Shown here: one piece after another, positions 1-64,000 of the stretch
Position numbering within the stretch: position 1 is the first letter of the stretch
Layout of the letters: each line of letters begins with the position of its first letter
DNA from: Clostridia bacterium
GTDB lineage: Bacteria > Bacillota > Clostridia > UBA1381 > UBA9506
Assembly (NCBI GenBank): GCA_017415145.1
Contig: JAFQJE010000007.1
Coordinates: forward strand, 1 to 64,000
Length of the DNA stretch: 64,000 nucleotides
Direction: 5' to 3'
Translations under genes and position numbers: made by a program
The notes under the pieces: generated by a model
Seen by the model: the letters and a program-made list of their open reading frames with translations, nothing else
Told to the model about the DNA's origin: nothing
The model's database searches: none

Positions 1-46
1 AAATGTGGCGTTGTGCAACTCCGCCAGATAGCAAAGGAGAACAAAA

Positions 47-421
47 ATGACAGTAGGAATCGATACTTACGTTACCGTCGCAGAAGCCGACGAGTTTATT
101 AAACAGTATTACCCCGAATTTGACGATTTAGCGGTTGTTTGGGGTGTTTTAACAGAAAGGGAAAAGACGTCGTATTTATACACGTCATTACAGCAAATCG
201 AGGCTCTTGTTTTGCAAGGTAAGCCACTTGACCGAAATCAGCCTTTACAATTTCCGCGTATTAAATGCTTTAAGCCCGCAACGAAAGAAAACCCAACGAT
301 ACCTAATGAAGTTAAGGAAGCGCAAATCGAAAATGCGCTTGAACTACTTAATGCAGATTTAGGCGTACAACTTCTTTTCCGTTGTAGTAGCCGCAAGCCT
401 TGCATACTCTATGTCCCATAA
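47..421 (+). pseudogene. Truncated phage structural protein (DnaT-like / head-tail connector type)
   Basis: A good Shine-Dalgarno site (AAAGGAG near 34-40) precedes the ATG. The first ~100 residues (GIDTYVTVAEADEFIKQYY, later [14 protein letters not shown]) resemble the short virion proteins annotated as DnaT-like or head-tail connector proteins in Firmicute phages. The family is usually longer, about 150-190 residues. After about residue 105 the frame runs antisense into the 3' end of rpmF, so the last ~20 residues are not native and the gene is cut. No integrase or other phage gene is visible. The family name is inferred from general resemblance only; a prophage remnant or an assembly chimera are both possible. 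Confidence 0.5.
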
Positions 422-530
422 TAGGTTCGCCGCATTTAGGGCAGCTAATGAAACCGGGAATGCTGAGCTTCCAGTTAGCACGTCTTTTATCACGTCTTGC
501 CTGTGAGGTTTTTCTCTTAGGTACTGCCAT
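348..530 (-). CDS. rpmF: 50S ribosomal protein L32
   Basis: This 60-residue protein is a component of the large ribosomal subunit. It starts [21 protein letters not shown] and carries the four-cysteine zinc ribbon of L32 (CPKCGEP and CKACGYY). The ATG at 530 follows a strong AGGAGGTG site at 538-545. It lies 22 bp downstream of the YceD gene, the usual yceD-rpmF pair, and is probably transcribed from the promoter at 1086-1114. The last residues after GKEVV lie in the stretch shared with the truncated phage gene, so the exact C-terminus may not be native. Confidence 0.93.
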
Positions 531-552
531 GGTCTACACCTCCTGAATTTTA

Positions 553-1041
553 TCACTTAAAATTTTTTAATTTTTCCCAACGTGGATCTATTTCAAAAAA
601 GTCACAGTCACATTTGCCCTCATTTAAGTTTTTGCCACACTTGGGACAAAGACCCTGGCAGTTCTCACTGCACAAATACTTTGATGAAATGTTTAATAAT
701 ATGTTATTTGCTACGATTTCTCCAACGTCAATCTCTGTACCATCAAATATGATAACAGAATCTACGTCCTTATCTTCTTCAGTTCCTTCCTGAACCAAAG
801 TTTCGGAAAAATCAAAGCTAAGGGGCAAGGTTAATTCCGCAAGGCATCTTGCACAAGCAGTTTTAAGTTGACCGCTGACTAGTGCTGCTAACACCAACAC
901 ACCGCCTGAGCAGGTTATTTTTCCATCGATGGAAGCGTCAACCACTTCAACATCATACAAAAAGTCATTAACCTCAACTTTGCCACATACTGCGAGCTCG
1001 GCACCCTCTGTATTGACTATGGTGCTTACATCACATATCAT
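553..1041 (-). CDS. yceD: YceD/DUF177 family protein
   Basis: This 162-residue member of the YceD (DUF177) family has the characteristic central CARCL motif and a C-terminal cysteine cluster (CSENCQGLCPKCGKNL). The family is nearly always encoded just upstream of rpmF, as here, and is implicated in 23S rRNA accumulation and large-subunit biogenesis; its precise role is not settled. An upstream in-frame TTG at 1074 would add 11 residues. The ATG at 1041 is preferred because an AGGAAGG site (about 1053-1059) sits at the right distance. Confidence 0.88.
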   Translation of the reverse strand: MICDVSTIVNTEGAELAVCGKVEVNDFLYDVEVVDASIDGKITCSGGVLVLAALVSGQLKTACARCLAELTLPLSFDFSETLVQEGTEEDKDVDSVIIFDGTEIDVGEIVANNILLNISSKYLCSENCQGLCPKCGKNLNEGKCDCDFFEIDPRWEKLKNFK

Positions 1042-1085
1042 AGCGTCGCCGCCTTCCTGCATTGTAACCCACAATGCATTTATAT

Positions 1086-1114
1086 ATTATACCTATTTTT
1101 AGCATAATTGTCAA
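1086..1114 (-). promoter_or_regulatory. Sigma-A promoter of yceD-rpmF
   Basis: On the minus strand TTGACA (1109-1114) and TATAAT (1086-1091) are separated by exactly 17 bp. Both hexamers are perfect consensus, as expected for a ribosomal-protein transcript. Confidence 0.88.
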
Positions 1115-1143
1115 GCCGTTTTTTGCAAAAAGTTGAGCTTCAA

Positions 1144-1176
1144 GAAAAAAACGTATCGGGTTTTTCCCGATACGCC
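1144..1176 (-). terminator. Intrinsic terminator of rpmB
   Basis: CGTATCGGG pairs with CCCGATACG across a five-base loop (1152-1174). Read on the minus strand the hairpin is followed by a run of seven T. Confidence 0.85.
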
Positions 1177-1210
1177 TATTTCCTAAAAGTTTAGTTTTCA
1201 GAAACTATAA

Positions 1211-1399
1211 TTACATACTTCTTTCTACCTTGTTTGAACGAAGGCATCTTGAGCAAACGTGTAATGTCTTAGGTGTTCCGTTAACGATTGCTTTTACAGT
1301 TCTGATGTTAGGCTTCCAAGTTCTGTTACTTCTTCTGTGAGAATGGCTGACTTTTATACCAAATGTAACACCTTTTCCGCAAATTTCGCATTTTGCCAT
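1211..1399 (-). CDS. rpmB: 50S ribosomal protein L28
   Basis: This 62-residue large-subunit ribosomal protein shows CEICGKG at the N-terminus and the conserved core SHSHRRSNRTWKPNI, followed by CSRCLRS. The two CxxC pairs indicate the zinc-binding form of L28. The ATG at 1399 follows GGAGGTG about ten bases upstream. It is a single-gene unit with its own promoter at 1457-1485 and a terminator right after the gene. Confidence 0.95.
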   Translation of the reverse strand: MAKCEICGKGVTFGIKVSHSHRRSNRTWKPNIRTVKAIVNGTPKTLHVCSRCLRSNKVERSM

Positions 1400-1456
1400 A
1401 TATATGCACCTCCATTAAGTACTCGTTAAGAGCTGTTTTTCCAAACAGCAAACATT

Positions 1457-1485
1457 ATTATAACAGAAAAATTTCACAAATGCAA
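1457..1485 (-). promoter_or_regulatory. Sigma-A promoter of rpmB
   Basis: On the minus strand TTGCAT (1480-1485), a 17-bp spacer and TATAAT (1457-1462) lie about 60 bp before the rpmB start. Confidence 0.75.
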
Positions 1486-1508
1486 GCATTTTTTTCGCTT
1501 TTTCTAAT

Positions 1509-2669
1509 TTATTTTATCAAACGTGCTGAATACACACCCTCAACCTCACAAATTACGTCAATAATGGATTCATCTACGTCACTATCTATGTCCATCATTG
1601 TATATGCATTTTCCTTTTTGCTCTTATTTAACATATTAGCAATGTTAATGCCTTTATCTGATACAATCTTTGAAAGATTTGCAAGCATTGAAGGAATGTT
1701 TTTGTGCGTTACTGTGATTCTTGCTCCGCATTTGGGCATATCGCAATTGGGGAAGTTTACTGAATTTTTGATGTTGCCGTTTTCTAAGTAGTCCTTCAAT
1801 TCTTTAGCCGCCATTACCGCACAATTATCTTCAGATTCAGGAGTAGATGCTCCCAAGTGGGGAATCGCAACCACATTTTCCATAGAAAGTACCGCATCAG
1901 TGGGGAAATCGGTAACGTAACATGCCACTTTTCCCTCCTCTAAAGCTACTGCCATATGTGCATCATTAACTAATGTACCACGGGCAAAATTTAAGATTCT
2001 TACACCGGTTTTCATTTTAGCAAAGCTTTCCGAATTAATCATTCCTGCTGTTGTATCCGTTGCAGGAATGTGAAGTGTTATGTAATCACTTGCTTCATAT
2101 ACTTCGTCAAGCGAATTTGCATGGCGGATATTACTCTTTAATCTCCATGCACTTTCTACTGTTAAATAAGGGTCATATCCCACTACATTCATTCCCAGTG
2201 AAATAGCAGTATTTGCAACCATAGCACCAATAGCACCAAGTCCGATAACGCCCAAAGTTTTTCCGGCAATTTCAGGCCCCACATATGAACCCTTGCCTTT
2301 TTCTACGAGTTTTTCTACCTCTGCACCTTTGCCTGATAATGTCTTTGCCCATTCAATACCGTTTACAACCTTACGTGACGCAAGGAGCAAACCTAAAATA
2401 ACAAGCTCCTTTACAGCGTTTGCATTAGCACCGGGAGTATTGAATACCACAATACCCTTCTCAGTACAAGCATCAATAGGAATATTGTTCACGCCTGCAC
2501 CTGCACGGGCTACGCATTTTAAGCTTTCAGGCAATTCCATTTCATGCATTGAAAAACTTCTTAAAATAATACCATCAGGGTTTTTGCAATCATCAGAAAC
2601 CGCATAATTCTCCCCTAACTTTTCAATGCCGCAATTAGCTATTTTATTTAATGTTAAAACGTTATACAT
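1509..2669 (-). CDS. serA: D-3-phosphoglycerate dehydrogenase (short ACT form)
   Basis: This 386-residue enzyme oxidises 3-phosphoglycerate to 3-phosphohydroxypyruvate, the first step of serine synthesis. The D-2-hydroxyacid dehydrogenase fold shows the NAD motif GLGAIG at 143-148, catalytic Arg230 in NFARGT and His271 in PHLGAST. The C-terminal ~75 residues look like an ACT domain (ITVTHKNIPSMLANLSKIV), the usual site for serine feedback. The length fits the short form that lacks the ASB domain. It lies 14 bp downstream of serC, so the two form a serine-biosynthesis operon. Confidence 0.93.
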   Translation of the reverse strand: MYNVLTLNKIANCGIEKLGENYAVSDDCKNPDGIILRSFSMHEMELPESLKCVARAGAGVNNIPIDACTEKGIVVFNTPGANANAVKELVILGLLLASRKVVNGIEWAKTLSGKGAEVEKLVEKGKGSYVGPEIAGKTLGVIGLGAIGAMVANTAISLGMNVVGYDPYLTVESAWRLKSNIRHANSLDEVYEASDYITLHIPATDTTAGMINSESFAKMKTGVRILNFARGTLVNDAHMAVALEEGKVACYVTDFPTDAVLSMENVVAIPHLGASTPESEDNCAVMAAKELKDYLENGNIKNSVNFPNCDMPKCGARITVTHKNIPSMLANLSKIVSDKGINIANMLNKSKKENAYTMMDIDSDVDESIIDVICEVEGVYSARLIK

Positions 2670-2683
2670 TCTAAATACCCTCT

Positions 2684-3763
2684 TTATTTGTTTTCTGCCT
2701 CAAATTTCTTCATAAATTCTACTAACTTTTCTACTCCCTCTAAAGGCATTGCGTTATACATACTTGCACGCATACCGCCAACTGTTCTGTGACCTTTTAA
2801 GTTCACAAAGCCCGCCTCTTTTGATTCTTTTACAAACTTTGCGTCCAGTTCTTCATTGCCTGTAACAAAAGGAGCATTCATTAACGAACGGTCCTCTTTG
2901 GCTACTGTTCCACGAAACATTTCTGACGAATCAAGGAAATCGTATAAAATCTTTGCCTTTTTCTCGTTAATCTTCTGAATTGCCGCAACACCACCCTGTG
3001 CCTTTAACCATTCAAGCACAAGCTTCAACACGTAAATTGAATATGTAGGAGGTGTGTTATACATAGAACCATTTTTTGCGTGAATTTTGTAATCAAGCAT
3101 CGTGGGTGTACCCTCTAGCACATCTCCCAACAAGTCCTCACGTACAATTACCAATGTAACACCTGCAGGTCCTAAGTTTTTCTGAGCACCTGCAAAGAGC
3201 ATACCAAACTTTGAAACATCAATTTCTTCTGACATTACACATGATGAAATGTCTGCAATAATAGGTTTATCTGTATCGGGAAGCTCGGTAAATCGAGTTC
3301 CGTAAATTGTGTTGTTATAGCAGATATAGAAGTAATCCGCATCTTCCGAGAATGTACTCTTATCAAGCTTTGGTATGTATGAGAAAGTTTTGTCTGCAGA
3401 TGATGCAACTCTGTTTACTGTAATATATTTTTCCGCCTCTTCTGCCGCCTTTTTTGCCCATTGACCTGTTATAACGTAGTCCGCCTTTTTATTCTTTGTT
3501 CCAAAGTTTAAGGGAACCATAGCAAACTGTGTATGACCGCCGCCCTGCAAGAAAAGAACTTTATAATTATCGGGAACGTGCATCAACTCACGAACTAAGC
3601 TTTCTGCCCCCTCTATAATCGCTTCATAATCCTTGGAACGATGGCTCATTTCCATAACGGACATACCTGCATCTCCGTAATTTACCATCTCCGCCGCTGC
3701 TTTTTCTAAAACTTCAACAGGAAGCATAGAAGGGCCTGCCGAAAAATTATATACTCTATCCAT
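2684..3763 (-). CDS. serC: Phosphoserine aminotransferase
   Basis: This 359-residue PLP enzyme converts 3-phosphohydroxypyruvate and glutamate to phosphoserine, and can also act in pyridoxal phosphate synthesis. It has the family N-terminus (YNFSAGPSMLP), the GGGHTQF segment, and the PLP lysine at 195 in FAGAQKNLGPAG. The start ATG at 3763 has a GGAGGCG site. serC precedes serA and the pair has its own promoter at 3793-3821. No separate phosphoserine phosphatase gene is in the window. Confidence 0.94.
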   Translation of the reverse strand: MDRVYNFSAGPSMLPVEVLEKAAAEMVNYGDAGMSVMEMSHRSKDYEAIIEGAESLVRELMHVPDNYKVLFLQGGGHTQFAMVPLNFGTKNKKADYVITGQWAKKAAEEAEKYITVNRVASSADKTFSYIPKLDKSTFSEDADYFYICYNNTIYGTRFTELPDTDKPIIADISSCVMSEEIDVSKFGMLFAGAQKNLGPAGVTLVIVREDLLGDVLEGTPTMLDYKIHAKNGSMYNTPPTYSIYVLKLVLEWLKAQGGVAAIQKINEKKAKILYDFLDSSEMFRGTVAKEDRSLMNAPFVTGNEELDAKFVKESKEAGFVNLKGHRTVGGMRASMYNAMPLEGVEKLVEFMKKFEAENK

Positions 3764-3792
3764 AATCGCGCCTCCAAAAACATTATTTGTTT

Positions 3793-3821
3793 ATTATACT
3801 ACAATTTCGCCCAATAGTCAA
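3793..3821 (-). promoter_or_regulatory. Sigma-A promoter of serC-serA
   Basis: On the minus strand TTGACT (3816-3821), a 17-bp spacer and TATAAT (3793-3798) lie 30 bp before serC. No T-box or riboswitch is visible in this short leader. Confidence 0.8.
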
Positions 3822-3915
3822 CTAATCAAGGAGCTTTTTGTTAATAAAATATCAATAAAAATCCGTTAATCAACCCCTAGTGGATTTATAAATTTTTACT
3901 TATATGAATACAATA

Positions 3916-3944
3916 TTGTAATTCTAAAAAAAATGTGCTAAAAT
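3916..3944 (+). promoter_or_regulatory. Probable promoter of uppP
   Basis: TTGTAA (3916-3921), a 17-bp spacer and TAAAAT (3939-3944) end 18 bp before the uppP start. Confidence 0.6.
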
Positions 3945-3962
3945 TATGCGTGAGGTGTTTTT

Positions 3963-4775
3963 ATGTTAGATGTTTTGAAATCAATTATATTAGGTATCGT
4001 CGAAGGCATAACCGAATGGTTGCCCGTTTCCTCTACAGGTCATCTTATTCTGGTTAACAGATTTTTAGGCACAGACGAAGGTTTTTTTAATTCACAGATT
4101 TTTTTATATGTAATACAGTTGGGTGCAATTTTAGCTATTGCTACCATATACTTTAAAAAACTGAACCCCTTTGCTCTGTCAAAGACGAAAGAAGAAAAAT
4201 TACACACATGGCAGATGTGGTTTAAGGTGATAGTTGCCTGCCTGCCGGCTGCCATTGCAGGACTTTTGTTTAACGACTACATGGACTCAATCTCAACTCC
4301 TGTTTTAGTTTCTGCTATGCTTATCGTGTATGGCATCGCATTTATATTTATTGAAAAGAAAAATCGTACACCGAAGATAAACAGCATAAATGATTTAACC
4401 TACAAAACAGCACTTTTTATCGGGTTGTTCCAAGTGTTATCAATAATTCCCGGCACGTCAAGGTCAGGTGCTACCATTTTAGGTGCTATCATTTTAGGAA
4501 CTTCAAGAGTTGTTGCCGCTGAGTTTTCATTCTTTCTTGCAATCCCCATTATGTTCGGTGTAAGCTTTTTGAAGATTGTTACCAATGATTACGTTATGAC
4601 ACAAAACGAATGGATACTTTTGGCTGTTGCAATGATTGTATCCTATATCGTATCCGTAATTTCAGTAAAGTTTTTAACAAACTTCGTAAAAAAGCACGAT
4701 TTCAAGGTTTTCGGTATCTACAGGATAATCCTCGGTATTATTGTTATAGGTGCTGTAATTCTAAAATTAATATAG
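3963..4775 (+). CDS. uppP: Undecaprenyl-diphosphatase (BacA type)
   Basis: This 270-residue polytopic membrane enzyme dephosphorylates undecaprenyl pyrophosphate, recycling the lipid carrier for peptidoglycan. Both signature motifs are present: GIVEGITEWLPVSSTGH near residues 12-28 (catalytic Glu, Ser and His) and PGTSRSGAT near residue 160 (catalytic Arg). About eight hydrophobic segments are visible. The ATG at 3963 follows GTGAGGTG. It is a single gene with a promoter at 3916-3944 and a terminator immediately downstream. Enzymes of this family confer bacitracin tolerance when abundant. Confidence 0.95.
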   Translation: MLDVLKSIILGIVEGITEWLPVSSTGHLILVNRFLGTDEGFFNSQIFLYVIQLGAILAIATIYFKKLNPFALSKTKEEKLHTWQMWFKVIVACLPAAIAGLLFNDYMDSISTPVLVSAMLIVYGIAFIFIEKKNRTPKINSINDLTYKTALFIGLFQVLSIIPGTSRSGATILGAIILGTSRVVAAEFSFFLAIPIMFGVSFLKIVTNDYVMTQNEWILLAVAMIVSYIVSVISVKFLTNFVKKHDFKVFGIYRIILGIIVIGAVILKLI

Positions 4776-4783
4776 ACACTCAC

Positions 4784-4816
4784 AAAACCCTGCTCATGCA
4801 GGGTTTTATTTTTTTA
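4784..4816 (+). terminator. Terminator of uppP
   Basis: AAAACCCTGC pairs with GCAGGGTTTT around a four-base loop (4784-4807) and is followed by a T-rich run. Confidence 0.88.
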
Positions 4817-4824
4817 TAAAAATT

Positions 4825-4853
4825 AAAGGAAAAACAGAATTTTTGTCGAATAT
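4825..4853 (+). promoter_or_regulatory. Sigma-H-type promoter with overlapping Spo0A box, dnaG-rpoD
   Basis: AAAGGAAAA (4825-4833), 11 bp, then GTCGAATAT (4845-4853) fits the published sigma-H pattern RNAGGAWWW-N11-12-RNNGAATWW at every defined position. The same stretch contains TTTTGTCGAA (4841-4850), close to a Spo0A box (TGTCGAA core), and a TATAAT (4851-4856) without a good -35 at 17 bp. B. subtilis also has a sigma-H promoter in its dnaG-sigA operon. The assignment rests on pattern match only. Confidence 0.55.
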
Positions 4854-4885
4854 AATTTATAGAAGATATTTTAGGGGGTGATCAG

Positions 4886-6655
4886 GTGCCACGGTATTTA
4901 CAAAGCTCAATAGACGAAGTCCTCAACAGGTCGGATTTAGTAGATATTGCATCGGGCTATATAACCTTAAAGCGAAACGGTACTGACTTCGTAGGACTGT
5001 GCCCTTTTCACAGAGAAAAAACCCCTTCATTCCATATAAGTTCGGACAAGCAGTTGTTCTACTGTTTTGGTTGTAATTCAGGCGGTAACATTATAGATTT
5101 TGTGGGTAAAATCGAAAACCTTGATTTTGTTGATACTATAAAATTTTTGGCAGAACGTGCTGGCATAACTCTGGAAGAAGAAGTTTACAGTCCTGAAATT
5201 CAGGCACGCCATAACATGCGTGAAACAATTCTGAAAATGAATAAGTTAGCCGCCAAAAGGTACGTAGCAAATTTAGCAGGAGACGATGCCAAAGGTGCCC
5301 GAGAATATGCTTCCGGGCGGGGTTTAAAGCGTGAAACAATAAGTGCATTTGGCATAGGATATGCAAAAGACAGTTGGTCTGACCTGGTTGACTACTTAAA
5401 AGAAAACGGTTTTCGCAATGAAGATATTATCGAAGCTGGTCTTGCCGTCAAAAATGAAAAAGGTCATATCTACGACAAATTCAGAAATCGACTTATGTTT
5501 CCCATTATTGATGTAAGAGGAAATGTAATTGCTTTTTCAGGTCGCGCCCTGGGTGACAGTCCTGCAAAATATATGAATTCCCCAGAGACACCTGTTTTTC
5601 ATAAGGGCAGCAATATATTTGCCCTGAATCTTGCAAAACAGTACTCAGCAACAGATGGTCTTATTCTTGTTGAGGGAAATATGGACGCAGTGTCGCTCAA
5701 TGCTTTTGGTTTTCCAAATGCAGTAGCGGGTTTAGGAACGGCACTAACCGACCAACAGGCACAGCTTTTAAAACGATATGCTTCCGTTGTTTACATTTGC
5801 TATGACAACGACGAGGCAGGAGAAAAAGCAGCCAACAAAGCCATCGAAACCTTGTCTGCCGCAGGAATAAACTTAAAAATTTTATCCTACAGCGGTGCAA
5901 AGGACCCTGATGAATATTTAAAGAAAAAAGGTGCAGAGAGCTTTAAAAAAGTAATTTCATCAGCACTTTCCCCCACAGAGTATAAAATACTCAATCTCAG
6001 AAAAAAATATAATCTTGTCGAGACAAGTGATAAGGTGGAATTTATAAATGCTGCTGCCGAAATTCTGGCAGTCAATCCCAATGCTGTCGAAAGAGAAATC
6101 TATATCAAAAGAATCTCTTCAGAAACGGATATCTCTACCGACTCTATTACAGCTCAGGTAAACAAGATAATATATGATAAAAATCGAAAATCCTATAAAA
6201 AAGCAGAGCGAGAGGTACAGTCCACCCGAACAGAAACAAGGGTACAACGGGGAGAGACTCCACCTACCGCAACATATAAGGCTGAGCGGTTGCTCCTCAA
6301 TATTATGTTTTTTAATCTGTCGGCGTACAGGATTATAAGGTCAGAGCTTACTCAGGAAGAAATGACAGACAAAAATCACGCAAGGCTTTTTGAGGAAATT
6401 ATAAAATTCAGGGAATACAACGAGAATTCAGATGCGGGGATGTTTTTATCATCAATTCCACAGGATATCAAATCCTGCACTGCTGAAATTCTGTACAAAG
6501 AATATATAGGAGATGCAACGGTTGCTGCTAAAGATTTGATTGATAAAATCAAAAAGCAAAACTTTAAGGAAAAAATAAACAGACTTGCCAAAGAGGGCAA
6601 GGTTGATGAAATAAACAGACTTATTATGTCTAACCGAAAGGAGCAGTCAAATTGA
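4886..6655 (+). CDS. dnaG: DNA primase
   Basis: This 589-residue enzyme synthesises RNA primers at the replication fork. The N-terminal CHC2 zinc-binding domain shows Cys39, His42, Cys60 and Cys63 (CPFH and YCFGC). The catalytic core follows, with the TOPRIM motifs [12 protein letters not shown] near residue 260 and [13 protein letters not shown] near 308. The C-terminal ~150 residues match the position of the DnaB-binding domain and diverge more. The start is GTG at 4886 with an AGGGGGTGATCAG site. It overlaps rpoD by 4 bp (TTGA), which indicates translational coupling. Confidence 0.95.
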
Positions 6656-7770
6656 CAGAGATAGAACAGAAATTATTAGATGCAATAGCAAGTTTAACAG
6701 CAAAAGGTAAAGCAAACGGCGTTATTACTTACAAAGAAATAACAGATGCTTTAGGTGATGTAGAATTAGAACCTGAACAAATTGAAAAAATTTACGAGGC
6801 ATTGGAGCATGAAGGCGTAGAAGTTGTTGCCGACATGGAAAAGGAACTGGAGAAAATTGAAGAAGAATTAGAGGATATCAAACCCTCCGAAGATATGGAC
6901 GTTGCCGCTGAAGTAATGGAAATATCAAGTGCTGAAGGCGTTTCAATTGACGACCATGTAAAGATGTACCTAAAAGAAATTGGTAAGGTCCCCCTTTTGG
7001 ACGCAGAAGAAGAAATGATTCTTGCAAAGCAAATGTCAGAGGGCGATGTAGAGGCAAGAAAGCGTTTGGCCGAGGCAAACCTCCGACTTGTTGTATCTAT
7101 CGCCAAAAGATATGTTGGTCGTGGTATGCTGTTTTTAGATCTTATTCAGGAAGGAAACCTCGGTCTTATTAAGGCCGTTGAAAAATTTGACTACTCAAAG
7201 GGATATAAGTTTAGTACCTACGCAACATGGTGGATTCGTCAGTCTATCACACGTGCAATCGCTGACCAGGCAAGAACAATCCGTATTCCTGTCCACATGG
7301 TAGAAACCATCAACAAGCTTATCCGTGTATCTCGTCAGTTGGTGCAAGAACTCGGTCGTGACCCCCATCCAAACGAAATTGCAAAAGAGCTTAATATGTC
7401 AATTGACAAGGTTCGCGAAATTATGAAAATCGCACAGGAACCAGTATCCTTAGAAACTCCTATCGGCGAAGAAGAAGACAGCCATTTAGGAGACTTCATT
7501 CCTGACGAGGATGCTCCTGCACCCTCGGAGGCCGCTTCATTTATGTTATTAAAAGAGCAGTTAAGCAATGTTTTAGATACCCTTTCTCCCAGAGAAGCAA
7601 TGGTGTTAAAACTCCGCTTTGGCTTGGAAGACGGCAGAGCAAGAACCTTAGAAGAGGTTGGTAAAGAGTTTGACGTAACAAGAGAGCGTATCAGACAGAT
7701 TGAGGCTAAAGCTTTACGTAAGCTTCGCCATCCGTCAAGAAGTAAAAAATTAAAGGACTATTTGGAGTAA
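6652..7770 (+). CDS. rpoD: RNA polymerase primary sigma factor
   Basis: This 372-residue housekeeping sigma factor has an acidic N-terminal region 1.1, region 1.2 ([19 protein letters not shown]), region 2 with [14 protein letters not shown] for -10 recognition and melting, region 3, and region 4.2 with the [20 protein letters not shown] helix-turn-helix for -35 recognition. The start is a TTG at 6652 inside the dnaG stop, with AAAGGAG at 6637-6643. The dnaG-rpoD order is the core of the conserved macromolecular synthesis operon. A structured repeat element begins 2 bp after the stop. Confidence 0.96.
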
Positions 7771-7772
7771 TT

Positions 7773-7975
7773 AAGCTGGCAAAAATAGTGCATAACCGTT
7801 CAAAACAATATTACAATATTAGTCGTAAACATATGAAGACACTCAGCACTGAGTGTCTTTTTATTTTATGTTTTGAACTTAAACAAACCGTACCACTCGG
7901 CGTACCTATGTACGCCTTCGGGGCACACCCCTACGGGTTAGGTTTGTTTATTCTGCATCTATTTTTTCTCAGCTT
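7773..7975 (+). repeat. Structured dispersed element, copy 1 (after rpoD)
   Basis: This ~203-nt element consists of nested stems. P1 is AAGCTG 7773-7778 / CAGCTT 7970-7975, and P1b is AAAAATAG 7781-7788 / CTATTTTT 7959-7966. P2 is GTTCAAAACA 7798-7807 / TGTTTTGAAC 7869-7878; it encloses a small hairpin near 7807-7820 and a terminator hairpin (7836-7859, then five T). P3 is AAACAAACC 7881-7889 / GGTTTGTTT 7941-7949; it encloses GGCGTAC-ctat-GTACGCC (7899-7916) and ACCC-ctac-GGGT. The layout recurs at 33693, 51704 and 56552. An open frame at 7788-7979 inside it is not a gene. Confidence 0.85.
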
Positions 7976-7999
7976 GTGACACGTTTTGTGGCACTTTGT

Positions 8000-8088
8000 T
8001 TCGTCGAATTTTGTCAAATGCGTCAACTGTGCGTTTTCCACTGAAGCATATTCCATTTACTGGAAATCAACTGCCATTTTTTGGAAAA
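8000..8088 (+). promoter_or_regulatory. Candidate Spo0A boxes and inverted repeats upstream of spo0A
   Basis: TTCGTCGAAT (8000-8009) and TTTTGTCAAA (8009-8018) resemble the Spo0A box (core TGTCGAA) with one or two mismatches. Downstream are TTCCA-tttac-TGGAA (8051-8065) and TTTTCCA 8034-8040 / TGGAAAA 8082-8088, which form nested inverted repeats just before the promoter. Autoregulation of spo0A is known in bacilli; here it is inferred. Confidence 0.4.
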
Positions 8089-8094
8089 ATTCCC

Positions 8095-8123
8095 TTGAAT
8101 TTTACAAAATACAAGAGTATAAT
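8095..8123 (+). promoter_or_regulatory. Sigma-A promoter of spo0A
   Basis: TTGAAT (8095-8100), a 17-bp spacer and TATAAT (8118-8123) lie 55 bp before the ATG. No convincing sigma-H pattern was found in this stretch. Confidence 0.7.
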
Positions 8124-8178
8124 TGAATTATAGTAATTGTAAATTATTTCCAATTTCAAAACAATCAGGAGGATAAAA

Positions 8179-8952
8179 ATGATAAAAGTAGTTTCTATTG
8201 ACGACAATCAGGATATCAGGGAGGGTTTTGTTGAATTTTTTAAAGGAAATTCAAATATTACTCTCACAGGCACAGCGGAAAACGGCATGGACGGTTATGA
8301 ACTTATAAAGAAAGAAAATCCCGATGTGGTAATTTTAGATATTGTTATGCCGAAGCTTGATGGTTTAGGTTTACTGGAAAAACTGGCAGAAGAGAATATT
8401 GACACAAAAATAATTATGTATTCTGCCATAGGTAATGACAAAGTTGTTCAAAAAACCTTCTCACTGGGAGCGCAGTACTATATTATGAAGCCCGGTGACA
8501 TGCGTGACATTGAAGCACATATTATAGAGTGTTGTGCAGCTCCAATTACTCACTCCTCCATTATTGGTGCAGCATCAGGTGCTCAGATTACAGAAAGTAA
8601 TCTGGAGAGTGTAATAACGGATATTATTCATGATATTGGAGTACCCGCTCACATTAAAGGCTACAATTACCTTCGCGATGCTATCGGTCTGTGTATAAAG
8701 GATGATGAATTTATAAACTCTATTACTAAGCTTTTGTACCCTACCGTAGCAAAGAACTTTTCCACCACATCATCACGTGTAGAGCGTGCAATACGTCACG
8801 CCATTGAAGTTGCATGGAACAGAGGTCGTGAAGAAATCTTAACAGATATTTTTGGTTACACCATTGACACTAATAAAGGTAAACCCACAAATGGTGAATT
8901 TATTGCTATGATTTCAGACTCTATTAAACTCAAGATGAAAAAGGCGATATAA
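8179..8952 (+). CDS. spo0A: Sporulation master regulator Spo0A
   Basis: This 257-residue response regulator is the master switch for sporulation entry. The N-terminal receiver domain (about 1-120) has the acidic pocket Asp8/Asp9, the phospho-acceptor Asp54 in VILDI, and the lysine in YYIMKPGD. The C-terminal DNA-binding domain contains the nearly invariant Spo0A segments [34 protein letters not shown] and [12 protein letters not shown]. The ATG at 8179 follows AGGAGG. A long structured element lies directly downstream. Complete Spo0A implies a spore former or a recent descendant of one. Confidence 0.97.
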
Positions 8953-8979
8953 TTCGTCCTCCCCTTATATGTCCTTTTA

Positions 8980-9290
8980 GAAAAAGACCGCCCATAGGGC
9001 GTCCTCGCTTAGGGATTATTCGCCCCAAAGGCATCATTTTGGCACATAACTGTGTTAAAACTCCCCGATATCCGTCAGGATAATCGGGAAGTTTTGCCTT
9101 GTTCTGCACTCAAAATGATGTTTTTGAGGTGCTTTGCAGTTTTGGGTTAGAGATTTTGCGAATAAGACAAGACAAAAAAATCACGTAATACTGTCGTATT
9201 TCGGGATTTTTTTGCGCCGTATTAACGTAAAATATCAAGCCAAAACCGATTAATCCCCAAGTGAGAACGCCCTTAGCGGTCTTTTTTCCT
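8980..9290. repeat. ~310-nt nested inverted-repeat element downstream of spo0A (structured RNA or MITE)
   Basis: The outer arms 8980-9022 and 9247-9287 are imperfect inverted repeats of ~36 bp: GACCGC...GGGCGT...GGGATTA against TAATCCCC...ACGCCC...GCGGTC. Inside are GTTTTGG 9139-9145 / CCAAAAC 9240-9246, CATCATTTTG 9032-9041 / CAAAATGATG 9111-9120, and a 17-bp imperfect hairpin 9057-9095 with a gtca loop. AAAAAAATC 9174-9182 / GATTTTTTT 9205-9213 encloses AATAC-tgtc-GTATT. The ends are A5/T6 runs. No coding frame is evident. A possible short target duplication (TCCTTTT) flanks it, but it is low-complexity. Confidence 0.75.
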
Positions 9291-9390
9291 TTTTTGCCTT
9301 GACATTAACCTGGTAAAATTATATAATATATTTCAATGGGTAATGGTTTATTTTTACTTAACTAATTCACACCATTTGGAGGAAAAAAGA

Positions 9391-10095
9391 ATGAATGTTT
9401 TAGCAATTACATGTCATCCCGATGATGCCGAAATAAATTGTGTCGGCACACTTTTAAAGTGTATCAAACGTGGCGATAATGTAACGGTTTGTCATGTTTG
9501 TAACGGCAACAAAGGACATGAAATTATCCCCTCAGAGGAACTTAGGGTAATGCGTGCTGAAGAAGCAAAAGCAGCAGGCAAAATAGGCAAATTCCGTGTT
9601 ATGACCTGTGACATTCCTGATCTTGAGGTTTACCGCTGCAATGAAGAGCACAGAAAAAAGGTTGTTGATGTTATCCGTGAGGTTCAGCCTGATTTTATTA
9701 TCACCCATGCGCCCAACGACTATATGCCCGATCACGTGGCAGTATCTCAGCTTGTATTTGATGCAACTTTTGCAGCAAGCTGTATGTACTTTAAGTCAGG
9801 AGTTGACGGAAAAGCAGGCGTCACACCTATTTACTATATGGACAACTTAGCAGGTGTAGGCACAATGCCCACAATGTACGTTGACGTATCAGACGAAATT
9901 GACTTGAAAATGGAAATGCTTGAGTGCCATGTAAGCCAGATGAAATGGATGCGCGACCACGACGGCATTGACTTTGCAGAATTTGTAAAAACATGTTCAA
10001 GATACAGAGGCTTACAGTGCGGTGCGCAATACGCAGAAGCATATACCGAATGCCTTGCTTGGCCCAAAGTAACAACAAAACGTTTATTACCGTAA
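9391..10095 (+). CDS. PIG-L / LmbE family N-acetyl sugar deacetylase
   Basis: This 234-residue zinc hydrolase of the PIG-L superfamily removes acetyl groups from N-acetylglucosaminyl substrates. The zinc motif HPDDAE is at residues 9-14, and a second histidine motif (THAPNDYMPDH) lies near residue 110. The ATG at 9391 is chosen over an upstream in-frame start at 9343 because TTGGAGGAAAAAAG precedes it. It lies 25 bp before a NagB-like gene, so the pair probably deacetylates and then isomerises or deaminates an amino sugar. The exact substrate cannot be read from sequence. Confidence 0.85.
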   Translation: MNVLAITCHPDDAEINCVGTLLKCIKRGDNVTVCHVCNGNKGHEIIPSEELRVMRAEEAKAAGKIGKFRVMTCDIPDLEVYRCNEEHRKKVVDVIREVQPDFIITHAPNDYMPDHVAVSQLVFDATFAASCMYFKSGVDGKAGVTPIYYMDNLAGVGTMPTMYVDVSDEIDLKMEMLECHVSQMKWMRDHDGIDFAEFVKTCSRYRGLQCGAQYAEAYTECLAWPKVTTKRLLP

Positions 10096-10120
10096 TTTAA
10101 TTTAAAGGAGATATAAGACT

Positions 10121-11068
10121 ATGGATTTTATGAGCACAGTTAAAGGTTCACTCTTAGAAGGCTTTTATCCTGCAGGTTGGGATATGGCTAAAATCGACGC
10201 TTGCTGCGACCCTGCTAACAAGGTTACAGATCGTCAGGCTTTCTGGAACGACGGCTTCACACCCGTAGAATGCGACAACTTAACAGCATTTGATACATAT
10301 ATGGGTCACGAAATCGCTCTCCAGATCAAAAACGCAAAAGACAGAGGCGAAAAACTCGCTATGATTCTTCCCGTAGGTCCTATGGGTATGTACAAGTGGG
10401 CAGTATTTTTCTTAAAGGAATGGAACATTTCATGTGAACATGTTTACACATTCAACATGGATGAATGGTCAGATGCTGATGGTAATACCTTAGCTTCAAA
10501 CGACCCCGCTGCATTCCAGAATGCTATGGAGCAGGCGCTCTTCAACCCCTTAGGCGAGCTTACAGTTCCCGCTTCACAGAGAAATTTTGCTACAAAAGAA
10601 AATCTTCCCACATATCCTGAGAAGATTGCAGCATTAAAGGCAGAAGGTGCAAAACTCGTACTCGTTTACGGTATCGGCAGAATGTGCCACATTGCTTTCT
10701 GGGAACCCCAGTTTGCAGGCGAATTCGCAACAGAAGAAGAATGGAAGTCACAGTGTTACAGAATTGGTGCTAAACTCCATCCTTTAACAATCGAACAGAA
10801 CGCATTAACAAGCTTTAAGTCAAGAACAACTTTAGTTCCTTGTCGTGCTAACACAATCGGACCCGGCTTGTTCTTACAGGCAGATTATGCTATCGGCGGT
10901 GCTGACGGTGTATTAGGTCGTGGTATGCAGTGGCAGGGCATGAGCTTCTGGATGACACTCCGTTATGGTCCTACACCTTGGATTACATCAAGCTACATCC
11001 CCACCCTCCCCGGCAAGCTCTTCTATCTTTCTGAGTTGGCTGGTCCATTAGTTGCTGAATGTAACTAA
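10121..11068 (+). CDS. Glucosamine-6-phosphate deaminase/isomerase-like protein (NagB superfamily)
   Basis: This 315-residue member of the NagB/RpiA fold is co-transcribed with the PIG-L deacetylase. The TFNMDEW segment near residue 110 corresponds to the Asp72 region of E. coli NagB (TFNMDEY). The second active-site motif reads [13 protein letters not shown], where NagB has DGHIAFNEP: the His and Glu are kept but Asp141 is replaced by Met. The family is also longer at the C-terminus than NagB (266 residues). Amino-sugar phosphate chemistry is likely, but classic deamination is doubtful. GGAG precedes the ATG. Confidence 0.78.
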
Positions 11069-11084
11069 TATCTAAAATCGTACA

Positions 11085-11122
11085 AAAAAGGATGTTTCGT
11101 TTTAACGAAACATCCTTTTTAT
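11085..11122. terminator. Bidirectional terminator between convergent genes
   Basis: A 15-bp stem AAAAAGGATGTTTCG (11085-11099) pairs with 11106-11120 around TTTTAA. T-runs on either strand serve both the NagB-like gene and the minus-strand kinase gene, whose stop codon lies inside the stem. Confidence 0.88.
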
Positions 11123-12181
11123 TTTTCTTATCCAAAAGCTTTTTTTTGCTTTTTTTCCATGATTTATAAATTCAGAACTTTTTGCATCAACATATTTTCC
11201 GTCTTTATAAAATCCACTTAAAACACCAACAATATCGCTATCCTTTATGTCGCGTTCAATGTATGTCCGGTTGTCACCGCAAATCACGTATCCGGAAGAA
11301 GTTATCTTCATAATACGATGCATCGTGAAATGGTCGCCTCTGCGATAAACAGGAACATCGTAAAGTTTTAGAGACCCTGTTACAGGAACGATAACCACCC
11401 TGTCACCTGTTTTTAACATCGGCGCCATACTGTCACCCTGGGTTTTAGTGATATAAACCTTATTCTCACGAAGATTCTTCTCAATATCACTCTCTAATAA
11501 GGCATCTATAGCAACCTGAGCCGCCTGAATTTCCCTGTTGCAACGTATGGTATAGAATTTACATTTCTCTATTACCTTTTCAATCAATTCTATGGTTTTT
11601 GCAAATCCCAGCCCGTTTTTTGGCTTATAAATCTGGGAAAAGAGTTTTTCCAACACTTCTTCCTTCGCAATTTCTATACAGCTGTTATCTTTCGATCTTT
11701 CTATAAAGCAGATTTTATTAAGCAGCGTAGATGTATTGGTTTGAATCTTCTCTTTTCCCGCCCAGGGAGTACCATAGGCTCGTATTTTTCCGTCAACTAT
11801 ACGAATCAGGGGTTTATCGCCGTTTATAACAGTCATTCTCTCCCCCAACACTTCCTGCCACAATTCAGTATGTGTTGACTTTCCTACGCCGCTTTTTGCT
11901 AAAAACGCAATTCCCATACCCTGCACATCTAAAACCACACCATGCATTAAAAATCCGTTATAATCTATAATTTTTTCTGCAATTTGACGATATATTGCAA
12001 GACTTTCGAGATAACCTTTATCGTACTGCGCTTCAGTACCTTCAGCATCTATATGTTCCTCTGTTACACTGATTATCACATCGGGTACACCATCTGTAAG
12101 ATAATCGTTACACATTTCTTCAATGTAATTATATCTGTTCTCTATGCAAAAATTAATTTCTGCCAGTCGTATATTTATCAT
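11102..12181 (-). CDS. HPr-kinase-like P-loop domain fused to SipW/ER-type S26 peptidase domain
   Basis: This 359-residue two-domain protein is unusual. Residues ~1-225 resemble HPr kinase (HprK-related): P-loop KSGVGKST at 96-103, NGDKPLIR at 120-127 and GTPWAGKEK at 137-145. Residues ~241-325 resemble the S24/S26 signal-peptidase fold: GDSMAPML with Ser251, a MHRI motif with His288, and CGDN with Asp303, the Ser-His-Asp set of the SipW/archaeal subclass. There is no membrane segment; the C-terminal tail is strongly basic. The start lies 5 bp after the stalk-domain gene. HprK homologues phosphorylate precursor peptides in some lasso-peptide clusters, so peptide modification plus cleavage is a plausible inference. 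The substrate is unknown. Confidence 0.72.
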   Translation of the reverse strand: MINIRLAEINFCIENRYNYIEEMCNDYLTDGVPDVIISVTEEHIDAEGTEAQYDKGYLESLAIYRQIAEKIIDYNGFLMHGVVLDVQGMGIAFLAKSGVGKSTHTELWQEVLGERMTVINGDKPLIRIVDGKIRAYGTPWAGKEKIQTNTSTLLNKICFIERSKDNSCIEIAKEEVLEKLFSQIYKPKNGLGFAKTIELIEKVIEKCKFYTIRCNREIQAAQVAIDALLESDIEKNLRENKVYITKTQGDSMAPMLKTGDRVVIVPVTGSLKLYDVPVYRRGDHFTMHRIMKITSSGYVICGDNRTYIERDIKDSDIVGVLSGFYKDGKYVDAKSSEFINHGKKAKKSFWIRKIKRMFR

Positions 12182-12186
12182 GTTTC

Positions 12187-12666
12187 TTAACCCATTTGGT
12201 CAACGGTTACAGTTCTGGTTTCGGGAATCCACTCCACCTTTGCTCCCAGTGCTTCCGATACTGCACGTGCAGGAACCAGTGTACGGTCATTTGAGATAAA
12301 AGGGGGTGCATCTAATGTGAAAATCTCTCTGTCATCACTCCCTGCACGCTCGATTACCATATTTAGATTATCAATCTGCATAGTTATCATCAATTCATCT
12401 TTTGTAGCAATAATAATTCTTCCTGCGGGAATCCAATTTACCTCTGCACCTAATGCTTCAAAAATAGCACGCATAGGAACCATTGTTCTGTCGTTTACTA
12501 TCACAGGAGCAACATCTAAATCAAGAGTTCTTCCGTTTAATATAACATCAATATCCTTCTGAGCAACAGTTTCCGATGCAGGGGCAATTAATACCTCCTC
12601 TGCAGCAAAGCCTGTTGATGTAAACATTGTTAAAATAAGAACCAATGCAACAATGACTTTTTTCAT
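12187..12666 (-). CDS. Secreted stalk-domain (copper amine oxidase N-terminal-like) protein
   Basis: This 159-residue exported protein has a signal peptide (MKKVIVALVLILTMFTSTGFA, cleavage near AFA/AE). It then carries two tandem copper-amine-oxidase-N-terminal-like (stalk) repeats, each with the pattern NDRTMVPMRAIFEALGA / NDRTLVPARAVSEALGA. These domains are common on clostridial surface proteins and are thought to be structural. An in-frame start 9 codons upstream is less likely because AAAGGAG (12675-12681) fits the ATG at 12666. It sits between a membrane-protein gene and the kinase-peptidase fusion and probably shares their transcript. Confidence 0.82.
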   Translation of the reverse strand: MKKVIVALVLILTMFTSTGFAAEEVLIAPASETVAQKDIDVILNGRTLDLDVAPVIVNDRTMVPMRAIFEALGAEVNWIPAGRIIIATKDELMITMQIDNLNMVIERAGSDDREIFTLDAPPFISNDRTLVPARAVSEALGAKVEWIPETRTVTVDQMG

Positions 12667-12742
12667 AATATTTCTCCTTTTCGCTTTAAACAATTCAATA
12701 ACGCAATTGCTGGCTTACTTTATATTTAATAGCCATTCTTCC

Positions 12743-13246
12743 TTATTCATCATAATCGTAGTCTTCATCTACCACAAGCCAACCCATACCAAGGGGTGCT
12801 AGGTGAATTGTTAAGACCATCACGATATTAAATATTATCGCAGAAGTAAAACTATCAAACATAAGATGTGAAAATCGTGCAAATTTTGTTACAGAAAAAG
12901 CCCACGCATATACATTATTGTCAAAAAATGCACCTGCAGCGGTATTTGCTGCAAAAAACAAAATCTGGGCAATATATGTTGATGTATAATACTCAAATTT
13001 GTTTGCCAGTTTATAATAAAGGTTTCTCAAAAGCTGCATGTTAATAATAGCCGACAGTGCAACACCTGCACAGGTGGATGCAAATATATGCTGTTGAGTA
13101 GATATCAGTCCTATAACATCAAGTGACATTATTATCATAGACAGGGCAGCATTTACCACAAGCATATGTATTAATCGCAGTGTTGTTTCTGTTGCTAACA
13201 GTTTTATCGTATCTGTGTCCAACCTTCTGAATCTAAATTTGTTCAA
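12743..13246 (-). CDS. Hypothetical polytopic membrane protein
   Basis: This ~167-residue protein is not recognised. Hydrophobic stretches suggest four or five membrane spans, and it ends in an acidic tail (DEDYDYDE). The start is uncertain: TTG at 13246 is ten bases from an AAAGGA site, while an upstream TTG at 13255 is too close to it. The gene begins about 40 bp after a terminator hairpin, with no room for a normal promoter. It is therefore probably expressed by read-through from the surface-protein/peptide transcript. Confidence 0.6.
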   Translation of the reverse strand: MNKFRFRRLDTDTIKLLATETTLRLIHMLVVNAALSMIIMSLDVIGLISTQQHIFASTCAGVALSAIINMQLLRNLYYKLANKFEYYTSTYIAQILFFAANTAAGAFFDNNVYAWAFSVTKFARFSHLMFDSFTSAIIFNIVMVLTIHLAPLGMGWLVVDEDYDYDE

Positions 13247-13283
13247 ATATATCAAATCCTTTTGATGGTAGTAAAATAAAAAT

Positions 13284-13307
13284 CAGGGCAGCAGGAGTGC
13301 TGCCCTG
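13284..13307 (-). terminator. Terminator after the 59-residue peptide gene
   Basis: CAGGGCAGC pairs with GCTGCCCTG around a six-base loop, followed on the minus strand by ATTTTTATTTT. It divides the locus into a high-expression upstream part and a downstream part reached by read-through. The 3' leader 13308-13448 shows no convincing gene. Confidence 0.82.
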
Positions 13308-13448
13308 GAATTTTTTGTGTCACGGCTAAGACGATCCATTTCAAAGTGATATGTTGTGTTGTTGTGTATACAAAGAGATTGTTGTGCTGAACCGTCTCGC
13401 CGCTTGGAATCTGTGCAATGAAAATACTTGCACCGATTGCACAGCAAA

Positions 13449-13628
13449 TTAGTCTGCTACACTTGTCTTTGTGCCGTAAGCTGCATTAAAGCTTGTTGCC
13501 TGATATCCTGTAGCCCGCACGCCGTTTACTACTGTTGTGGGAACTTTTGCAGTTTCACCACTTGTCTGGATAATATCCTCACTTGAAATACTAATTGCTT
13601 TAAGTGAGGGAGCTATATATTTTTTCAT
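13449..13628 (-). CDS. 59-residue peptide, candidate secreted or modified-peptide precursor
   Basis: This short gene has a strong GGAGG site before ATG at 13628 and starts 15 bp after the beta-helix gene. The peptide begins MKKYIAPSLKAISISSEDII, continues QTSG, and ends in a small-residue, Thr/Ser/Ala-rich tail that finishes TSVAD. It has no signal peptide or cysteine. Charged/hydrophobic leaders of the MKKY.xP.L type followed by TSG are familiar from small clostridial peptides of unknown role. An HprK-like kinase fused to a peptidase three genes downstream makes a processed precursor possible but unproven. Confidence 0.62.
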   Translation of the reverse strand: MKKYIAPSLKAISISSEDIIQTSGETAKVPTTVVNGVRATGYQATSFNAAYGTKTSVAD

Positions 13629-13643
13629 TTATAATAACCTCCG

Positions 13644-16600
13644 TTACTGTGCGTTGTAGCCTGAGTAGTCGTTATCAAAGTCAGGTGAACATTCTACCGC
13701 GTCAGACCAGTATATGAGTCCTTTAGATGTTATAACGTAAGCAACTGCTGCATATTCGCCTGTTGTACCCTCGGGTATGCCTATTACGTCACCGTAGAAC
13801 GCATTTGTGGCTTCATCATTCTGCTTACTTACAACTGTTGCTGTGATATCATCTGTTCTGATGTACTTGATACCTGAATCTTTAACATCTTCTGCATCAA
13901 TGTCAGCATGGAACAAGAAACGCATCATACCATACTTTGTTTCATCGTCCATATAGTATCCTGCATCTGTTCCTGTGCCCCAGTTAACTAACTTTTTACC
14001 GAAATCATCCTGGTCGTATGTGTATGCACCTACTGTTGTAAATTCAGCACGCTGTGCATATTCTAATGTCTCAGAAAGTCCTAAAGAAAGCTTAACTGTG
14101 ATATTGGGATGTTTTTCTTTAATATCATCAGAGAAATATATACCGCAGGTGAAATCTTTTACTTCACGACAAATATCCACATATTTGAAATCAAAAGGTG
14201 TTGCACCTGAAAGCACAGGGTAAACCACGCCTTCTTCTACTGTTTCAATCATTCCGTCAACAGGAATAGCAATCCAGCCGAATTCTCCATAGTTACCTGC
14301 AAGATAACAGCCTGTTGTGTCAAGCACCCCGTCTGTTAATCCACCAAATTCAATAAAGAAGTCTGTTGTGTAATTACCGTAGTAATTTTCGGCAGCTTCT
14401 TCAGGTGTATCCTTTGCGATAAACTGCATAGCTACATCCAATTCCAAATCCTTATCAGTTGCACCGTTAGGGTAACAAATATAAGTATCAGCAGGGATTG
14501 TAACTGAGCCTAAGTTTCTAACTTCTGCGTTGGGTAATGTTTTGTCTTTCTGCACAGCATCAAGTACAGCCTGAGCAGCTTCGCTCAAGGTGTTGTTAGT
14601 GAATGTAGACTGAGGTACAGTGTCATCCTGGAATGCAAGGACATTGATCGTATTGTCCGAAATTGTAGCCGCTGCAACATTGTAAACCTTGAGTCTTACA
14701 TCACCGAAGTTGTTACCTGTCACAACAGGAGAACCGCTTACAACATTTACAGTTCTGCCGGAAAGAACAGTGTTATTTATTAACTGCTCTGTGCCACGTA
14801 ACATTATTACGTTTGCACCCGAAGGAACCTGGAAGGTGTTACCTTTTACAACGAGGCCATTCTGTGCAGTCTCGGAGTAGATTGCACCACCGTTATTATT
14901 GAAGGTACAGCCCTCAATAGTAACGTTTTCTGCGTGTACACCGGTAATAAGACCGTCACTGACGTGTATAGCAGCGCCGCCACTAATTCCACAGCCGCCG
15001 GTGAAGGTTACATTCTTGATAGTACCAGAGGTGATTCCGAGTCCGTTTACATTTGCTCCCATCACGAGGTTAAGATCGTAAATGTTGTAATCACCGTCGT
15101 AGAAAATGTGATTACCGTTGCTTGCGGACTCAACATCGTTGATGGTAAGAGTATGACCGTTACCGTCGATGGTAAGACCGTCCATATCAAGATTGATAAT
15201 GGTATTGTTGCCGATGGAAAGAGTTTCAGAAATCATTACCCACTTATCAACAGTTACATCTTTAAGAAGAGTAACAGTGCCTGCAGGAGCTGCTGCCTTG
15301 ATAGCTTCCTGAATATCGTTGTATTTTACATTGCCAACTTTTGCGGCATACTGTGTCACATCTGTAGCAGTGCCGTTAATTAAAACAGAGCCGCCGTCGT
15401 AGAACATAGAGCTGTTGTCTGCACTCAAAGCTTCTCCGTCATAGGTACATTCATTGAAAGCATGTGTATTGTCATTAACTCGTGTGGTGTCGAACTCATA
15501 ACCTTCATTAAATTCACAACCTGTGAATGTTGTAGGCTGATAAGGACGACAGTATGAATAACCACTACCTTCGCCGAACTCACAATTCTCAAATGTTACT
15601 GACTTATGAACATTTGAAAAACTGGTCCAGCCAAAAAGCTTTGTATCTGTGATTGTAACTGAGCATCCCTTACTGCCTGCGTCAGAGTTGAATGTGTAAA
15701 TTACATCTTCAAATACACAATTGTCAATTACTACGTTACCATTTGCACCGGGCATAAATATACCACGCATAGCACCTGCGATAGTAAGATTTTTAACAGT
15801 ACCGCCTTTCATAGCTATTGCAGTATCCCATGTAGTATTGGCATTATTGATAGTAAGCTTGTGGCCATTACCGTCAAGAATGTCGCCCGCATCTAAAACG
15901 ATACCAGTCTTACCATAACCGGAACTCTGAGTTGCATCTGCTGTGATGTCTGCTGTCATAATGATTTGAGCCTTATCCACATTAAGAGCCTCTAAAAGTG
16001 CATCGTATGTTGCAACTTCTGTGGCAGCTACTGTGGTAACTTCTTCGCCGTTCTTTACATATTTTTTATCGCCGCAGACAACAGTTGCACCGTCTGCCAG
16101 AAATTCTGTAACATCTCCGCCGAATACGCCGCCTGAAACAAATTCGCTAACAGGAGCGATATTGTTAAAGATACCTTTGTCGAAGCTACCGCTCTTGATT
16201 TCAGCTGAAATGCCTGAAATGTTTGCTGTGCTGCCGTAATAATGCCAGTCAGCAATACGAATATTGCTGCTGCTCTTGTTTGAGTCAAAAATACCGCCGT
16301 TTACAGTCAACGAGCCTAGGCATGCCTTGTCTTTGCTACCGTTCTGAACATCAACAGCACCCATTATAATACCGCTATTGATAACAAGGTCAGCCTTTTT
16401 TGTTTCACTTACGCAGAACATACGTATTGCGCTGTACTCTGCGCAGTAAATTGTGCCGCCTTTTACTGTAACCGATGTGTCACGTATGCCGGAATATGTA
16501 TCAACAGCGTGAGGATAACCATTACGAGCTACGGTTTCAGTACTGAGGTTTTCGATTGTACCGCTTTCAATCACAAGTACACCTCTGTTGTAGATGGTGT

Positions 16601-16946
16601 CTGAGATATATTCACCGCCGTTACCATTGTCGGTATAACTGATTTTACCGCTGCGATTTTTACTGCTGTCTTTGATTGTCAGGTTACCATCATTGAGAAT
16701 CATCTGATATCCTGCTGTCTGTGTCTTTGTCTGACTGATTGTGTAACCTGCCAGATCGATTGTCAATGTTGTATCTGCAGGTACTGTGTATGTATCTGCA
16801 AGTACTACATTTTCTGTTAATTTGATAACACTATTAACAGCTTCAGGTAATGATGTTGCTGTTCCTTCTGCTGTTGCTACAGTTGTCATTGAACCGACAA
16901 TCATAATTGCAGAAAGAATGATTGCTAAAATTTTCTTTGCTTTCAT
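13644..16946 (-). CDS. Large secreted beta-helix (pectate-lyase-like) surface protein
   Basis: This 1100-residue exported protein has a signal peptide at residues 1-26 (cleavage ATA/EG). Residues ~30-800 are repetitive short strands of the type VTVKGGTIYC, NLTIKDSSKN and VVIDNCVFEDV, typical of right-handed parallel beta-helix adhesins or polysaccharide-binding proteins. The C-terminal ~280 residues are non-repetitive, with several YTxDQDDFG-like acidic patches. No LPXTG, SLH or other anchor was found, so attachment is unexplained. The ATG at 16946 follows GGAAGGAG. It lies 63 bp downstream of the TetR gene and 15 bp upstream of the small peptide gene. Confidence 0.82.
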   Translation of the reverse strand: MKAKKILAIILSAIMIVGSMTTVATAEGTATSLPEAVNSVIKLTENVVLADTYTVPADTTLTIDLAGYTISQTKTQTAGYQMILNDGNLTIKDSSKNRSGKISYTDNGNGGEYISDTIYNRGVLVIESGTIENLSTETVARNGYPHAVDTYSGIRDTSVTVKGGTIYCAEYSAIRMFCVSETKKADLVINSGIIMGAVDVQNGSKDKACLGSLTVNGGIFDSNKSSSNIRIADWHYYGSTANISGISAEIKSGSFDKGIFNNIAPVSEFVSGGVFGGDVTEFLADGATVVCGDKKYVKNGEEVTTVAATEVATYDALLEALNVDKAQIIMTADITADATQSSGYGKTGIVLDAGDILDGNGHKLTINNANTTWDTAIAMKGGTVKNLTIAGAMRGIFMPGANGNVVIDNCVFEDVIYTFNSDAGSKGCSVTITDTKLFGWTSFSNVHKSVTFENCEFGEGSGYSYCRPYQPTTFTGCEFNEGYEFDTTRVNDNTHAFNECTYDGEALSADNSSMFYDGGSVLINGTATDVTQYAAKVGNVKYNDIQEAIKAAAPAGTVTLLKDVTVDKWVMISETLSIGNNTIINLDMDGLTIDGNGHTLTINDVESASNGNHIFYDGDYNIYDLNLVMGANVNGLGITSGTIKNVTFTGGCGISGGAAIHVSDGLITGVHAENVTIEGCTFNNNGGAIYSETAQNGLVVKGNTFQVPSGANVIMLRGTEQLINNTVLSGRTVNVVSGSPVVTGNNFGDVRLKVYNVAAATISDNTINVLAFQDDTVPQSTFTNNTLSEAAQAVLDAVQKDKTLPNAEVRNLGSVTIPADTYICYPNGATDKDLELDVAMQFIAKDTPEEAAENYYGNYTTDFFIEFGGLTDGVLDTTGCYLAGNYGEFGWIAIPVDGMIETVEEGVVYPVLSGATPFDFKYVDICREVKDFTCGIYFSDDIKEKHPNITVKLSLGLSETLEYAQRAEFTTVGAYTYDQDDFGKKLVNWGTGTDAGYYMDDETKYGMMRFLFHADIDAEDVKDSGIKYIRTDDITATVVSKQNDEATNAFYGDVIGIPEGTTGEYAAVAYVITSKGLIYWSDAVECSPDFDNDYSGYNAQ

Positions 16947-17009
16947 TTCTTGAAAACTCCTTCCATAGGGTAATATTTATATCAAGCGATGTTGCTGCTT
17001 GGTCTTGGA

Positions 17010-17570
17010 TTAACTTTTGCTATCGATTTTTGACAGCAATATTTTATATATATATTCAAGTTGGGACTTGGAAAATGCATAGTCATCCCATACTACATAA
17101 TCTAAAATTGTGGCAATAAACATAAACACAAGGGGGCGAATCTCTTCAAAGGGTGCTCCTATACTCTTTGACAAGAGGTTGATATATTCTGCATATGTAT
17201 TATTCAAAGGCTCTGCGTTTTTTCTTATTCTGTCGCCAAATGTAGGGCTTGTTGCCGCCTGATAAACAAGTCTTAGAGACCGCTGTTCTATCTTTACAGC
17301 CTCCATAACACGTGAAATAAAATGTTCAAAATTGTTTATTTGTTCAGACGCTTCTGTGAAAATTCTAGCAGAAGATTTCATAAGTCCGAATTTTACGGAA
17401 TTTATAATAAAATCCTCTTTGTCCTCAAACCAGTAATAAATACTTCCCAAAGACATTCCGGTTTCCTTTGCCAAATCTCTAATAGACGTATTTTCAAGTC
17501 CATGGACCATTAAATACCTAAACGATATTTCCAATATTTCGTCAATGGATTTTTCTGTACGTTCTCGCAT
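17010..17570 (-). CDS. TetR family transcriptional regulator
   Basis: This 186-residue repressor has an N-terminal helix-turn-helix (TSIRDLAKETGMSLGSIYYWFEDKEDF, residues ~24-48) and an alpha-helical ligand-binding C-terminus with no assigned ligand. The ATG at 17570 follows AGAGG; a longer in-frame start at 17666 would run through the operator. Two palindromic operator-like sites lie directly upstream, so self-repression is likely. It is encoded between the small membrane protein and the beta-helix gene, and probably controls this locus. Confidence 0.88.
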   Translation of the reverse strand: MRERTEKSIDEILEISFRYLMVHGLENTSIRDLAKETGMSLGSIYYWFEDKEDFIINSVKFGLMKSSARIFTEASEQINNFEHFISRVMEAVKIEQRSLRLVYQAATSPTFGDRIRKNAEPLNNTYAEYINLLSKSIGAPFEEIRPLVFMFIATILDYVVWDDYAFSKSQLEYIYKILLSKIDSKS

Positions 17571-17586
17571 AAATAACCTCTTTTCT

Positions 17587-17621
17587 AAAACAATTGTTTT
17601 ATTTTTTAGAACAGTTGTTTT
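17587..17621 (-). promoter_or_regulatory. Tandem operator-like palindromes before the TetR gene
   Basis: AAAACAATTGTTTT (17587-17600) is a perfect 14-bp palindrome. AGAACAGTTGTTTT (17608-17621) is a near copy 21 bp away, two helical turns. They lie 17-50 bp before the TetR start. Confidence 0.65.
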
Positions 17622-17639
17622 AAATTCTATAAAAAAGAA

Positions 17640-17663
17640 ACGACATATACCTGATGTTGTCGT
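17640..17663 (-). terminator. Weak terminator between the small membrane protein and TetR genes
   Basis: ACGACA 17640-17645 pairs with TGTCGT 17658-17663. On the minus strand a TTCTTTTTT run follows. The stem is only 6 bp, so partial read-through is likely. Confidence 0.4.
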
Positions 17664-17713
17664 CAAAAAAAATAATAAACTGCCTTATTCTTTTTGGGTA
17701 TGTGCGATATTTT

Positions 17714-17968
17714 TTAGTCTAAGTAGTCACGTTTTAAGCGTTTTTTTCGCATTTTGCGAAATAGCGGCCCAAATATAGGAATAATCTCTAACTTCATGTA
17801 TCGATATTTTCGCTTGTAATATCTTCGTTTCTTTTCGTTATCGGTATGCTTTATTTTTGCCTTTACAGTTTTCCGATTATCAAAAAAAGGCGTAAGCACA
17901 TCTACCCAATAGCACGCAATGTACATAATTACAAATATTGCTATAGATAGTATGCCTAAACCTGTCAT
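17714..17968 (-). CDS. Small single-span membrane protein of unknown function
   Basis: This 84-residue protein has one N-terminal hydrophobic helix (LGILSIAIFVIMYIACYWV) and a highly basic cytoplasmic tail rich in KRRYYKRKYRY and RKMRKKRLKR. ATG at 17968 follows AGAAGG; a GTG at 17989 is the alternative. It is the first gene leftward of the invertible promoter segment. It would receive transcription directly if that segment flipped. It is not recognised as a known family. Confidence 0.55.
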   Translation of the reverse strand: MTGLGILSIAIFVIMYIACYWVDVLTPFFDNRKTVKAKIKHTDNEKKRRYYKRKYRYMKLEIIPIFGPLFRKMRKKRLKRDYLD

Positions 17969-17996
17969 TGTATTCGCCTTCTTTGCCACGTGATAT

Positions 17997-18290
17997 TACA
18001 TAATCGAAATTATGTAGTTAAAAAGAAGACTAAAATATTAAATTGTGCCTTTTTTTAAGGGTTAAGGGTGAGCATTCGAGAGAGTTTTCAAAAAAGGGCA
18101 TGAGTTTAAGACCAATGCGTTGTTGCTTTTTATGCATTAGTCTATTTTGCCATGCCATTTTATACTGCAAAATGACTAAAATTATATTTTTAGATAAAAA
18201 ACCTTGACATTTATCGGGGATGGATGTTATAATAACGCCGTACTTTATATGTACTATATTCAAAAATCACTACATAATTTCGATTATGTA
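17997..18290. repeat. Invertible promoter segment flanked by 22-bp perfect inverted repeats
   Basis: The left repeat 17997-18018 and right repeat 18269-18290 are exact reverse complements over 22 bp and bracket 250 bp. Each repeat is itself a dyad (TACATAAT, a four-base core CGAA or TTCG, then ATTATGTA), as expected for a tyrosine-recombinase site with an asymmetric core. The inner segment carries one clear promoter (18204-18233) and an inverted repeat 18138-18150 / 18167-18178. A tyrosine recombinase gene starts 22 bp beyond the right repeat. There is no gene in 17990-18312. Confidence 0.82.
18204..18233 (+). promoter_or_regulatory. Promoter inside the invertible segment
   Basis: TTGACA (18204-18209), an 18-bp spacer and TATAAT (18228-18233) are both perfect hexamers. 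In the sequenced orientation it points right, against the recombinase gene; inverted, it would point left into the gene at 17968. Confidence 0.8.
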
Positions 18291-18298
18291 GTTTTTTT
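18269..18298 (+). terminator. Terminator formed by the right inverted repeat
   Basis: ACTACATAAT and ATTATGTAGT form a 10-bp stem closed by a TTCG loop, then a run of seven T lies just outside the invertible segment. It should stop the segment's own promoter in the present orientation. The left repeat lacks a T-run on its outer side. Confidence 0.72.
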
Positions 18299-18312
18299 GT
18301 TTTCCGATTTAA

Positions 18313-19152
18313 TCAACAGCGCAAAAGACCCAACATTTGAATTTTTTTACGATGTATCTCCCCTGTTTCCATCGTGTAAATTCTGGTGGTGTTTACGCTT
18401 GAATGTCCCAAGATGTCAGCAAGTCTCACAATGTCTTTTTGTATTGAGTAAAAGGTTCTTGCAAACAGATGGCGAAGATTATGCGGAAAAACCTTTTCTT
18501 TTGGTACCTGTGCGACTTCGCACAGTTTTTTCATATCTGACCAGATATTTGACCTATTTAATGGACGGCCTGATTTTGTCACAAATACAGGTCCCTGTTT
18601 AATATTTCGTGACGCAGCATATTTTAAAAGTGTTTTGCATAGTGCTTTAGGTAAAAACACACGTCGTACTTTTCCCTTTGAATGGATTTGCGCCGTTTCA
18701 CTTTCCAGTGCTTCTACTGTTATACCGTGAAGCTCTGATACTCGTATACCGGTAGAGCATATCGTCTGCATTACAAGATTTAATCTTATGTTTCCCTTTT
18801 GGTTTGCTGCAGCAAGAAGTCTTGAATATTCCTTCTTTGTCAACTCTTTTTCCGTTCTTATAAAGAGTTGTTTTTGCACTTTAACAGTCTTAATGCACAA
18901 AGATTTCATCTGCAAAAAATCAAAAAAAGCATTTAAAGATGATATGGCGGCATTTGCACTTGCAATGACATAGTTTTTCTTAAGATACTCCTTATACTCA
19001 AGAACATTGGATTTTGTCAGTGTCTTGCCATTGAGCCACACAGCAAACATCCGTACATCCCGTATATACTTCTGAACTGTTGCGGCTGCTTTTTCGTTAA
19101 TTTGCAAAAATTCACGAAATTCTAAGATTTTTTCGTTTGTGATCTTCATCAT
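18313..19152 (-). CDS. Tyrosine recombinase (XerC/D-like), probable invertase
   Basis: This 279-residue site-specific recombinase has an N-terminal SAM-like core-binding domain (~1-90) and a catalytic domain. All catalytic residues are visible: Arg137 in STGIRVSE, Lys near 159-161, His224 and Arg227 in HNLRHLF, His250 in LGHSS, and the nucleophile Tyr259. The start ATG follows AAAGGAG. It is a single gene adjacent to 22-bp inverted repeats, which fits a dedicated invertase better than the housekeeping XerC/D. The right repeat also forms the end of its transcript. Confidence 0.87.
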   Translation of the reverse strand: MMKITNEKILEFREFLQINEKAAATVQKYIRDVRMFAVWLNGKTLTKSNVLEYKEYLKKNYVIASANAAISSLNAFFDFLQMKSLCIKTVKVQKQLFIRTEKELTKKEYSRLLAAANQKGNIRLNLVMQTICSTGIRVSELHGITVEALESETAQIHSKGKVRRVFLPKALCKTLLKYAASRNIKQGPVFVTKSGRPLNRSNIWSDMKKLCEVAQVPKEKVFPHNLRHLFARTFYSIQKDIVRLADILGHSSVNTTRIYTMETGEIHRKKIQMLGLLRC

Positions 19153-19175
19153 CTATCATCTCCTTTCCTATTATT

Positions 19176-19204
19176 ATTTTATCATTTCTTAAAAATATTT
19201 GTAA
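19176..19204 (-). promoter_or_regulatory. Probable promoter of the recombinase gene
   Basis: On the minus strand TTACAA (19199-19204), a 17-bp spacer and TAAAAT (19176-19181) lie 24 bp before the ATG. Confidence 0.55.
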
Positions 19205-19220
19205 TGTATAAAATAAACAA

Positions 19221-19256
19221 AAAAAGACTTGTTGCCTTGTGCAACAAGTCTTTTTT
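19221..19256 (-). terminator. Terminator of the tgt-to-tkt operon
   Basis: A stem of about 15 bp (AAAAGACTTGTTGC against GCAACAAGTCTTTT) has A and T runs on both flanks. It ends the operon whose last gene stops at 19266. Confidence 0.88.
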
Positions 19257-19265
19257 ATTTAGTCT

Positions 19266-20204
19266 TTATTTCTTTAATTTAATTGCTTCTTTTGCTTTTT
19301 TAACGATATTATCTGCAGTGAGTCCGTAGATTTCAAGGAGTTCAGCAGGCTTACCACTCTGACCGAACACATCCTGTGTACCGATTCTGAGCATTGGAAC
19401 AGGAGCAAGTTCGCATAAAACCTCTGCTACTGCACTTCCCAATCCACCGATAACATTATGTTCTTCAGCTGTAACGATAGCGCCTGTTTCTTTCGCCGCT
19501 TTTTCAATAATCTCGCGGTCGATAGGCTTGATTGTAGCCATATTTATAACACGTGCAGAAATTCCTTCTGCCTTTAATTTTTCAGAAGCTTCCATTGCTT
19601 CAGGAACGAGTAAACCTGTTGCAATAATTGTAACGTCATTACCTTCAATTAATTCTACACCTTTACCGATTTCAAACTTATATGTATCACGGTCAAAAAT
19701 TTCAGGAACAGCCAAACGACCAAAGCGGAGATATACAGGACCATCATGCTTGATTGCAGCTTCTACTGCCAGAATTGATTCTGCTTTATCTGCAGGGTTG
19801 ATAATTACCATATTGGGGATAGTACGCATAATACCAATATCCTCTAAACACTGGTGGGTTGCACCATCTTCACCAACTGAAATACCTGCATGAGTAGCAC
19901 CAATTTTTACGTTTAATTTCGGATAGCAGATACCATTTCTGATTTGTTCAAAAGCTCTGCCTGCCGCAAACATTGCAAAAGAGCTTGCAAAAACGATTTT
20001 TCCGCAGGATGCAAGGCCTGCTGCAGTAGACATCATATTGCCCTCAGCGATTCCCGTATTAAAGAATCTTTCGGGGAATTTCTTTAAAAATGTATCTGTT
20101 TTTGTAGACTTGGAAAGGTCCGCGTCCAGTACTATAATATCGTATTTTTCACCAAATTCAGCTAATGCTAAACCGTAGGCTTCTCTTGTTGCTGACTTTG
20201 CCAT
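19266..20204 (-). CDS. Transketolase, C-terminal subunit
   Basis: These 312 residues correspond to the C-terminal half of transketolase: the pyrimidine-binding domain (GIAEGNMMSTAAGLA, GEDGATHQCLEDIGIMR) and the C-terminal domain. It functions with the partner encoded directly upstream to move two-carbon ketol units in the pentose phosphate pathway, supplying ribose and erythrose phosphates. Its ATG overlaps the partner's stop by one base (TAATG), so the two are translationally coupled. Split transketolases are common in anaerobic Firmicutes and archaea. Confidence 0.92.
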   Translation of the reverse strand: MAKSATREAYGLALAEFGEKYDIIVLDADLSKSTKTDTFLKKFPERFFNTGIAEGNMMSTAAGLASCGKIVFASSFAMFAAGRAFEQIRNGICYPKLNVKIGATHAGISVGEDGATHQCLEDIGIMRTIPNMVIINPADKAESILAVEAAIKHDGPVYLRFGRLAVPEIFDRDTYKFEIGKGVELIEGNDVTIIATGLLVPEAMEASEKLKAEGISARVINMATIKPIDREIIEKAAKETGAIVTAEEHNVIGGLGSAVAEVLCELAPVPMLRIGTQDVFGQSGKPAELLEIYGLTADNIVKKAKEAIKLKK

Positions 20205-21055
20205 TATGCTCCCTCCTTGATTCTTTCGATTTCTGCATCAATTTCAGCAATTGCTGCTTCATACTGCTCATCATTAGGAGCTGAGCCGTGCCATGATGCA
20301 ACATTTTCCATAAATGATACGCCCTTACCTTTGACACTTTTTAAGATTATCATTGTGGGCTTGCCTTTTGTTTCCTTAGCCTGATTTATTGCATCAAGTA
20401 ACGCATTAAAATCGTGAGCATCGCAAACAATTACATTCCATCCGAAAGCCTCGAACTTCTTATCAATGGGAAGAGGAGACATTACTTTTGAGATGTCACC
20501 GTCAATCTGCAAACCATTAAAGTCTACAAACGCACATAAGTTGTCAAGGTTATAGTGAGCAGCATACATTGCAGCCTCCCATACCTGACCTTCCTCCAGC
20601 TCACCATCACCTAAGATTGTATAAACGCGATAGTCGCGCTTGTCAATTTTACCGGCTAATGCCATACCATTTGCCGCAGAAATGCCCTGTCCTAATGAAC
20701 CGCTTGACATATCAACACCGGGAATACCCTTCATGTCAGGATGTCCCTGTAAGTAGCTACCTGTCTTTCTGAGTGTGGCAATATCCTCTTTCGGGAAATA
20801 TCCACGTTCTGCCAAAATACCATAGAGTGCAGGAGCACAGTGTCCCTTTGACAGTACAAATCTGTCACGGTCAGGATTTTTTGCCATCTCAGGCGATGTG
20901 TTCATTACTTCACAATACAAAAGTGTTACCACATCTGCAATTGATAATGAACCGCCGGGGTGGCCGGATGCGGCTGCATGCACACCTGTAAGAACATGTT
21001 TTCTTACATTTGCCGCAGTGAGTTTTAATTCTGTAAGCTTTTTGTTATCTAACAA
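20204..21055 (-). CDS. Transketolase, N-terminal subunit
   Basis: These 283 residues correspond to the thiamine-diphosphate-binding half of transketolase. The conserved GHPGGSLSIADV segment is near residue 32, and the ThDP motif GDGELEEGQVWEAAMYA is near 145-165 (GDG...N type). It lies 17 bp downstream of the YitT gene and is coupled to the C-terminal subunit. Confidence 0.92.
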   Translation of the reverse strand: MLDNKKLTELKLTAANVRKHVLTGVHAAASGHPGGSLSIADVVTLLYCEVMNTSPEMAKNPDRDRFVLSKGHCAPALYGILAERGYFPKEDIATLRKTGSYLQGHPDMKGIPGVDMSSGSLGQGISAANGMALAGKIDKRDYRVYTILGDGELEEGQVWEAAMYAAHYNLDNLCAFVDFNGLQIDGDISKVMSPLPIDKKFEAFGWNVIVCDAHDFNALLDAINQAKETKGKPTMIILKSVKGKGVSFMENVASWHGSAPNDEQYEAAIAEIDAEIERIKEGA

Positions 21056-21072
21056 AGTTACATCCCCCTCTT

Positions 21073-21963
21073 TTACTTTAGTTTTTTATTTTTATGTTTT
21101 GTATTTTTTTGTTGTATAGGATAGTTAACAAAGCCTTCACCTTTAACCTGATGTGCCTGCGTTAAAATAATAAAGGCATCAGGGTCTTTTGACTCTGTTA
21201 TTTTTTCTAATTTCTGTAGTTCAAACTTTTTGACAATGCACATAAGCATCGTACGTTCACCCTTAGTATACATACCAACACTTTTAATGCCTGTTACGCC
21301 ACGCTCTAAATTTTTCATTATTTCTGCGGCAATTTCATCACTTTTGTCAGAAATTATATAGATCATTTTTGACACATTAAATCCGGAAATCACATAATCT
21401 AAAACACATGAATTCAGGAAAAGTGCCACAATTCCTGCAAGGAGTAATTCAGTATTTCGCAAGAATACCACACCTGACAGGATTATAATTATATCAAATA
21501 TAAAAAACCATTTGCCCAAATCTATGGCAGGTACAAATTTATTTCCTATTGAAGCTAAGATATCTGTCCCGCCTGTGGTAGCTCCCGTTAAAAATATAAA
21601 CCCAAAGCCAATACCTAAAAGCACACCACCAAACAGCGCCGACATCAGCACATTTTCGGTAAGAATCATATCTGTTGCTACTGCGTCCATAAAAAGAGAA
21701 AACGCAAAAGCTCCATATAAGGATTTTATACCAAAGCTTTTTCCTAAAAATACTGCACCAGCAAAAAATAGTGGTATATTCATCAAGAGCACCGCAACAC
21801 CAATTGGAAATCCAGTAAATTTATTTACAACGATTGCAATACCCGACACACCGCCTGAAACAACCGCATGAGGTGCTAAAAATACGCTCACGGCAATTGC
21901 CGCAATCAACGAGCCAATGGTAATAAGTGCGTAATCTTTTAACTGATTCAATATTTTTTTCAC
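21073..21963 (-). CDS. YitT family membrane protein (DUF161 + DUF2179)
   Basis: This 296-residue protein has six hydrophobic segments forming the YitT membrane domain (ATTGGTDILASIG and GVSGIAIVVNK signatures) and a C-terminal soluble DUF2179 domain of ~80 residues. The family is widespread in Firmicutes; a transport role is suspected but unproven. GTG at 21963 is chosen because AAGGAG lies seven bases upstream; an in-frame TTG at 22011 would overlap mrnC. It is part of the tgt-cysE-cysS-mrnC operon. Confidence 0.85.
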   Translation of the reverse strand: MKKILNQLKDYALITIGSLIAAIAVSVFLAPHAVVSGGVSGIAIVVNKFTGFPIGVAVLLMNIPLFFAGAVFLGKSFGIKSLYGAFAFSLFMDAVATDMILTENVLMSALFGGVLLGIGFGFIFLTGATTGGTDILASIGNKFVPAIDLGKWFFIFDIIIILSGVVFLRNTELLLAGIVALFLNSCVLDYVISGFNVSKMIYIISDKSDEIAAEIMKNLERGVTGIKSVGMYTKGERTMLMCIVKKFELQKLEKITESKDPDAFIILTQAHQVKGEGFVNYPIQQKNTKHKNKKLK

Positions 21964-21988
21964 TAAACCACTCCTTAACTTGAGTGCC

Positions 21989-22399
21989 TTAGCTAAGTGT
22001 ATCAAAAGCAAGATTTAAAATCTCAAGCAAACGCTCCTTGTTTCCTTTTAAGTAAAGGTAACCAATCAATGTCTCTAACGCTGTAGCATGGCGGTAGTCC
22101 GCCATATCTGCATTTTTTGGTACAGTGTGAATATTTGTATTTCTTCCCCGCTTGTAGATTTCAATCTCCTCATCGGTTAAATTATCCATTATACCGTGAG
22201 CGGCAGTAGCCTGTGCTTTTGCCTTGACATAGCCTACGGCAATCTTATGTAATTCATTTGCGGGGCGGTTTCCCTGAGATAAAATCTTTGTTCTAATAAA
22301 CATTTCATATACGCTGTCACCCAAAAACGCTAAGGTCAAAGGTGACAACGTGTTTATTTCGGGAATACTTTCTTTATCTAAAATTTTACTGATGTCCAT
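21989..22399 (-). CDS. mrnC: Mini-ribonuclease III
   Basis: This 136-residue RNase III catalytic domain without a dsRNA-binding domain matures 23S rRNA in Firmicutes. The signature LAFLGDSVYEMFIRT carries the catalytic Asp, and ALETLIGYLYL the catalytic Glu. It overlaps the cysS stop by one base (TAATG), the conserved cysS-mrnC arrangement of B. subtilis. Confidence 0.93.
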   Translation of the reverse strand: MDISKILDKESIPEINTLSPLTLAFLGDSVYEMFIRTKILSQGNRPANELHKIAVGYVKAKAQATAAHGIMDNLTDEEIEIYKRGRNTNIHTVPKNADMADYRHATALETLIGYLYLKGNKERLLEILNLAFDTLS

Positions 22400-23799
22400 T
22401 ACTTTATCACTCTTATTTTTACTCCCTGACGGGTGTCAGCAACTTCAATGCCCATGGAGAGCAATTCATCACGGATTTTATCTGATGTCGCCCAGTCTTT
22501 TTCGGCACGTGCTGCAGCTCTTTTTTCAATTAAAGCCTTCGCCTCATCAGATATAGTATCCTCTGTCGTGCGTGTAAATATACCGATTACATCACCGAGT
22601 TCGCGCATTAACCCCTTTGCTGCTTCAAACACTCCAAGTGCCCAGTCAGATTTTTCTTCTGAATTTATAAATTTTGCAAGGTCAAATATTGCAGCTATTG
22701 CATCTGCTGTGTTTAAATCATCGTCCATTGCAGTTTTAAACTGTTCACGGAAAGAGTCAAGCTTTTCTATAAACTCTTTTTCAGTATCTGTCAATTCTCT
22801 GTTCTTTGCCTTGGTTTCTAAAAATTCAAGGTTAGAAATACAGTTATATAGTCTGTTTAATCCTGCCTCTGATTGCGCCAGTAATTCATCCGCAAAATTG
22901 ATTACGCTTCTGTAATGAGCAGAGAGCATAAAGAAACGGATAACCTCATAGTCATACTTCTTTGCTACATCACGTACAGTAAAGAAATTGCCTAAAGATT
23001 TTGACATTTTCTGATTGTCAACATTGATGTAGCCGTTATGCATCCAGTATCTTGCAAAGGGCTTGCCTGTGCAACATTCGCTCTGTGCAATTTCGTTTTC
23101 GTGGTGAGGGAAAATTAAATCCTGACCGCCTGAATGGATATCGATTGTCTCGCCTAAGTATTTATTTACCATAGCAGAGCACTCAATATGCCAACCTGGA
23201 CGTCCTTCACCCCAGGGGCTATTCCATGCCGGTTCTCCTTCCTTCTTTGCCTTCCACAATGCAAAGTCTGAAGGGTTACGTTTTATATCTGTTACATCAA
23301 TTCTGGCACCGGCTTCTAAGTCCTCTAATGGCATTTTGGAGAGCTTGCCATATTCTGAAAACTTCTTTGTTTCAAAGTAAACGTCCCCGTTTACCTCATA
23401 TGCATAGCCTTTTTCAATTAGAGTTTCTACTGTTTTGATGATAGCATCAATATTTTCTGTTGCCTTAGGATGAATTGTTGCAGCCTTTATTCCTAACCCT
23501 TGGGCATCTGTAAAATACTCTTTAATATAGGTTTCTGCAAGTTCTTTTACAGTAATTCCCTGCTCGTTTGCATTTTTTATCATTTTATCGTCAATATCGG
23601 TAAAGTTCTGTACAAAGGTTACCTTGTAGCCGATATACTCTAAATATCTTCTCAAAGTATCAAAAATGATAAAGGGACGTGCGTTACCGATGTGAAAAAA
23701 GTTATATACGGTAGGGCCACATGAGTACATTTTTACCTCTCCGGGATTAATGGGCACAAACTCTTCCTTTGTTCTTGATAATGTATTATATATTCTCAT
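22399..23799 (-). CDS. cysS: Cysteinyl-tRNA synthetase
   Basis: This 466-residue class I synthetase charges tRNA-Cys. It shows [16 protein letters not shown] (zinc Cys plus the HIGH-type motif, residues ~27-43), the zinc/active-site WHIECSAM segment, and KMSKSLGNF near residue 265. It lies 4 bp after cysE, linking cysteine precursor synthesis with cysteine use. Confidence 0.96.
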
Positions 23800-23803
23800 A
23801 ATT

Positions 23804-24445
23804 TTATTCCTTTCCGTCTTGCTGTGCTAATCTTTTTTCCAGCTTTTCAAGCTTTGCTGACAATCTGCACAATTCCTGAGAAACAGGGTCGGGAATGTGC
23901 ACCTGGTCCAATTGTTCGCACACTCTTTCGTTGTTAATCTTTACAATTCTTGCAGGTACACCCACACAGGTAGAATTAGGCGGAACTTCATTTAAAACTA
24001 CTGCATTTGCCGCAATCTTTGAATTGTCGCCAACCTTAAAAGGACCTAAAACCTTAGCACCTGAACCTATCATAACATTGTTGCCTATAGTGGGATGACG
24101 CTTTCCTACGTCCTTTCCCGTACCGCCTAAGGTTACGCCCTGATAGATTGTTACGTTGTCGCCGATTTCTGTGGTTTCACCGATAACAACTCCCATACCA
24201 TGGTCAATAAAAAGCCCATGGCCGATTGTTGCTCCAGGGTGAATTTCTATGCCTGTAAAAAATCTACCACACTGAGAAATCCAGCGGGCAATACCCCGCA
24301 TCTTTACTTTATAGAAAAAATGGGAAATTCTGTACCACCATATAGCATGAAGACCCGAATATAAAAAGAAAATCTCAAAAGAATTTCTTGCCGCAGGGTC
24401 ACGCTCACGAATGGCACGGATATCCTCTCTCATTCTTTTAAACAT
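23804..24445 (-). CDS. cysE: Serine O-acetyltransferase
   Basis: This 213-residue enzyme acetylates serine with acetyl-CoA, the first step of cysteine synthesis. The left-handed beta-helix hexapeptide repeats are clear ([21 protein letters not shown], then [13 protein letters not shown], with the catalytic His-Asp pair). It lacks the long N-terminal extension of the E. coli enzyme, as is usual for Firmicutes. It lies 11 bp downstream of tgt. Confidence 0.93.
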
Positions 24446-24456
24446 AAATTACCTCA

Positions 24457-25596
<1,140 letters not shown>

Positions 25597-25612
25597 TTAC
25601 ACTTATTATAAT

Positions 25613-25641
25613 AGTATAGCATATAAAAAATGTCTTTTCAA
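25613..25641 (-). promoter_or_regulatory. Promoter of the tgt operon
   Basis: On the minus strand TTGAAA (25636-25641), a 17-bp spacer and TATACT (25613-25618) lie 32 bp before tgt. Confidence 0.7.
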
Positions 25642-25658
25642 GCATTTTCAAGCAAAAA

Positions 25659-25687
25659 AAATAAGGCGGTGTATGCCGCCTTATTTT
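25659..25687 (-). terminator. Terminator of the lipoprotein gene
   Basis: AAATAAGGCGG pairs with CCGCCTTATTT around TGTATG; on the minus strand a T-run follows. Confidence 0.85.
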
Positions 25688-26309
25688 ATTCTGCAAATAC
25701 TTCTGTTAATAAACTGAATAACTGATAGTTCTTAGCTGTTTCAATTTTCCAGTTATTACCCACTTTAGTTACTAAAATATCTATATCCTTTGTAACTCTT
25801 TCTGTAATCTGTAAATACTGATTATAAGCGTCTGCCATAACCGCAATGCTTGTATCACTCTGCTCTATTTCGTTTAAATCAAAGTAAGAAGGATGCTTTG
25901 TAACGTAATTATCAACCTTGCCCTGAACGTAGTTGTTAACCGCTTCTTCGTTCACATCTGCATGTTTTACTGTTACGTTGAATTTGACCGTTGTCTTATC
26001 TACAGCCTCCGTGGAGTTAATTATAAATGAAAATGTATTACTCAAACCTTTGAACATACTTTCTACCGACTTTTTATAATTATCTGTCTGCACATAGCCG
26101 TCAGAAATAGTTTCTGTGGAAAAGCCGATTTTGTATTCATTGTCACTTACAATACATTTTGCCATTGCATCTGTGTTAAATCCGTTCAATGCAGAAAAAT
26201 ATGTCTTTAACAACTCTTCTGCTCCCGCCGTGCTACCACCGCAGCCGGCAAATGCAAAAAGCACCGCCAAAATCATCACTATACTTAAAAGTCTTTTAGC
26301 AAAATTCAT
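25686..26309 (-). CDS. Lipoprotein of unknown function
   Basis: This 207-residue exported protein has a lipoprotein signal (hydrophobic run then lipobox FAGC at about residues 20-23). The mature part (LLKTYFSALNGFNTDAMAKCI, later DIDILVTKVGNNWKIE) resembles NTF2-like or DUF4878-type lipoproteins of clostridia, an impression only. The ATG at 26309 is preferred over two upstream in-frame starts because GGAG lies nine bases before it. It is a single gene with its own terminator. Confidence 0.7.
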   Translation of the reverse strand: MNFAKRLLSIVMILAVLFAFAGCGGSTAGAEELLKTYFSALNGFNTDAMAKCIVSDNEYKIGFSTETISDGYVQTDNYKKSVESMFKGLSNTFSFIINSTEAVDKTTVKFNVTVKHADVNEEAVNNYVQGKVDNYVTKHPSYFDLNEIEQSDTSIAVMADAYNQYLQITERVTKDIDILVTKVGNNWKIETAKNYQLFSLLTEVFAE

Positions 26310-26417
26310 ATTAAAAAACTCCATTCCTGTCACATACTATTATATATTATATACTTTACTGTAAAAAATGTCAAATGATTTGTTGAATTTTGTCACTCAA
26401 TTTTAATAAAATGCGAA

Positions 26418-26446
26418 TTGACTTTTATATTTTGCTATTGTATAAT
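26418..26446 (+). promoter_or_regulatory. Promoter of the HPr-like gene
   Basis: TTGACT (26418-26423), a 17-bp spacer and TATAAT (26441-26446) lie 30 bp before the ATG. Confidence 0.8.
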
Positions 26447-26475
26447 GGTACTTGAATAACAAAGGAGGTATAAAA

Positions 26476-26709
26476 ATGAAAACTTTAAACATTTTACTTA
26501 ATTCTATGAACGACGTAAGAATATTTGTTAACATCGTTAACAAATATGAATTCGACGTTGATTTAACCTCAGGCAGATATGTGGTTGATGCTAAGTCAAT
26601 CTTAGGTATTTACAGCCTTGACCTTAGCAAGCCCATCGCAGTTAATATCCACGCTGATAATGCAGATGCAGATAAATTTGTTGACGAAATCAAGGAATTT
26701 ATTCAGTAA
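26476..26709 (+). CDS. HPr-like protein lacking the PTS histidine (Crh-like)
   Basis: This 77-residue HPr-fold protein keeps the regulatory serine segment (AKSILGIYSLDL, Ser41, equivalent to HPr Ser46). It has no GLHARPA motif: the region reads LNSMNDVRIFVN, and no histidine is near position 15. It therefore cannot carry PTS phosphate but could be phosphorylated by HPr kinase and act like Crh of B. subtilis in carbon catabolite control. AAAGGAGG precedes the ATG at 26476. It is a single-gene unit with its own promoter and terminator. The Crh-like role is inferred. Confidence 0.83.
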   Translation: MKTLNILLNSMNDVRIFVNIVNKYEFDVDLTSGRYVVDAKSILGIYSLDLSKPIAVNIHADNADADKFVDEIKEFIQ

Positions 26710-26722
26710 TCACGAAGAAAAC

Positions 26723-26757
26723 GGCGAGCACGAATTCCGTGCTCGCCTTTATTTTTT
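26723..26757 (+). terminator. Terminator after the HPr-like gene
   Basis: GGCGAGCACG pairs with CGTGCTCGCC around AATTC, followed by a T-rich tail. It lies between convergent genes and may also serve the minus-strand M23 gene. Confidence 0.87.
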
Positions 26758-27460
26758 ATTCTATATACTTATTTGGGTCTGTATACTTTCCATTTTTCTT
26801 AATTTCTAGGTGAACATGAGGGCTTGTATCGCTTTCTACTGCCGCTCCCCCACCTGCAGTACCTATCTTTTCTCCTTGTTTAACTGAGTCACCAACAGAA
26901 ACGTTAAGGCTTTCTAAATTAAATATGGTAGATACATATCCGTTGCCATGGTCAATGGTAACACTATTCTGATATAGTGCATTTTTTCCTGCAGATATTA
27001 CTTTGCCACTTGCCGGTGCTGTTACCTCATCGCCTTTTTTTGCTTCTATATCTATGCCGTTGTGAGTTTGCCAGATGCCTGTTGCTTCATTTTTTACAGG
27101 CTTTGAATCGGAGTATTGATTTGTTATTTTTCCCTGTACTGGCAAGTTGATTTTTAATTCCTCCTGAGAAAACATACCAACCGACTCCGCCTCCTCCTTT
27201 TGGGGTACTTCAAGAATTTCGGGTGGTTCTGCGGGAATAACCTCCGGCAATGGTTCTTCAACAGGAACAATTTCTGCAATCTGCACAGGCTCAATTTCTG
27301 TAACCTGTATTTGCTCTACCTCAGGCTCACCTGAAGAATTAAGCACAAAAGATAAAATACCCGCACAAAGTGCCGCCCCTAACACAGTTGCCACTATGTA
27401 TGAGCGCGAAAGCAGATTTTTTACTCCTTTTTGTTTTGTTTTTACATAAGCTTTTTTCAT
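26756..27460 (-). CDS. Membrane-anchored M23-family (LytM fold) protein, SpoIIQ-like
   Basis: This 234-residue protein has a short cytoplasmic N-terminus, one membrane span (~21-40), a proline/glutamate-rich linker (~45-95) and a C-terminal M23 domain. The zinc ligands are visible: His133 and Asp137 in HNGID, and His217 in HVHLEI. The position normally occupied by the second catalytic His (the YxHL motif) reads IFNLES, with Asn181, so hydrolysis is doubtful. A one-span anchor with a degenerate LytM domain fits SpoIIQ, the forespore protein of the engulfment channel. An ordinary cell-wall LytM protein remains possible. Confidence 0.68.
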   Translation of the reverse strand: MKKAYVKTKQKGVKNLLSRSYIVATVLGAALCAGILSFVLNSSGEPEVEQIQVTEIEPVQIAEIVPVEEPLPEVIPAEPPEILEVPQKEEAESVGMFSQEELKINLPVQGKITNQYSDSKPVKNEATGIWQTHNGIDIEAKKGDEVTAPASGKVISAGKNALYQNSVTIDHGNGYVSTIFNLESLNVSVGDSVKQGEKIGTAGGGAAVESDTSPHVHLEIKKNGKYTDPNKYIE

Positions 27461-27534
27461 TGTATCACACCTCTCGGTTGGTATTATGTGTAATTTTTGA
27501 AAGTTTCATACATAAATTAAACCGAGGTGAAACC

Positions 27535-28404
27535 ATGAATTCTTTTTTAATTACCACAAACAATCCCTATACATACGATATATTTTTATCTGATTTATCA
27601 AAACTTCTGATAAAATATCCCAATCTTCAAAAAGAAACAATCGGCTACTCTGTTCTGGGAAAACCCATATACGCTCTCAAACTAGGGAACAGTGGCAAAA
27701 AAATTTTAATTACTGCTGCACATCATGCCAAAGAGTGGATAACGTCGGCTCTTGTTATGTGCATTATAAACACTTTATTGGAAAACGGGAATTTTAGCCA
27801 CACATTTTACTTTATCCCTATGGTAAATCCCGACGGTGTAAATTTGTGTATTAAGGGATTAGCACAGGATTTACCTGTATATGTGAGGAAACGACTTATT
27901 ATGATAAACGGCAGCGAGGATTTTGTTGGCAAATGGCAGGCTAACATAAGAGGAATTGACTTAAACCACAACTACGATGCCTCATTTTCTAAGGGAAAGG
28001 CTCTACAACTGAAGGAGGGAATTTTTGCTCCTGCTCCTACAAAGTATTCAGGAGAATATCCTGAAAGCGAACCCGAAACTAAAGCAATCGTATCATTTAC
28101 AAAAAAAATCGCCCCGCAAATGGTTATTGCTTATCATTCACAAGGGGAGGAAATTTTTTATAAATATCAGGGAAAATGTGCACCTGATGCAGAAAAAATC
28201 GCTCAAAAATTAGCCAACGCTTCAGGCTATCAGCTGATTTTAGCAGATGGTCTTACCGACTGCACAGGATACAAAGACTGGGTTATCGAAAAATTCAACA
28301 TCCCTGCTTTTACCATTGAGGTTGGCAAAGGAGAAAACCCTCTGCCAATTACACAACTTGAAAAGATTTATAATGACAATATAAAGCTTATAAATGCATT
28401 ATAA
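27535..28404 (+). CDS. M14-family zinc carboxypeptidase / gamma-D-glutamyl endopeptidase
   Basis: This 289-residue protein has the M14 zinc motif HAKE (His64, Glu67), RGIDLNHNY in the substrate-binding segment, YHSQGEE with the third zinc His, and the catalytic Glu in FTIEVGKGENP. It resembles peptidoglycan stem-peptide endopeptidases such as B. subtilis YqgT, but has no LysM domains or signal peptide, suggesting a cytoplasmic role in wall recycling or action in the mother cell. The ATG at 27535 follows CGAGGTG; an upstream in-frame start at 27370 would run through the divergent gene. Confidence 0.82.
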   Translation: MNSFLITTNNPYTYDIFLSDLSKLLIKYPNLQKETIGYSVLGKPIYALKLGNSGKKILITAAHHAKEWITSALVMCIINTLLENGNFSHTFYFIPMVNPDGVNLCIKGLAQDLPVYVRKRLIMINGSEDFVGKWQANIRGIDLNHNYDASFSKGKALQLKEGIFAPAPTKYSGEYPESEPETKAIVSFTKKIAPQMVIAYHSQGEEIFYKYQGKCAPDAEKIAQKLANASGYQLILADGLTDCTGYKDWVIEKFNIPAFTIEVGKGENPLPITQLEKIYNDNIKLINAL

Positions 28405-28434
28405 AAAGAGCTTACTACTGTAAGCTCTTTTTTT
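28404..28434. terminator. Bidirectional terminator between M14 and PAP2 genes
   Basis: GAGCTTAC pairs with GTAAGCTC around TACT (28408-28427), flanked by A5 and T8 runs. Confidence 0.85.
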
Positions 28435-28936
28435 TAAAGAATATAAAATATATTACTATTGAAATAATTGCCGCCAATACAATGCCTCCCAAAATGTCAC
28501 TGGGAAAATGCACATAAAGATAAAGTCTTGAAAAAGCTATCAGCACTGCCAGCGGAATTGCCACATACCCGAACCTTTTGTCCGTCATTGTAAGGATAAA
28601 TGCTCCGACAAATGATGACAACGTGTGTCCCGACGGAAAGGAAAAATCACGTGGTGCTGTAATTAAAAGTTCAATGCTTTCAACCAAGTCAAAAGGGCGA
28701 GTTCTTGCAATCAAAGGTTTAAGCGTCAGGTTACCCAACAAAAGTCCTATGATTAAGCCTGACGCAAGTGCTATGCCGCCTTTTCGGTATTTTGGAATTG
28801 CAATAAGCACAACAGCAGAAATTATCCATATTAAGCCGCCGTTTCCAAGCGACGTGATGGCAGGCATCAAAAAATCAAATGCCGGATTTTTTATATATTC
28901 TTTTATAAAGTCTAAAATCAAAAAGTCAATGTTCAT
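28415..28936 (-). CDS. PAP2-family membrane phosphatase
   Basis: This 173-residue membrane protein has the three PAP2 motifs: KPLIARTRPF, SFPSGHTLSSF and SRLYLYVHFPSDILGG, with the two catalytic histidines. It probably dephosphorylates a lipid pyrophosphate such as undecaprenyl pyrophosphate, overlapping with uppP at 3963. It lies 2 bp downstream of the COG2426 gene, so the two are co-transcribed. Confidence 0.88.
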   Translation of the reverse strand: MNIDFLILDFIKEYIKNPAFDFLMPAITSLGNGGLIWIISAVVLIAIPKYRKGGIALASGLIIGLLLGNLTLKPLIARTRPFDLVESIELLITAPRDFSFPSGHTLSSFVGAFILTMTDKRFGYVAIPLAVLIAFSRLYLYVHFPSDILGGIVLAAIISIVIYFIFFKKKSLQ

Positions 28937-28938
28937 AA

Positions 28939-29421
28939 TTAAAATACCAAAAACGCCGCAACGCCATAGGTCACAATTGACACAATAACCGCAGCCGCGA
29001 TAACTCCCGCAAATATAGCAGGCAGAGCTGTTTTAAATCTTAACTCCATCACAGCCGCAACTAGTGCACCTGTCCATGCACCTGTGCCGGGCAAGGGAAT
29101 CGCAACTAAAATAAACAATCCCCAAAAACCATACTTTGTAACCTTATCTCTGTGCTTGTTTGCCTTCTCTTCCATTTTGTCCACAATACGTGCAAATGTA
29201 CTGTTTACCTTACGCATCCATTTAAAAATCTGTCTTATAAACAATATTATGAAAGGAACAGGTATCATATTGCCGATAACCGAAACCGCAATAGCTACCC
29301 ACAGGGGCAAATCCAACCCCACTCCTATAGGAATAGCTCCTCTTAACTCTACAACAGGAACCATCGACCAAAAGAGCGTAATTATTATCTTTCCAATAAA
29401 ACTATTTTGTAAAAAGTCCAT
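28939..29421 (-). CDS. COG2426 small multidrug-export-like membrane protein
   Basis: This 160-residue polytopic protein has the COG2426 hallmarks: SMVPVVELRGAIPIGV near the N-terminus and PLPGTGAWTGAL in the middle. The family name (putative small multidrug export) is not well supported experimentally; a transport or flippase function is possible. AGGAGAG precedes the ATG. Confidence 0.82.
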   Translation of the reverse strand: MDFLQNSFIGKIIITLFWSMVPVVELRGAIPIGVGLDLPLWVAIAVSVIGNMIPVPFIILFIRQIFKWMRKVNSTFARIVDKMEEKANKHRDKVTKYGFWGLFILVAIPLPGTGAWTGALVAAVMELRFKTALPAIFAGVIAAAVIVSIVTYGVAAFLVF

Positions 29422-29495
29422 CTTTCTCTCCTTGAGTTTCTTTATTAAATTGTATCACATGTAATTTTTTAATTCAATAATTTTTGCAAAAAACC

Positions 29496-29524
29496 TTGTA
29501 AAATATAAACATATATTATAAAAT
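29496..29524 (+). promoter_or_regulatory. Promoter of nnr-gerS-alr
   Basis: TTGTAA (29496-29501), a 17-bp spacer and TAAAAT (29519-29524) end 29 bp before the nnr ATG. Confidence 0.6.
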
Positions 29525-29553
29525 ATAAGCATGATGCAACAAGGAGGGTGTAA

Positions 29554-31035
29554 ATGAAAGCCATAACCGTAGAAACAATGAAATTTCTCGAAAGCAAAGC
29601 TATAAATGAATACGGTATTCCCTCTGTTGTACTTATGGAAAATGCAGCGTCAGGTTTTGTTCGTGCACTAAACCTTGAGTACGGAAATACTGCAGACAAA
29701 AAAGTCTGTGTTCTTTGTGGCAAGGGTAACAACGGCGGTGATGGTTATGCTATTGCACGACTCCTTCACTTTGGCGGTGCAAAAGTGTCTGTCATTTCTG
29801 TTTTTGATACTCCCCTTTTGTCAGGCGATGCAAAAACAAATGCCAACGCTTTAAAAAATATGGGCGTTACATTCATTAATAATTTAAATGGTGAATATGA
29901 TATAATAATTGACGCAATATTCGGTACAGGTTTTCATGGAGAAGTAAAATCTCCCGTAAAGGAATTAATAGAAGAAGTAAATAACTCAAATTCCTATATA
30001 GCATCAGTAGACGTGCCCAGCGGAGTTTCTTTAACGGAGGCTACCTGTGATTGCTTTATAAAGTGTGATTTGTGTGTAACCTTCGGCTATGCAAAGGTTG
30101 CACAATTTACAGGAGCGGCACAAAGCTCTTTTAAAAAGCTGATTGTCGCTCCAATATCAATTCCCGAACCTGATGAATACAGTATGCTGATTTGCGAAAA
30201 ATGCTTTTCACTATTGCCCCGGCGCAATGCTATTTCACACAAAGGAACATTTGGGAAAGTTTTGGCATATGTGGGTTCTTACGGCATGGCAGGAGCCGCA
30301 GTCCTTTCAGGAAGTGCCGCGCTAAAAAGCGGAGCAGGTATGTTGACCTTAGCTGTTCCTGATGATATAATTCCCACAATTGTTCATGAATTTCCTTCCG
30401 CTATGACGTTGCCTTTAAATAATAGTACAGACATTTCACATAAGGCGATTGAAATGGATGCGTTATTGATTGGCTGCGGTCTGGGAACTAGTGACACAGC
30501 AAAGGAAAATCTGATTAAACTTATAAACTGCCAAATGCCCACAGTAATTGACGCAGACGGACTGAACCTTTTGTGTGAAAATGTTGCTTTAATAAAAGAT
30601 AAAAACGTAGTGCTTACACCTCATGTGGCAGAGTTTTCAAGGCTCTGCGGTGTAAGCATCGCCGAAATAAAGAAAAATCCCATAAAGCATATCATGGATT
30701 TTTGCACCCAGTACGGTGTGTGCATAGTTCTAAAAGACGCAGTTACATTAATTTGCGATAAATCAAAAAAGCTTGCCGTGTGCCATGCACCCAATTCCGG
30801 AATGGCTACTGCAGGCTCAGGTGATGTATTGGCAGGCATCATTACGTCTATACTCGCTCAAGGGTTAAATACATTTGATGCCGCCTGTGCAGGAGTTTAT
30901 GCTCATGCTGCAGCAGGCTTAATTGCAAAAGAACGTCTGGGCGAGGCAGGAATGACCTCTTTAGATATTTTAAGCTCTGTACCAAAAGCGTTTATGTCGC
31001 CTTTTGACATTACGCCTCATATAAAGGAGTTGTAA
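29554..31035 (+). CDS. nnr: Bifunctional NAD(P)H-hydrate repair enzyme (epimerase/dehydratase)
   Basis: This 493-residue fusion repairs damaged nicotinamide cofactors. The N-terminal YjeF epimerase domain (~1-205) shows GKGNNGGDGYAIARLL and DAIFGTGFHG. The C-terminal ADP-dependent dehydratase domain (~220-490) shows KSGAGMLTLAVP, VIDADGLN, VLTPHVAEFSRL and the ribokinase-like GSGDVLAGI. GGAGGG precedes the ATG. It is the first gene of a run with the GerS-like lipoprotein and alr. Confidence 0.94.
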   Translation: MKAITVETMKFLESKAINEYGIPSVVLMENAASGFVRALNLEYGNTADKKVCVLCGKGNNGGDGYAIARLLHFGGAKVSVISVFDTPLLSGDAKTNANALKNMGVTFINNLNGEYDIIIDAIFGTGFHGEVKSPVKELIEEVNNSNSYIASVDVPSGVSLTEATCDCFIKCDLCVTFGYAKVAQFTGAAQSSFKKLIVAPISIPEPDEYSMLICEKCFSLLPRRNAISHKGTFGKVLAYVGSYGMAGAAVLSGSAALKSGAGMLTLAVPDDIIPTIVHEFPSAMTLPLNNSTDISHKAIEMDALLIGCGLGTSDTAKENLIKLINCQMPTVIDADGLNLLCENVALIKDKNVVLTPHVAEFSRLCGVSIAEIKKNPIKHIMDFCTQYGVCIVLKDAVTLICDKSKKLAVCHAPNSGMATAGSGDVLAGIITSILAQGLNTFDAACAGVYAHAAAGLIAKERLGEAGMTSLDILSSVPKAFMSPFDITPHIKEL

Positions 31036-31041
31036 AATTTA

Positions 31042-31671
31042 ATGTGTAAGAAATTAACACTGATTTTTCTTACACTAATGATTAGCCTGTCGGTAACAGC
31101 TTGCAATGGTTTTTCCGACAGCGATATGGACATCTACGAAAAAATTCACAAAAAATACAACAAGATGGAGAGCTACACGGCTGATCTTGATTTGACGGTT
31201 TTTTCAAATAAAACCGAAAATCGTTATTTTCTGAGTCAGAAAACAAAAGACCCCGACAAATTCTATGCAAGAGTTACAGATGACAAAGGCACATTCAGTG
31301 TTACTACTGTGGTAAACAATGGTACTACAAAGGTGGCGGCAGAGGGGTCTGAGTATTCAATGACAGTTCCCTGCGAGGATTATTTAGGTCTGCTTTTTGT
31401 AAACACTTTTTTGAGGATGTATTTTTCTTCAGAAGATACATCACTTACAGTAGATAAGGCACTTTCTAAAAGCGACAAAACTGTTATGGAGGTAAGTGTC
31501 GAAAATCCTGACCTTAACCTTTCCCGTATAGTTCTTACCTTTGACAACAAGACTCTTCTGCCCTATGCTGCAACTATATATAACCGCCAGGGCAAAGCAG
31601 TAGCAAAAGGAAAATACGAAAACTTTATATTCAATGATAAAATAGACGAGTCGGTGTTTTCACTTGACTAA
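31042..31671 (+). CDS. GerS-like germination lipoprotein (LolA-type fold)
   Basis: This 209-residue lipoprotein has a hydrophobic signal and lipobox SVTAC (Cys21). The mature part (IYEKIHKKYNKMESYTADLDLTV, then repeated beta-strand segments) fits the LolA-like outer-membrane-lipoprotein-sorting superfamily, which in clostridia includes GerS. In C. difficile gerS is followed by an alanine racemase gene and is needed for cortex hydrolysis during spore germination; here alr starts 14 bp downstream. The GerS assignment therefore rests on fold-level resemblance plus synteny. It starts 6 bp after nnr, with AAAGGAG inside the nnr end. Confidence 0.72.
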   Translation: MCKKLTLIFLTLMISLSVTACNGFSDSDMDIYEKIHKKYNKMESYTADLDLTVFSNKTENRYFLSQKTKDPDKFYARVTDDKGTFSVTTVVNNGTTKVAAEGSEYSMTVPCEDYLGLLFVNTFLRMYFSSEDTSLTVDKALSKSDKTVMEVSVENPDLNLSRIVLTFDNKTLLPYAATIYNRQGKAVAKGKYENFIFNDKIDESVFSLD

Positions 31672-31685
31672 TCAGGAGATGTACT

Positions 31686-32849
31686 ATGGACAATTACAAA
31701 TCACGTGCCTGGGCAGAAATTGATTTAGATGCCATCGCACACAACGTAAAAAGCATAAAAAATCTGGTAGGAGATGCCACAAAAATTTTGTGCGTCGTTA
31801 AAGCTAACGCCTACGGACACGGTTTCTTTGAAACAGCAAAAACAATGACCGAAAATGGTGCAGACATTTTAGGTGTGGCCACCTTTGAAGAAGCAAAACA
31901 GCTACGTCTTTCAGGCTTTATGCAACCAATTTTAGTATTGGGAAGCGTACATACCTCTTTGGCTGCTGACATGGTAAGATATAACATTTCTGCCACCATC
32001 ACAGATGAAATTTTGGCACGCACAATGTCAAAGGCTGCAATTCAACAGAATAAACAGGCAAAGTTTCACATAAAATTAGATACCGGTATGTCCCGACTGG
32101 GATTTTCCTGCGATGAGGAAGGAATCAGAAAAATCAAAGAAATCTGTGCCCTTCCCAACATATGCCTTGAAGGACTTTTCTCACATCTGTCCTGTGCAGA
32201 TGAACGTGACCGTGCAATGACAGATGCCCAGTTTGAAAAATTTATATATGTTAAAAACATTTTAGAAAAAGAAAACATTACGTTTTTGTATAAACACATC
32301 TGTAACAGTGCAGGTACTATAGAGTACCCTGAATATCATATGGATATGGTGCGTCCGGGTATTATCATTTACGGTCTTTACCCTGACGGAAACATAAATC
32401 GTAAAAAACTCAATCTCATACCTGCAATGACAGTAAAGGCACGAATTACACGAATAGAAGAAATTCCTGAAAACACTCCTGTAAGTTATGGTGCAACGTA
32501 CAAAACAACAAAGAAATCAAAGCTTGCAACAGTTCCTATCGGCTATGCAGACGGATATTTAAGATGTCTTTCAGGAACTGCAGTTATGACAGTTGGCGGT
32601 GTAAAAGTTCCTGTTGTGGGAAGAATTTGTATGGACCAATGTATGATAGACGTTTCCTCTGTCAATAATATTAGTGTCGGCGACGAAGTTATAGTATTCG
32701 GAAACGGAGGAGATAATTCACCTACAGTAGAAACATTGGCAAAAAATGCAGGTACTGTGCCTCACGAAATTTTATCCCTGACAGGAAACAGAACCCCAAG
32801 AGTTTTTATAAAAGACAAAGAAATCATAGACGTACTTACCTATTTATAA
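31686..32849 (+). CDS. alr: Alanine racemase
   Basis: This 387-residue PLP enzyme makes D-alanine for peptidoglycan. The PLP lysine is Lys39 in VVKANAYGHG. RPGIIIYGLYP and the second catalytic tyrosine segment SYGATYKT are present. AGGAG precedes the ATG. It is followed by ndoAI-ndoA, the same order as alrA-ndoAI-ndoA in B. subtilis, though a separate promoter precedes ndoAI here. Confidence 0.96.
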   Translation: MDNYKSRAWAEIDLDAIAHNVKSIKNLVGDATKILCVVKANAYGHGFFETAKTMTENGADILGVATFEEAKQLRLSGFMQPILVLGSVHTSLAADMVRYNISATITDEILARTMSKAAIQQNKQAKFHIKLDTGMSRLGFSCDEEGIRKIKEICALPNICLEGLFSHLSCADERDRAMTDAQFEKFIYVKNILEKENITFLYKHICNSAGTIEYPEYHMDMVRPGIIIYGLYPDGNINRKKLNLIPAMTVKARITRIEEIPENTPVSYGATYKTTKKSKLATVPIGYADGYLRCLSGTAVMTVGGVKVPVVGRICMDQCMIDVSSVNNISVGDEVIVFGNGGDNSPTVETLAKNAGTVPHEILSLTGNRTPRVFIKDKEIIDVLTYL

Positions 32850-32866
32850 TTGTTAATATTTGTTCG

Positions 32867-32895
32867 TTGACCATTGACGAAAACTAATGTATAAT
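32867..32895 (+). promoter_or_regulatory. Promoter of ndoAI-ndoA
   Basis: TTGACC (32867-32872), a 17-bp spacer and TATAAT (32890-32895) lie just after alr. The ~90-nt leader contains small hairpins (GGCGAAAGCC, GGGTATTTACCC). Confidence 0.72.
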
Positions 32896-32984
32896 TATTA
32901 TTGTGGCGAAAGCCTAAGACATTAAAATTCTCTCGCAAGGGTATTTACCCTCAGCAGAACGAAAACGATTGGGGGCGCAACGAT

Positions 32985-33260
32985 TTGTCTCAACTAAAAA
33001 AAGTTCTGATAACTGTTCCCGATTCACTCCTGCAGGCAGTAGACCAGGCTGCTAAAGGAGATAAGGTAAACCGTAGCGAATTTGTGCGTGAGGCTATGAA
33101 ACTATACCTGCATGAAAAGAAAAAGCGGACTAATTCCGAAAAAATGAAGAAGGGTTATCAGGAAATGGCAGAGTTAAATCTTAACCTTGCCGAAACGTTT
33201 TTTGCAGCAGAGGAAGAGGCATTCTCTTCTTATGAGGAAAAACTTGCGGAGTGTGAATAA
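32985..33260 (+). CDS. ndoAI: Antitoxin EndoAI (ribbon-helix-helix)
   Basis: This 91-residue antitoxin has an N-terminal ribbon-helix-helix DNA-binding motif ([19 protein letters not shown], then [14 protein letters not shown]) and an acidic C-terminus that would wrap and inhibit the MazF-type toxin. The start is TTG at 32985 with GGGGGCG at 32970-32976; the longer in-frame start at 32901 lacks a ribosome-binding site. It lies two bases before ndoA. Autorepression by the pair is expected from the family. Confidence 0.87.
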
Positions 33261-33262
33261 AT

Positions 33263-33610
33263 GTGGTTGTAAAAAGAGGAGATATTTTTTACGCTGATTT
33301 AAGTCCTGTAATAGGCTCCGAGCAAGGCGGCACACGACCTGTGTTGGTCGTACAGAATGACGTGGGAAACAAATTCTCCCCCACTGTTATCATTGCCGCC
33401 ATCACCTCGCAGATTAACAAAGCTAAGCTGCCTACTCATATAGAAATAAACGCTCACGAGGTGGGACTCTTAAAGGATTCTGTTATTTTATTAGAGCAGG
33501 TCCGTACCATCGACAAAAAGCGTTTGCGTGAAAAAATAGGCAGACTCGATGACGAGCAGTTGGCTTCCGTTGACGAAGCTTTAGGAATAAGCTTTGGTAT
33601 TACAGAATAA
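33263..33610 (+). CDS. ndoA: mRNA interferase EndoA (MazF family)
   Basis: This 115-residue sequence-specific endoribonuclease cleaves mRNA when the antitoxin is degraded (UACAU in B. subtilis EndoA). The signature [29 protein letters not shown] and [13 protein letters not shown] match EndoA closely. The start is GTG at 33263; an ATG two bases earlier is out of frame. Confidence 0.94.
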
Positions 33611-33624
33611 ATCATATAGGTCGG

Positions 33625-33654
33625 AAAAAGCAGTGGTTTGACCACTGCTTTTTT
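33625..33654 (+). terminator. Terminator of ndoAI-ndoA
   Basis: GCAGTGGT pairs with ACCACTGC around TTG, flanked by A5 and T6. Confidence 0.9.
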
Positions 33655-33692
33655 AATTGATACGTCGAATGCTGTATTTCATGTTGCAATAA

Positions 33693-33880
33693 GGCTGAGG
33701 AAAAATTGTTCAGAATGCACGAACGGAACTTAAGGGATACCCGAAGGCGTACATAAGTACGCCGAGCGGCGACGTTCGTGTGTAATCAAAATCATTAATT
33801 CAAAAAGCACACGGCAACGCCGTGTGCTTTCGTTTAATAATATAACTTGATTTTGATGGTCTGGACTATTTTTACCAGCC
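33693..33880 (-). repeat. Structured dispersed element, copy 4 (after lysC)
   Basis: On the minus strand this begins 3 nt after the lysC stop. P1 is GGCTG 33880-33876 / CAGCC 33697-33693. P2 is ATCAAAATCA 33857-33848 / TGATTTTGAT 33794-33785 and encloses a terminator hairpin (GCACACGGC / GCCGTGTGC, 33807-33827, then T5). P3 is CACGAACG 33780-33773 / CGTTCGTG 33725-33718 and encloses the invariant GGCGTAC-ttat-GTACGCC (33763-33746). P2 and P3 differ in sequence from the other copies but still pair. Confidence 0.83.
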
Positions 33881-33883
33881 GAC

Positions 33884-35092
33884 TTATACCAATTCAAATT
33901 TGTCCTGAATAGCACGAACCGCCAAATTCTCTAAGCCCTCGTCAATCAAAACTGAAACCTTGATTTCTGATGTAGCAATCATATGGATATTGATGCTTGC
34001 ATCATATAAAGCCTCAAACATTTTAGCTGCAACGCCGGGGTTTGTAACCATACCTGCACCAACGATAGAAACCTTTGATACTTCTGTTGTGTAGCTTAAT
34101 TCACCGTAGCCGATAACGTCCTTGTTATTCTCTATAATATCAAGTGCTTCCTGTAGTTTTCCTTCATTTACGGTAAAGCTGATGTCCTTTGTGTTTTCTC
34201 TGCCGATTGACTGCAAAATAATATCTACGTTGATATTATGCTTTGCCAGAAGCGAGAAGATTCTGAATGCCTTACCGGGTGTATCTTCAATATGGCAAAT
34301 TGAAATTCTTGCCACGTCGTTGTCCTTTGCTATACCTCTTACCATCATTGATTCCACAGTTGTTACCTCCTTAACAATTGTGCCCTCAGCACCTGTAATG
34401 CTTGAACGAACACAAAGGTTTACGTTATATTTTTTAGCTAATTCTACTGAACGGTTGTGCAATACGTTTGCACCTAAGCTTGCAAGCTCCAACATTTCAT
34501 CATAAGAAATCTCGTCAAGCTTCTTAGCATTCGGTGCGATTCTCGGGTCTGTTGTGTAAACGCCGTCAACGTCTGTGTAAATTTCACATAAATCTGCATG
34601 GCACGCAGCAGCTAAAGCTACTGCTGATGTGTCAGAACCGCCACGGCCTAAAGTTGTCATATCGTCATATTTGTTGATACCCTGGAAACCTGTAACAATT
34701 ACAATGTTTTTCTTGTCAAGCTCAGCTAAAATTCTTTCAGGATTAATTTTTTTGATTCTGCTGTTTGAGTAGGTAGAGTTTGTCATCATACCTGCCTGCC
34801 AACCTGTTAAAGAAATTGCAGGATAACCCATCTCAGCTATTGTCATCGCCAAGAGCGATGCTGAAATCTGCTCACCTGTGGTGAGTAACATATCCATTTC
34901 TCTCTTAGAAGGATTTTTGCTGATCTCTTTTGCTTTTTCAATTAAATCATCGGTTGTGTCGCCCTGTGCACTAACAACTACTATAACATTATTTCCTGCT
35001 TTGTAGGTGTTTGTTATAATGCCCGCAACACGTCTTAAGCACTCTGCGTCTTTTACAGAAGAGCCACCGAATTTCTGTACTACTAAACCCAC
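33884..35092 (-). CDS. lysC: Aspartate kinase
   Basis: This 402-residue enzyme phosphorylates aspartate, the first step to lysine, threonine, methionine and diaminopimelate. VQKFGGSSVKDAECL opens the catalytic domain (~1-240, with TLGRGGSDTSAVALA). Two ACT domains at the C-terminus (~260-402) are the usual feedback sites. It is the last gene of a hom-thrB-lysC operon, so threonine is a likely effector. Confidence 0.95.
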   Translation of the reverse strand: MGLVVQKFGGSSVKDAECLRRVAGIITNTYKAGNNVIVVVSAQGDTTDDLIEKAKEISKNPSKREMDMLLTTGEQISASLLAMTIAEMGYPAISLTGWQAGMMTNSTYSNSRIKKINPERILAELDKKNIVIVTGFQGINKYDDMTTLGRGGSDTSAVALAAACHADLCEIYTDVDGVYTTDPRIAPNAKKLDEISYDEMLELASLGANVLHNRSVELAKKYNVNLCVRSSITGAEGTIVKEVTTVESMMVRGIAKDNDVARISICHIEDTPGKAFRIFSLLAKHNINVDIILQSIGRENTKDISFTVNEGKLQEALDIIENNKDVIGYGELSYTTEVSKVSIVGAGMVTNPGVAAKMFEALYDASINIHMIATSEIKVSVLIDEGLENLAVRAIQDKFELV

Positions 35093-35116
35093 TTGTATAT
35101 ACCTCCTTAGTGCCGA

Positions 35117-36025
35117 TTATTCAATAATCTTAGCACCTTCATTGTCAATATCTAAAAGTTTTACGCTCCAAGTAGGGAACGCCTTGTCTGTGTATTCTTT
35201 TATATCCTCTAAAAAGCTTTCTGCATCATCTGCTTCAATAATGGAAGCAAGTGTAGGTCCGGAGCCGCTGATAAAGGTTCCTAATGACCCATAGGTTCTA
35301 AGCTTATTATAAAGCTTTTGATAACCATCAATAAAAATCTTTCTGTACGGTTCATGAACTCTGTCATCAATTGCACATAGGAGATTGTCGTAATTTCCTG
35401 ATACCATAGAAGCCACCAGGAGTGCTGCATGAGAAATATTAAATGCCACATCACGCTTGGGATAGTACCCGGGCAACGTGTTTCTCGCCTTCTGGGTGGT
35501 TACTGCATAATCAGGAATTAAAACAAGACATTTTAAATCGCCATTTATCTTATGTGAGTAATAGAATACCTCATCCTTGTCAAAAACAGAAACAGTGAAT
35601 CCACCAAGGAATGCAGCACACACATTGTCAGAATGACCCTCGATTTTTGTTGCCATTGTCATAATTTCTCTCGGGGAAAATTTCCTCCCTGACAGTTCGT
35701 TTGCCGCAACAAGTCCGCCTATAATACAGGCAGAGCTTGAACCTAAGCCACGAGTTACAGGAACCTCACTCGTTAATGTGAGCTTTAAGCCTTTTGGTGT
35801 ATGGCCCGCTTTTTCAAACAGGTACTTCATAGACTTATAGACGAGATTTTTTTCATCAGTAGGCAAAAACTCTTTTGTTTCTGCATCGGAAATAACAATT
35901 GAAAGTCCCTGCTCTGTTTCTTCTACCTCTATATAGTTGTATATTGTAAGTGCCAAGCCCAAAGAGTCAAACCCGGGACCCATATTTGCAGAACTTCCCG
36001 GAACTCTTACTTTTATCTTAGCCAT
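35117..36025 (-). CDS. thrB: Homoserine kinase
   Basis: This 302-residue GHMP-superfamily kinase phosphorylates homoserine for threonine synthesis. The ATP loop PVTRGLGSSSACIIGG is near residues 86-101, and GSGPTLASI is in the C-terminal motif. It lies 15 bp after hom and 24 bp before lysC. No threonine synthase gene is in the window. Confidence 0.94.
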   Translation of the reverse strand: MAKIKVRVPGSSANMGPGFDSLGLALTIYNYIEVEETEQGLSIVISDAETKEFLPTDEKNLVYKSMKYLFEKAGHTPKGLKLTLTSEVPVTRGLGSSSACIIGGLVAANELSGRKFSPREIMTMATKIEGHSDNVCAAFLGGFTVSVFDKDEVFYYSHKINGDLKCLVLIPDYAVTTQKARNTLPGYYPKRDVAFNISHAALLVASMVSGNYDNLLCAIDDRVHEPYRKIFIDGYQKLYNKLRTYGSLGTFISGSGPTLASIIEADDAESFLEDIKEYTDKAFPTWSVKLLDIDNEGAKIIE

Positions 36026-36040
36026 AGTCTTTACCTTCCT

Positions 36041-37228
36041 CTATGCAAGTATACGGATGAAAGAGCACCTTTCTTCGGCTTTTGACAAAAAGTCTTTTTC
36101 TTTCATTTCATCTGTTACAAATACAATTTCTTCATCCGTTGTGCCTACCTCAGAACCACCTAAATCTGCGATTAAGTTTTTGTCTGTCGTGCGTACAAAA
36201 TATTTGTATGTAGCATCCATTGGTTCTGCCATAAAACTTTCTTCCGGCTTGTCCCATATAACCCACTTGTTTGTATGTAGGTGTTTTGCGCCATCGATGA
36301 CATCAGCAACTACCGCACTAGCAGTAGGAAGCTTTCCTGCACCGCGTCCGTAGAACATTGCCTCACCCAGTGAGTCACCTACTAACATTATAGCATTAAA
36401 AACACCGTTTACACTTGATAACTGACTTTCCTTTGATACAAGTCTCGGTGCAACAATTGCAGATATTTTGCCTGCTTCATCAATTTCTGCCGCACCTATA
36501 AGTTTTATCACATAACCTAATTTGTCAGCAAATAAAACATCTGTTGTAGAAATATTTCTGATTCCCTCTGTGGGGATATCATTGTAATCAACAAATGTGC
36601 CTGTAGCTAAAGAAGAAAGAATAGCGGTCTTTCTGCAGGCGTCATGTCCGTCTACATCAGCAGAAGGGTTACGTTCTGCATATCCTAACTCCTGAGCCTC
36701 AGCCAAAGCACTTTCAAATGACGTGCCCTCAGCAAACATTTTTGTAAGAATGAAATTTGTTGTGCCGTTTAAAATACCATAAATTTTATTTATAGTATTC
36801 GCAGCTAAGCACTGATTGATGGGACGAATAATCGGAATACCACCGCCTACTGATGCTTCAAAGAAATAGTTTACATTTTTTTCCTTGGCAATAGTAATCA
36901 ATTCTGTGCCGTGGGTTGCAACAAGCTCTTTATTTGATGTCACTACTGTTTTACCAGACATGAGTGCTGACTTGGTAAAATCATAAGCAGGGTTTAACCC
37001 ACCCATAACCTCAACAACAATACTTACATCATTGTCCTGCAAAATATCGTTATAATCTTTTGTAAAGATTTCTTTTTCAGGATGGTCATCAAAATCTCTT
37101 ATATCTAATATATATTTAACATTTAATATATCGCCCGCTTTTTTGGTTATGGTGTCAGGATTCTTTTTTAAGATTTCATACACACCTGAGCCAACCGTGC
37201 CATACCCTAATATTGCAACGTTAATCAA
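36041..37228 (-). CDS. hom: Homoserine dehydrogenase
   Basis: This 395-residue enzyme reduces aspartate semialdehyde to homoserine. The NAD(P) motif GYGTVGSGV opens the protein, with VEVMGG, SNKELVATHG and the family signature GTTNFIL following (catalytic Lys near 200). A C-terminal ACT-like region of ~60 residues is present. The start is TTG at 37228 after AAAGGGGGGCG. It is the first gene of hom-thrB-lysC. Confidence 0.94.
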   Translation of the reverse strand: MINVAILGYGTVGSGVYEILKKNPDTITKKAGDILNVKYILDIRDFDDHPEKEIFTKDYNDILQDNDVSIVVEVMGGLNPAYDFTKSALMSGKTVVTSNKELVATHGTELITIAKEKNVNYFFEASVGGGIPIIRPINQCLAANTINKIYGILNGTTNFILTKMFAEGTSFESALAEAQELGYAERNPSADVDGHDACRKTAILSSLATGTFVDYNDIPTEGIRNISTTDVLFADKLGYVIKLIGAAEIDEAGKISAIVAPRLVSKESQLSSVNGVFNAIMLVGDSLGEAMFYGRGAGKLPTASAVVADVIDGAKHLHTNKWVIWDKPEESFMAEPMDATYKYFVRTTDKNLIADLGGSEVGTTDEEIVFVTDEMKEKDFLSKAEERCSFIRILA

Positions 37229-37260
37229 AACATCGCCCCCCTTTAATAATATACATTATC

Positions 37261-37290
37261 ATTATATCTTAAACCTCCCCCGAAGGTCAA
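37261..37290 (-). promoter_or_regulatory. Promoter of hom-thrB-lysC
   Basis: On the minus strand TTGACC (37285-37290), an 18-bp spacer and TATAAT (37261-37266) lie 33 bp before hom. No T-box is visible. Confidence 0.7.
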
Positions 37291-37405
37291 CACTTTTTTG
37301 TCAAAATAGCAAAAAAATCCACTTTTTGTTTTGTGTAACATTGTATTTGCTTTTACATATTATGTTATAGAGGCAAAAACTCAAAATATTTATTGGAGGT
37401 TCATT

Positions 37406-38248
37406 ATGGCAGACAGACGCTATCCTTCTCCTTCTTCACCATGTGAAGATATTAAAAATTCAGTTTGTGTACATACCGACAAGGTCTATGACTCCTGCAA
37501 AGACAAAGACTGTATTGAAGATGCAAGAGTGTATTTTAGTGCGGCCGACCAGGAGCTTATTGACAGGGCTATCACTATAAAATCAAAAAAAGCAGAGGTA
37601 ATCTGGGCATACCCCGATGTTGAACCTATCCCCTTTAACTGCGGCTATTACACAGTAGACACCACTTTCTACTTTAAAATTACCCTTGAAGTGTGTCTTG
37701 GTCACGGCAAGCCCATATGTGTAGAAGGTCTTGCAGTATTTTCTAAAAAAGTTGTTCTCTTTGGCTCTGAGGGTTCTGCTAAAATCTTTACATCACAATA
37801 CACTCCAGAATCAGGTTGCTTCAATCAAACAAGCTGGCAAAAGACCAATCTGCCTCGCGCCATCGTTGAAGTTGTTGACCCCTTAATCCTTGCTGTAAAC
37901 ACCAAGGAAATCTGCGATTGCGATTGTGAGTGTCCCTGTGGTGGCTTTGATTTGTCAAGCGTACCCGATGGCGTAAATGAAGTCTTTGACGATGTATTAT
38001 GTGCAGACGCAGGCAGAAAGCAGCTCTACGTTTCTATCGGTCTTTTCTCCATTGTGAAGCTTGAACGTTCCGTTCAGCTCTTAATTCCTGCATACGACTT
38101 CTGCGTTCCTCAGAAGGAGTGCGACACATCTTATGACAACAATCCCTGTGATTTGTTTGAAAAGATTTGTTTCCCCTTTGATGAATTTTTCCCTCCCGAA
38201 AAGGAAGTCTGTGACGAAAAACGCAACAAAGGTTGTTGCTGCGATTAA
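37406..38248 (+). CDS. Cysteine-rich clostridial protein, possibly spore-associated
   Basis: This 280-residue protein has ~25 cysteines, many in clusters (CDCDCECPCGG near residue 170, CCCD at the C-terminus). The N-terminal half contains VYDSCKDKDCIEDARVYF, a segment I associate with conserved clostridial proteins of unknown function. No signal peptide is present. Cysteine clusters and the Pro/Ser-rich start would suit a cross-linked spore coat or exosporium protein, but this is conjecture. TTGGAGG precedes the ATG at 37406. It is a single gene with a terminator. Confidence 0.7.
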   Translation: MADRRYPSPSSPCEDIKNSVCVHTDKVYDSCKDKDCIEDARVYFSAADQELIDRAITIKSKKAEVIWAYPDVEPIPFNCGYYTVDTTFYFKITLEVCLGHGKPICVEGLAVFSKKVVLFGSEGSAKIFTSQYTPESGCFNQTSWQKTNLPRAIVEVVDPLILAVNTKEICDCDCECPCGGFDLSSVPDGVNEVFDDVLCADAGRKQLYVSIGLFSIVKLERSVQLLIPAYDFCVPQKECDTSYDNNPCDLFEKICFPFDEFFPPEKEVCDEKRNKGCCCD

Positions 38249-38260
38249 ATCTTATAAAAA

Positions 38261-38291
38261 TAACCTGCGGTGTACTGCCGCAGGTTATTTT
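38261..38291. terminator. Bidirectional terminator between convergent genes
   Basis: TAACCTGCGG pairs with CCGCAGGTTA around a seven-base loop, with T4 beyond. It overlaps the end of the PPTase gene. Confidence 0.82.
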
Positions 38292-38857
38292 GCTATTGAT
38301 ACTATATATCTGTTTCTTATATGAGTTTCTATTTTATTGTTGCCCATTACTGAAAAATTCGGAAAATATGAAATACTCTTACCCAAAAGCTTAACATAAG
38401 CTTCCTTACGGGTCCATATCTCAAAGAAACGCTTTTTGGACAAGTCCCATTTTTCAAAAACGTATTTTAGCTCATCAGGAGCAAACTGTCTCTTTGCAAC
38501 ATTTAAATTTACATCCCTGATAAACTCAATGTCTATGCCTACAGGTCTGTCAGAAATTGCACATACTGCAATATTTTTAGAATGGCTGATTGAAAAATGC
38601 ACTGATATACCTTCTATGTAAGGTTTTCCGTTTTTTCCAACACGGAAACGTATATCGTCTTTTTCTATATTAAATTCATTTGCAACAGCATTTCTCACTA
38701 GTTCTCCTGCTGCAATAGAAAGCTTCTTTGCAGGTTTTTTACGGAGTTTATCCGCTTTTGCTTTTCTGCTTTCGTCAGACTTTATATAAGCATTTAAAAA
38801 ATCCTCATCTGACATTTTTGAAATGTCACAATGATACAACTTCAACACAACAATCAC
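38285..38857 (-). CDS. 4'-phosphopantetheinyl transferase (Sfp type)
   Basis: This 190-residue Sfp-like enzyme transfers phosphopantetheine from CoA to carrier proteins. The motifs are in order: GKPY, VHFSISHS, VGIDIE (Mg-binding Asp and Glu) and FFEIWTRKEAYVKLLG. It is shorter than Sfp (224). No carrier-protein or synthase gene is in the window, so its target is unknown. Confidence 0.87.
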   Translation of the reverse strand: MIVVLKLYHCDISKMSDEDFLNAYIKSDESRKAKADKLRKKPAKKLSIAAGELVRNAVANEFNIEKDDIRFRVGKNGKPYIEGISVHFSISHSKNIAVCAISDRPVGIDIEFIRDVNLNVAKRQFAPDELKYVFEKWDLSKKRFFEIWTRKEAYVKLLGKSISYFPNFSVMGNNKIETHIRNRYIVSIAK

Positions 38858-38954
38858 TCCTACTTAGATTGTATCATATTAATTTTTTTTGTCAATAGAT
38901 TTTAAGGGTTGTAAAAGTTTCGCATTCGTGATAAGATTAGTTAAAGGTGATTTT

Positions 38955-40076
38955 ATGAGTAAATTTAATCTTACTATACCCACACTTCTTGGTACTGAAC
39001 AGGTTGTTGCTTTTGAGGTAAAGGAGTTGGGATACGAAATTTCAAAGGTTGACAACGGAAGCGTTTCTTTCGTGGGTGACGAAGAAGCTATTGCGGTTTT
39101 AAACGTAAATCTTCGTGCGGCAGAGCGAGTTATGATTAAGCTTGCATCATTTCGTGCTCCCACATTTGATGCACTGTTTGAAGGTGTGAGAGGCATACAC
39201 TGGGAAGAGTTCCTGCCCGCTGATGCTCAATTTCCTGTAACAGGTTATGCCCTAAAGAGTGCTTTGCACAGCGTACCTGATTGTCAGTCTATTGTAAAGA
39301 AAGCTATTGCCGAACGACTCACTCAAAAATACGGAATAACAGGTAGACTGGAAGAGTCAGGCGGTCTTTATCCCGTTCGTTTTGCAATTATGAAGGACGT
39401 GGCAACAATCTACCTTGACACAACAGGCCCCAGTCTTTATAAGCGAGGCTATCGTGTGGAAAGCGTCATTGCTCCCATGCGTGAAACCTTAGCGTTTTCT
39501 ATGATTTCTCTGAGTTTCTGGAAAGGCGACAGACCATTTTGCGACCCCTTCTGCGGAAGCGGTACTATCCCCATTGAAGCGGCTATGTTTGCCACTAACC
39601 GTGCTCCCGGCTTAAAGAGAAGATTCGTAGCAGAAACCTGGAGAAACTTAATCCCCCGGGAAATATGGAAAGATATAAGATGTGAGGCAAGGGAAAATGA
39701 AATACACGACCGTGAAACTCAGATTTTTGCATCAGATATCGACCCTGAAGCTATAAAGATTGCCAAGCAAAATGCAATTAATGCCGGCGTTGCCGATAAA
39801 ATTCACTTTGAATTAAAAGATGTTGCTGACATCACACCATTTCGTGAAAAAGGGGTAATCTGCTGTAACCCTCCCTATGGCGAACGATTAATGGACAAAA
39901 ATTCCTGTCAGGCATTGTATCGCACTATGGGTAAAAAATTTGCCCAATTCCCCGAGGCTAAAAAGCTCATACTTACCTCCCACGAGGAGTTTGAAAAATA
40001 TTACGGCAAAGAAGCAGACAAAAGAAGAAAACTCTACAACGGCATGCTCAAATGCTATGTATATCATTACTTTTAA
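38955..40076 (+). CDS. THUMP-domain SAM-dependent RNA methyltransferase (RlmL/YpsC-like)
   Basis: This 373-residue class I methyltransferase probably modifies 23S rRNA. An N-terminal ferredoxin-like/THUMP region (~1-160) precedes the Rossmann domain with the SAM motif FCDPFCGSGTIPIEAA near residue 195 and the N6-adenine/N2-guanine motif NPPYGER near 310. The ATG at 38955 follows AAAGGTG; an upstream in-frame start at 38889 is less well placed. It lies 12 bp before the flavodoxin-like gene. Confidence 0.87.
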   Translation: MSKFNLTIPTLLGTEQVVAFEVKELGYEISKVDNGSVSFVGDEEAIAVLNVNLRAAERVMIKLASFRAPTFDALFEGVRGIHWEEFLPADAQFPVTGYALKSALHSVPDCQSIVKKAIAERLTQKYGITGRLEESGGLYPVRFAIMKDVATIYLDTTGPSLYKRGYRVESVIAPMRETLAFSMISLSFWKGDRPFCDPFCGSGTIPIEAAMFATNRAPGLKRRFVAETWRNLIPREIWKDIRCEARENEIHDRETQIFASDIDPEAIKIAKQNAINAGVADKIHFELKDVADITPFREKGVICCNPPYGERLMDKNSCQALYRTMGKKFAQFPEAKKLILTSHEEFEKYYGKEADKRRKLYNGMLKCYVYHYF

Positions 40077-40088
40077 GGAGAATTGACT

Positions 40089-40709
40089 ATGAAGGTTATT
40101 TTAGTAAACGGAAGCCCTCACGAAAAAGGCACAACTTTTGGTGCACTCTCTGAGGTGGCAAAAACATTGGAAGAAAACGGAATTGAAACAGAATTTTTCT
40201 GGTTGGGCACAAAGCCAATTTCCGGTTGCCTTGGTTGTGGCAGTTGCAAAAAAACAGGTAAATGCGTAATAAATGACATCGTAAACGATTTTTTAGAAAA
40301 AGCTAAGTCTTGTGACGGTTTTATTTTCGGCACACCCGTTCACTACGCGGCTGCATCAGGTACGCTGACATCATTTATGGACAGACTTTTCTACGGAAAA
40401 ACATCGGTATTTTTAGGAAAACCCGCAGCAGCTGTTGTATGCTGCAGACGTGGCGGCGCATCAGCAGCATACGACCAGGTAAACAAATACTTCCCCATCT
40501 CAGGTATGCCTGTCGTTCCCTCACAGTACTGGAACAGCGTGCATGGAATATCGGCAGCAGAGGCACTCCTTGATGAAGAGGGTATGCAGACAATGAGAAC
40601 TTTAGCCCGCAATATGGCGTGGATGCTAAAGTGTATTGACTTAGGTAAACAAAACGGAATAACAGTTCCCGAAAGAGAGCCAGGTATGCGAACAAACTTT
40701 ATAAGATAA
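40089..40709 (+). CDS. NADPH-dependent FMN reductase family protein
   Basis: This 206-residue flavodoxin-fold oxidoreductase has the FMN phosphate loop NGSPHEKGTT at ~8-17, FGTPVHYAAASGTLTSFMDRLFY for the second flavin loop, and a four-cysteine patch CLGCGSCKKTGKC (~43-55). That patch is typical of the iron-sulfur-flavoprotein-like reductases of anaerobes. The ATG at 40089 follows AAGGAG. The physiological partner is unknown. Confidence 0.85.
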   Translation: MKVILVNGSPHEKGTTFGALSEVAKTLEENGIETEFFWLGTKPISGCLGCGSCKKTGKCVINDIVNDFLEKAKSCDGFIFGTPVHYAAASGTLTSFMDRLFYGKTSVFLGKPAAAVVCCRRGGASAAYDQVNKYFPISGMPVVPSQYWNSVHGISAAEALLDEEGMQTMRTLARNMAWMLKCIDLGKQNGITVPEREPGMRTNFIR

Positions 40710-40737
40710 CGAAGGCTGCTGCATTTAGCGCAGACAC

Positions 40738-40769
40738 AAAAACAGGAGTTCAGTTGAACTCCTGTTTTT
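40738..40769. terminator. Bidirectional terminator
   Basis: AAAAACAGGAGTTCA pairs with TGAACTCCTGTTTTT around two bases, between convergent genes. Confidence 0.9.
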
Positions 40770-40781
40770 GTATCTATTCAT

Positions 40782-41327
40782 TTAAAATAACTCGCTGTCG
40801 TAATGCGCTCTTTCTCCACCGATAAATTTCGCACGGCTTCTTGCACAAGTTAGGTGTGCTCCACCTATTGATTTTACTGAAAGTCTTAAGGGCACAACCA
40901 CAGGGCGTACGTGCATACCGATTAGTGTGTCGCCTATATCCATACCTGCGTCTGCTACGATTGTTTCCACTGCAACAGGATCTTTCATAAATTTATATGC
41001 TGCAGTAGCAAAAGAGCCGCCTGCCTTGGGCTGAGGAACCACATTACAGAAATATGCCGTGGGCACTGCCTCACGCTCAACAATCAACGCACGATTTAAG
41101 TGCTCGCAACACTGTGCCGCAACAAAAATCCCCTCAGCATCAAAAACGGAAGCCAGAGTCTTATAAATCTCTTCCCCCAGTTCTGCTACCGAGGATGTGC
41201 CTATGCGTTCACCCATAACCTCACTGGTAGAACAACCTATTGCCACAATGTCGCCGGACTTTAGTTTCGCTTTTTCAATAAGCTCTGTTGCCGCCAACAT
41301 TAAGCTTTTTTTTATTTCACTATACAT
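40782..41327 (-). CDS. UPF0340 / TIGR01440 family protein
   Basis: This 181-residue protein belongs to the UPF0340 (YwlG, DUF436) family: GDIVAIGCSTSEVMGERIGT, AAQCCEHLNRALIVERE and DIGDTLIGMHVRPVVVP. The function is not established. It is a single gene on the minus strand. Confidence 0.9.
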   Translation of the reverse strand: MYSEIKKSLMLAATELIEKAKLKSGDIVAIGCSTSEVMGERIGTSSVAELGEEIYKTLASVFDAEGIFVAAQCCEHLNRALIVEREAVPTAYFCNVVPQPKAGGSFATAAYKFMKDPVAVETIVADAGMDIGDTLIGMHVRPVVVPLRLSVKSIGGAHLTCARSRAKFIGGERAHYDSELF

Positions 41328-41445
41328 AGAAATTCACTTCCTTTTCTTAAATTATATTCTAACATACAGACGCATATATTTCAAGGATATTTGTAAAATA
41401 AATATGGATGAAAACTTTTATATTTTTTGAAAGGAATGCTGTATT

Positions 41446-42627
41446 ATGGATTACAAAAAAGAAGCACTTATTTCACATGAAAAGTGGCAGGGTAAAATTG
41501 AAATAAATTTCCGTTGTCCTATTGAGACAAAGGACAATTTATCGATTGCCTACACCCCGGGTGTTGCTGAACCTTGTCTTGAAATCAGCAAAAATACTGA
41601 CCTGAGCTACAAGTATACCAGACGTGGAAATCTTGTTGCCGTAGTCACAGATGGCACCGCCGTTTTAGGACTTGGCGATATCGGACCTGAAGCTGGCATG
41701 CCTGTTATGGAAGGTAAATGTGTACTGTTCAAGGCATTTGGCAACGTGGATGCATTTCCTCTTTGTATACGCTCTAAAGACGTTGATGAAATTGTAAAAA
41801 CAATTTCTCTGCTTGCCGGTTCATTCGGAGGCATCAACCTAGAAGACATTGCAGCTCCCCGTTGCTTTGAAATCGAACGTAAGCTTAAAGAGGTCTGTGA
41901 TATTCCTATCTTCCATGACGACCAGCATGGCACAGCAGTTGTTTCTGCCGCTGCCATGATAGGTGCATGTCGTCTTACAAAGAAAAATCTTCAAGACTTA
42001 AAAGCCGTAGTTTCCGGTGCAGGAGCTGCCGCCATTGCCGTTACACGCCTTTTAATGGCATTAGGTCTTAAAGACGTTATACTCTGCGACAGAAAGGGTG
42101 CAATCTTTGAAGGTCGTGACGGACTTAATCCTGAAAAAGAGGCTATGGCAAAAATCACAAATAAAAACAAAGTCAGCGGAACATTAGCCGATGTTATGGT
42201 TGGTGCCGATGTTGTGTTTGGTCTTTCAGGACCGGGCGTTATTTCTCAGGATATGATATGCTCTATGAATCCTGACCCTATAGTGTTTGTTATGTCAAAT
42301 CCCACACCTGAAATTTTCCCCGAAGATGCTCTCTCTGCAGGTGCGGCTGTTGTTGGTACAGGTCGCTCTGATTATCCAAATCAGATTAACAATCTCCTGG
42401 CTTTTCCCGGTATTTTTCGTGGTGCTTTAGATGTTCGTGCATCTGATATCAATGATGAAATGAAGGTTGCTGCGGCTTACGCTATTGCAAACCTTATTGA
42501 TGAAAAAAACTTAGCACCGGATAGAATTATCATCGAGCCTACTGACCCGCGTGTTGCTCCTGCAGTTGCTAAAGCTGTTGCCGCAGCTGCTAAAGAATCG
42601 GGCGTTGCAAGAATACAAGAAAAATAA
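41446..42627 (+). CDS. NAD(P)-dependent malic enzyme
   Basis: This 393-residue short-form malic enzyme decarboxylates malate to pyruvate. It shows [34 protein letters not shown] (substrate and metal region, ~65-90), DDQHGTAVV and the Rossmann segment [12 protein letters not shown] near 185. The length without a phosphotransacetylase domain is that of the Firmicute enzyme. GAAAGGA precedes the ATG. It is a single gene with its own terminator. Cofactor preference cannot be decided from the motif. Confidence 0.93.
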
Positions 42628-42656
42628 AAAAACTGTCGCAACAGCGACAGTTTTTT
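42628..42656. terminator. Bidirectional terminator between malic enzyme and prfB
   Basis: AAAAACTGTCGC pairs with GCGACAGTTTTT around AACA. Confidence 0.9.
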
Positions 42657-43779
42657 ATTTTAAGTTTAATGTTCCTGCATTTGCACCTTTTAAATATTCA
42701 TTAATAAATCCGTCCAAATCGCCGTCCATTACTGCACCGATGTTGCCTACTTCAAAGTTTGTTCTGTGGTCTTTTACCATATTATAAGGATGGAAAACAT
42801 AAGATCGAATCTGACTGCCCCAGGCAATATCCTTCATATCGCCCTTTAAGTCCTCTATTCTCTCCTTCTGCTCACGTTCTGCCATTTCAACAAGCTTTGC
42901 CTTCAACATCTTCATAGCATTTTCCCTGTTCTGATGCTGAGAACGTTCTGTCTGACAGGAAACCACAACCCCTGTGGGAATATGCGTCATACGAATAGCG
43001 GAGTCAGTTTTATTAATGTGCTGGCCGCCTGCACCGCTAGCACGGAAGGTGTCAACCTTCAAATCTTCAGGACGGATATTGATTTCTATATCATCATCAA
43101 TCTCAGGCATTACGTCTACTGACGCAAAGGATGTGTGTCGCCTGCCTGATGAATCAAAAGGAGAGATACGCACAAGTCTGTGAACACCCTTTTCGCATTT
43201 TGCATAGCCGTAAGCATTTACGCCTGTAAGCTGAATGGTAACGCTCTTGACACCTGCTTCATCCCCAGCAAGATAATCAAGGGTAGAAACAGAAAATCCA
43301 CGGCGTTCGCCCCAACGCTGATACATACGAAGAAGCATAGCCGCCCAGTCCTGAGCTTCTGTTCCGCCTGCACCCGGATGAATGGCAATGATTGCATTGT
43401 TTTTGTCATATTTACCTGAAAGAAGAGTTTCCAGCTTCATTGTTTCGAGCTCATCCACAAAGGCATTATATCCTTCCGCAATTTCGGGAATAAGACTTTC
43501 GTCTTCTTCCATTTGTGCAAGCTCAATTAAAGTGCTTAAATCCTCCCAGTCGCCCTGGAGTTTATTGAAACGCACAACCTTATCCTTAAGCTGTTTTATT
43601 TCCTGAAGCACCTTCTGAGAGTTTTCCATATCGTTCCAGAAGTCTTCACTAGCTGATAATTCTTCCAATTCTTTAATTTTTTCTTCTGTATGGACAATTC
43701 CCAAAGATTCCTTCAGCTCTTTTACTGCATCCTCCTGAGCTATTAAATCCAATCGGTACTGGTCAAGCTCCACTATCAT
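42655..43779 (-). CDS. prfB: Peptide chain release factor 2
   Basis: This 374-residue factor terminates translation at UGA and UAA. SPFDSSGRRHTSFA carries the SPF anticodon-like tripeptide, and ASGAGGQHINKTDSAIR the catalytic GGQ. It is a single uninterrupted frame: the usual programmed +1 frameshift at an early CTT-TGA is absent. A TCTTTGGG sequence after AAGGA lies near codon 25. AAAGGA precedes the ATG at 43779. It lies 25 bp downstream of secA, a standard Firmicute pair. Confidence 0.95.
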   Translation of the reverse strand: MIVELDQYRLDLIAQEDAVKELKESLGIVHTEEKIKELEELSASEDFWNDMENSQKVLQEIKQLKDKVVRFNKLQGDWEDLSTLIELAQMEEDESLIPEIAEGYNAFVDELETMKLETLLSGKYDKNNAIIAIHPGAGGTEAQDWAAMLLRMYQRWGERRGFSVSTLDYLAGDEAGVKSVTIQLTGVNAYGYAKCEKGVHRLVRISPFDSSGRRHTSFASVDVMPEIDDDIEINIRPEDLKVDTFRASGAGGQHINKTDSAIRMTHIPTGVVVSCQTERSQHQNRENAMKMLKAKLVEMAEREQKERIEDLKGDMKDIAWGSQIRSYVFHPYNMVKDHRTNFEVGNIGAVMDGDLDGFINEYLKGANAGTLNLK

Positions 43780-43804
43780 TCTATCAGTCCTTTATTGTAA
43801 TTTT

Positions 43805-46537
43805 TTATTCTTTATTTGCTCCGCAGCACTTTTTGTATTTTTTGCCGCTTCCACAGGGACAAGGGTCATTTCTGCCAATCTTGTCATCTGCTTTTGCCTG
43901 TTTGGGAGCAACTGTTCCATCACCTGCAGGCTTAATGGGATTTGCCACCTGAACACGTTCTGCAGGAGCGTTTAACTTCGCATTAAACACAAGCTTTAAG
44001 GTTGATTCTCTGATTGCTGCTATCATTTCTTCAAACATATCAAAGCCCTCAAATTTATAAAGCATAACAGGGTCCTGCTGACCGTAAGCACGAAGACCAA
44101 TACCGTGCTTTAACTGCTCCATTGCATCAATGTGGTCAATCCACTTTGTATCAACTGAACGAAGAAGTGCTACACGTTCAAGCTCACGCATCATTTCTTC
44201 ACTTGATTCTTCCTCTTTTTGAGCGTGATTCTCCAGTGCAATTTCTGTTAACTGATTTATGAGTCCCTCACGGGTTGAATCCATTAGCTCCTCATCAGCG
44301 AGCTTAAACTGGTCGGGTTTTAAGCAGATTGTTTCTAAGAATTCTGTCATTGCTCCAATATTCCAGTTTTCTGGGTTATTCTCATCTGCTGCAAAACGGA
44401 GCACAGTTTCTTCCACAAAATCCCCTATCATTTTCTGAATATTGGACTTGATACTATCCCCGTTTAATACCTGCTGACGTTGTGAATAAATAATTTCTCT
44501 CTGCTGATTCATAACGTCGTCATACTGAAGCACGTGCTTTCTTATGTCAAAGTTTCTGCCTTCAACTCTGCTCTGGGAATTTTCTATCGCTCCTGTGAGC
44601 ATTTTGTTTTCTATTGCCTGGTTTTCTTCAAGACCTAAGGTGTCAACCACAGTTCTTATGCGGTCTGAACCGAACAGTCTCATCAAATCGTCCTCTAGTG
44701 AAATGAAAAACTTTGATACACCAGGGTCACCCTGACGGCCGGCTCGACCTCTCAGCTGATTGTCTATTCGTCTTGATTCATGACGTTCTGTACCGATAAT
44801 ATAAAGACCGCCGGCTTCCCTCACCTTTTCGGCTTCGGGTGCTATTTCTTCCTTGTATTTTGCCAAAAGCTCAGCATAGGTTTTTCTTGCTTCTAAGATT
44901 TCTTCATCTTCTGTTTCACCGAAGCCTGTAGCCTCTGCAATTAATTCATCGGAAAACTCTCTTCTCTTCATTTCATGCTTTGCCATAAATTCTGCATTAC
45001 CGCCAAGCATAATGTCAGTACCACGACCTGCCATATTGGTAGCGATTGTAACCGCACCGAGTTTTCCTGCCTGTGCGATGATTTCTGCTTCTTTTTCGTG
45101 GAATTTGGCATTTAACACTTCGTGCTTTATTCCGTTACGCCTGAGCATTGCAGACAAAATTTCTGATTTTTCAATTGTCACTGTACCGACCAGTACAGGT
45201 TGGCCTTTTTGGTTACATTCCTTAACCTGCTCAACTACCGCTTCAAATTTGCCTTTTTCTGTTTTATAAACAGCATCAGGCAAATCTACTCTTGCAAGCT
45301 CTTTATTCGTAGGGACTACGACAACGTCAAGCTTATAGATTTCACGGAATTCGTCTTCTTCGGTCAAGGCAGTACCTGTCATACCCGAAAGCTTTTTATA
45401 CAATCTAAAATAATTCTGGAAAGTAATCGTTGCTAAGGTTTTGCTTTCACGTTCTACTTTTACGTTTTCTTTTGCTTCTATTGCCTGATGAAGTCCGTCG
45501 CTGTAACGGCGACCGAACATAAGTCTGCCCGTAAATTCATCTACAATAATTACCTGACCGTCTTTTACAACGTAATCACGGTCACGGCTCATTGTGCCGT
45601 GGGCTTTTAGCGCCTGATTTATATGATGAGAAAGTGTCATATTTTCAGGGTCTGATAAGTTCTCAACACCAAAGGCACGCTCTGCTTTTTCAATACCTGA
45701 TTTTAAAAGGGTTGCAGTTTTTGCCTTTTCGTCTATCATATAGTCCGCATCTATGTCTTCGTAGGACTGTTTATTATCACTCTCTGTAACCTTATATGCA
45801 CGAAGAGAACGTGCAAAACGGTCTGCAAGCTGATAAAGGTCTGTTGATTTATCCCCTGCACCTGAAATAATCAAAGGTGTACGTGCCTCGTCGATTAAGA
45901 TAGAGTCAACTTCGTCAACTATTGCAAAATTCTGACCACGCTGCACCATCATTTCCTTGAAAATAACCATATTATCACGGAGATAGTCAAAGCCAAACTC
46001 GTTATTTGTTCCGTATGTGATGTCGGCAGCATAGGCTGCCTTTCTGTCTTCGTTTTCAACCTCGTGAATGATAAGACCGACGGTCAGTCCCAGGTACTTA
46101 AACACCTTACCCATCCACTCACTATCACGCTTTGCAAGGTAATCGTTTACTGTAACAATATGAACACCTTCGCCTGTTAAAGCGTTAAGATATGCAGGTA
46201 ATGTAGATACAAGTGTTTTACCTTCACCTGTTTTCATTTCAGAAATTCTCCCCTGATGAAGAATAATTCCGCCTAAAATCTGCACGTAAAAGTGACGCAT
46301 ACCCAAAACTCTGCTTGAAGCTTCTCTTACTGTAGCAAACGCCTCAGGGAGAATATCGTCTAACGTTTCGCCTTTTGTGAGTCTATCCTTAAACTCTGCG
46401 GTCTTGCCCTTGAGTTCTGATTCTGACAACGATTTATATTCGTCCTCCAATGCCATTACCTTGTCTGCAATCGGACGAATTCTTTTTAATTCTCTGTCGC
46501 TGTATGAGCCCATAAATTTTTCAAGTAGCTTTTTCAA
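43805..46537 (-). CDS. secA: Preprotein translocase ATPase SecA
   Basis: This 910-residue motor drives Sec-dependent export, including the secreted surface proteins in this window. Walker A MKTGEGKT is near residue 102, the DEAD-type box [14 protein letters not shown] near 207, and the helicase motif [15 protein letters not shown] near 600. The C-terminal zinc motif [13 protein letters not shown] binds SecB or lipids. The start is TTG at 46537 after GAGGTG. It has its own promoter and is followed by prfB. Confidence 0.97.
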
Positions 46538-46582
46538 AATATATCACCTCATAGGTTTTCTAACTTTATCACACTATTATAG

Positions 46583-46611
46583 AGTATATCATAAAAGATA
46601 TATTCTGTCAA
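46583..46611 (-). promoter_or_regulatory. Promoter of secA-prfB
   Basis: On the minus strand TTGACA (46606-46611), a 17-bp spacer and TATACT (46583-46588) lie 45 bp before secA. Confidence 0.78.
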
Positions 46612-46701
46612 AGAATAATCAAAAGTTAACCGTTTATTTATATTTTGTACATTTATGATTTATTTTCGCAACCCGACCGTAAACTTTTTTTAAAAAAGTG
46701 T

Positions 46702-46730
46702 TGACAAGTTTTAATTTTGCTGATATAATA
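46702..46730 (+). promoter_or_regulatory. Promoter of the tRNA-Ser genes
   Basis: TTGACA (46702-46707), a 17-bp spacer and TATAAT (46725-46730) are both perfect hexamers, 22 bp before the first tRNA. Confidence 0.85.
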
Positions 46731-46752
46731 ACCGAGTAAGCCCAAAAGATGC

Positions 46753-46841
46753 GGAGAGGTATCGAAGTGGTCATAACGAGGCGGTCTTGAAAACCGTTTG
46801 TCCGAGAGGGCGCGTGGGTTCGAATCCCACCCTCTCCGCCA
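46753..46841 (+). tRNA. tRNA-Ser(UGA)
   Basis: The acceptor GGAGAGG pairs with CCTCTCC, followed by discriminator G and an encoded CCA. The anticodon loop CTTGAAA carries TGA between GCGGT and ACCGT. The long variable arm typical of serine tRNAs and the T loop TTCGAAT are present. The minus-strand frame at 46653-46844 is a shadow of this tRNA. Confidence 0.96.
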
Positions 46842-46928
46842 CATTCGCGGTAAGCCTTTTTGCTTGCCGCGATTTCATTTTTTTGGGCTTAAATTTTAAT
46901 ATTGAAATGATTTAATTTCGTCATTCTT

Positions 46929-47020
46929 GGAGAAGTACTCAAGTAGGCCGAAGAGGCGCCCCTGCTAAGGGTGTAGGTCGGGAAACCGGCGCGAGAGTTC
47001 GAATCTCTCCTTCTCCGCCA
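46929..47020 (+). tRNA. tRNA-Ser(GCU)
   Basis: The acceptor GGAGAAG pairs with CTTCTCC, then G and an encoded CCA. The anticodon loop CTGCTAA carries GCT. A long variable arm (GGTCGGG-aaa-CCGGC) and TTCGAAT T loop are present. Confidence 0.96.
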
Positions 47021-47061
47021 AAAACGAGAATACTCACTTTAGTGGGTTTTCTCGTTTTTTT
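47021..47061 (+). terminator. Terminator of the tRNA-Ser transcript
   Basis: AAAACGAGAA.ACTCACT pairs with AGTG.GT.TTCTCGTTTT, followed by T7, directly after the CCA. Confidence 0.8.
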
Positions 47062-47091
47062 GTGTACAAATATGAAAATTCAAACTCGAGC

Positions 47092-47257
47092 GTCGGGAAC
47101 CGGCAAGAGAGATTCGAGCACGGCCGCCGCCGGTGGCGGATGAAGGGAGTGCGTAGAATTGACTAAAATTCGCAGAATACGAGTATGTTTTAACATACGA
47201 AGTATGATGCGCACAATTTTAGTTAGCCCCAAAGGGCGAATCTCTCCTTCTCCGTCA
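47092..47257 (+). repeat. tRNA-Ser(GCU) debris with embedded palindrome
   Basis: 47092-47119 resembles the variable and T arms of the preceding tRNA with changes. 47237-47257 repeats its last 21 bases with one mismatch (CCGCCA becomes CCGTCA; the original is 47000-47020). Between them 47160-47225 forms a palindrome: TGACTAAAATT against AATTTTAGTTA outside, and GTATGTT-tt-AACATAC inside. This suggests an attachment-site duplication or tandem tRNA decay with a small inserted element. No gene was found in 47021-47344. Confidence 0.6.
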
Positions 47258-47313
47258 AATAAGGAACACTATGCGAAAAATCGCATAATGCTCTCATTAT
47301 TAAATTTGGGTGT

Positions 47314-47346
47314 AAAAATACCGCCCTGCAACTACAAGGCGGTATT
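47314..47346 (-). terminator. Terminator of the 58-residue gene
   Basis: AATACCGCC 47317-47325 pairs with GGCGGTATT 47338-47346. On the minus strand T5 follows. Confidence 0.72.
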
Positions 47347-47521
47347 AAAGATTATCCAATATATTCTCTCTTTCTTCTGCAGCCATTGCAAGAAGTTCTT
47401 TATATGCTTCCTTTACTTCTTCAGGGGCATCTTCCTTAAGATATCCGCCGTTTTGGTAAACAAAATACGGCTCTATAATGTTGTGCAATTTTCGTTCTTT
47501 GTCAGTTACGGCTCGAACCAT
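47345..47521 (-). CDS. 58-residue protein of unknown function
   Basis: A short frame on the minus strand starts MVRAVTDKERKLHNIIEPYF, ends EERENILDNL and is strongly charged and probably helical. AGAAGG lies about eight bases before the ATG, and an intrinsic terminator overlaps the stop, which supports a real gene. A second tiny frame (18 residues, MYDETYIEYQ...) ends just before it at about 47525 and may be the tail of a decayed upstream gene. Not recognised. Confidence 0.5.
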   Translation of the reverse strand: MVRAVTDKERKLHNIIEPYFVYQNGGYLKEDAPEEVKEAYKELLAMAAEERENILDNL

Positions 47522-47732
47522 TTTATTTACCTTCTAACGACTTTAGTACTTGGTATTCTATATAAGTTTCGTCATACATGACGCCATATACCTATAAATT
47601 CTATTTTATTGTATCCTTGTTTTCTATACTTGTCAACAGCTTTGTCAAAGGTTTCTGCTAAGATTGACTCATCAGACACCTTGTAATTGTATAGGATTTT
47701 AGTTTGTCACCATCAGTCATAGTATATACAAG

Positions 47733-47761
47733 TTGACACCCTCTGTTGCCGATGGTATAAT
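47733..47761 (+). promoter_or_regulatory. Promoter of the EF-G-like/NYN gene
   Basis: TTGACA (47733-47738), a 17-bp spacer and TATAAT (47756-47761) are both perfect, 50 bp before the ATG. The rest of 47522-47732 shows no clear gene or structure. Confidence 0.82.
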
Positions 47762-47810
47762 TGTTACTGAAGAATAACGTGTATAATTTTTATGAAAGGA
47801 GGATAACTCT

Positions 47811-50405
47811 ATGAAAAGAATTACCGCAGGCATTCTTGCTCACGTTGACGCAGGTAAAACAACTCTGTCTGAGGGGTTGCTTTTTTGCTCAGGCAGTATA
47901 AGAAAGCTGGGGCACGTGGATAACCGTGATACTTTTTTGGATACCAATGAAATTGAGCGCTCCCGTGGTATTACTGTTTTTTCGAAGCAGGCAATCATGG
48001 AAACAAACGATGGAGTTATCACTCTTTTAGACACACCGGGACATTCAGATTTTGCAGCAGAAGCGGAAAGAACTCTCTCTGTTTTAGATTACGCAATTTT
48101 ATTAATCAGTGCAACAGATGGAGTGCAAAGTCACACAAAAACTCTGTGGGAAATGCTTTCAAATCACAATATTCCCACCTTTATTTTCATAAATAAATTA
48201 GACCTTAACAACGCAGATTTTAAAAGCGTCCTGTCTGAGTTAAAATCAGAACTCTCGGACGCTGTTGTAGATTTTTGTGATAAAGATTTGGAGCAATTAT
48301 CAGAAAATATTGCAGTTTGTGACGAGGAGACCATGCATCACTATCTGGAGTGTGGAGAAATCGACACAAATCACGTAATTTCTGCCATAAAATCAAGAAA
48401 CTTATTTCCCTGTTTTTCAGGTTCTGCTCTCAAAATGGAGGGTATAGAAAATTTCCTAGAATCTTTTGACAAGCTAACCGCACAACCTGCATATCCTGAA
48501 GAATTCGGTGCTAAGGTTTTCAAGATTTCTTCCGATGATAAGGGCAACCGCCTCACTTTTGTCAAAATTACCGGTGGGACACTCAAAGTAAAAGATATAA
48601 TCAACGATGAAAAGGTTAATGAAATACGCATATATTCGAGTGAAAAGTACAAAACTGCAGACGTTGTCAATTCAGGCACAGTATGTGCTCTCACAGGACT
48701 TACAAAGACCTTTGCAGGTCAGGGCTTAGGTATAGAGGAAAACGCCGCAAAGCTTACAGTAGAGCCTATATTCACATATCGTGTGATATTGCCTTCCGGC
48801 ATTGATGCCGCCTCATTTGCTCCCAAACTCAAGGCACTTGAGCAGGAAGAAACTCTGCTTAACGTAATATGGAACGAGCATTTGCAGGAAATTCAGATAA
48901 AGCTCATGGGCGAAATCCAGCTTGAAGTTCTAAAGCACATGATAAAGAGCAGATTCGGCATTGACGTTGAATTTTGTCGGGGCAGAATTGTATATAAGGA
49001 AACTATCAAAAACACTGTAGAGGGCGTTGGACATTATGAACCTCTTCGTCATTACTCGGAGGTTCACTTACTGTTAGAACCCTTGCCCCAGGGCTCAGGA
49101 ATGCATTTTGCTGCCGATTGCAGCGAAGATATTTTAGACAAAAACTGGCAACGGCTTATTATGACACACTTGATGGAGAAAGAACATATAGGCGTTTTAA
49201 CAGGCTCGCCCATTACTGATATAAAAATCACACTCAAAACAGGTCAGGCACACCAAAAGCACACAGAGGGCGGAGATTTTCGTCAAGCTACTTATCGGGC
49301 AGTACGTCACGGATTAATGAGTGCTGAGAGTCTTCTGCTTGAGCCTTATTACGAATTTTCTCTGGAAGTGCCGAAAGAAAATGTAGGTCGTGCAATGACA
49401 GACCTTGACCAGATGGGTGCCACTATTTCACTTCCACAAACAAGAGGAGATATGACAAAGCTTACAGGTAAAGCTGCTGCAAGTTCCATTCGTGATTATC
49501 ATCAGGAAATCATAAGCTATACTCACGGACTCGGAAAATTGTCCGTAAAATTCTGCGGATACGGCCCCTGTCAGAACCCTGAGAAAGTAATTGAGGAAAT
49601 AGGTTACAATGCAGATGCAGATATCGAAAACACCGCAGATTCAGTCTTTTGTGACCATGGTGCAGGTTTTATTGTCCCTTGGTTTGAGGTAAAAGACTAT
49701 ATGCACCAGGACAGTGTTCTCCGTCCCAAAAAGGCAAACGCCGATGCATCTGTTGTAAAACAGTCTTCTACCGCGTCAACTGATGCAGAACTACTTAGAA
49801 TTTTTGAAAAAACCTACGGCAAGATAGAAACAAAAATTCCACAAAAAGCAATGAGAACAAAACAGGAAATTCCTGAGCGTTATCGAGGAAAATCTCCCCG
49901 CAATTTTGATAGGGAATACCTGCTTATTGACGGATACAATATTATTTTTGCGTGGGATGAACTAAAGACCATTGCCAATGATAATTTAGAAGATGCCCGA
50001 AAAGCTTTAATTAGCAGAATGACGCAGTACAAAGCCTTTTGTGATATTGAAGTTATTATTGTGTTCGATGCATACAAGGTAAAAGGAAACATAGGCGAAA
50101 TAGAGCGTATCGGAGGTTTATCGGTGGTTTATACAAAAGAAGCACAAACTGCCGATGCCTATATCGAAAAGACTGCTCGTGAGCTTTCTAAAAACTATAA
50201 AGTAACCGTTGCCACTTCAGACTCCTTAGAGCAGTTGATTGTATTTGGCAGCGGTGCTTACAGAATGTCTGCCCGCACCTTCCATCAGGAAGTAGAAGAA
50301 ACAGAAGCACGTATCAAAAATGCAATTTCTGACTACAATATAAAGGAAACGGACACAGATTTTTTAAAAACCATAAAAGAAAAGCTTGATGAGGCAAAAA
50401 ATTAA
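47811..50405 (+). CDS. TetM/EF-G-like translational GTPase fused to a NYN (YacP/Rae1-like) nuclease domain
   Basis: This 864-residue protein has a GTPase domain with G1 AHVDAGKTT (10-18), G3 DTPGH, G4 NKLD, and the EF-G/TetM domain order to ~residue 640 (EGGDFRQATYRAVRHGL, GRAMTDLDQMGATISLP). The last ~165 residues (from ~700) form a NYN domain: YLLIDGYNIIFAWDEL, TADAYIEK and VTVATSDSLEQLIVFGSGA. Stand-alone YacP (Rae1) enters the ribosomal A site and cleaves mRNA. Ribosomal protection GTPases remove tetracycline from the same region. The fusion suggests GTP-driven delivery of an mRNA nuclease to stalled ribosomes; this is inference. GGAGG precedes the ATG. Confidence 0.88.
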   Translation: MKRITAGILAHVDAGKTTLSEGLLFCSGSIRKLGHVDNRDTFLDTNEIERSRGITVFSKQAIMETNDGVITLLDTPGHSDFAAEAERTLSVLDYAILLISATDGVQSHTKTLWEMLSNHNIPTFIFINKLDLNNADFKSVLSELKSELSDAVVDFCDKDLEQLSENIAVCDEETMHHYLECGEIDTNHVISAIKSRNLFPCFSGSALKMEGIENFLESFDKLTAQPAYPEEFGAKVFKISSDDKGNRLTFVKITGGTLKVKDIINDEKVNEIRIYSSEKYKTADVVNSGTVCALTGLTKTFAGQGLGIEENAAKLTVEPIFTYRVILPSGIDAASFAPKLKALEQEETLLNVIWNEHLQEIQIKLMGEIQLEVLKHMIKSRFGIDVEFCRGRIVYKETIKNTVEGVGHYEPLRHYSEVHLLLEPLPQGSGMHFAADCSEDILDKNWQRLIMTHLMEKEHIGVLTGSPITDIKITLKTGQAHQKHTEGGDFRQATYRAVRHGLMSAESLLLEPYYEFSLEVPKENVGRAMTDLDQMGATISLPQTRGDMTKLTGKAAASSIRDYHQEIISYTHGLGKLSVKFCGYGPCQNPEKVIEEIGYNADADIENTADSVFCDHGAGFIVPWFEVKDYMHQDSVLRPKKANADASVVKQSSTASTDAELLRIFEKTYGKIETKIPQKAMRTKQEIPERYRGKSPRNFDREYLLIDGYNIIFAWDELKTIANDNLEDARKALISRMTQYKAFCDIEVIIVFDAYKVKGNIGEIERIGGLSVVYTKEAQTADAYIEKTARELSKNYKVTVATSDSLEQLIVFGSGAYRMSARTFHQEVEETEARIKNAISDYNIKETDTDFLKTIKEKLDEAKN

Positions 50406-50442
50406 AAAGTGCAAAAAAATTTAAAAAGCACATAAAAAAATA

Positions 50443-50471
50443 TTGAAAAAGTTATTCATTTGTGGTACAAT
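50443..50471 (+). promoter_or_regulatory. Promoter of the CofE-like gene
   Basis: TTGAAA (50443-50448), a 17-bp spacer and TACAAT (50466-50471) lie 40 bp before the ATG. Confidence 0.65.
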
Positions 50472-50510
50472 AAATCGTCAAATGATTTTTAACCAAAGGA
50501 GTGGTTTTAA

Positions 50511-51704
50511 ATGAGCAGAATGATTGGTACAGTATCAAGAGGTGTAAGAGCCCCTATTATCAAGGCAGGAGATGACATTGTAGAGATCGTTACTTCCTCT
50601 GTTTTGGAAGCTGCACGCGAGGAAAACATCACATTCAACGACCGTGACATCGTTGCAATGACAGAAGCAATCGTTGGTCGTGCACAGGGCAACTACGCAT
50701 CTGTTGAAAATATAGCTAAAGACGTTAAGACAAAATTCGGGGGAGAGACAGTAGGTGTTATATTCCCTATTCTTTCACGTAACCGTTTTGCTATCTGCTT
50801 ACGCGGTATAGCAAAAGGTGCAAAGAAAATTGTTTTAATGTTATCTTACCCCTCAGACGAGGTTGGTAACCATTTAATCAGCTTAGACGCTATGGACGAA
50901 AAGGGTGTTGACCCCTATACAGATGTTTTATCTTTAGAAAAATATCGTGAACTTTTCGGATATGAAAAGCACAGATTTACAGGCATTGACTATGTAGAAT
51001 ACTACGAAGGACTTATAAAAGAATGCGGTGCTGAGGTTGAAGTGATTTTTGCCAACAATCCCAAGGCAATTTTAAACTATACAAAAAATGTTCTTTGCTG
51101 TGATATTCACACAAGAGCACGCACAAAGAGAATATTAAAGAATAACGGTGCAGAAATCGTTTTAGGACTTGACGAAATTATGAACGCACCTGTAGACGGC
51201 AGCGGTTATAATGAATTTTACGGTCTTTTAGGTTCAAACAAAGCTACCGAAGATACTGTAAAACTCTTCCCCCGCAACTGTCAGCCTATTGTAGATGCTA
51301 TTCAGAAGAAATTGTTTGAAGCAACTGGCAAAAACATTGAGGTTATGGTATACGGCGACGGTGCATTTAAAGACCCCGTAGGAAAGATATGGGAGCTCGC
51401 AGACCCTGTTGTTTCTCCTGCATACACTAAGGGCTTAGAGGGTACACCTAACGAATTAAAATTAAAGTACCTTGCAGATAATGATTTTGCAGACCTTTCA
51501 GGTGATGAATTAAAAGAAGCTATCAAACAAAAAATCGTAGAAAAAGACGATAACTTAGTTGGTAATATGGCATCAGAAGGTACAACACCCAGACAGTTAA
51601 CAGACCTTATCGGTTCACTTTGTGATCTTACATCAGGCTCAGGCGACAAGGGTACACCGATTGTCTTCATTCAGGGTTATTTTGATAACTACACAACCGA
51701 GTAG
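50511..51704 (+). CDS. CofE-like gamma-glutamyl ligase family protein
   Basis: This 397-residue protein is related to coenzyme F420-0:gamma-glutamyl ligase (GTVSRGVRAPIIKAGDDIVEIV, AIVGRAQGNYASVENIAKDVK, VYGDGAFKDPVGKIWELADPVVSPAYTKGLEGTPNE). It is longer than archaeal CofE (~250 residues). No other F420 gene is in the window and F420 is not expected in Clostridia, so the substrate is probably different. AAAGGAG precedes the ATG. A structured element begins at the last base of the stop codon. Confidence 0.82.
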   Translation: MSRMIGTVSRGVRAPIIKAGDDIVEIVTSSVLEAAREENITFNDRDIVAMTEAIVGRAQGNYASVENIAKDVKTKFGGETVGVIFPILSRNRFAICLRGIAKGAKKIVLMLSYPSDEVGNHLISLDAMDEKGVDPYTDVLSLEKYRELFGYEKHRFTGIDYVEYYEGLIKECGAEVEVIFANNPKAILNYTKNVLCCDIHTRARTKRILKNNGAEIVLGLDEIMNAPVDGSGYNEFYGLLGSNKATEDTVKLFPRNCQPIVDAIQKKLFEATGKNIEVMVYGDGAFKDPVGKIWELADPVVSPAYTKGLEGTPNELKLKYLADNDFADLSGDELKEAIKQKIVEKDDNLVGNMASEGTTPRQLTDLIGSLCDLTSGSGDKGTPIVFIQGYFDNYTTE

Positions 51705-51902
51705 GCTGGTAAAAACGACACATAATCGTTCAAAACAAAGAGCAAATTTTTGCTAGAAACAGATGAAGGCACTCCATGTGGAGTGCCTTTTTAATTTATG
51801 TTTTGAACTTAAACGAACCTCACCTCTCGGCGTACACACGTACGCCTTCGGGTAACCCCTGCGGGTTCGGTTCGTTTATTCTGTATCCGTTTTTCCTCAG
51901 CC
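51704..51902 (+). repeat. Structured dispersed element, copy 2 (after the CofE-like gene)
   Basis: P1 is GGCTG 51704-51708 / CAGCC 51898-51902, and P1b is AAAAACG 51711-51717 / CGTTTTT 51888-51894. P2 is GTTCAAAACA 51728-51737 / TGTTTTGAAC 51799-51808 and encloses an AGCAAA/TTTGCT hairpin and a terminator (GGCACTCC / GGAGTGCC, then T5). P3 is AAACGAACC 51811-51819 / GGTTCGTTT 51869-51877 and encloses GGCGTAC-acac-GTACGCC 51829-51846 and an AACCC/GGGTT hairpin. Compared with copy 1, P1b and P3 change on both sides and stay paired. No gene lies in 51705-51918. Confidence 0.87.
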
Positions 51903-51918
51903 ATATTTTAGAGCCGCT

Positions 51919-53016
51919 CTAACTAAAAATCACAAGTAAAATGGAGAGCATTCCCACATTATACGCCGTAAATGTCAGCATATAGCGACCTTTGCTGATG
52001 CTTTCTTCCTTCGCTATAAATCGGTAAGATATAAGGCTTGCCATGGAGGCAATGACAGTACCCAGCCCTCCGATGTTTGTGCCCAAGATTAAAGATTTTG
52101 CATCGTCGGTAAAAGCTGAAAGCATTGCTGCTGCAGGAACGTTGCTTACCACTTGCGAAATAAGAGCAGACATTAAAACCTCACGACCACTCATAGCCGA
52201 TACTATAAAATCGTAAATTACAGGAATACGTGCAACATTTCCTGCAAAAACAAAAAAGAACACAAATGTTACCAAAAGTATGTAGTCTGCTTCCCTCAGC
52301 AGTTTTCTGTCGTAAATTACGGTAGCTATAACAACTACTACAAATGTTATATAGCATGAAATTATTTTCAGCACCGACAAAATACACAAAATAAATAGTC
52401 CGCTAAAAATTGCCACTGCTCCCTTTTTAAGCGTTACTCCATTTTGTTGATTTTCTGATGACAAATAGGTATTCTTTCGTAAAATAAGGCACACCAAAAT
52501 CATCGCAAGACAAACCGCACCCAAAGGGGTTGTTATTTTGAAAAACTCTGCAATGTTCATATTATAATGAGTATACAAGTACAGATTTTGCGGATTGCCA
52601 ACAGGTGTGATCAAACTTCCTAAATTTGCAGCAATAGTTTCCATAACTACTGCAAAAACGATACAGGAAGGCTTTTGATTTTTTAATATCATCAGAGAAA
52701 AAGGCACAAAGGTTATTAGCGCCACATCATTTGTAATTAACGCTGATGCAAAAAAACAAATCATACAAAGCATTAAGACCATTGTTTTTTCAGTTCTTAC
52801 CATTTTTGAAAGGTTTGCTTTTAAAAACTCAAATACACCTGCACGGCGGACACCTGCAACAACTATCATCAGGCAAAACAAAAGCACTAAAACAGGCAGA
52901 TTTATGTAATCTGCAAAATTTATGTCAGGCGGAACAAAAAAACAGGAAATCAACGCCAGAACTCCTGCAATGGTAAGCAATATATCATTTTTTATGAGTT
53001 TAATAATCTTTTTCAT
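51919..53016 (-). CDS. SLC13/ArsB-type anion permease
   Basis: This 365-residue polytopic membrane protein of the CitMHS/SLC13 ion-transporter superfamily shows ITNDVALITFVPF and ANLGSLITPVGNPQN, the duplicated family motifs. It probably carries an organic or inorganic anion with Na+ or H+. The ATG at 53016 is chosen because the upstream in-frame ATG at 53040 lies inside a terminator hairpin. It has no evident promoter of its own and may depend on read-through from gtrB-gtrA. It is shorter than typical family members (~430). Confidence 0.78.
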   Translation of the reverse strand: MKKIIKLIKNDILLTIAGVLALISCFFVPPDINFADYINLPVLVLLFCLMIVVAGVRRAGVFEFLKANLSKMVRTEKTMVLMLCMICFFASALITNDVALITFVPFSLMILKNQKPSCIVFAVVMETIAANLGSLITPVGNPQNLYLYTHYNMNIAEFFKITTPLGAVCLAMILVCLILRKNTYLSSENQQNGVTLKKGAVAIFSGLFILCILSVLKIISCYITFVVVVIATVIYDRKLLREADYILLVTFVFFFVFAGNVARIPVIYDFIVSAMSGREVLMSALISQVVSNVPAAAMLSAFTDDAKSLILGTNIGGLGTVIASMASLISYRFIAKEESISKGRYMLTFTAYNVGMLSILLVIFS

Positions 53017-53025
53017 ATCTTTTCT

Positions 53026-53052
53026 AAAAAAGCACCCCATGGGTGCTTTTTT
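53026..53052 (-). terminator. Terminator between gtrA and the permease gene
   Basis: AAAAAGCACCC pairs with GGGTGCTTTTT around a short loop; on the minus strand a T6 run follows. Confidence 0.8.
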
Positions 53053-53492
53053 TATCTCTTTCTGAATATTATAAATTTACTGAAAAAATAATTGGATATA
53101 ACTACAAATACCGCTAAAATCAATTTTATCAGCATCGTGCCGTCAATAGAAATACTGCCCAGGTGAAGGGTGTATTCTGAAAGATTTGCTGCTCCTAAGA
53201 GCACTAATAATCCTACCTCTTCAAAGACAAGGCTTATCAGTCTTGCTCCACCGAACTGTGCCGCTTCTTTTAAAACAGTAGGCATGTCCTTTGCAGTTGA
53301 TTTAAAAACATACAGTTTATTGGTAATAAACGCATATATTACAGACGCGAGCCAGGCAAAGACATTCGCAACTAAATACATTCCCTCGCCCATAACTTTG
53401 AGCATCGCCCAGTAAACCACAAAGTTTACCACAGTCGTGCCCACGCCAAAAACTGTATACAATATAAATTCGTTATGTTTATTAATTTTCAT
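53052..53492 (-). CDS. GtrA family membrane protein
   Basis: This 146-residue protein with four predicted membrane spans has the GtrA pattern YTVFGVGTTVVNFVVYW and FITNKLYVFKS and a basic end FSKFIIFRKR. The family is thought to flip lipid-linked sugars made by the adjacent GtrB-type transferase. It overlaps that gene by 11 bp when started at the ATG at 53492; GTG/ATG codons at 53501 and 53498 are alternatives. Confidence 0.86.
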   Translation of the reverse strand: MKINKHNEFILYTVFGVGTTVVNFVVYWAMLKVMGEGMYLVANVFAWLASVIYAFITNKLYVFKSTAKDMPTVLKEAAQFGGARLISLVFEEVGLLVLLGAANLSEYTLHLGSISIDGTMLIKLILAVFVVISNYFFSKFIIFRKR

Positions 53493-54420
53493 TCTCATCA
53501 CTCTTTATATGTTCTTTTACAATGTAAACAGGACGATTTTTGACCTGTATATACATCTTTGCAAGGTATTCGCCTAAAACTCCCAGACAAAAAAGCTGTA
53601 ACCCGCCCAAAAGCAACACTAAACCTACAATTGTGGCATAACCGGGAACATCAATTCCCCAGAAAATTTTCTGTATAACCACAATAAACATATATATAAC
53701 TGATATCAGGGATGACACAAAGCCTACATATGCTGCAAACCGCAAGGGCTTTGTGGAAAATGACATAATGCCCTCAACGGCATATTTTGTCAGCTTTTTT
53801 ACGCCCCACTTTGATTTGCCGTTTTCACGCTTTTTGGCTTCATATGGAATATACTCTGTATTAAACCCTACCCAACTGAAAATTCCCTTTGAAAATCTGT
53901 GGTATTCCGTCATCGACAAAATCGCTTCAACCATAGTTCGCCGCATCAGGCGAAAATCCGACGCTCCGTTTACAAAATTCACGTCAGAAATTCCATTGAT
54001 GAGCTTATAAAACACAGATTTTATACCTGACATCAAGATTCCCTCTCTGCGTTTTTTCTGGTACGCTGTAACACAGTCAGTATCGGGATTATTGTCTAGG
54101 ATTTCTAGCATCTCAAGAACAACCTGGGGATGTTGTTGCAAATCTGCGTCTATCACACAAACCATTTCGCCGCAGGATGCCGACAACCCCGCATACATTG
54201 CCGCCTCTTTTCCGAAATTTCGGGAAAAAGTGACAACCTGCACGTTTTTGTTCTCCTCTGCAAGTTGCTTTAACACTTTATGAGTATTGTCTGTGCTTCC
54301 GTCATTAACAAAAACGATCTCATGATCTATATCATTTTTTAAGGTGTTTTTTACCTCTTGTAAGAACTTCTCAACATTGTCCTCCTCGTTAAAACAAGGC
54401 ACGACCAAAGAAAGCTTCAC
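53482..54420 (-). CDS. GtrB/DPM-like polyprenyl-phosphate glycosyltransferase
   Basis: This 312-residue GT2 enzyme has an N-terminal catalytic domain (LSVVPCFNEEDNV, FVNDGSTDNT, CVIDADLQQHPQV with the metal-binding Asp pair) and two C-terminal membrane spans (~235-295). It would transfer a sugar from a nucleotide donor to undecaprenyl phosphate. With GtrA it supplies sugars for wall-polymer or protein decoration. The start is GTG at 54420 after AGGCGGTG. Confidence 0.9.
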   Translation of the reverse strand: MKLSLVVPCFNEEDNVEKFLQEVKNTLKNDIDHEIVFVNDGSTDNTHKVLKQLAEENKNVQVVTFSRNFGKEAAMYAGLSASCGEMVCVIDADLQQHPQVVLEMLEILDNNPDTDCVTAYQKKRREGILMSGIKSVFYKLINGISDVNFVNGASDFRLMRRTMVEAILSMTEYHRFSKGIFSWVGFNTEYIPYEAKKRENGKSKWGVKKLTKYAVEGIMSFSTKPLRFAAYVGFVSSLISVIYMFIVVIQKIFWGIDVPGYATIVGLVLLLGGLQLFCLGVLGEYLAKMYIQVKNRPVYIVKEHIKSDENEN

Positions 54421-54453
54421 TACATCACCGCCTTTTAGGCTTTAATTTCTTTT

Positions 54454-54483
54454 ATTGTAGCACTTATCACATAGCTTTGTCAA
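54454..54483 (-). promoter_or_regulatory. Promoter of gtrB-gtrA
   Basis: On the minus strand TTGACA (54478-54483), an 18-bp spacer and TACAAT (54454-54459) lie 34 bp before gtrB. Confidence 0.72.
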
Positions 54484-54642
54484 ATCACTTAGCAAAATAT
54501 AATTTATAAAGTCCACCATACACTGTCTATTGCTACCAACTTATTTTATAATATTTTCTCAAAAAGGTCAATAAATTAAGTTAATGTTTTTTGTTAAATA
54601 ACCTCACGTTTTATGTTGTACAAATTTTTTTCAAAATTCCTC

Positions 54643-54671
54643 TTGATTTTACAATGATTTTATGCTAAAAT
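54643..54671 (+). promoter_or_regulatory. Promoter of the T-box leader
   Basis: TTGATT (54643-54648), a 17-bp spacer and TAAAAT (54666-54671) lie just upstream of the T-box structure. Confidence 0.65.
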
Positions 54672-54689
54672 ATTTACAACTTCATCAAA

Positions 54690-54958
54690 AGGCGATGACC
54701 GAAAACAAGTAGGTTTATCCGAGTGCTTCAAGAGAGTTGTCGGGTGGTGCAAGACAATGGCTAAGATAGACTGAATACATTTCGTGAGCTGCGCACCGAA
54801 ATTTTTAGTAGGCTGCGACGGGCGTTCCCGTTACAGAACTAAGGTATGTCAGTACCTGATAAGGCTCTTGCCGTGAGACAGGAGTGAACCGAGGTGGTAC
54901 CACGAGAATGCTCTCGTCCTCTGGAATCTTTTCAGGAGGGCGGGTTTTTTTATTTCCG
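54690..54958 (+). promoter_or_regulatory. T-box riboswitch, probable tyrosine specificity
   Basis: The T-box sequence GAGGTGGTACCACG is at ~54890-54904, followed by a terminator (CCTCTGG... pairing with CAGGAGGGCG, then T7) that ends near 54952. Stem I shows the AGAGAGTTG distal motif and an AAGTA in the 5' specifier-loop strand. CGAAA (54700-54704) pairs with TTTCG (54780-54784). The 3' strand reads GAA-TAC-A, putting the codon TAC (54776-54778, tyrosine) in the specifier position. The codon call depends on this hand fold. Uncharged tRNA-Tyr would turn on the transporter gene. Confidence 0.85.
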
Positions 54959-55004
54959 CCCAAAATTAAAGTGCGGTGTCGCACAAAAGAAAGGGTGGTT
55001 TTTA

Positions 55005-56549
55005 ATGTTATTAAAAATCGGATTGTTAATCTTTTTCTTTGCGGTAATGGTAGGTGTAGGCCTATACTGCCGCAAGCACTCAACAGACGTTAACGGTTTT
55101 GTGCTAGGCGGTCGTTCTGTAGGTCCCTGGCTTACGGCATTTGCTTATGGTACATCTTACTTTTCTGCAGTTATCTTTGTAGGGTATGCTGGTCAGTTCG
55201 GATGGAAGTTCGGCATTGCATCAACCTGGATTGGTATAGGAAATGCCGTCATTGGTTCTTTAATGGCATGGGTAATACTAGGCAGAAGAACAAGGTTGAT
55301 GTCCCAGCATTTAAATACTGCTACAATGCCTGAATTTTTCGGCAAAAGATTTAAAAGCTCCGCTTTAAAAATTGCCGCATCAATAATAGTGTTCATATTT
55401 TTGATTCCTTACACGGCATCCCTCTACAACGGCTTATCAAGACTTTTTGAAATGGCATTTCCCCAGATAAGCTACTCTACATGTGTAATTGTTATGGCAA
55501 TTTTAACAGGCATTTACGTTACCGCAGGGGGATATATGGCAACAGCTATCAACGACTTCATTCAGGGAATCATTATGCTTGGCGGTATAGTTGCAGTAAT
55601 TGCTGCAGTATTAAATATAAATGGTGGCTTTATGGAGTCTTTGGCAGGACTTGCTGCTATTGAATCAGAGGGTATGATGCCAGGTGCATTCAACTCCTTC
55701 TTTGGTCCTGACCCATTAAACTTAATGTTTGTAGTAATCCTGACCTCTTTAGGTACATGGGGACTTCCGCAGATGGTGCAGAAATTCTACGCTATAAAGA
55801 GCGAAAAGGACATCAACAAAGGCACACTTATTTCAACAATTTTTGCCCTTGTTGTTGCAGGCGGTTGCTACTTTTTAGGCGGTTTCGGCAGACTCTTTAC
55901 AGACAAACTTTCATTTGCTGCTGACGGTTCTATTGTAGGCGGATTTGATGCAATTGTTCCCACGATGCTCGAAGGTTTACCGAACATTCTTATCGCTATA
56001 GTTATCATTTTGGTACTTTCTGCATCAATGTCAACGCTTTCTTCATTAGTTTTGGCATCAAGCTCAACCTTAACACTTGACTTTTTAAAAGGACACGTAA
56101 TCAAGAACATGTCCGAGAAAAAACAGATATTTATTATGAGAATTTTAATCGTTGTTTTCATTGCGATTTCAGCGGTTATTGCAATAAATAAAGATACGCT
56201 TTCAGCTATTGCACAGATGATGGGTATTTCATGGGGTGCACTCGCTGGTGCATTTTTGGCTCCCTTCCTCTTTGGATTATACTGGAAAAAGACAACAAAA
56301 GCATCTGTTTGGGTAAGCTTTATTTTCGGTAGCGGAATTATGATTTTAAATATGATTGCAAAACCCCTGTTCCCGGAAATACTGCAGTCACCCATCAACT
56401 GCGGTGTTATCGCAATGTTGGGCGGAATAGTCTTAGTTCCTGTAGTATCATGGATTACACCTAAATTAGATAAAGACAACATTGAAGAAATGTTTGCATG
56501 TTACAATAAAAAAGTTATGGTAGATGCAAAAAAATCATTAGGTGAATAA
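55005..56549 (+). CDS. SSS-family sodium/amino-acid symporter, probable tyrosine uptake
   Basis: This 514-residue sodium:solute symporter of the PutP family has ~13 hydrophobic spans. The core motifs FVLGGRSVGPWLTAFAYGTSYFSAV and TSLGTWGLPQMVQKFYAIKSEKD are present. The ATG at 55005 follows AAAGGGTGG; a frame open from 54894 runs back through the T-box terminator and is not used. T-box control by tyrosine implies a tyrosine (or aromatic) transporter, as predicted for other clostridial SSS members. It feeds the IorAB cluster that follows. Confidence 0.85.
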   Translation: MLLKIGLLIFFFAVMVGVGLYCRKHSTDVNGFVLGGRSVGPWLTAFAYGTSYFSAVIFVGYAGQFGWKFGIASTWIGIGNAVIGSLMAWVILGRRTRLMSQHLNTATMPEFFGKRFKSSALKIAASIIVFIFLIPYTASLYNGLSRLFEMAFPQISYSTCVIVMAILTGIYVTAGGYMATAINDFIQGIIMLGGIVAVIAAVLNINGGFMESLAGLAAIESEGMMPGAFNSFFGPDPLNLMFVVILTSLGTWGLPQMVQKFYAIKSEKDINKGTLISTIFALVVAGGCYFLGGFGRLFTDKLSFAADGSIVGGFDAIVPTMLEGLPNILIAIVIILVLSASMSTLSSLVLASSSTLTLDFLKGHVIKNMSEKKQIFIMRILIVVFIAISAVIAINKDTLSAIAQMMGISWGALAGAFLAPFLFGLYWKKTTKASVWVSFIFGSGIMILNMIAKPLFPEILQSPINCGVIAMLGGIVLVPVVSWITPKLDKDNIEEMFACYNKKVMVDAKKSLGE

Positions 56550-56551
56550 AC

Positions 56552-56772
56552 GGTGATGTGAAAAACGTCCAGACCGCAAAAGGCGACAATTAAATATAAA
56601 CAGAACAAAACAAGAAATTGACATAATTTTATTATGTTGAAAAATCTTATCAGATTTTTCTTTATTATATGCCTTTTGCTACGAACAAACTTCACCTCTC
56701 GGCGTACTTCTGTACGCCTTCGGGTATCCCTTCGGTTCAGTTTGTTCATTCTGAATCGTTTTTCCCTATCCC
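56552..56772 (+). repeat. Structured dispersed element, copy 3 (after the symporter)
   Basis: P1b is GAAAAACG 56560-56567 / CGTTTTTC 56757-56764. P2 is GCAAAAGG 56576-56583 / CCTTTTGC 56672-56679 and encloses ACATAAT/ATTATGT and a terminator (AAAAATCT / AGATTTTT, then CTTT). P3 is GAACAAAC 56683-56690 / GTTTGTTC 56740-56747 and encloses GGCGTAC-ttct-GTACGCC 56701-56718 and a GGTATCCC segment. P2 is unrelated in sequence to copies 1, 2 and 4 but sits in the same place and pairs fully. The interval 56550-56823 has no gene. Confidence 0.83.
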
Positions 56773-56823
56773 CTTACACAATATATCAAAGGCAAATGCT
56801 ACACCTGAAAGGAAAGAAATAAA

Positions 56824-58461
56824 ATGCCAATTACAGACATTTTACAAAAAAATGCGGATTTTTATCCCAACGACACAGCGCTTGTGGAAATCAACCCCAA
56901 GCATGAATCACAGCTTAGAAAAACATGGCAGGAATACTCCCTTATAGAGAGTAACTCCCGTGAAGTTTACAGAAAAGAAATCACCTGGAGTGAGTTTAAT
57001 AAGCGTGCAAACCGCTTTGCAAACTTTTTGCTCTCCCGTGGTGTAAAGCGCGGCGACAAGGTTGCTATCCTTTTAATGAACTGTTTAGAGTGGCTGCCCA
57101 TTTACTTTGGTGCACTAAAAGCAGGGGCTATGGCTGTGCCCTTAAACTACCGCTACACCGCAGACGAGATAAAATACTGTCTTGATTTGTCAGATTCAGA
57201 CGTTATCATCTTTGGTCCTGAGTTCACAGGACGTATCGAGCAGATTCACGCTCGTGTAAAGCGTGTTAAAATGTGGTTATACTTAGGCGAGGACTGCCCC
57301 ACATTTGCAGAAAGCTATGATGAATTAACATCATACTGCTCATCAAAGTCACCGATGATTAAGCTTACAGATGATGACGATGCGGCAATCTACTTCTCAT
57401 CAGGTACAACAGGCTTTCCTAAAGCCATACTACATAAACACAGAAGTCTTCTCCACGCCGCAATGACAGAGCAATCCCACCACGGACAGATAAAAGATGA
57501 CGTATTTTTATGTATTCCGCCTCTTTACCATACAGGCGCTAAAATGCACTGGTTCGGAAGCCTCATGGTAGGAGGAAAGGCAGTACTGTTAAAAGGCATT
57601 AAGCCCGAATGGATTTTAAAGGTAGCTTCTGAGGAAAAATGCTCCATCGTATGGCTTTTAGTTCCGTGGGCACAGGATATTTTAGATGCTATTGATCGTG
57701 GTGAAATAGATTTGTCAGAGTACGAGCTCGCACAGTGGAGATTGATGCACATTGGTGCTCAGCCCGTTCCTCCCAGCTTAATCAAACGCTGGAAAAAAAT
57801 CTTCCCTAACCACGCGTACGACACCAACTATGGTTTGTCCGAATCAATTGGTCCCGGTTGTGTGCATTTAGGTATAGAAAACGAACACAAAGTCGGCGCA
57901 ATAGGTAAAGCAGGCTACGGCTGGCAGACAAAGATTGTAGACGAAAACAGACAGGAAGTGGCACAAGGTGAGGTTGGCGAGCTTGCAGTATTTGGTCCCG
58001 GTGTTATGACCTGTTACTATAAAGATGAAAAAGCAACGGCAGATGTTTTAGCTGATGGTTGGCTCTATACGGGGGATATGGCACAGGAAGACGAAGACGG
58101 ATTTATCTATCTTGTCGACCGTAAAAAAGACGTTATAATCTCAGGTGGTGAAAACTTATATCCTGTACAGATTGAAGATTTCTTAAGAAAGAACGAAAAA
58201 ATTTCAGACGTAGCGGTTATCGGTCTTCCCGACAGCCGACTTGGTGAAATTGCAGCCGCAATCATTCAGGTAAAAGAAGGCATGGAATTAACAGAAGAGG
58301 ACGTTTTAGACTTTTGTCTTGATATGCCAAGATATAAGCGTCCCCACAAGGTTATTTTTGCCGACGTCCCAAGAAACCCCACAGGAAAAATCGAAAAGCC
58401 TAAGCTCAGAAAACTCTACTGTGGCGAAAGTGTCGTAGCTCAGCAGAACGAAATAAACTGA
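56824..58461 (+). CDS. AMP-forming acyl/aryl-CoA ligase
   Basis: This 545-residue adenylate-forming enzyme activates a carboxylic acid with ATP and CoA. YFSSGTTGFPKAILHKHR is the P-loop motif near residue 195, YGLSES the A5 motif near 338, YTGDMAQEDEDGFIYLVDRKKD the hinge near 415, and NPTGKIEKPKLR carries the catalytic Lys near 525. It is the first gene of a run with iorA, iorB, paaK and an ACT protein, so an aryl-acetate is a likely substrate or product. AAGGAAAG precedes the ATG. Confidence 0.88.
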   Translation: MPITDILQKNADFYPNDTALVEINPKHESQLRKTWQEYSLIESNSREVYRKEITWSEFNKRANRFANFLLSRGVKRGDKVAILLMNCLEWLPIYFGALKAGAMAVPLNYRYTADEIKYCLDLSDSDVIIFGPEFTGRIEQIHARVKRVKMWLYLGEDCPTFAESYDELTSYCSSKSPMIKLTDDDDAAIYFSSGTTGFPKAILHKHRSLLHAAMTEQSHHGQIKDDVFLCIPPLYHTGAKMHWFGSLMVGGKAVLLKGIKPEWILKVASEEKCSIVWLLVPWAQDILDAIDRGEIDLSEYELAQWRLMHIGAQPVPPSLIKRWKKIFPNHAYDTNYGLSESIGPGCVHLGIENEHKVGAIGKAGYGWQTKIVDENRQEVAQGEVGELAVFGPGVMTCYYKDEKATADVLADGWLYTGDMAQEDEDGFIYLVDRKKDVIISGGENLYPVQIEDFLRKNEKISDVAVIGLPDSRLGEIAAAIIQVKEGMELTEEDVLDFCLDMPRYKRPHKVIFADVPRNPTGKIEKPKLRKLYCGESVVAQQNEIN

Positions 58462-58503
58462 TAATTTTATATATTGATTATTGTACAAAGGAAGGAAAAA
58501 CCC

Positions 58504-60237
58504 ATGAAGAAATTGTTATTGGGCAATGCCGCAGTAGCTCGTGGTGCTTACGAAGCAGGTGTTGGCGTGGTAGCGTCATACCCCGGCACACCAAGTACCG
58601 AAATTACTGAGGAAATTGTTAAATTTGATGAAATCTTTGCCGAATGGTCACCTAACGAAAAGGTTGCAGGTGAGGTGGCAATAGGTGCATCTATTGCAGG
58701 TGCTAGAGCTATGAGCTGTATGAAGCACGTAGGCTTAAACGTTATGGCAGACCCTGTATTTACAGTAAGCTATACAGGCGTAAATGGCGGTCTTGTATTT
58801 TGCGTAGCAGACGACCCCGGTATGCACTCATCGCAAAACGAGCAGGATTCTCGTCACTATGCTGCCGCTTCTAAAATTATGATGTTAGAGCCTGCAGACT
58901 CATCGGAGTGTAAGGAATTTACAAAGATGGCTTTCACTCTTTCTGAGAAATTCGATACCCCCGTGTTTATAAGACTTTCCACAAGAGTTTCTCACTCACA
59001 GAGCATGGTAGAACTGTGCGAACCCGAAGATGTGAAATTAAAGCCTTATGAGAAAAATATCGGCAAGTTCGTTATGATGCCTGCAAATGCAGTGCGTCGT
59101 CACGTAGTAGTAGAAGACAGAATCAAAGCTTTAACTGAATTTGCAGAAACCACAGAGCTTAATAAAATCGAAGAAAACGGCTCAAAAATCGGCGTAGTTT
59201 CAGCAGGCATCGCATATATGTATGCAAAAGAAGCTTTAGGCGATGCGGTTGACTACTTAAAGCTTGGTATGGTTTATCCCATGCCTGTGAAGAAAATCCT
59301 CGACTTTGCAAAAAAATACGACAAAGTATATGTTGTAGAAGAATTAGACCCTGTAATTGAAAATCACTTGAAATCTTTGGGAATCAATTGCATTGGCAAG
59401 GATGTATTTACCCTTTTAGGCGAATACACACCTGCAATGATTAAGTCGGCAATCTTAGGGGAATCAGCTCCTGAGTGTGCCGAAATCAGCGAGGCAATTC
59501 CCGTTCGTCCTCCTGTTATGTGTGCAGGATGTCCCCACAGAGGAACATTCTATGTACTCAAAAAGCTCGGACTTGTTGTATCAGGCGACATCGGTTGTTA
59601 TACACTCGGTGCAGTTGCACCCTTGCAGTCAGTTGATACTACAATCTGTATGGGAGCATCAGTTTCAGCCGCTCACGGTATGGCAAAGGCAAGAGGTGCA
59701 GAATTTAACAAAAAGTTAGTTTCCGTTATCGGTGACTCAACATTCATGCACTCAGGTATTACAGGTCTTATTGATATTGTTTATAACAAAGGCAACAACA
59801 CCGTAATAATCTTAGATAACTCAATTACCGGTATGACAGGTCATCAGGATAACCCCACAACAGGAAAAACAATCCGCGGCGAGGATACAAAGCAGGTTGA
59901 TCTTTTAAAGCTTTGTCAGGCGGTAGGTATTGACCATGTTGTGGTAGCTGACCCCTTTGATGTTAAGAATTTTGAAAAAGTGGTTAAGCAAGAAGTTAAT
60001 CGTAATGAACCCTCCGTTATTATCGCAACTCGTCCCTGTGCGTTACTCAAAGGTGTAAAATACACAGGTCATTGCACAATTTCTGATAAATGTAAAAACT
60101 GTAAAATGTGTATGAGGTTGGGATGTCCTGCAATCACAGTTAAGGATGGTCATGTTATAATTGATGCAACACAGTGTAACGGTTGCGGACTCTGTATTAA
60201 CGTTTGTCCCTTTGGCGCGATAGAAAAGGAGGAATAG
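58504..60237 (+). CDS. iorA: Indolepyruvate:ferredoxin oxidoreductase, alpha subunit
   Basis: This 577-residue enzyme subunit decarboxylates aryl-pyruvates to aryl-acetyl-CoA with ferredoxin as acceptor. The N-terminal pyrimidine domain (GNAAVARGAYEAGV) is followed by the thiamine-diphosphate domain (CAGCPHRGTFYVLKKLG, SGDIGCYTLG, GDSTFMHSGITGLIDIVYN). A C-terminal two-cluster ferredoxin domain completes it (CKNCKMCMRLGCPAI and CNGCGLCINVCPFGAI). The ATG at 58504 follows AAAGGAAGG. It has the same order as characterised iorAB operons. Confidence 0.95.
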   Translation: MKKLLLGNAAVARGAYEAGVGVVASYPGTPSTEITEEIVKFDEIFAEWSPNEKVAGEVAIGASIAGARAMSCMKHVGLNVMADPVFTVSYTGVNGGLVFCVADDPGMHSSQNEQDSRHYAAASKIMMLEPADSSECKEFTKMAFTLSEKFDTPVFIRLSTRVSHSQSMVELCEPEDVKLKPYEKNIGKFVMMPANAVRRHVVVEDRIKALTEFAETTELNKIEENGSKIGVVSAGIAYMYAKEALGDAVDYLKLGMVYPMPVKKILDFAKKYDKVYVVEELDPVIENHLKSLGINCIGKDVFTLLGEYTPAMIKSAILGESAPECAEISEAIPVRPPVMCAGCPHRGTFYVLKKLGLVVSGDIGCYTLGAVAPLQSVDTTICMGASVSAAHGMAKARGAEFNKKLVSVIGDSTFMHSGITGLIDIVYNKGNNTVIILDNSITGMTGHQDNPTTGKTIRGEDTKQVDLLKLCQAVGIDHVVVADPFDVKNFEKVVKQEVNRNEPSVIIATRPCALLKGVKYTGHCTISDKCKNCKMCMRLGCPAITVKDGHVIIDATQCNGCGLCINVCPFGAIEKEE

Positions 60238-60239
60238 TG

Positions 60240-60809
60240 ATGGCTACTAAAAACATTATGATAGTTGGTGTAGGCGGTCAGGGAACGTTACTTGCCAGCA
60301 GAATTTTAGGAAATACAGTAATCAACGAAGGCTACGATGTTAAAGTTTCAGAAGTTCACGGAATGAGTCAACGTGGTGGCAGCGTTGTTACATACGTTAA
60401 ATATGGCAATGAAGTTTTTTCACCCATCATTGACCGTGGTGAAGCAGACATCATCTTAGCATTTGAGTTATTAGAAGCTTATCGTGCTCTCCCTTACTTG
60501 AAAAAGGGTGGAAAAATCATTGTAAATGGCCAGAGAATTGACCCTATGCCCGTAATTACAGGTGCGGCGGAATACCCTGAAAACATTGCAGAAAAAATCG
60601 CCGAAAAAGCTGATATAAAGGTAATTGATGCACTTTCACTTGCGCGTGATGCCGGAAACATCAAAGCCGTAAATGTAGTTTTAATAGGCGTTATGGCAAA
60701 AAGTACAGACATTGCATATGATAAATGGATAGAAACAATTAAATCTACTGTTCCTGAAAAGTTTTTGGATGTCAACTTAAAGGCATTTAGTTTGGGGTAC
60801 AACATTTAA
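60240..60809 (+). CDS. iorB: Indolepyruvate:ferredoxin oxidoreductase, beta subunit
   Basis: This 189-residue gamma/KorC-type subunit starts KNIMIVGVGGQGTLLASRILG and has SEVHGMSQRGGSVVTYVKYG, which match IorB. The ATG at 60240 is two bases after the iorA stop, with AAAGGAGG overlapping the end of iorA; this supersedes a longer in-frame start at 60204. Confidence 0.94.
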   Translation: MATKNIMIVGVGGQGTLLASRILGNTVINEGYDVKVSEVHGMSQRGGSVVTYVKYGNEVFSPIIDRGEADIILAFELLEAYRALPYLKKGGKIIVNGQRIDPMPVITGAAEYPENIAEKIAEKADIKVIDALSLARDAGNIKAVNVVLIGVMAKSTDIAYDKWIETIKSTVPEKFLDVNLKAFSLGYNI

Positions 60810-60824
60810 TTCGAGGTGAAAAAA

Positions 60825-62132
60825 ATGAAAATGTGGCAGGAAAAATATGAAGCAATGCCTCGCGAAGAATTAAAACAACTTCAAAGCGAGCGTCTTTGCG
60901 CTCAGGTAAAAAGAATGTATGAGTCCGTTAAGCTTTTCCGCAAGAGAATGGACGAAACGGGTTTAAAACCTTCTGATATCAAAGGCGTAGAGGACTTACA
61001 TAAGCTCCCCTTCTCATACAAGCAGGACCTCCGTGATTATTACCCCTATGGTCTTTTTGCAGTACCCATGAAGGATATAAAACGAGTTCACGCATCTTCT
61101 GGCACAACAGGAAAGCAAATTGTTGTAGGCTACACCGACAACGATTTAGGTATGTGGGCGGACTGCTTTGCAAGAATGCTCGCCGCAATCGGTTGTGACG
61201 AAAACGATTTTGTTCATGTTGGCTACGGCTTAGGTTTGTTTACAGGCGGTTTTGGTGCTCACGACGGTGCAGTAAGATTGGGTGCTACGGCTATTCCGAT
61301 TTCTGCAGGTAATACACAAAGACAGATACAGACAATGATTGACTTTGGTTCAACTGTCCTTTGCTGTACTCCCTCATACGCTATGTATCTGGGGGAAGCA
61401 ATTGAAGAAATGGGGTTAAAAGACCAGCTTAAATTAAAGGTCGGCATCTTCGGAGCTGAGCCCTGGACAGAAGAAATGAGAGCACAGATTGAAGAAAAAT
61501 TAAACCTTAAAGCTTACGATATCTATGGTCTTTCTGAAATCATGGGACCGGGTGTGTCTTTTGAGTGTGAATATCAGTGCGGTATGCACGTAAACGAGGA
61601 CCACTTCATCCCTGAAATTATCGACCCCGACACAGGAGAGGTTCTTCCTGAAGGCGAATGGGGAGAGCTTGTATTTACAACAATCACAAAAGAAGGTTTC
61701 CCCCTTATCCGTTACAGAACAAGGGATATTTGCTCCCTCACTTACGAAAAATGTAAGTGTGGCAGAACATTTGTAAGAATGAGAAAGCCTCAGGGCAGAA
61801 CTGATGATATGCTCATTATCCGTGGCGTAAATGTATTCCCCTCACAGATTGAGGAGGTTCTCTTAAAGGTAGGAGAAACAGTTACACCTAACTATCAGAT
61901 TGTTGTCGATCGCGAAAACAACACAGACACATTCTTAGTTAACGTTGAGATGAGCGAGGAATTATTTTCAGACGGCTCAATCAAAAAGATTGCGGCAGTT
62001 GAAAAGTCAATTTCAGACAAATTGCGTTCAACTCTCGGTATTGGTCCTAAGGTTTGTTTGGTTAATCCCAAATCCATTGAGCGTTCAGAGGGTAAAGCAA
62101 AACGTGTAATTGATAAAAGAAAATTAAAATAA
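60825..62132 (+). CDS. paaK: Phenylacetate-CoA ligase
   Basis: This 435-residue adenylate-forming ligase of the PaaK family shows [22 protein letters not shown] at the start, [16 protein letters not shown] near residue 90, [15 protein letters not shown] near 235 and [15 protein letters not shown] near 335. In anaerobes with IorAB it interconverts aryl-acetyl-CoA and aryl-acetate, which can conserve ATP when run in reverse. ATG at 60825 follows GAGGTG; GTG at 60816 is less suitable. Confidence 0.94.
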
Positions 62133-62148
62133 GAAAGGAAGAACCACT

Positions 62149-62571
62149 ATGTTTATTAAACAGCTTTCTATCTTTGTTGAGAACAAATTCGGAAGACTTG
62201 AGGCAATTATTGATGCTCTGTCAAAAGCAGATATTAACTTGCGTGCTCTTTCTCTGGCCGAAGCGGCTGACTATGGCGTTCTCCGTGTTATCGTAAATGA
62301 TGCTGAAAAAGCAAAAAAGGCACTAAATGATATCGGAGTTATCGCAAAAATTACCGACGTTGTTGCAGTTTTCTTGGATGACCGTGCAGGCGGACTGGCT
62401 TCTGTCCTTTCTATTTTGAAAAATGCCGAGATCAGTATTGAATATATGTATGCATTCTTAGGCAGAACAGAAGGAAAAGCCCTGATGGTACTAAAAGCAG
62501 ACGATGAAGCAAAAACAGAAAAAGTCTTAACAGACAACGATATTCCAATGCTTAGTCAGGAAGATATCTAA
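62149..62571 (+). CDS. Tandem ACT-domain protein
   Basis: This 140-residue protein is made of two ACT domains (IKQLSIFVENKFGRLEAII and VVAVFLDDRAGGLASVLSIL). Such proteins are regularly encoded directly after paaK in iorAB clusters and probably sense an aromatic amino acid, though no regulatory partner is fused to it. AAAGGAAG precedes the ATG, 16 bp after paaK. It is the last gene of the cluster. Confidence 0.9.
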   Translation: MFIKQLSIFVENKFGRLEAIIDALSKADINLRALSLAEAADYGVLRVIVNDAEKAKKALNDIGVIAKITDVVAVFLDDRAGGLASVLSILKNAEISIEYMYAFLGRTEGKALMVLKADDEAKTEKVLTDNDIPMLSQEDI

Positions 62572-62580
62572 TAAAGCAAT

Positions 62581-62617
62581 AAAAAGGTGTGTCGCATTGC
62601 GACACACCTTTTTATTT
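62581..62617. terminator. Bidirectional terminator at the end of the ior cluster
   Basis: AAAAAGGTGTGTCGC pairs with GCGACACACCTTTTT around ATT, between convergent genes. Confidence 0.9.
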
Positions 62618-62618
62618 A

Positions 62619-64000
62619 TTAAAGCTTATTTCTTATAATTTTACCGCTTGTTGTTTTTGGAAGTTCATCACGGAACTCAACAATTCTGGGATATTTGTAA
62701 GGAGCCGTGTGCTCTTTTACATAGGTCTGAATTTCTTTCTTTAATTCCTCTGAAGGCATGGTATCCTTGGTAAGCACAATACTTGCCTTAACAACCTGTC
62801 CACGAACAGGGTCAGGTGCTGCAGACACGCCACATTCCACAACGTAAGGAAGCTCCATAATAACACTTTCAATTTCGAAAGGTCCGATTCTGTAGCCTGA
62901 TGACTTGATAACGTCATCAACTCTACCTACATAGTAATAGAATCCATCCTCATCACGATAGGCAACATCGCCTGTATGGTACATTCCATCATGCCAAACC
63001 GATTTTGTTTTTTCTTCGTCTTTATAGTAACCCTTAAATAATCCGCAGGGAACTTTTTTGTCTGTACGGATAACAATTTCACCGTTTTCACCTGTTTTAA
63101 CAGGATTGCCGTCAGCATCAACCAAATCTACATCATAAAGTGGAACAGGTTTACCCATAGCACCAAGTTTAAATGTATCGCCGCAAAGGTGACCGATTAC
63201 GCAGGTGGTTTCTGTCTGACCGAAGCCTTCCATAATACGGAGTCCCAATTGTGACTCAATCTGACGGAATACTTCAGGATTAAGTGCCTCGCCTGCCGTT
63301 GTTGTGTGCTGAACTGATGACATATCGTACTTTGTAATGTCCTCTTTTATGAGCATACGATACATGGTCGGCGGTGCACAGAAGGTTGTGATTTTGTATT
63401 TTGCAAACATAGGTAATATGTCTGCCGCATCAAACTTGTCAAAATCATATACGAATATTGCTGCCTCACATAACCACTGACCATAAATCTTACCCCAGGC
63501 AGCTTTTGCCCAGCCTGAGTCTGAGATTGTAAGGTGCAGACCTTCGGGGTCAACGCAGTGCCAGTAGTTCGCTGTGTGGAAATGTCCCAAGGGATATTTA
63601 TAGCTGTGAAGTGCCATTTTGGGATTGCCTGTTGTACCTGATGTGAAGTACATAAGCATATCATCGCCACCACAGGGAGCATCTTCGCGTCGCTCATATA
63701 CATCAGAAAATCTCTTAACCTCTTCGTCAAGATTTCTCCAGCCAGTGCGCTCACCATTTGCAATAAGCTTGTGCTTTAAGGTATCAATACCCTTTGCGCC
63801 CTCGTCTGCCTCTTCACACATTACGCCCTGAGCACTGCAGATTATTGCACTTACTTCTGCCGCTTCAAAGCGGTACTTGTAGTCATGAGCCTTTAAGAGG
63901 TTTGAAGCAGGGATTGCAACTGCACCAATCTTGTGAAGTGCTAAGAGTGATATCCAGAACTGGTAGTTACGGCGGAGAACAAGCATAACCTTGTCACCAC
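62619..64000 (-). CDS. AMP-forming acyl-CoA synthetase (5' end beyond window)
   Basis: The last ~460 residues of an acyl-CoA synthetase of the medium-chain/acetate type are present. MYFTSGTTGNPKMALHSYK is the P-loop motif, GFGQTETTCVIG the A5 motif, YHTGDVAYRDEDGFYYYVGRVDDVIKSSGYRIGPFEIE the hinge, and LPKTTSGKIIRNKL the catalytic Lys near the C-terminus. The frame continues to the window edge (GDKVMLVLRRN), so the N-terminus is missing. It is convergent with the ior cluster and may act on related acids. Confidence 0.9.
   Translation of the reverse strand, partial: GDKVMLVLRRNYQFWISLLALHKIGAVAIPASNLLKAHDYKYRFEAAEVSAIICSAQGVMCEEADEGAKGIDTLKHKLIANGERTGWRNLDEEVKRFSDVYERREDAPCGGDDMLMYFTSGTTGNPKMALHSYKYPLGHFHTANYWHCVDPEGLHLTISDSGWAKAAWGKIYGQWLCEAAIFVYDFDKFDAADILPMFAKYKITTFCAPPTMYRMLIKEDITKYDMSSVQHTTTAGEALNPEVFRQIESQLGLRIMEGFGQTETTCVIGHLCGDTFKLGAMGKPVPLYDVDLVDADGNPVKTGENGEIVIRTDKKVPCGLFKGYYKDEEKTKSVWHDGMYHTGDVAYRDEDGFYYYVGRVDDVIKSSGYRIGPFEIESVIMELPYVVECGVSAAPDPVRGQVVKASIVLTKDTMPSEELKKEIQTYVKEHTAPYKYPRIVEFRDELPKTTSGKIIRNKL

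Follow-up and report, generated by a model that had tools for sequence, protein, structure and literature searches.

An uncatalogued family of mobile structured elements at gene ends in Clostridia, with a fold on the antisense strand

Four similar elements in a 64,000-nucleotide stretch of a Clostridia genome (contig JAFQJE010000007.1, positions 1 to 64,000; hereafter, the window) belong to a real, widespread, and uncatalogued family, with a covarying fold under selection on one strand, insertion polymorphism between relatives, and an association with the terminators at which these mobile elements land. The elements are non-coding and about 200 to 250 nt long. Our preferred reading, which we regard as probable, is that of a non-autonomous mobile element of this length that folds on the antisense strand and spreads into intrinsic terminators at gene ends. 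A first-pass annotation of the window had described the four copies; its observations held and proved to concern a larger phenomenon than stated, while its interpretation held in part, the strand assigned to the fold being the part that failed. Mobility went unnoticed there and is shown by empty sites, tandem arrays, bursts of copies, and copies in phages.

The four window copies lie where they had been reported, with boundaries now reset by the pairing of the outer stem. Copy 1 (7773..7975, folding antisense strand minus) follows rpoD, which reads on the plus strand. The arms of its outer stem P1, likewise set by pairing, occupy 7773..7793 (AAGCTGGCAAAAATAGTGCAT) and 7952..7975. The P2 arms, at 7798..7807 (GTTCAAAACA) and 7869..7878 (TGTTTTGAAC), enclose a terminator-like hairpin with a T-rich tail at 7836..7866 (AAGACACTCAGCACTGAGTGTCTT, plus strand), oriented with rpoD transcription, and the P3 arms, at 7880..7889 (TAAACAAACC) and 7941..7950 (GGTTTGTTTA), enclose the P3a hairpin GGCGTAC-CTAT-GTACGCC at 7899..7916. 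Copy 2 (33691..33882, folded strand plus) follows an aspartate-kinase-like gene reading on the minus strand, copy 3 (51702..51904, minus) an F420-0:gamma-glutamyl-ligase-like gene reading on the plus strand, and copy 4 (56550..56775, minus) a sodium:solute symporter gene, also on the plus strand; the hairpin pattern places P3a at 33746..33763, 51829..51846, and 56701..56718, respectively. The layout proposed earlier, with an outer stem, a P2 holding a small hairpin and a terminator-like hairpin, and a P3 holding GGCGTAC-N4-GTACGCC and a second hairpin, is confirmed. Such an arrangement amounts to a three-way junction, in which P1 closes the element, P3 holds an internal-loop hairpin, and P2 holds the variable hairpins.

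The genome contains 11 matches to the GGCGTAC hairpin pattern, all of them copies of the element; a reversed-pattern control gave none. A covariance model of the P3 module (R1, 84 positions), along the lines of the search that had been suggested for the genome and related Clostridia, found 24 copies at E<1e-6 in the 1.12-Mb incomplete genome, the four window copies among them. It also matched 39 of 61 near-relative genomes (own genome included), with up to 34 copies each, and 56 of 391 genomes drawn evenly over the class. No match was obtained in 397 other genomes drawn evenly over the phylum, a set that doubles as a specificity control for the model. The named carriers are metagenome assemblies of ruminant and rabbit gut Clostridia, and dispersed copies number 24 to 36 per genome. 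As the first-pass annotation had supposed, the element fits no known family: Rfam 15 gave no match at gathering or permissive thresholds, and the best sub-threshold matches were not meaningful. No description of the family was found in the literature searched; PMC8040213 reports 3161 palindromic terminator-like candidates from human microbiomes, which may include it. One decayed copy (L116, G000:C3:80222-80295, E 0.05) carries other hairpins in place of the P3 core.

Across 90 distinct copies, pairing is present in 91.3% of cells, and in 18 of the 23 pairs both partners have changed (194 cells). Covariation scores 0.286, versus 0.115 ± 0.005 for shuffled alignments and at most 0.070 for slid registers, and none of 500 shuffles reached the observed values. 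Consequently, the compensatory change noted earlier is borne out, as is selection on the structure as a single-stranded fold (RNA or single-stranded DNA [ssDNA]), since covariation lies far above both controls. The P3a hairpin, which had been called invariant, shows compensated variation in relatives (e.g., CTGTAT/ATACAG). P2, which like P1 was delineated by anchored pairings, has been rewritten across lineages with pairing kept (GTTCAAAAC/GTTTTGAAC, GCAAAAAGGC/GCCTTTTTGC, ACACAAGGCA/TGCCTTGTGT, and GTTTGACGGC/GCCGTCAAAC), and the terminator-like hairpin inside it differs in sequence between most copies. P1 is the most variable stem (GGCTG/CAGCC, GGGGAT/ATCCCC, and GGGTG/CACCC); even within one genome, its outer repeat takes different forms (GGCTG, GGGGATG, GGATG, GGACTG, and GGCG) and remains paired. 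A four-pair helix in the model, P3c (ACCT/GGGT), was rejected, as its central C-G pairs barely vary and its outer ones pair poorly.

Which strand folds can be read from the mismatches. Under strand-symmetric mutation, A-C and G-T mismatches would be equally frequent, and an A-C on one strand corresponds to a G-T, or G-U wobble, on the other. On the gene strand, P3, P3a, and P3b together hold 99 A-C against 15 G-T mismatches, a sum that leaves out helix 2 and whose counts are not independent events because two recurrent columns supply many of the P3 cases; in P1, the figures are 82 against 27. This excess of A-C on the gene strand indicates that the selected fold lies on the strand antisense to the left gene. 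Furthermore, the minimum free energy is lower on the antisense strand in 80 of 82 copies with RNA parameters (by 9.6 kcal/mol on average) and in 82 of 82 with DNA parameters; counted by genome, antisense is favored in 41 of 41; the flank control for folding energy was balanced (45/49). Wobble asymmetry and folding energy thus place the fold on the strand opposite to the one implied by the earlier claim that the element reads in the direction of the gene. The internal hairpin differs in behavior: its stem has no wobble bias (13 versus 12), and a T-run of at least 4 follows it in 42 of 64 distinct copies when read on the gene strand, versus 20 of 64 on the other strand. This pattern fits a predicted terminator for the gene lying within a structure that is important on the opposite strand. 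Selection of a fold on one strand only indicates a single-stranded mobile or functional form, and the frequent wobbles would slightly favor RNA over ssDNA.

The position of the copies relative to genes is equally marked. Simple ORF calling gave both neighbors for 90 copies. Convergent gene ends flank 38 of these; another 29 follow a gene and share its direction, 17 follow a gene in the opposite orientation, and just 6 separate two gene starts. A gene 3' end therefore adjoins 84 of the 90, with the element in either orientation. The start just after a stop codon that had been described (0 to 3 nt) is found in all four window copies (0 to 2 nt) and is not constant across the family, where the rule is proximity to a gene 3' end in either orientation. 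Of 96 copies, 47 have a strong terminator-like hairpin no more than 70 nt from the end that faces away from the left gene; among the controls, such a hairpin was found in 1 of 96 shuffled sequences and in 1 of 94 distant ones. In some genomes, the neighboring hairpin is an ordinary gene-specific terminator (e.g., at L104, L111, and L112). In others, such as G111 and G034, it is nearly identical in most copies and so may be part of what moves instead of a feature of the target site.

Comparison of orthologous gene ends, found by searching with fused C-termini of host proteins, reveals that the element is mobile and not tied to a gene. Orthologous host genes were discarded as a common factor, as the upstream genes are unrelated and only rpoD was found twice with high identity, its end being occupied in G000 (the genome of the window) and also in G051. 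Eight gene ends were compared with the same-genus genome G002, at 80 to 100% identity, and in seven of them the element is missing from G002. At the eighth (L095), G002 holds an inverted element (L343) between the same flanks of a convergent gene pair, at 81% identity; the opposite orientations reflect either independent insertion or inversion in place. Simple hairpins follow the stop codon in G002 at L092, L093, L101, and L102. A locus in a yak metagenome-assembled genome (L012) has the same empty state as G002 at L092, and the two may be closely related or the same species. Within the window, the site of copy 3 has no element in L012 or G002, which carry a simple terminator hairpin after the stop codon instead, and that of copy 4 has none in G002 or G001.

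The direction of change is given by L093, where G002 has an intact terminator hairpin (AACGAGGCTGTAGC-attac-GCTACAGCCTCATTTTTTT plus a T-run) and where, in G000, homology resumes beyond the element at ACAGCCTCATTTTTTT, the right half of the G002 hairpin. A half hairpin is the derived state, which means that the element was gained in G000 at this site. Gain is polarized by a remnant at L093 only, and empty sites elsewhere could stem partly from rapid loss. At L094 and L101, the element replaces a 37- to 50-nt stretch containing a hairpin, and over the four empty/filled sites (L092, L093, L094, and L101) the target replaced spans 27 to 50 nt. No target duplication is visible at these four sites in comparison with G002, a test that the A/T-rich context limits.

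Genomes of one family or order may carry anywhere from 0 to 34 copies, and bursts of near-identical copies occur within genomes. In G111, an example of such a burst, 36 left ends were found; in many of them the first stretch is identical although the adjoining sequence differs, and a large number of contigs end inside them. Tandem arrays of 207- to 242-nt units occur in G018, G021, G017, G250, and G160. Additionally, end fragments of 25 to 35 nt, stopping in P2, are found beside full copies or alone; these could be reverse transcripts stalled at the stem or deletion remnants at A-runs.

Phages also carry the element. Blastn of phage and plasmid record collections gave no element match; strict pattern scans of viral contigs returned 0, 4, and 0 matches, all four of them real copies. 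Three of the four contigs, which come from several metagenomes, carry the same copy (L370 and L372 among the loci). At L372, the element follows the major head protein gene on a contig with terminase, amidase, and holin genes. The viral-contig copy is also present in genome G051 as L155, and it is this sharing that identifies phages as carriers. Phages may spread the element between hosts.

According to the reading we prefer, the element would insert at the intrinsic terminator of a gene end, disrupting or replacing the resident hairpin, and the hairpin and T-run that it brings along, which point in the gene's direction and are predicted to be active, would presumably take over termination. 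Insertion would then cost the host little, as termination can be taken over. The folded strand, whether RNA or ssDNA, is probably recognized by a mobilizing enzyme. Searches of the carriers for Y1 transposase, reverse transcriptase (RT), and IS110 found no such enzyme: Y1_Tnp was not found in 20 of the 39 relatives that carry the element (G000, G001, and G002 included); RVT_1 is present in 5 of 20 carriers versus 3 of 8 element-free genomes, is absent from the burst genome G111, and as a multi-copy gene may be missing from metagenome assemblies; and a full-length IS110 (DEDD) transposase occurs in 3 of 20 carriers, other matches being partial and in frames of about 1400 amino acids. Across the genomes searched, none of the three showed an association with the element that would mark it as the driver. 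These protein-family absences are weak to moderate evidence because the genomes are metagenome assembled and incomplete.

A bolder version of the preferred reading, which we put forward tentatively, makes the element a bacterial counterpart of SINEs: a mobile folded antisense RNA (or ssDNA) that parasitizes an enzyme, uses terminators as safe sites, and is partly spread by phages across Clostridia. Its retroposon form, in which an RT supplied in trans, such as that of a group IIC intron, copies the antisense RNA into T-tracts behind terminator hairpins, is rather improbable. Read on the folded strand, the element is often preceded by a terminator hairpin and T-run, its fold is wobble rich and RNA-like, and the end fragments that stop at P2 resemble 5'-truncated reverse transcripts. 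However, the same fragments are equally explained as deletion remnants, RVT_1 was found in a minority of the carriers searched and not in G111, and inspection by eye showed no obvious promoter for antisense transcription.

A comparably low probability attaches to an ssDNA element moved on its bottom strand by an HUH enzyme (IS200/IS605 or RAYT) or by an integron-type tyrosine recombinase. The strand-specific fold, the tandem arrays, and the unseen target duplication would all follow from this mechanism, but half of the element-bearing relatives searched, among them G000, G001, and G002, have no Y1_Tnp. Tyrosine recombinases are too common to be informative about the integron-type form.

A classical MITE, that is, a remnant of a DDE transposon whose ends are recognized as terminal inverted repeats of double-stranded DNA and moved by cut and paste, is less probable again. 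The element shares with MITEs its dispersal, its size and non-coding nature, ends complementary over about 25 nt, and near-identical copies within a genome. Nevertheless, the sequence of the outer repeat differs among copies of a single genome, though its pairing is kept; 27 to 50 nt of target are replaced with no duplication visible at the four sites; and recognition of double-stranded DNA does not predict a strand-specific fold. Finally, a vertically inherited 3'-UTR regulatory RNA or complex terminator needed by each host gene, for which precise placement after stop codons, the internal terminator, the conserved fold, and the rpoD copies of G000 and G051 could be cited, is very unlikely given otherwise unrelated upstream genes, mostly empty orthologous ends within the genus, copy numbers of 0 to 34 within a family or order, and a fold on the other strand.

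Known bacterial repeats offer partial likenesses. BOX, RUP, and SPRITE of Streptococcus, REP/BIME, ERIC, and bcr1 of Bacillus are non-coding, foldable, intergenic sequences of 100 to 250 nt in tens of copies, presumably moved in trans. The present element is likewise non-coding, intergenic, multi-copy, foldable, and presumably moved in trans, and is set apart by a strand-specific fold that covariation over many bacterial families supports and by the replacement of terminators. Group IIC introns insert at intrinsic terminator hairpins, as does the element, which, in contrast, has no Rfam group II ribozyme match, no RT inside, and no RVT_1 association. With integron attC sites it shares tandem arrays and the importance of one folded bottom strand, but not the attC core motif (judged by eye) or ORF cassettes. 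IS200/IS605-derived PATEs and REP/RAYT systems resemble it in palindromic, ssDNA-like ends and strand asymmetry, whereas Y1 is absent in half of the carriers searched and the element is folded as a whole and not at its ends alone. Compared with intrinsic (Rho-independent) terminators, of which it contains a predicted one in the direction of the gene and whose place it takes, it is about five times longer and has a large conserved fold on the opposite strand. We rate it as a dispersed structured repeat that behaves like a MITE- or SINE-like parasite and in part like a terminator, and that lacks those defining features of the families named above for which it was tested.

These results emphasize that a widespread structured element, with up to 36 recognizable copies per gut-bacterial genome, is missing from Rfam. 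Insertion at terminators by an element with its own predicted terminator would rewire gene ends with no obvious damage to the host. Identifying the enzyme responsible for its movement would give access to a new transposition system and perhaps to a tool for integration at terminators. The element also causes assembly breaks and may mislead terminator and non-coding RNA annotation in carrier genomes.

Several variants and neighbors deserve mention. Long forms in G111 (L281:10468-10990, L302, L305, L316, and L330) have either about 200 nt or more of extra structure at the P3 tip or a different, large P3; none holds a mobilizing ORF or an Rfam match. An ORF-bearing version of the element was not encountered, the larger variants of G111 and G051 with extra structure (at the P3 tip or in P2) having no transposase-like ORF. 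Two G111 copies (L280 and L331) are split inside the internal hairpin beside a similar palindrome, GATATGCACCCCAAAAGT..ACTTTTGGGGTGCATATC, apparently another repeat or the end of an insertion sequence. The internal hairpin of copy 1 (window 7836-7859, ACTCAG..CTGAGT) resembles the simple terminator of G002 at the rpoD end (L355), and a similar likeness to the G002 terminator exists at L102; capture of a host terminator by the element is possible at these two sites, while other sites have no such likeness. In the window itself, a PemK/MazF-like toxin gene (33263-33610) is convergent with the aspartate kinase gene across copy 2, and the SSF symporter gene ending at copy 4 is preceded by a T-box leader (125.8 bits, 54686-54924).

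Follow-up and report, generated by a model that had tools for sequence, protein, structure and literature searches.

The open reading frame at 11102–12181 (minus strand) of the window, the whole 64,000-nucleotide stretch of Clostridia DNA that was analysed, very probably encodes, as judged from its sequence, a naturally occurring fusion that joins an LppK-type peptide kinase to a soluble leader peptidase of the LppS type and acts in a RiPP pathway like that of the linear polyphosphorylated peptides (LPPs). This pathway was defined by Popov et al. (Nat Commun, May 2026; PMC13381572) and comprises a precursor with a YxxP leader (LppA), an HprK-like kinase (LppK), an RRE (LppB), a SipW-like peptidase (LppS), an exporter (LppD) and an NTP transferase (LppN). 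The kinase and the leader peptidase are ordinary parts, and it is their arrangement that is uncommon; a text search of the defining paper found neither a fusion of kinase and peptidase nor any reference to Clostridia. By analogy with the LPP system, the substrate of the fusion is most likely the YxxP peptide encoded nearby.

Two enzyme folds in one polypeptide

The gene has 359 codons with an ATG start and reads from 12181 to 11102; the frame noticed earlier exists and lies on the minus strand, the plus strand being full of stops there. The kinase half (residues 1–229; 11495–12181, minus strand) has the HprK/PEPCK fold by alignment, AlphaFold2, Foldseek and VIA-align, and carries the P-loop KSGVGKST (residues 96–103), H80 and D122. 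The peptidase half (residues 232–359; 11105–11488, minus strand) has the signal-peptidase (S24/S26) fold, with S251 in GDSM, H288 in MHR and D303 in GDN, and ends in a basic C-terminal helix (residues 336–358). The P-loop and the three catalytic residues in S26 order thus lie exactly where the earlier note had placed them, and its division into an HprK-like first half and a SipW-type second half is matched by the folds found with Pfam, NCBIfam and AlphaFold2/Foldseek. In Pfam the Peptidase_S24 match (E 1.5e-7, residues 237–320) is above the cut-off, whereas the Hpr_kinase_C match (E 1.9e-4) is significant yet under it (21.5 vs 33.3 bits). The NCBIfam matches (hpr-ser, 4e-5; sigpep_I_arch, 8e-6; nickel-SOD maturation protease, 4e-4) all fall below their cut-offs, TIGR00679 scoring 22.9 against a curated cut-off of 240.

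The AlphaFold2 model, built from 38 sequences, has a mean pLDDT of 96.2 and a pTM of 0.81. Foldseek retrieved L. casei HprK/P (4.7e-6) and PEPCKs as best matches of the kinase half, and the signal peptidases SpsB (2.3e-4) and SipA (4e-4) as those of the peptidase half. VIA-align over residues 1–235 gave a Z of 12.6 for PEPCK and about 10.9 for HprK; its list concerns mainly these residues, and the assignment of the peptidase half is based on Foldseek, Pfam and alignment. Among 13 kinase sequences E59, H80, G100, K101, T103, H104, N120, D122, P124, G137 and P139 are invariant, as are the positions of S251, M252, H288, R289, G302 and D303 among 12 peptidase sequences; the fusion has every one of these residues. 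The acidic residue of LppS is D93, for which D303 is one candidate counterpart.

A Kyte-Doolittle scan of the fusion found no transmembrane segment (highest 19-residue mean 1.58), in agreement with the soluble, anchorless enzyme proposed earlier. The peptidase half shares its fold and the GDSM...HR...GDN order with SipW and archaeal-type signal peptidase I, but differs from them in lacking the transmembrane anchor and in its predicted cytoplasmic location. Cleavage of secreted precursors, which the earlier note had taken from SipW-type enzymes, is accordingly not what the LPP analogy predicts; RRE-dependent removal of a leader in the cytoplasm would be expected instead. The kinase half has the P-loop kinase fold of HPr kinase/phosphorylase in a different gene and genomic context. 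The fusion as the cell's HPr kinase was rejected, since the genome encodes a genuine one as a separate 320-residue protein (L004).

Fused and separate forms in related loci

In the nearest relatives (G076 and G228) the two halves are separate, overlapping genes. In the syntenic locus of G076 (L073) the kinase is 58% identical to that of the window and is followed in tandem by the peptidase gene with an overlap of ~55 bp as called, in the company of YxxP peptides and a membrane protein of the kind seen in the window; G228 likewise has kinase and peptidase as two genes (L254). In a further locus (L094) the two overlap by 4 bp and are followed by an RRE and an exporter. Such overlaps mean that a small frame change would join the genes, and the joined frame comes from a single genome of its species, a MAG, so that an indel introduced by sequencing or assembly has to be considered. 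The junction itself speaks against this: it is a net 2 nt shorter than in both L073 and L094, the start codon of the peptidase is lost, and no in-frame start precedes M252, which itself lies after the catalytic serine. Three further fusions, moreover, occur in unrelated genomes, namely an Erysipelotrichaceae MAG (L115), a Bacilli MAG (L143) and G322 (L253), and we regard an artefact as improbable.

In the kinase tree the four fusions fall at four places; although this is a quick tree with many weak branches, its well supported branches require three changes or more, and the four fusions are of at least three origins. Within the class a fused match was present in two of the 96 genomes with a strong match, those of the window and of G322, which together with the fusions elsewhere makes the fusion rare but recurrent. 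A search of viral contigs found no relative of it. In the Bacilli MAG the order is RRE, fusion, exporter and NTP transferase, beside capsule-type genes, while in G322 the gene after the fusion was read as an NTP transferase. The prevailing order in 80 related loci, taken from named genomes that are mostly gut Clostridia, is kinase, RRE, peptidase, often followed by an exporter and an NTP transferase; 58 of them have an RRE close to the kinase, and the peptidase is separate in 51 and fused in 2. One locus (L256) brings the full set together: secreted protein, peptide, copper-amine-oxidase-N (CuAO-N) protein, kinase, RRE, peptidase, two NTP transferases and exporter. In another locus two peptides with YxxA-type leaders and cysteine-rich cores (L083:2630–2782 and 2907–3068) lie between the kinase and peptidase genes. 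In the window's genus a standalone LppS-like peptidase (L072:9194–9667; L021:1378–1887) lies beside tadA and an RNA methyltransferase gene, with no RRE nearby.

Elsewhere HprK/P serves as a regulatory kinase, and kinases with no peptidase nearby are common in the related genomes. Both facts would fit a kinase half that regulates the peptidase, or some other target, and leaves peptide processing to the peptidase half. The standalone homologues, however, adjoin YxxP peptides, and LppK, a kinase of the same kind, phosphorylates its own peptide (PMC13381572); a purely regulatory kinase half seems to us as improbable as a spurious junction.

The window locus and the rest of the genome

Within the window the gene order is a secreted protein of 1100 residues, a 15-bp gap, the peptide, a hairpin, a membrane protein, a CuAO-N protein, the fusion and a terminator. 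The secreted protein (13644–16946, minus strand) has a signal peptide and ends 15 bp before the peptide gene, and its C-terminal ~130 residues match the partner protein of another such peptide (L196). The strong terminator-like hairpin that separates the peptide gene from the genes downstream of it (13284–13307, minus strand) is a consensus match only and could act as an attenuator; that just 3' of the fusion gene (11085–11120, minus strand) is palindromic, was listed on the plus strand and is probably shared. The membrane protein (12743–13255, minus strand; 170 residues) matches no Pfam family. Its relatives (L073, E 2e-20; L183, 2e-10; L185, 1.5e-8; and those in L094 and L254, the pairwise match to L254 not being significant) adjoin a peptide, a kinase or both. 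The secreted CuAO-N protein, assigned by Pfam (12187–12693, minus strand; likely ATG at 12666), has counterparts of 40–43% identity that precede the kinase in four loci (L079, L256, L076 and L257).

Tyrosine recombinases 58% identical to one another flank the window locus (18313–19152) and the syntenic relative (L073:4634–5473), which belongs to a different family, a hint that the cluster may have been transferred. Upstream of the cluster the G+C content falls to 0.32 around a TetR-type regulator (16950–18300), neighbouring stretches having 0.37–0.43.

No RRE, exporter or NTP transferase was found at the window locus. The genome, which is 85% complete, has a single RRE (PqqD) protein (E 7e-15), encoded at a second locus (C6; L071:8960–9238) and matching the solved LppB 9x8z weakly (E 0.053) and TbiB1 at 0.007. 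It adjoins an ABC exporter (ABC_membrane and ABC_tran), and another secreted protein, a further peptide and a standalone kinase are encoded at the same locus; a second peptidase is encoded at C13. As the single RRE of the genome and an exporter lie at C6, the window enzyme probably borrows both in trans. PF14907 (NTP_transf_5) was not found in this 85% complete genome and is missing from many related loci too; deletion of lppN left the product unchanged in the heterologous system (PMC13381572).

Relation to the LPP pathway

The likeness to the LPP system of Paenibacillus alginolyticus extends to an HprK-like kinase, a SipW-like leader peptidase with a Ser/His/Asp set, a discrete RRE, an MsbA-like exporter, a YxxP precursor whose leader/core border carries a conserved Ser, and the absence of a cyclase. 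Of these parts the RRE and the ABC exporter would be supplied here from the other locus. The window differs in that kinase and peptidase form one protein, in that RRE and exporter are encoded elsewhere, in having no NTP transferase that could be found in the genome, and in that the precursors are scattered, in pairs with secreted proteins. The leaders differ as well, the consensus being YxxPxxExxxFxxEDIIxTSG in the window family and YxxPxVLxHQxIxFETxxS in published LPPs, which places the Ser one residue further from the Tyr.

The earlier note had cited lasso-peptide clusters for HprK homologues that phosphorylate a precursor; the nearest characterised system is the LPP pathway. Paeninodin-type lasso clusters share YxxP leaders, PqqD-type RREs and HprK-like kinases (PMC13381572), and their kinases (PadeK, ThcoK) resemble the window kinase in its predicted action on a small peptide with a YxxP/WxxP leader and an RRE; but their leader peptidase is of the B2 cysteine type, not serine-type, no credible cyclase is present in the 85% complete genome (PF00733 matches are weak, span 40–60 residues and reach 1e-5 and 5e-4), and none was recognised among the neighbours read, non-systematically, in related loci, so that a lasso kinase joined to an alternative leader peptidase is the least probable of the readings weighed here. 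Membership of a lasso cluster was rejected for want of the Asn-synthase-like macrolactam cyclase.

In the LPP system LppK modifies Ser3 of the core, and in that of P. alginolyticus leader removal by LppS needs LppB and the unphosphorylated precursor is cut poorly (PMC13381572). Because of this last property fusing the two halves makes sense, as kinase and protease would act in sequence on one substrate. By analogy with LPP chemistry, the 59-residue precursor would be produced along with the secreted protein whose gene lies immediately upstream, and the single RRE of the genome, supplied from elsewhere, would bind its YxxP leader. The kinase half may then phosphorylate Ser23 (Thr22 being less likely) at the leader/core border, and the peptidase half would cut nearby, around I20/Q21, in the cytoplasm. 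The ABC exporter beside the RRE might finally export the core, which, more speculatively, could work with the partner secreted protein. The earlier proposal of an enzyme that phosphorylates and cleaves a peptide is in this respect supported by the folds and by co-occurrence, though with the LPP rather than the lasso pathway as its setting. The natural fusion lends independent support to the proposal that phosphorylation and leader removal are coupled, and provides a single-chain enzyme for assay.

The putative precursor peptide and its leader family

The product of 59 residues that the earlier note had placed in the same locus is present at 13449–13628 (minus strand). Its leader, MKKYIAPSLKAISISSEDIIQTSG, identified by alignment, leader HMM and motif table, carries YIAPSL...EDIIQTSG, in keeping with the family leader YxxP…EDIIxTSG. 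The peptide scores 2.8e-13 with the leader HMM and 1.9e-14 in the order-wide search, being itself in the seed of both profiles. In an alignment of 12 leaders P7 and D18 do not vary, and Y4, I20 and S23 hardly do. Among 60 short ORFs, chosen by their place just after a large ORF and by [YF]xxP, the conserved positions are Y0, P3, F10 (95%), E13, D14, I15, T17 and Ser19 (95%), and conservation ends after position 20; since the loci came from the leader profile, this pattern describes the family and is no independent discovery. The window leader has Ile at +10 in place of the Phe of the family and otherwise fits. By analogy with LPPs, Ser23 is the likely phosphate acceptor.

Within the order the leader profile matches in 40 of 95 genomes. 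A strict regular expression finds a peptide in only 7 of the 80 kinase loci and the HMM in roughly a third; precursors are thus often encoded elsewhere and local co-occurrence alone is weak, and we therefore relied on a test at the level of genomes. In one related family (f3, 70 genomes) the leader is present in 37 of the 44 genomes with a kinase/peptidase match and in 1 of the 26 that have none (Fisher p≈1e-11, with genomes of the same genus non-independent), and across its 17 genera the presence of leader and of kinase/peptidase agrees in all but one. The co-occurrence anticipated in the earlier note is thus borne out across genomes. The second peptide of the genome (L071:5975–6166), flanked by a secreted protein and a standalone kinase, does not have EDIIxTSG; VPTTV is common to it and to the core of the window peptide, maybe by chance.

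Dispersed pairs of peptides and secreted proteins

The peptide proposed earlier as partner of the fusion is present in the locus, and it proved to belong to a wider YxxP-leader family found beside secreted-protein genes throughout genomes. In 70 loci, 61 of 67 peptides lie ≤400 bp, mostly 10–30 bp, downstream of a large ORF on the same strand, and of the 38 complete upstream ORFs 26 carry a crude signal-peptide signature, compared with 9 of 50 ORFs of the window. YxxP...EDIITTSG peptide genes (for example L208:4084–4260 and L182:1495–1668; L203–L242, L173–L202) number up to 25 per genome (25 leader copies in G021, 15 in G067 and 12 in G023), exceeding the one to three precursors of each LPP cluster (PMC13381572). 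The named strain Ruminococcus flavefaciens Y1 has 8 leader matches, as well as a locus with kinase, RRE, peptidase, exporter and NTP transferase in that order, and the genome of the Bacilli fusion has 1, just after a large ORF. A common C-terminal domain groups 11 of 45 partner proteins, and that of the window is linked to L196 (L173 being the window's own locus). A literature search that covered few subscription papers and no preprints found no account of YxxP peptides that occur in pairs with secreted proteins.

The defining paper gives the role of LPPs as unknown (PMC13381572). We tentatively suggest, as a possibility somewhat short of even, that the LPP-type machinery of gut Clostridia and some Bacilli works for the cell surface instead of producing a free natural product. 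Each of many secreted proteins, of which some have a C-terminal domain in common, would then be co-expressed with a short YxxP phosphopeptide of its own, and a single central set of kinase, peptidase, RRE and exporter would mature them all. If this is true, the window contains one of these pairs along with a fused kinase-peptidase. The surface role is speculation; the pairing, seen also in R. flavefaciens Y1, makes LPP function testable at the cell surface and is the part most worth testing. The C-terminal domains of the partner groups have a pattern like YxISYVIxxGxxxWSD (13644–16946; L198, L204, L207, L211, L218 and others).

Follow-up and report, generated by a model that had tools for sequence, protein, structure and literature searches.

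A recombination site at one end of an invertible promoter segment, in a gut-type Clostridia bacterium, probably serves also as an insulator of the OFF state. Paired with a U-tract immediately beyond the segment, this site would stop the switch's own transcript and so keep antisense RNA out of the recombinase gene. Judging from the sequence and its relatives, we give this reading a probability of about two in three. The window, i.e. the whole stretch of 64,000 nucleotides that was analysed, presents the switch as follows:

17997 to 18290, no strand: invertible segment, OFF at present according to its inverted repeats and promoter direction; homologous segments occur in both orientations
17997 to 18018, minus strand: distal (left) recombination site, lacking an outward T-run; its RNA forms a stem of only 8 bp
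18204 to 18233, plus strand: promoter TTGACA-N18-TATAAT, its -10 box preceded by TG, aimed at the right site
18269 to 18292, plus strand: proximal (right) recombination site, the palindrome ACTACATAAT-TTCG-ATTATGTAGT; supplies the hairpin of the putative terminator
18292 to 18303, plus strand: U-tract TTTTTTT-G-TTTT, outside the segment and immediately after the stem
18313 to 19152, minus strand: tyrosine recombinase of 279 aa, XerC/D-like, presumed invertase (Pfam PF00589, E 1.4e-26)

The perfect inverted repeats (17997-18018 and 18269-18290) are 22 bp each with 250 nt between them, and no further copy was found in the 1.12-Mb genome, even at 3 mismatches. The 0.3-kb segment lies directly 3' of the recombinase gene, and its promoter matches the consensus at 12 of 12 positions, with an 18-nt spacer. 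The switch is thus an inverton, i.e. inverted repeats flanking a promoter with a tyrosine recombinase gene adjacent. This gene is convergent to the OFF promoter, which faces its 3' end. The nearest NCBIfam models of the protein are XerA, XerD and XerC, each below cut-off. It is neither XerD proper (126 bits, equivalog cut-off 329.6) nor XerC proper (117 against 335), and its structure matches are XerC-like, XerD and XerA proteins (1e-21 to 1e-16). This recombinase presumably acts on the two sites.

We propose that the XerC/D-like recombinase would invert the 0.3-kb segment together with the strong promoter it bears. In the OFF state, with the promoter directed at the recombinase gene from its 3' side, RNA synthesis would start at about 18240, the proximal site would fold into a hairpin and the transcript would stop within the U-tract, at about 18293-18303. 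The predicted OFF transcript (about 18240-18298) would be some 60 nt long. Termination at this point would spare the recombinase gene antisense RNA and convergent traffic. In the ON state, transcription from the reversed promoter would pass the far site, where there is no U-tract and, in the window, only a weak hairpin. The leader would then reach an RBS-like sequence and an 84-aa ORF, and perhaps the genes of a TetR regulator and of an 1100-aa protein.

The original prediction described the right repeat as a hairpin followed, outside the segment, by seven T, and this is what we found. The 10-bp hairpin consists of ACTACATAAT (18269-18278), TTCG (18279-18282) and ATTATGTAGT (18283-18292). The seven T occupy positions 18292-18298 and the first of them doubles as the last base of the stem, which is followed by six T, a G and four more T. 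The RNA of 18262-18299 on the plus strand folds at -10.5 kcal/mol, a value reached by none of 200 shuffled sequences. The left repeat had been given the same stem and no T-run on its outward side. The T-run is indeed absent, but the stem differs: read outward, on the minus strand, the RNA forms 8 bp with a C-A mismatch at -5.1 kcal/mol, and 19 of 200 shuffles are as good.

By the standards of the window, the putative terminator at the right site has a weak stem. With 2 G-C pairs and -8.4 kcal/mol, its stem is weaker than those of 17 clear gene-end terminators of the window (-11.4 to -23.4 kcal/mol). Its U-tract score of 5.2 exceeds the scores of all 17 (2.5-3.6). The site went unlisted in a terminator scan owing to its rule of at least 3 G-C pairs. 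The stem-loop stands directly before a U-tract, which is what characterises intrinsic terminators, and it falls short of the minimum of 3-4 G-C pairs in the usual prediction rule. Hence, we say that the site would work like an intrinsic terminator and do not place it firmly in that class. A search of Rfam over 16.5-20.5 kb returned one sub-threshold match to a microRNA family, which we judged to be due to chance. The hairpin and U-tract are placed and aimed as expected if they stop the segment's own promoter and keep antisense transcription out of the recombinase gene, as had been suggested; yet the stem is weak.

The site had also been thought to terminate in one orientation only. This does not hold. 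The U-tract is no part of the segment, and in-silico inversion rebuilds the right stem (-9.0 kcal/mol before, -9.8 after, with a U-score of 5.2 in both cases), so that the terminator is not in itself orientation-dependent. Seen in this way, the putative terminator is a fixed feature, and the direction of the promoter, which alone turns, decides whether a transcript meets it.

A search of genome contigs found 62 relatives, and 54 loci (including the window, with one duplicate dropped) were aligned on their site centres. No relative was found among viral contigs, where a phage-borne origin might have appeared. The usual order in relatives is the recombinase gene, immediately followed by the two palindromic sites, and then the target gene. 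The arms of the sites are conserved, with the consensus ACCACATAAT-NNNN-ATTATGTGGT. When the promoters of the 54 segments were scored, 44 segments were OFF (toward the recombinase), 7 ON (away from it) and 3 unclear. Two ON segments align with homologues in the reverse direction, namely L027 with L016, L019 and L067 (all OFF, and from the same MAG as L027) and L014 with L017, L021 and L022. On the strength of such alignments inversion is real in the family, both orientations being known from homologous segments rather than from the window locus itself. One assembled genome (SVQV01, isolate SIG626) carries the paralogous recombinase genes L016, L019, L027, L062 and L067, four of which have a switch before a different secreted protein, one of these being ON and three OFF.

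The central four bases of the sites do not behave as a structural loop. In an arms-only search, they matched in inverted sense between the two sites of a locus in 52 of 53 loci. Agreement between different loci, the measure of chance, was 3.3%, with 27 different 4-mers, none of them palindromic. Centres matched within a locus and variable between loci fit the region of strand exchange, which also speaks for inversion, and leave UUCG without a special role. The closing pair at the right site is U-A, not C-G, and with a central 4-mer that varies so freely we rejected the idea of a stabilising UUCG tetraloop. The loop singled out by the original prediction is incidental.

The same asymmetry of T-runs had been expected at homologous switches, and the family displays it. 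We searched the 15 nt beyond the stem for TTTTT at all four flanks of each locus, which have similar hairpins. It was present at the proximal-outward flank in 36 of 54 loci, against 5 at the distal-outward, 4 at the proximal-inward and 1 at the distal-inward flank. The difference between the two outward flanks is significant (Fisher p = 6e-10, relatedness ignored) and the discordant loci split 31:0. Naturally, the 54 loci share descent and count for less than independent ones. The median U-score is 1.73 at the proximal-outward flank and 0.18-0.52 at the other three. The T-run persists in the diverged loci L061, L064 and L069, whose site arms differ, and its exact sequence varies between loci. 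It is missing in 15 of the 54 and is therefore not essential. Its losses are scattered over the tree (12 changes), in which the window is a long lone branch with one of the strongest T-runs. The view that one sequence serves as recombination site and as terminator-like hairpin with a U-tract thus draws support from both the sequence and the family.

Might the T-run be no more than functionless, A-rich 3' untranslated sequence that follows the recombinase stop codon and happens to adjoin a palindromic site? Intergenic DNA is A+T-rich here, and among 212 stop codons of other genes 20% also have AAAAA behind them. Yet, this is so for 65% of those of the recombinases, and the position of the run tracks that of the stem and not that of the stop. 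In loci where at least 14 nt separate stem and stop, T reaches 0.89-0.94 at stem positions +3 and +4, and A just 0.17-0.50 in the first 8 nt past the stop. Where the site overlaps the stop codon the T-run occurs in 0 of 7 loci, and at gaps of 5-30 nt in 34 of 38. The polarity is also kept. The 212 control stop codons led us to reject A-rich sequence after stops as the explanation, and absence of function seems distinctly improbable.

Another explanation takes the tract as a DNA element, either an A-tract bend or a site for an accessory protein, which would render the two sites non-equivalent in synapsis; termination would then be incidental. The tract does adjoin one site only, and the switch is clearly under strong constraints at the level of DNA, as its geometry is strict. 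The spacings of site centres fall on a ladder of 10.65 bp (Rayleigh R 0.70, against a maximum of 0.51 in 2000 jittered controls; relatedness ignored). The position of the promoter relative to the site is conserved across the family, and its distance to the site it faces is stepped at 25/35/46/58 (R 0.83; control maximum 0.61; relatedness ignored). Such stepped spacings would suit a short loop of DNA that obliges the two sites to point the same way, as though sites and promoter had to share one face of the helix. A further element shares this phase:

18109 to 18143, no strand: mid-segment dyad AGACCAATG-N17-CATTAGTCT, within a larger hairpin of about 18096-18157

In the family, a dyad AGACCAATG-N13-18-CATTGGTCT is present in 32 of 54 loci, whereas each of 20 resampled sets of segments contained 0-2. 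Its spacing to either site follows the helical period (R 0.79 and 0.85). This definition replaced a looser dyad score of 13, dropped when shuffled sequences reached it in 18-28 loci. Strand polarity, however, is almost absolute: at the proximal-outward flank we counted 36 T-runs and 1 A-run, which is expected of an RNA U-tract and needless for a bend. Moreover, L008 lacks the T-run and has instead, at the same place and in the same direction, a separate G+C-rich, terminator-like CCGCC..GGCGG-TTTTT. A tract acting purely as DNA is therefore an unlikely account.

One may also ask whether the hairpin is simply the 3' terminator of the recombinase gene, the T-run on the opposite strand being the mirror half of a bidirectional terminator. 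The site does come directly after the recombinase stop codon, and on the minus strand the window reads stem-GATTTTTG, with A's upstream that pair with the U-tract. But the best minus-strand hairpin directly before that U-tract is worth +0.7 kcal/mol, and across the family TTTTT lies inward of the proximal site in 4 of 54 loci against 36 of 54 outward, counts that leave a bidirectional terminator of the recombinase gene unsupported. There is also a better candidate for ending the recombinase mRNA in the OFF state, since the mid-segment hairpin reaches -22.9 kcal/mol on the minus strand, in recombinase sense, and is followed by CCCTTTTTT. We regard this third explanation as very improbable. The mid-segment hairpin may itself be a terminator that keeps recombinase mRNA off the target genes in OFF. 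The near-fixed loop length of the dyad and its phasing fit a protein-binding site just as well. Candidate roles of the dyad are hence an accessory-protein site, an enhancer or an insulating terminator.

Insulation of the OFF state by the right site, the reading that we prefer, may have consequences for flipping as well. Polymerase would be stopped at the proximal site in OFF and would cross the distal site in ON, so that transcription may set unequal flipping rates. One might speculate that sites, promoter and dyad, all on one helical face, form a phase-locked DNA machine in which transcription sets a flipping rate specific to each state and the terminator tunes switching too, the dyad being a recombination enhancer or a built-in insulator. 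This remains a conjecture that we consider rather doubtful.

Some relatives depart from the common layout. In L009, a segment of 0.38 kb holds two near-perfect promoters in opposite directions, and flipping may there swap transcription instead of turning it off. The distal ends of L029, L045 and L046 have two tandem site copies with the same centre (33 bp apart in L029), the outer copy being followed by a T-run, with a TetR gene downstream in L045 and L046. These tandem sites might let the segment take either of two lengths, or form a leader of the attenuator type. In L005 (distal centre 2596, recombinase-forward) and L033 (4113), both OFF, the stem of the far site is longer, closed by GCCTGC/GCAGGC, and a T-run lies a few nt past it. 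In-silico inversion weakens these far stems from -22.4 to -4.5 and from -20.6 to -12.1 kcal/mol, respectively. Since inversion breaks the far stem, the terminator in these two loci would be assembled and dismantled on flipping, in the manner of cwpV.

Terminators linked to inversion are known from other switches. In fimS of E. coli, the fimE gene has a detachable Rho-dependent terminator (Joyce & Dorman 2002; Hinde 2005; as related in PMC9993118 and PMC2784873). Going by these accounts, fimS resembles our switch in that a tyrosine recombinase inverts a promoter beside the recombinase gene and a terminator is tied to the switch. The fimS terminator, however, lies inside the segment, depends on Rho, acts on the recombinase mRNA and moves with inversion, whereas the putative one of the window is made up of a recombination site with an external U-tract and targets the switch's own promoter. 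The mid-segment hairpin with its minus-strand U-tract might act in the fimE way in OFF, though its U-tracts are only moderately enriched across the family. Within 18257-18299, in the present orientation only, the recombinase-sense minus strand reads the same hairpin and then GATTTTTG, a T-run that inversion turns into TAAAAAG. A weak terminator of recombinase mRNA at this place could be detachable like that of fimE.

In the cwpV switch of C. difficile, inverted by the recombinase RecV, an intrinsic terminator is predicted at an inverted-repeat junction and, as proposed for ours, works in OFF (PMC2784873). The cwpV promoter is external to the segment, and flipping creates or destroys the terminator in the path to the target gene (PMC2784873). 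In the window the promoter is inside and the proposed terminator permanent, which sets it apart from the cwpV type, and its stem has fewer than the four G-C pairs asked for in cwpV (PMC2784873). The flagellar switch of C. difficile likewise ties the OFF orientation to termination, which is Rho-dependent and takes place in the 5' leader, with the promoter outside the segment (PMC7446863). A 2025 survey reports inverton group 139 with tyrosine recombinase group 35 in Clostridia, with flipping seen in sequencing reads (PMC11892184). Its members also lie beside a tyrosine recombinase gene, and the site centres of the two examples printed in the available text, 231 and 241 bp apart, fall on the 10.65-bp ladder, a likeness of geometry. 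That text describes no repeat-associated terminator for the group and defers terminator roles to future work (PMC11892184). Our literature search on recombination sites doubling as terminators returned no paper matching all of its terms. In short, terminators linked to inversion have precedents, but the fimE, cwpV and flagellar switches are without a recombination site that, joined to an external U-tract, permanently stops an inward promoter.

Three genes lie downstream of the distal site:

17714 to 17968, minus strand: 84-aa ORF, first gene met in ON, with a hydrophobic N-terminus and a basic tail; orphan
17010 to 17570, minus strand: TetR-family regulator (Pfam PF00440), second gene downstream
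13644 to 16946, minus strand: 1100-aa protein with a signal-peptide-like start, third gene downstream

The 84-aa ORF is preceded by the RBS-like AAAGAAGG at 17978-17985 and had no homologue among 20 genomes of the same family. The genes of the TetR regulator and of the 1100-aa protein are on the same strand and perhaps on the same ON transcript. The 1100-aa protein, which matched nothing in Pfam or NCBIfam, is possibly the switched surface protein. Repeated near-palindromes, AAAACAATTGTTTT and GAACAGTTGTTTT, lie at 17580-17625, immediately upstream of the TetR gene, and are likely its autoregulatory operator.

Switches that invert a promoter must handle its wrong-way output, and here this output would enter the gene of the very enzyme that flips the segment. 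The sites, the promoter, the inversion of homologous segments and the conserved asymmetry of the U-tracts are established by sequence and comparison; that transcripts end at the site, how strongly they do so and what the cell gains from it are what we infer from them. The reuse of a recombination site as a terminator appears to be a recurrent solution in this family. It also comes with a simple rule, a T-run solely on the recombinase side, which predicts the OFF end and may allow ON and OFF calls from genome sequence. If the OFF state is well insulated, such a site would make a compact natural switch part.
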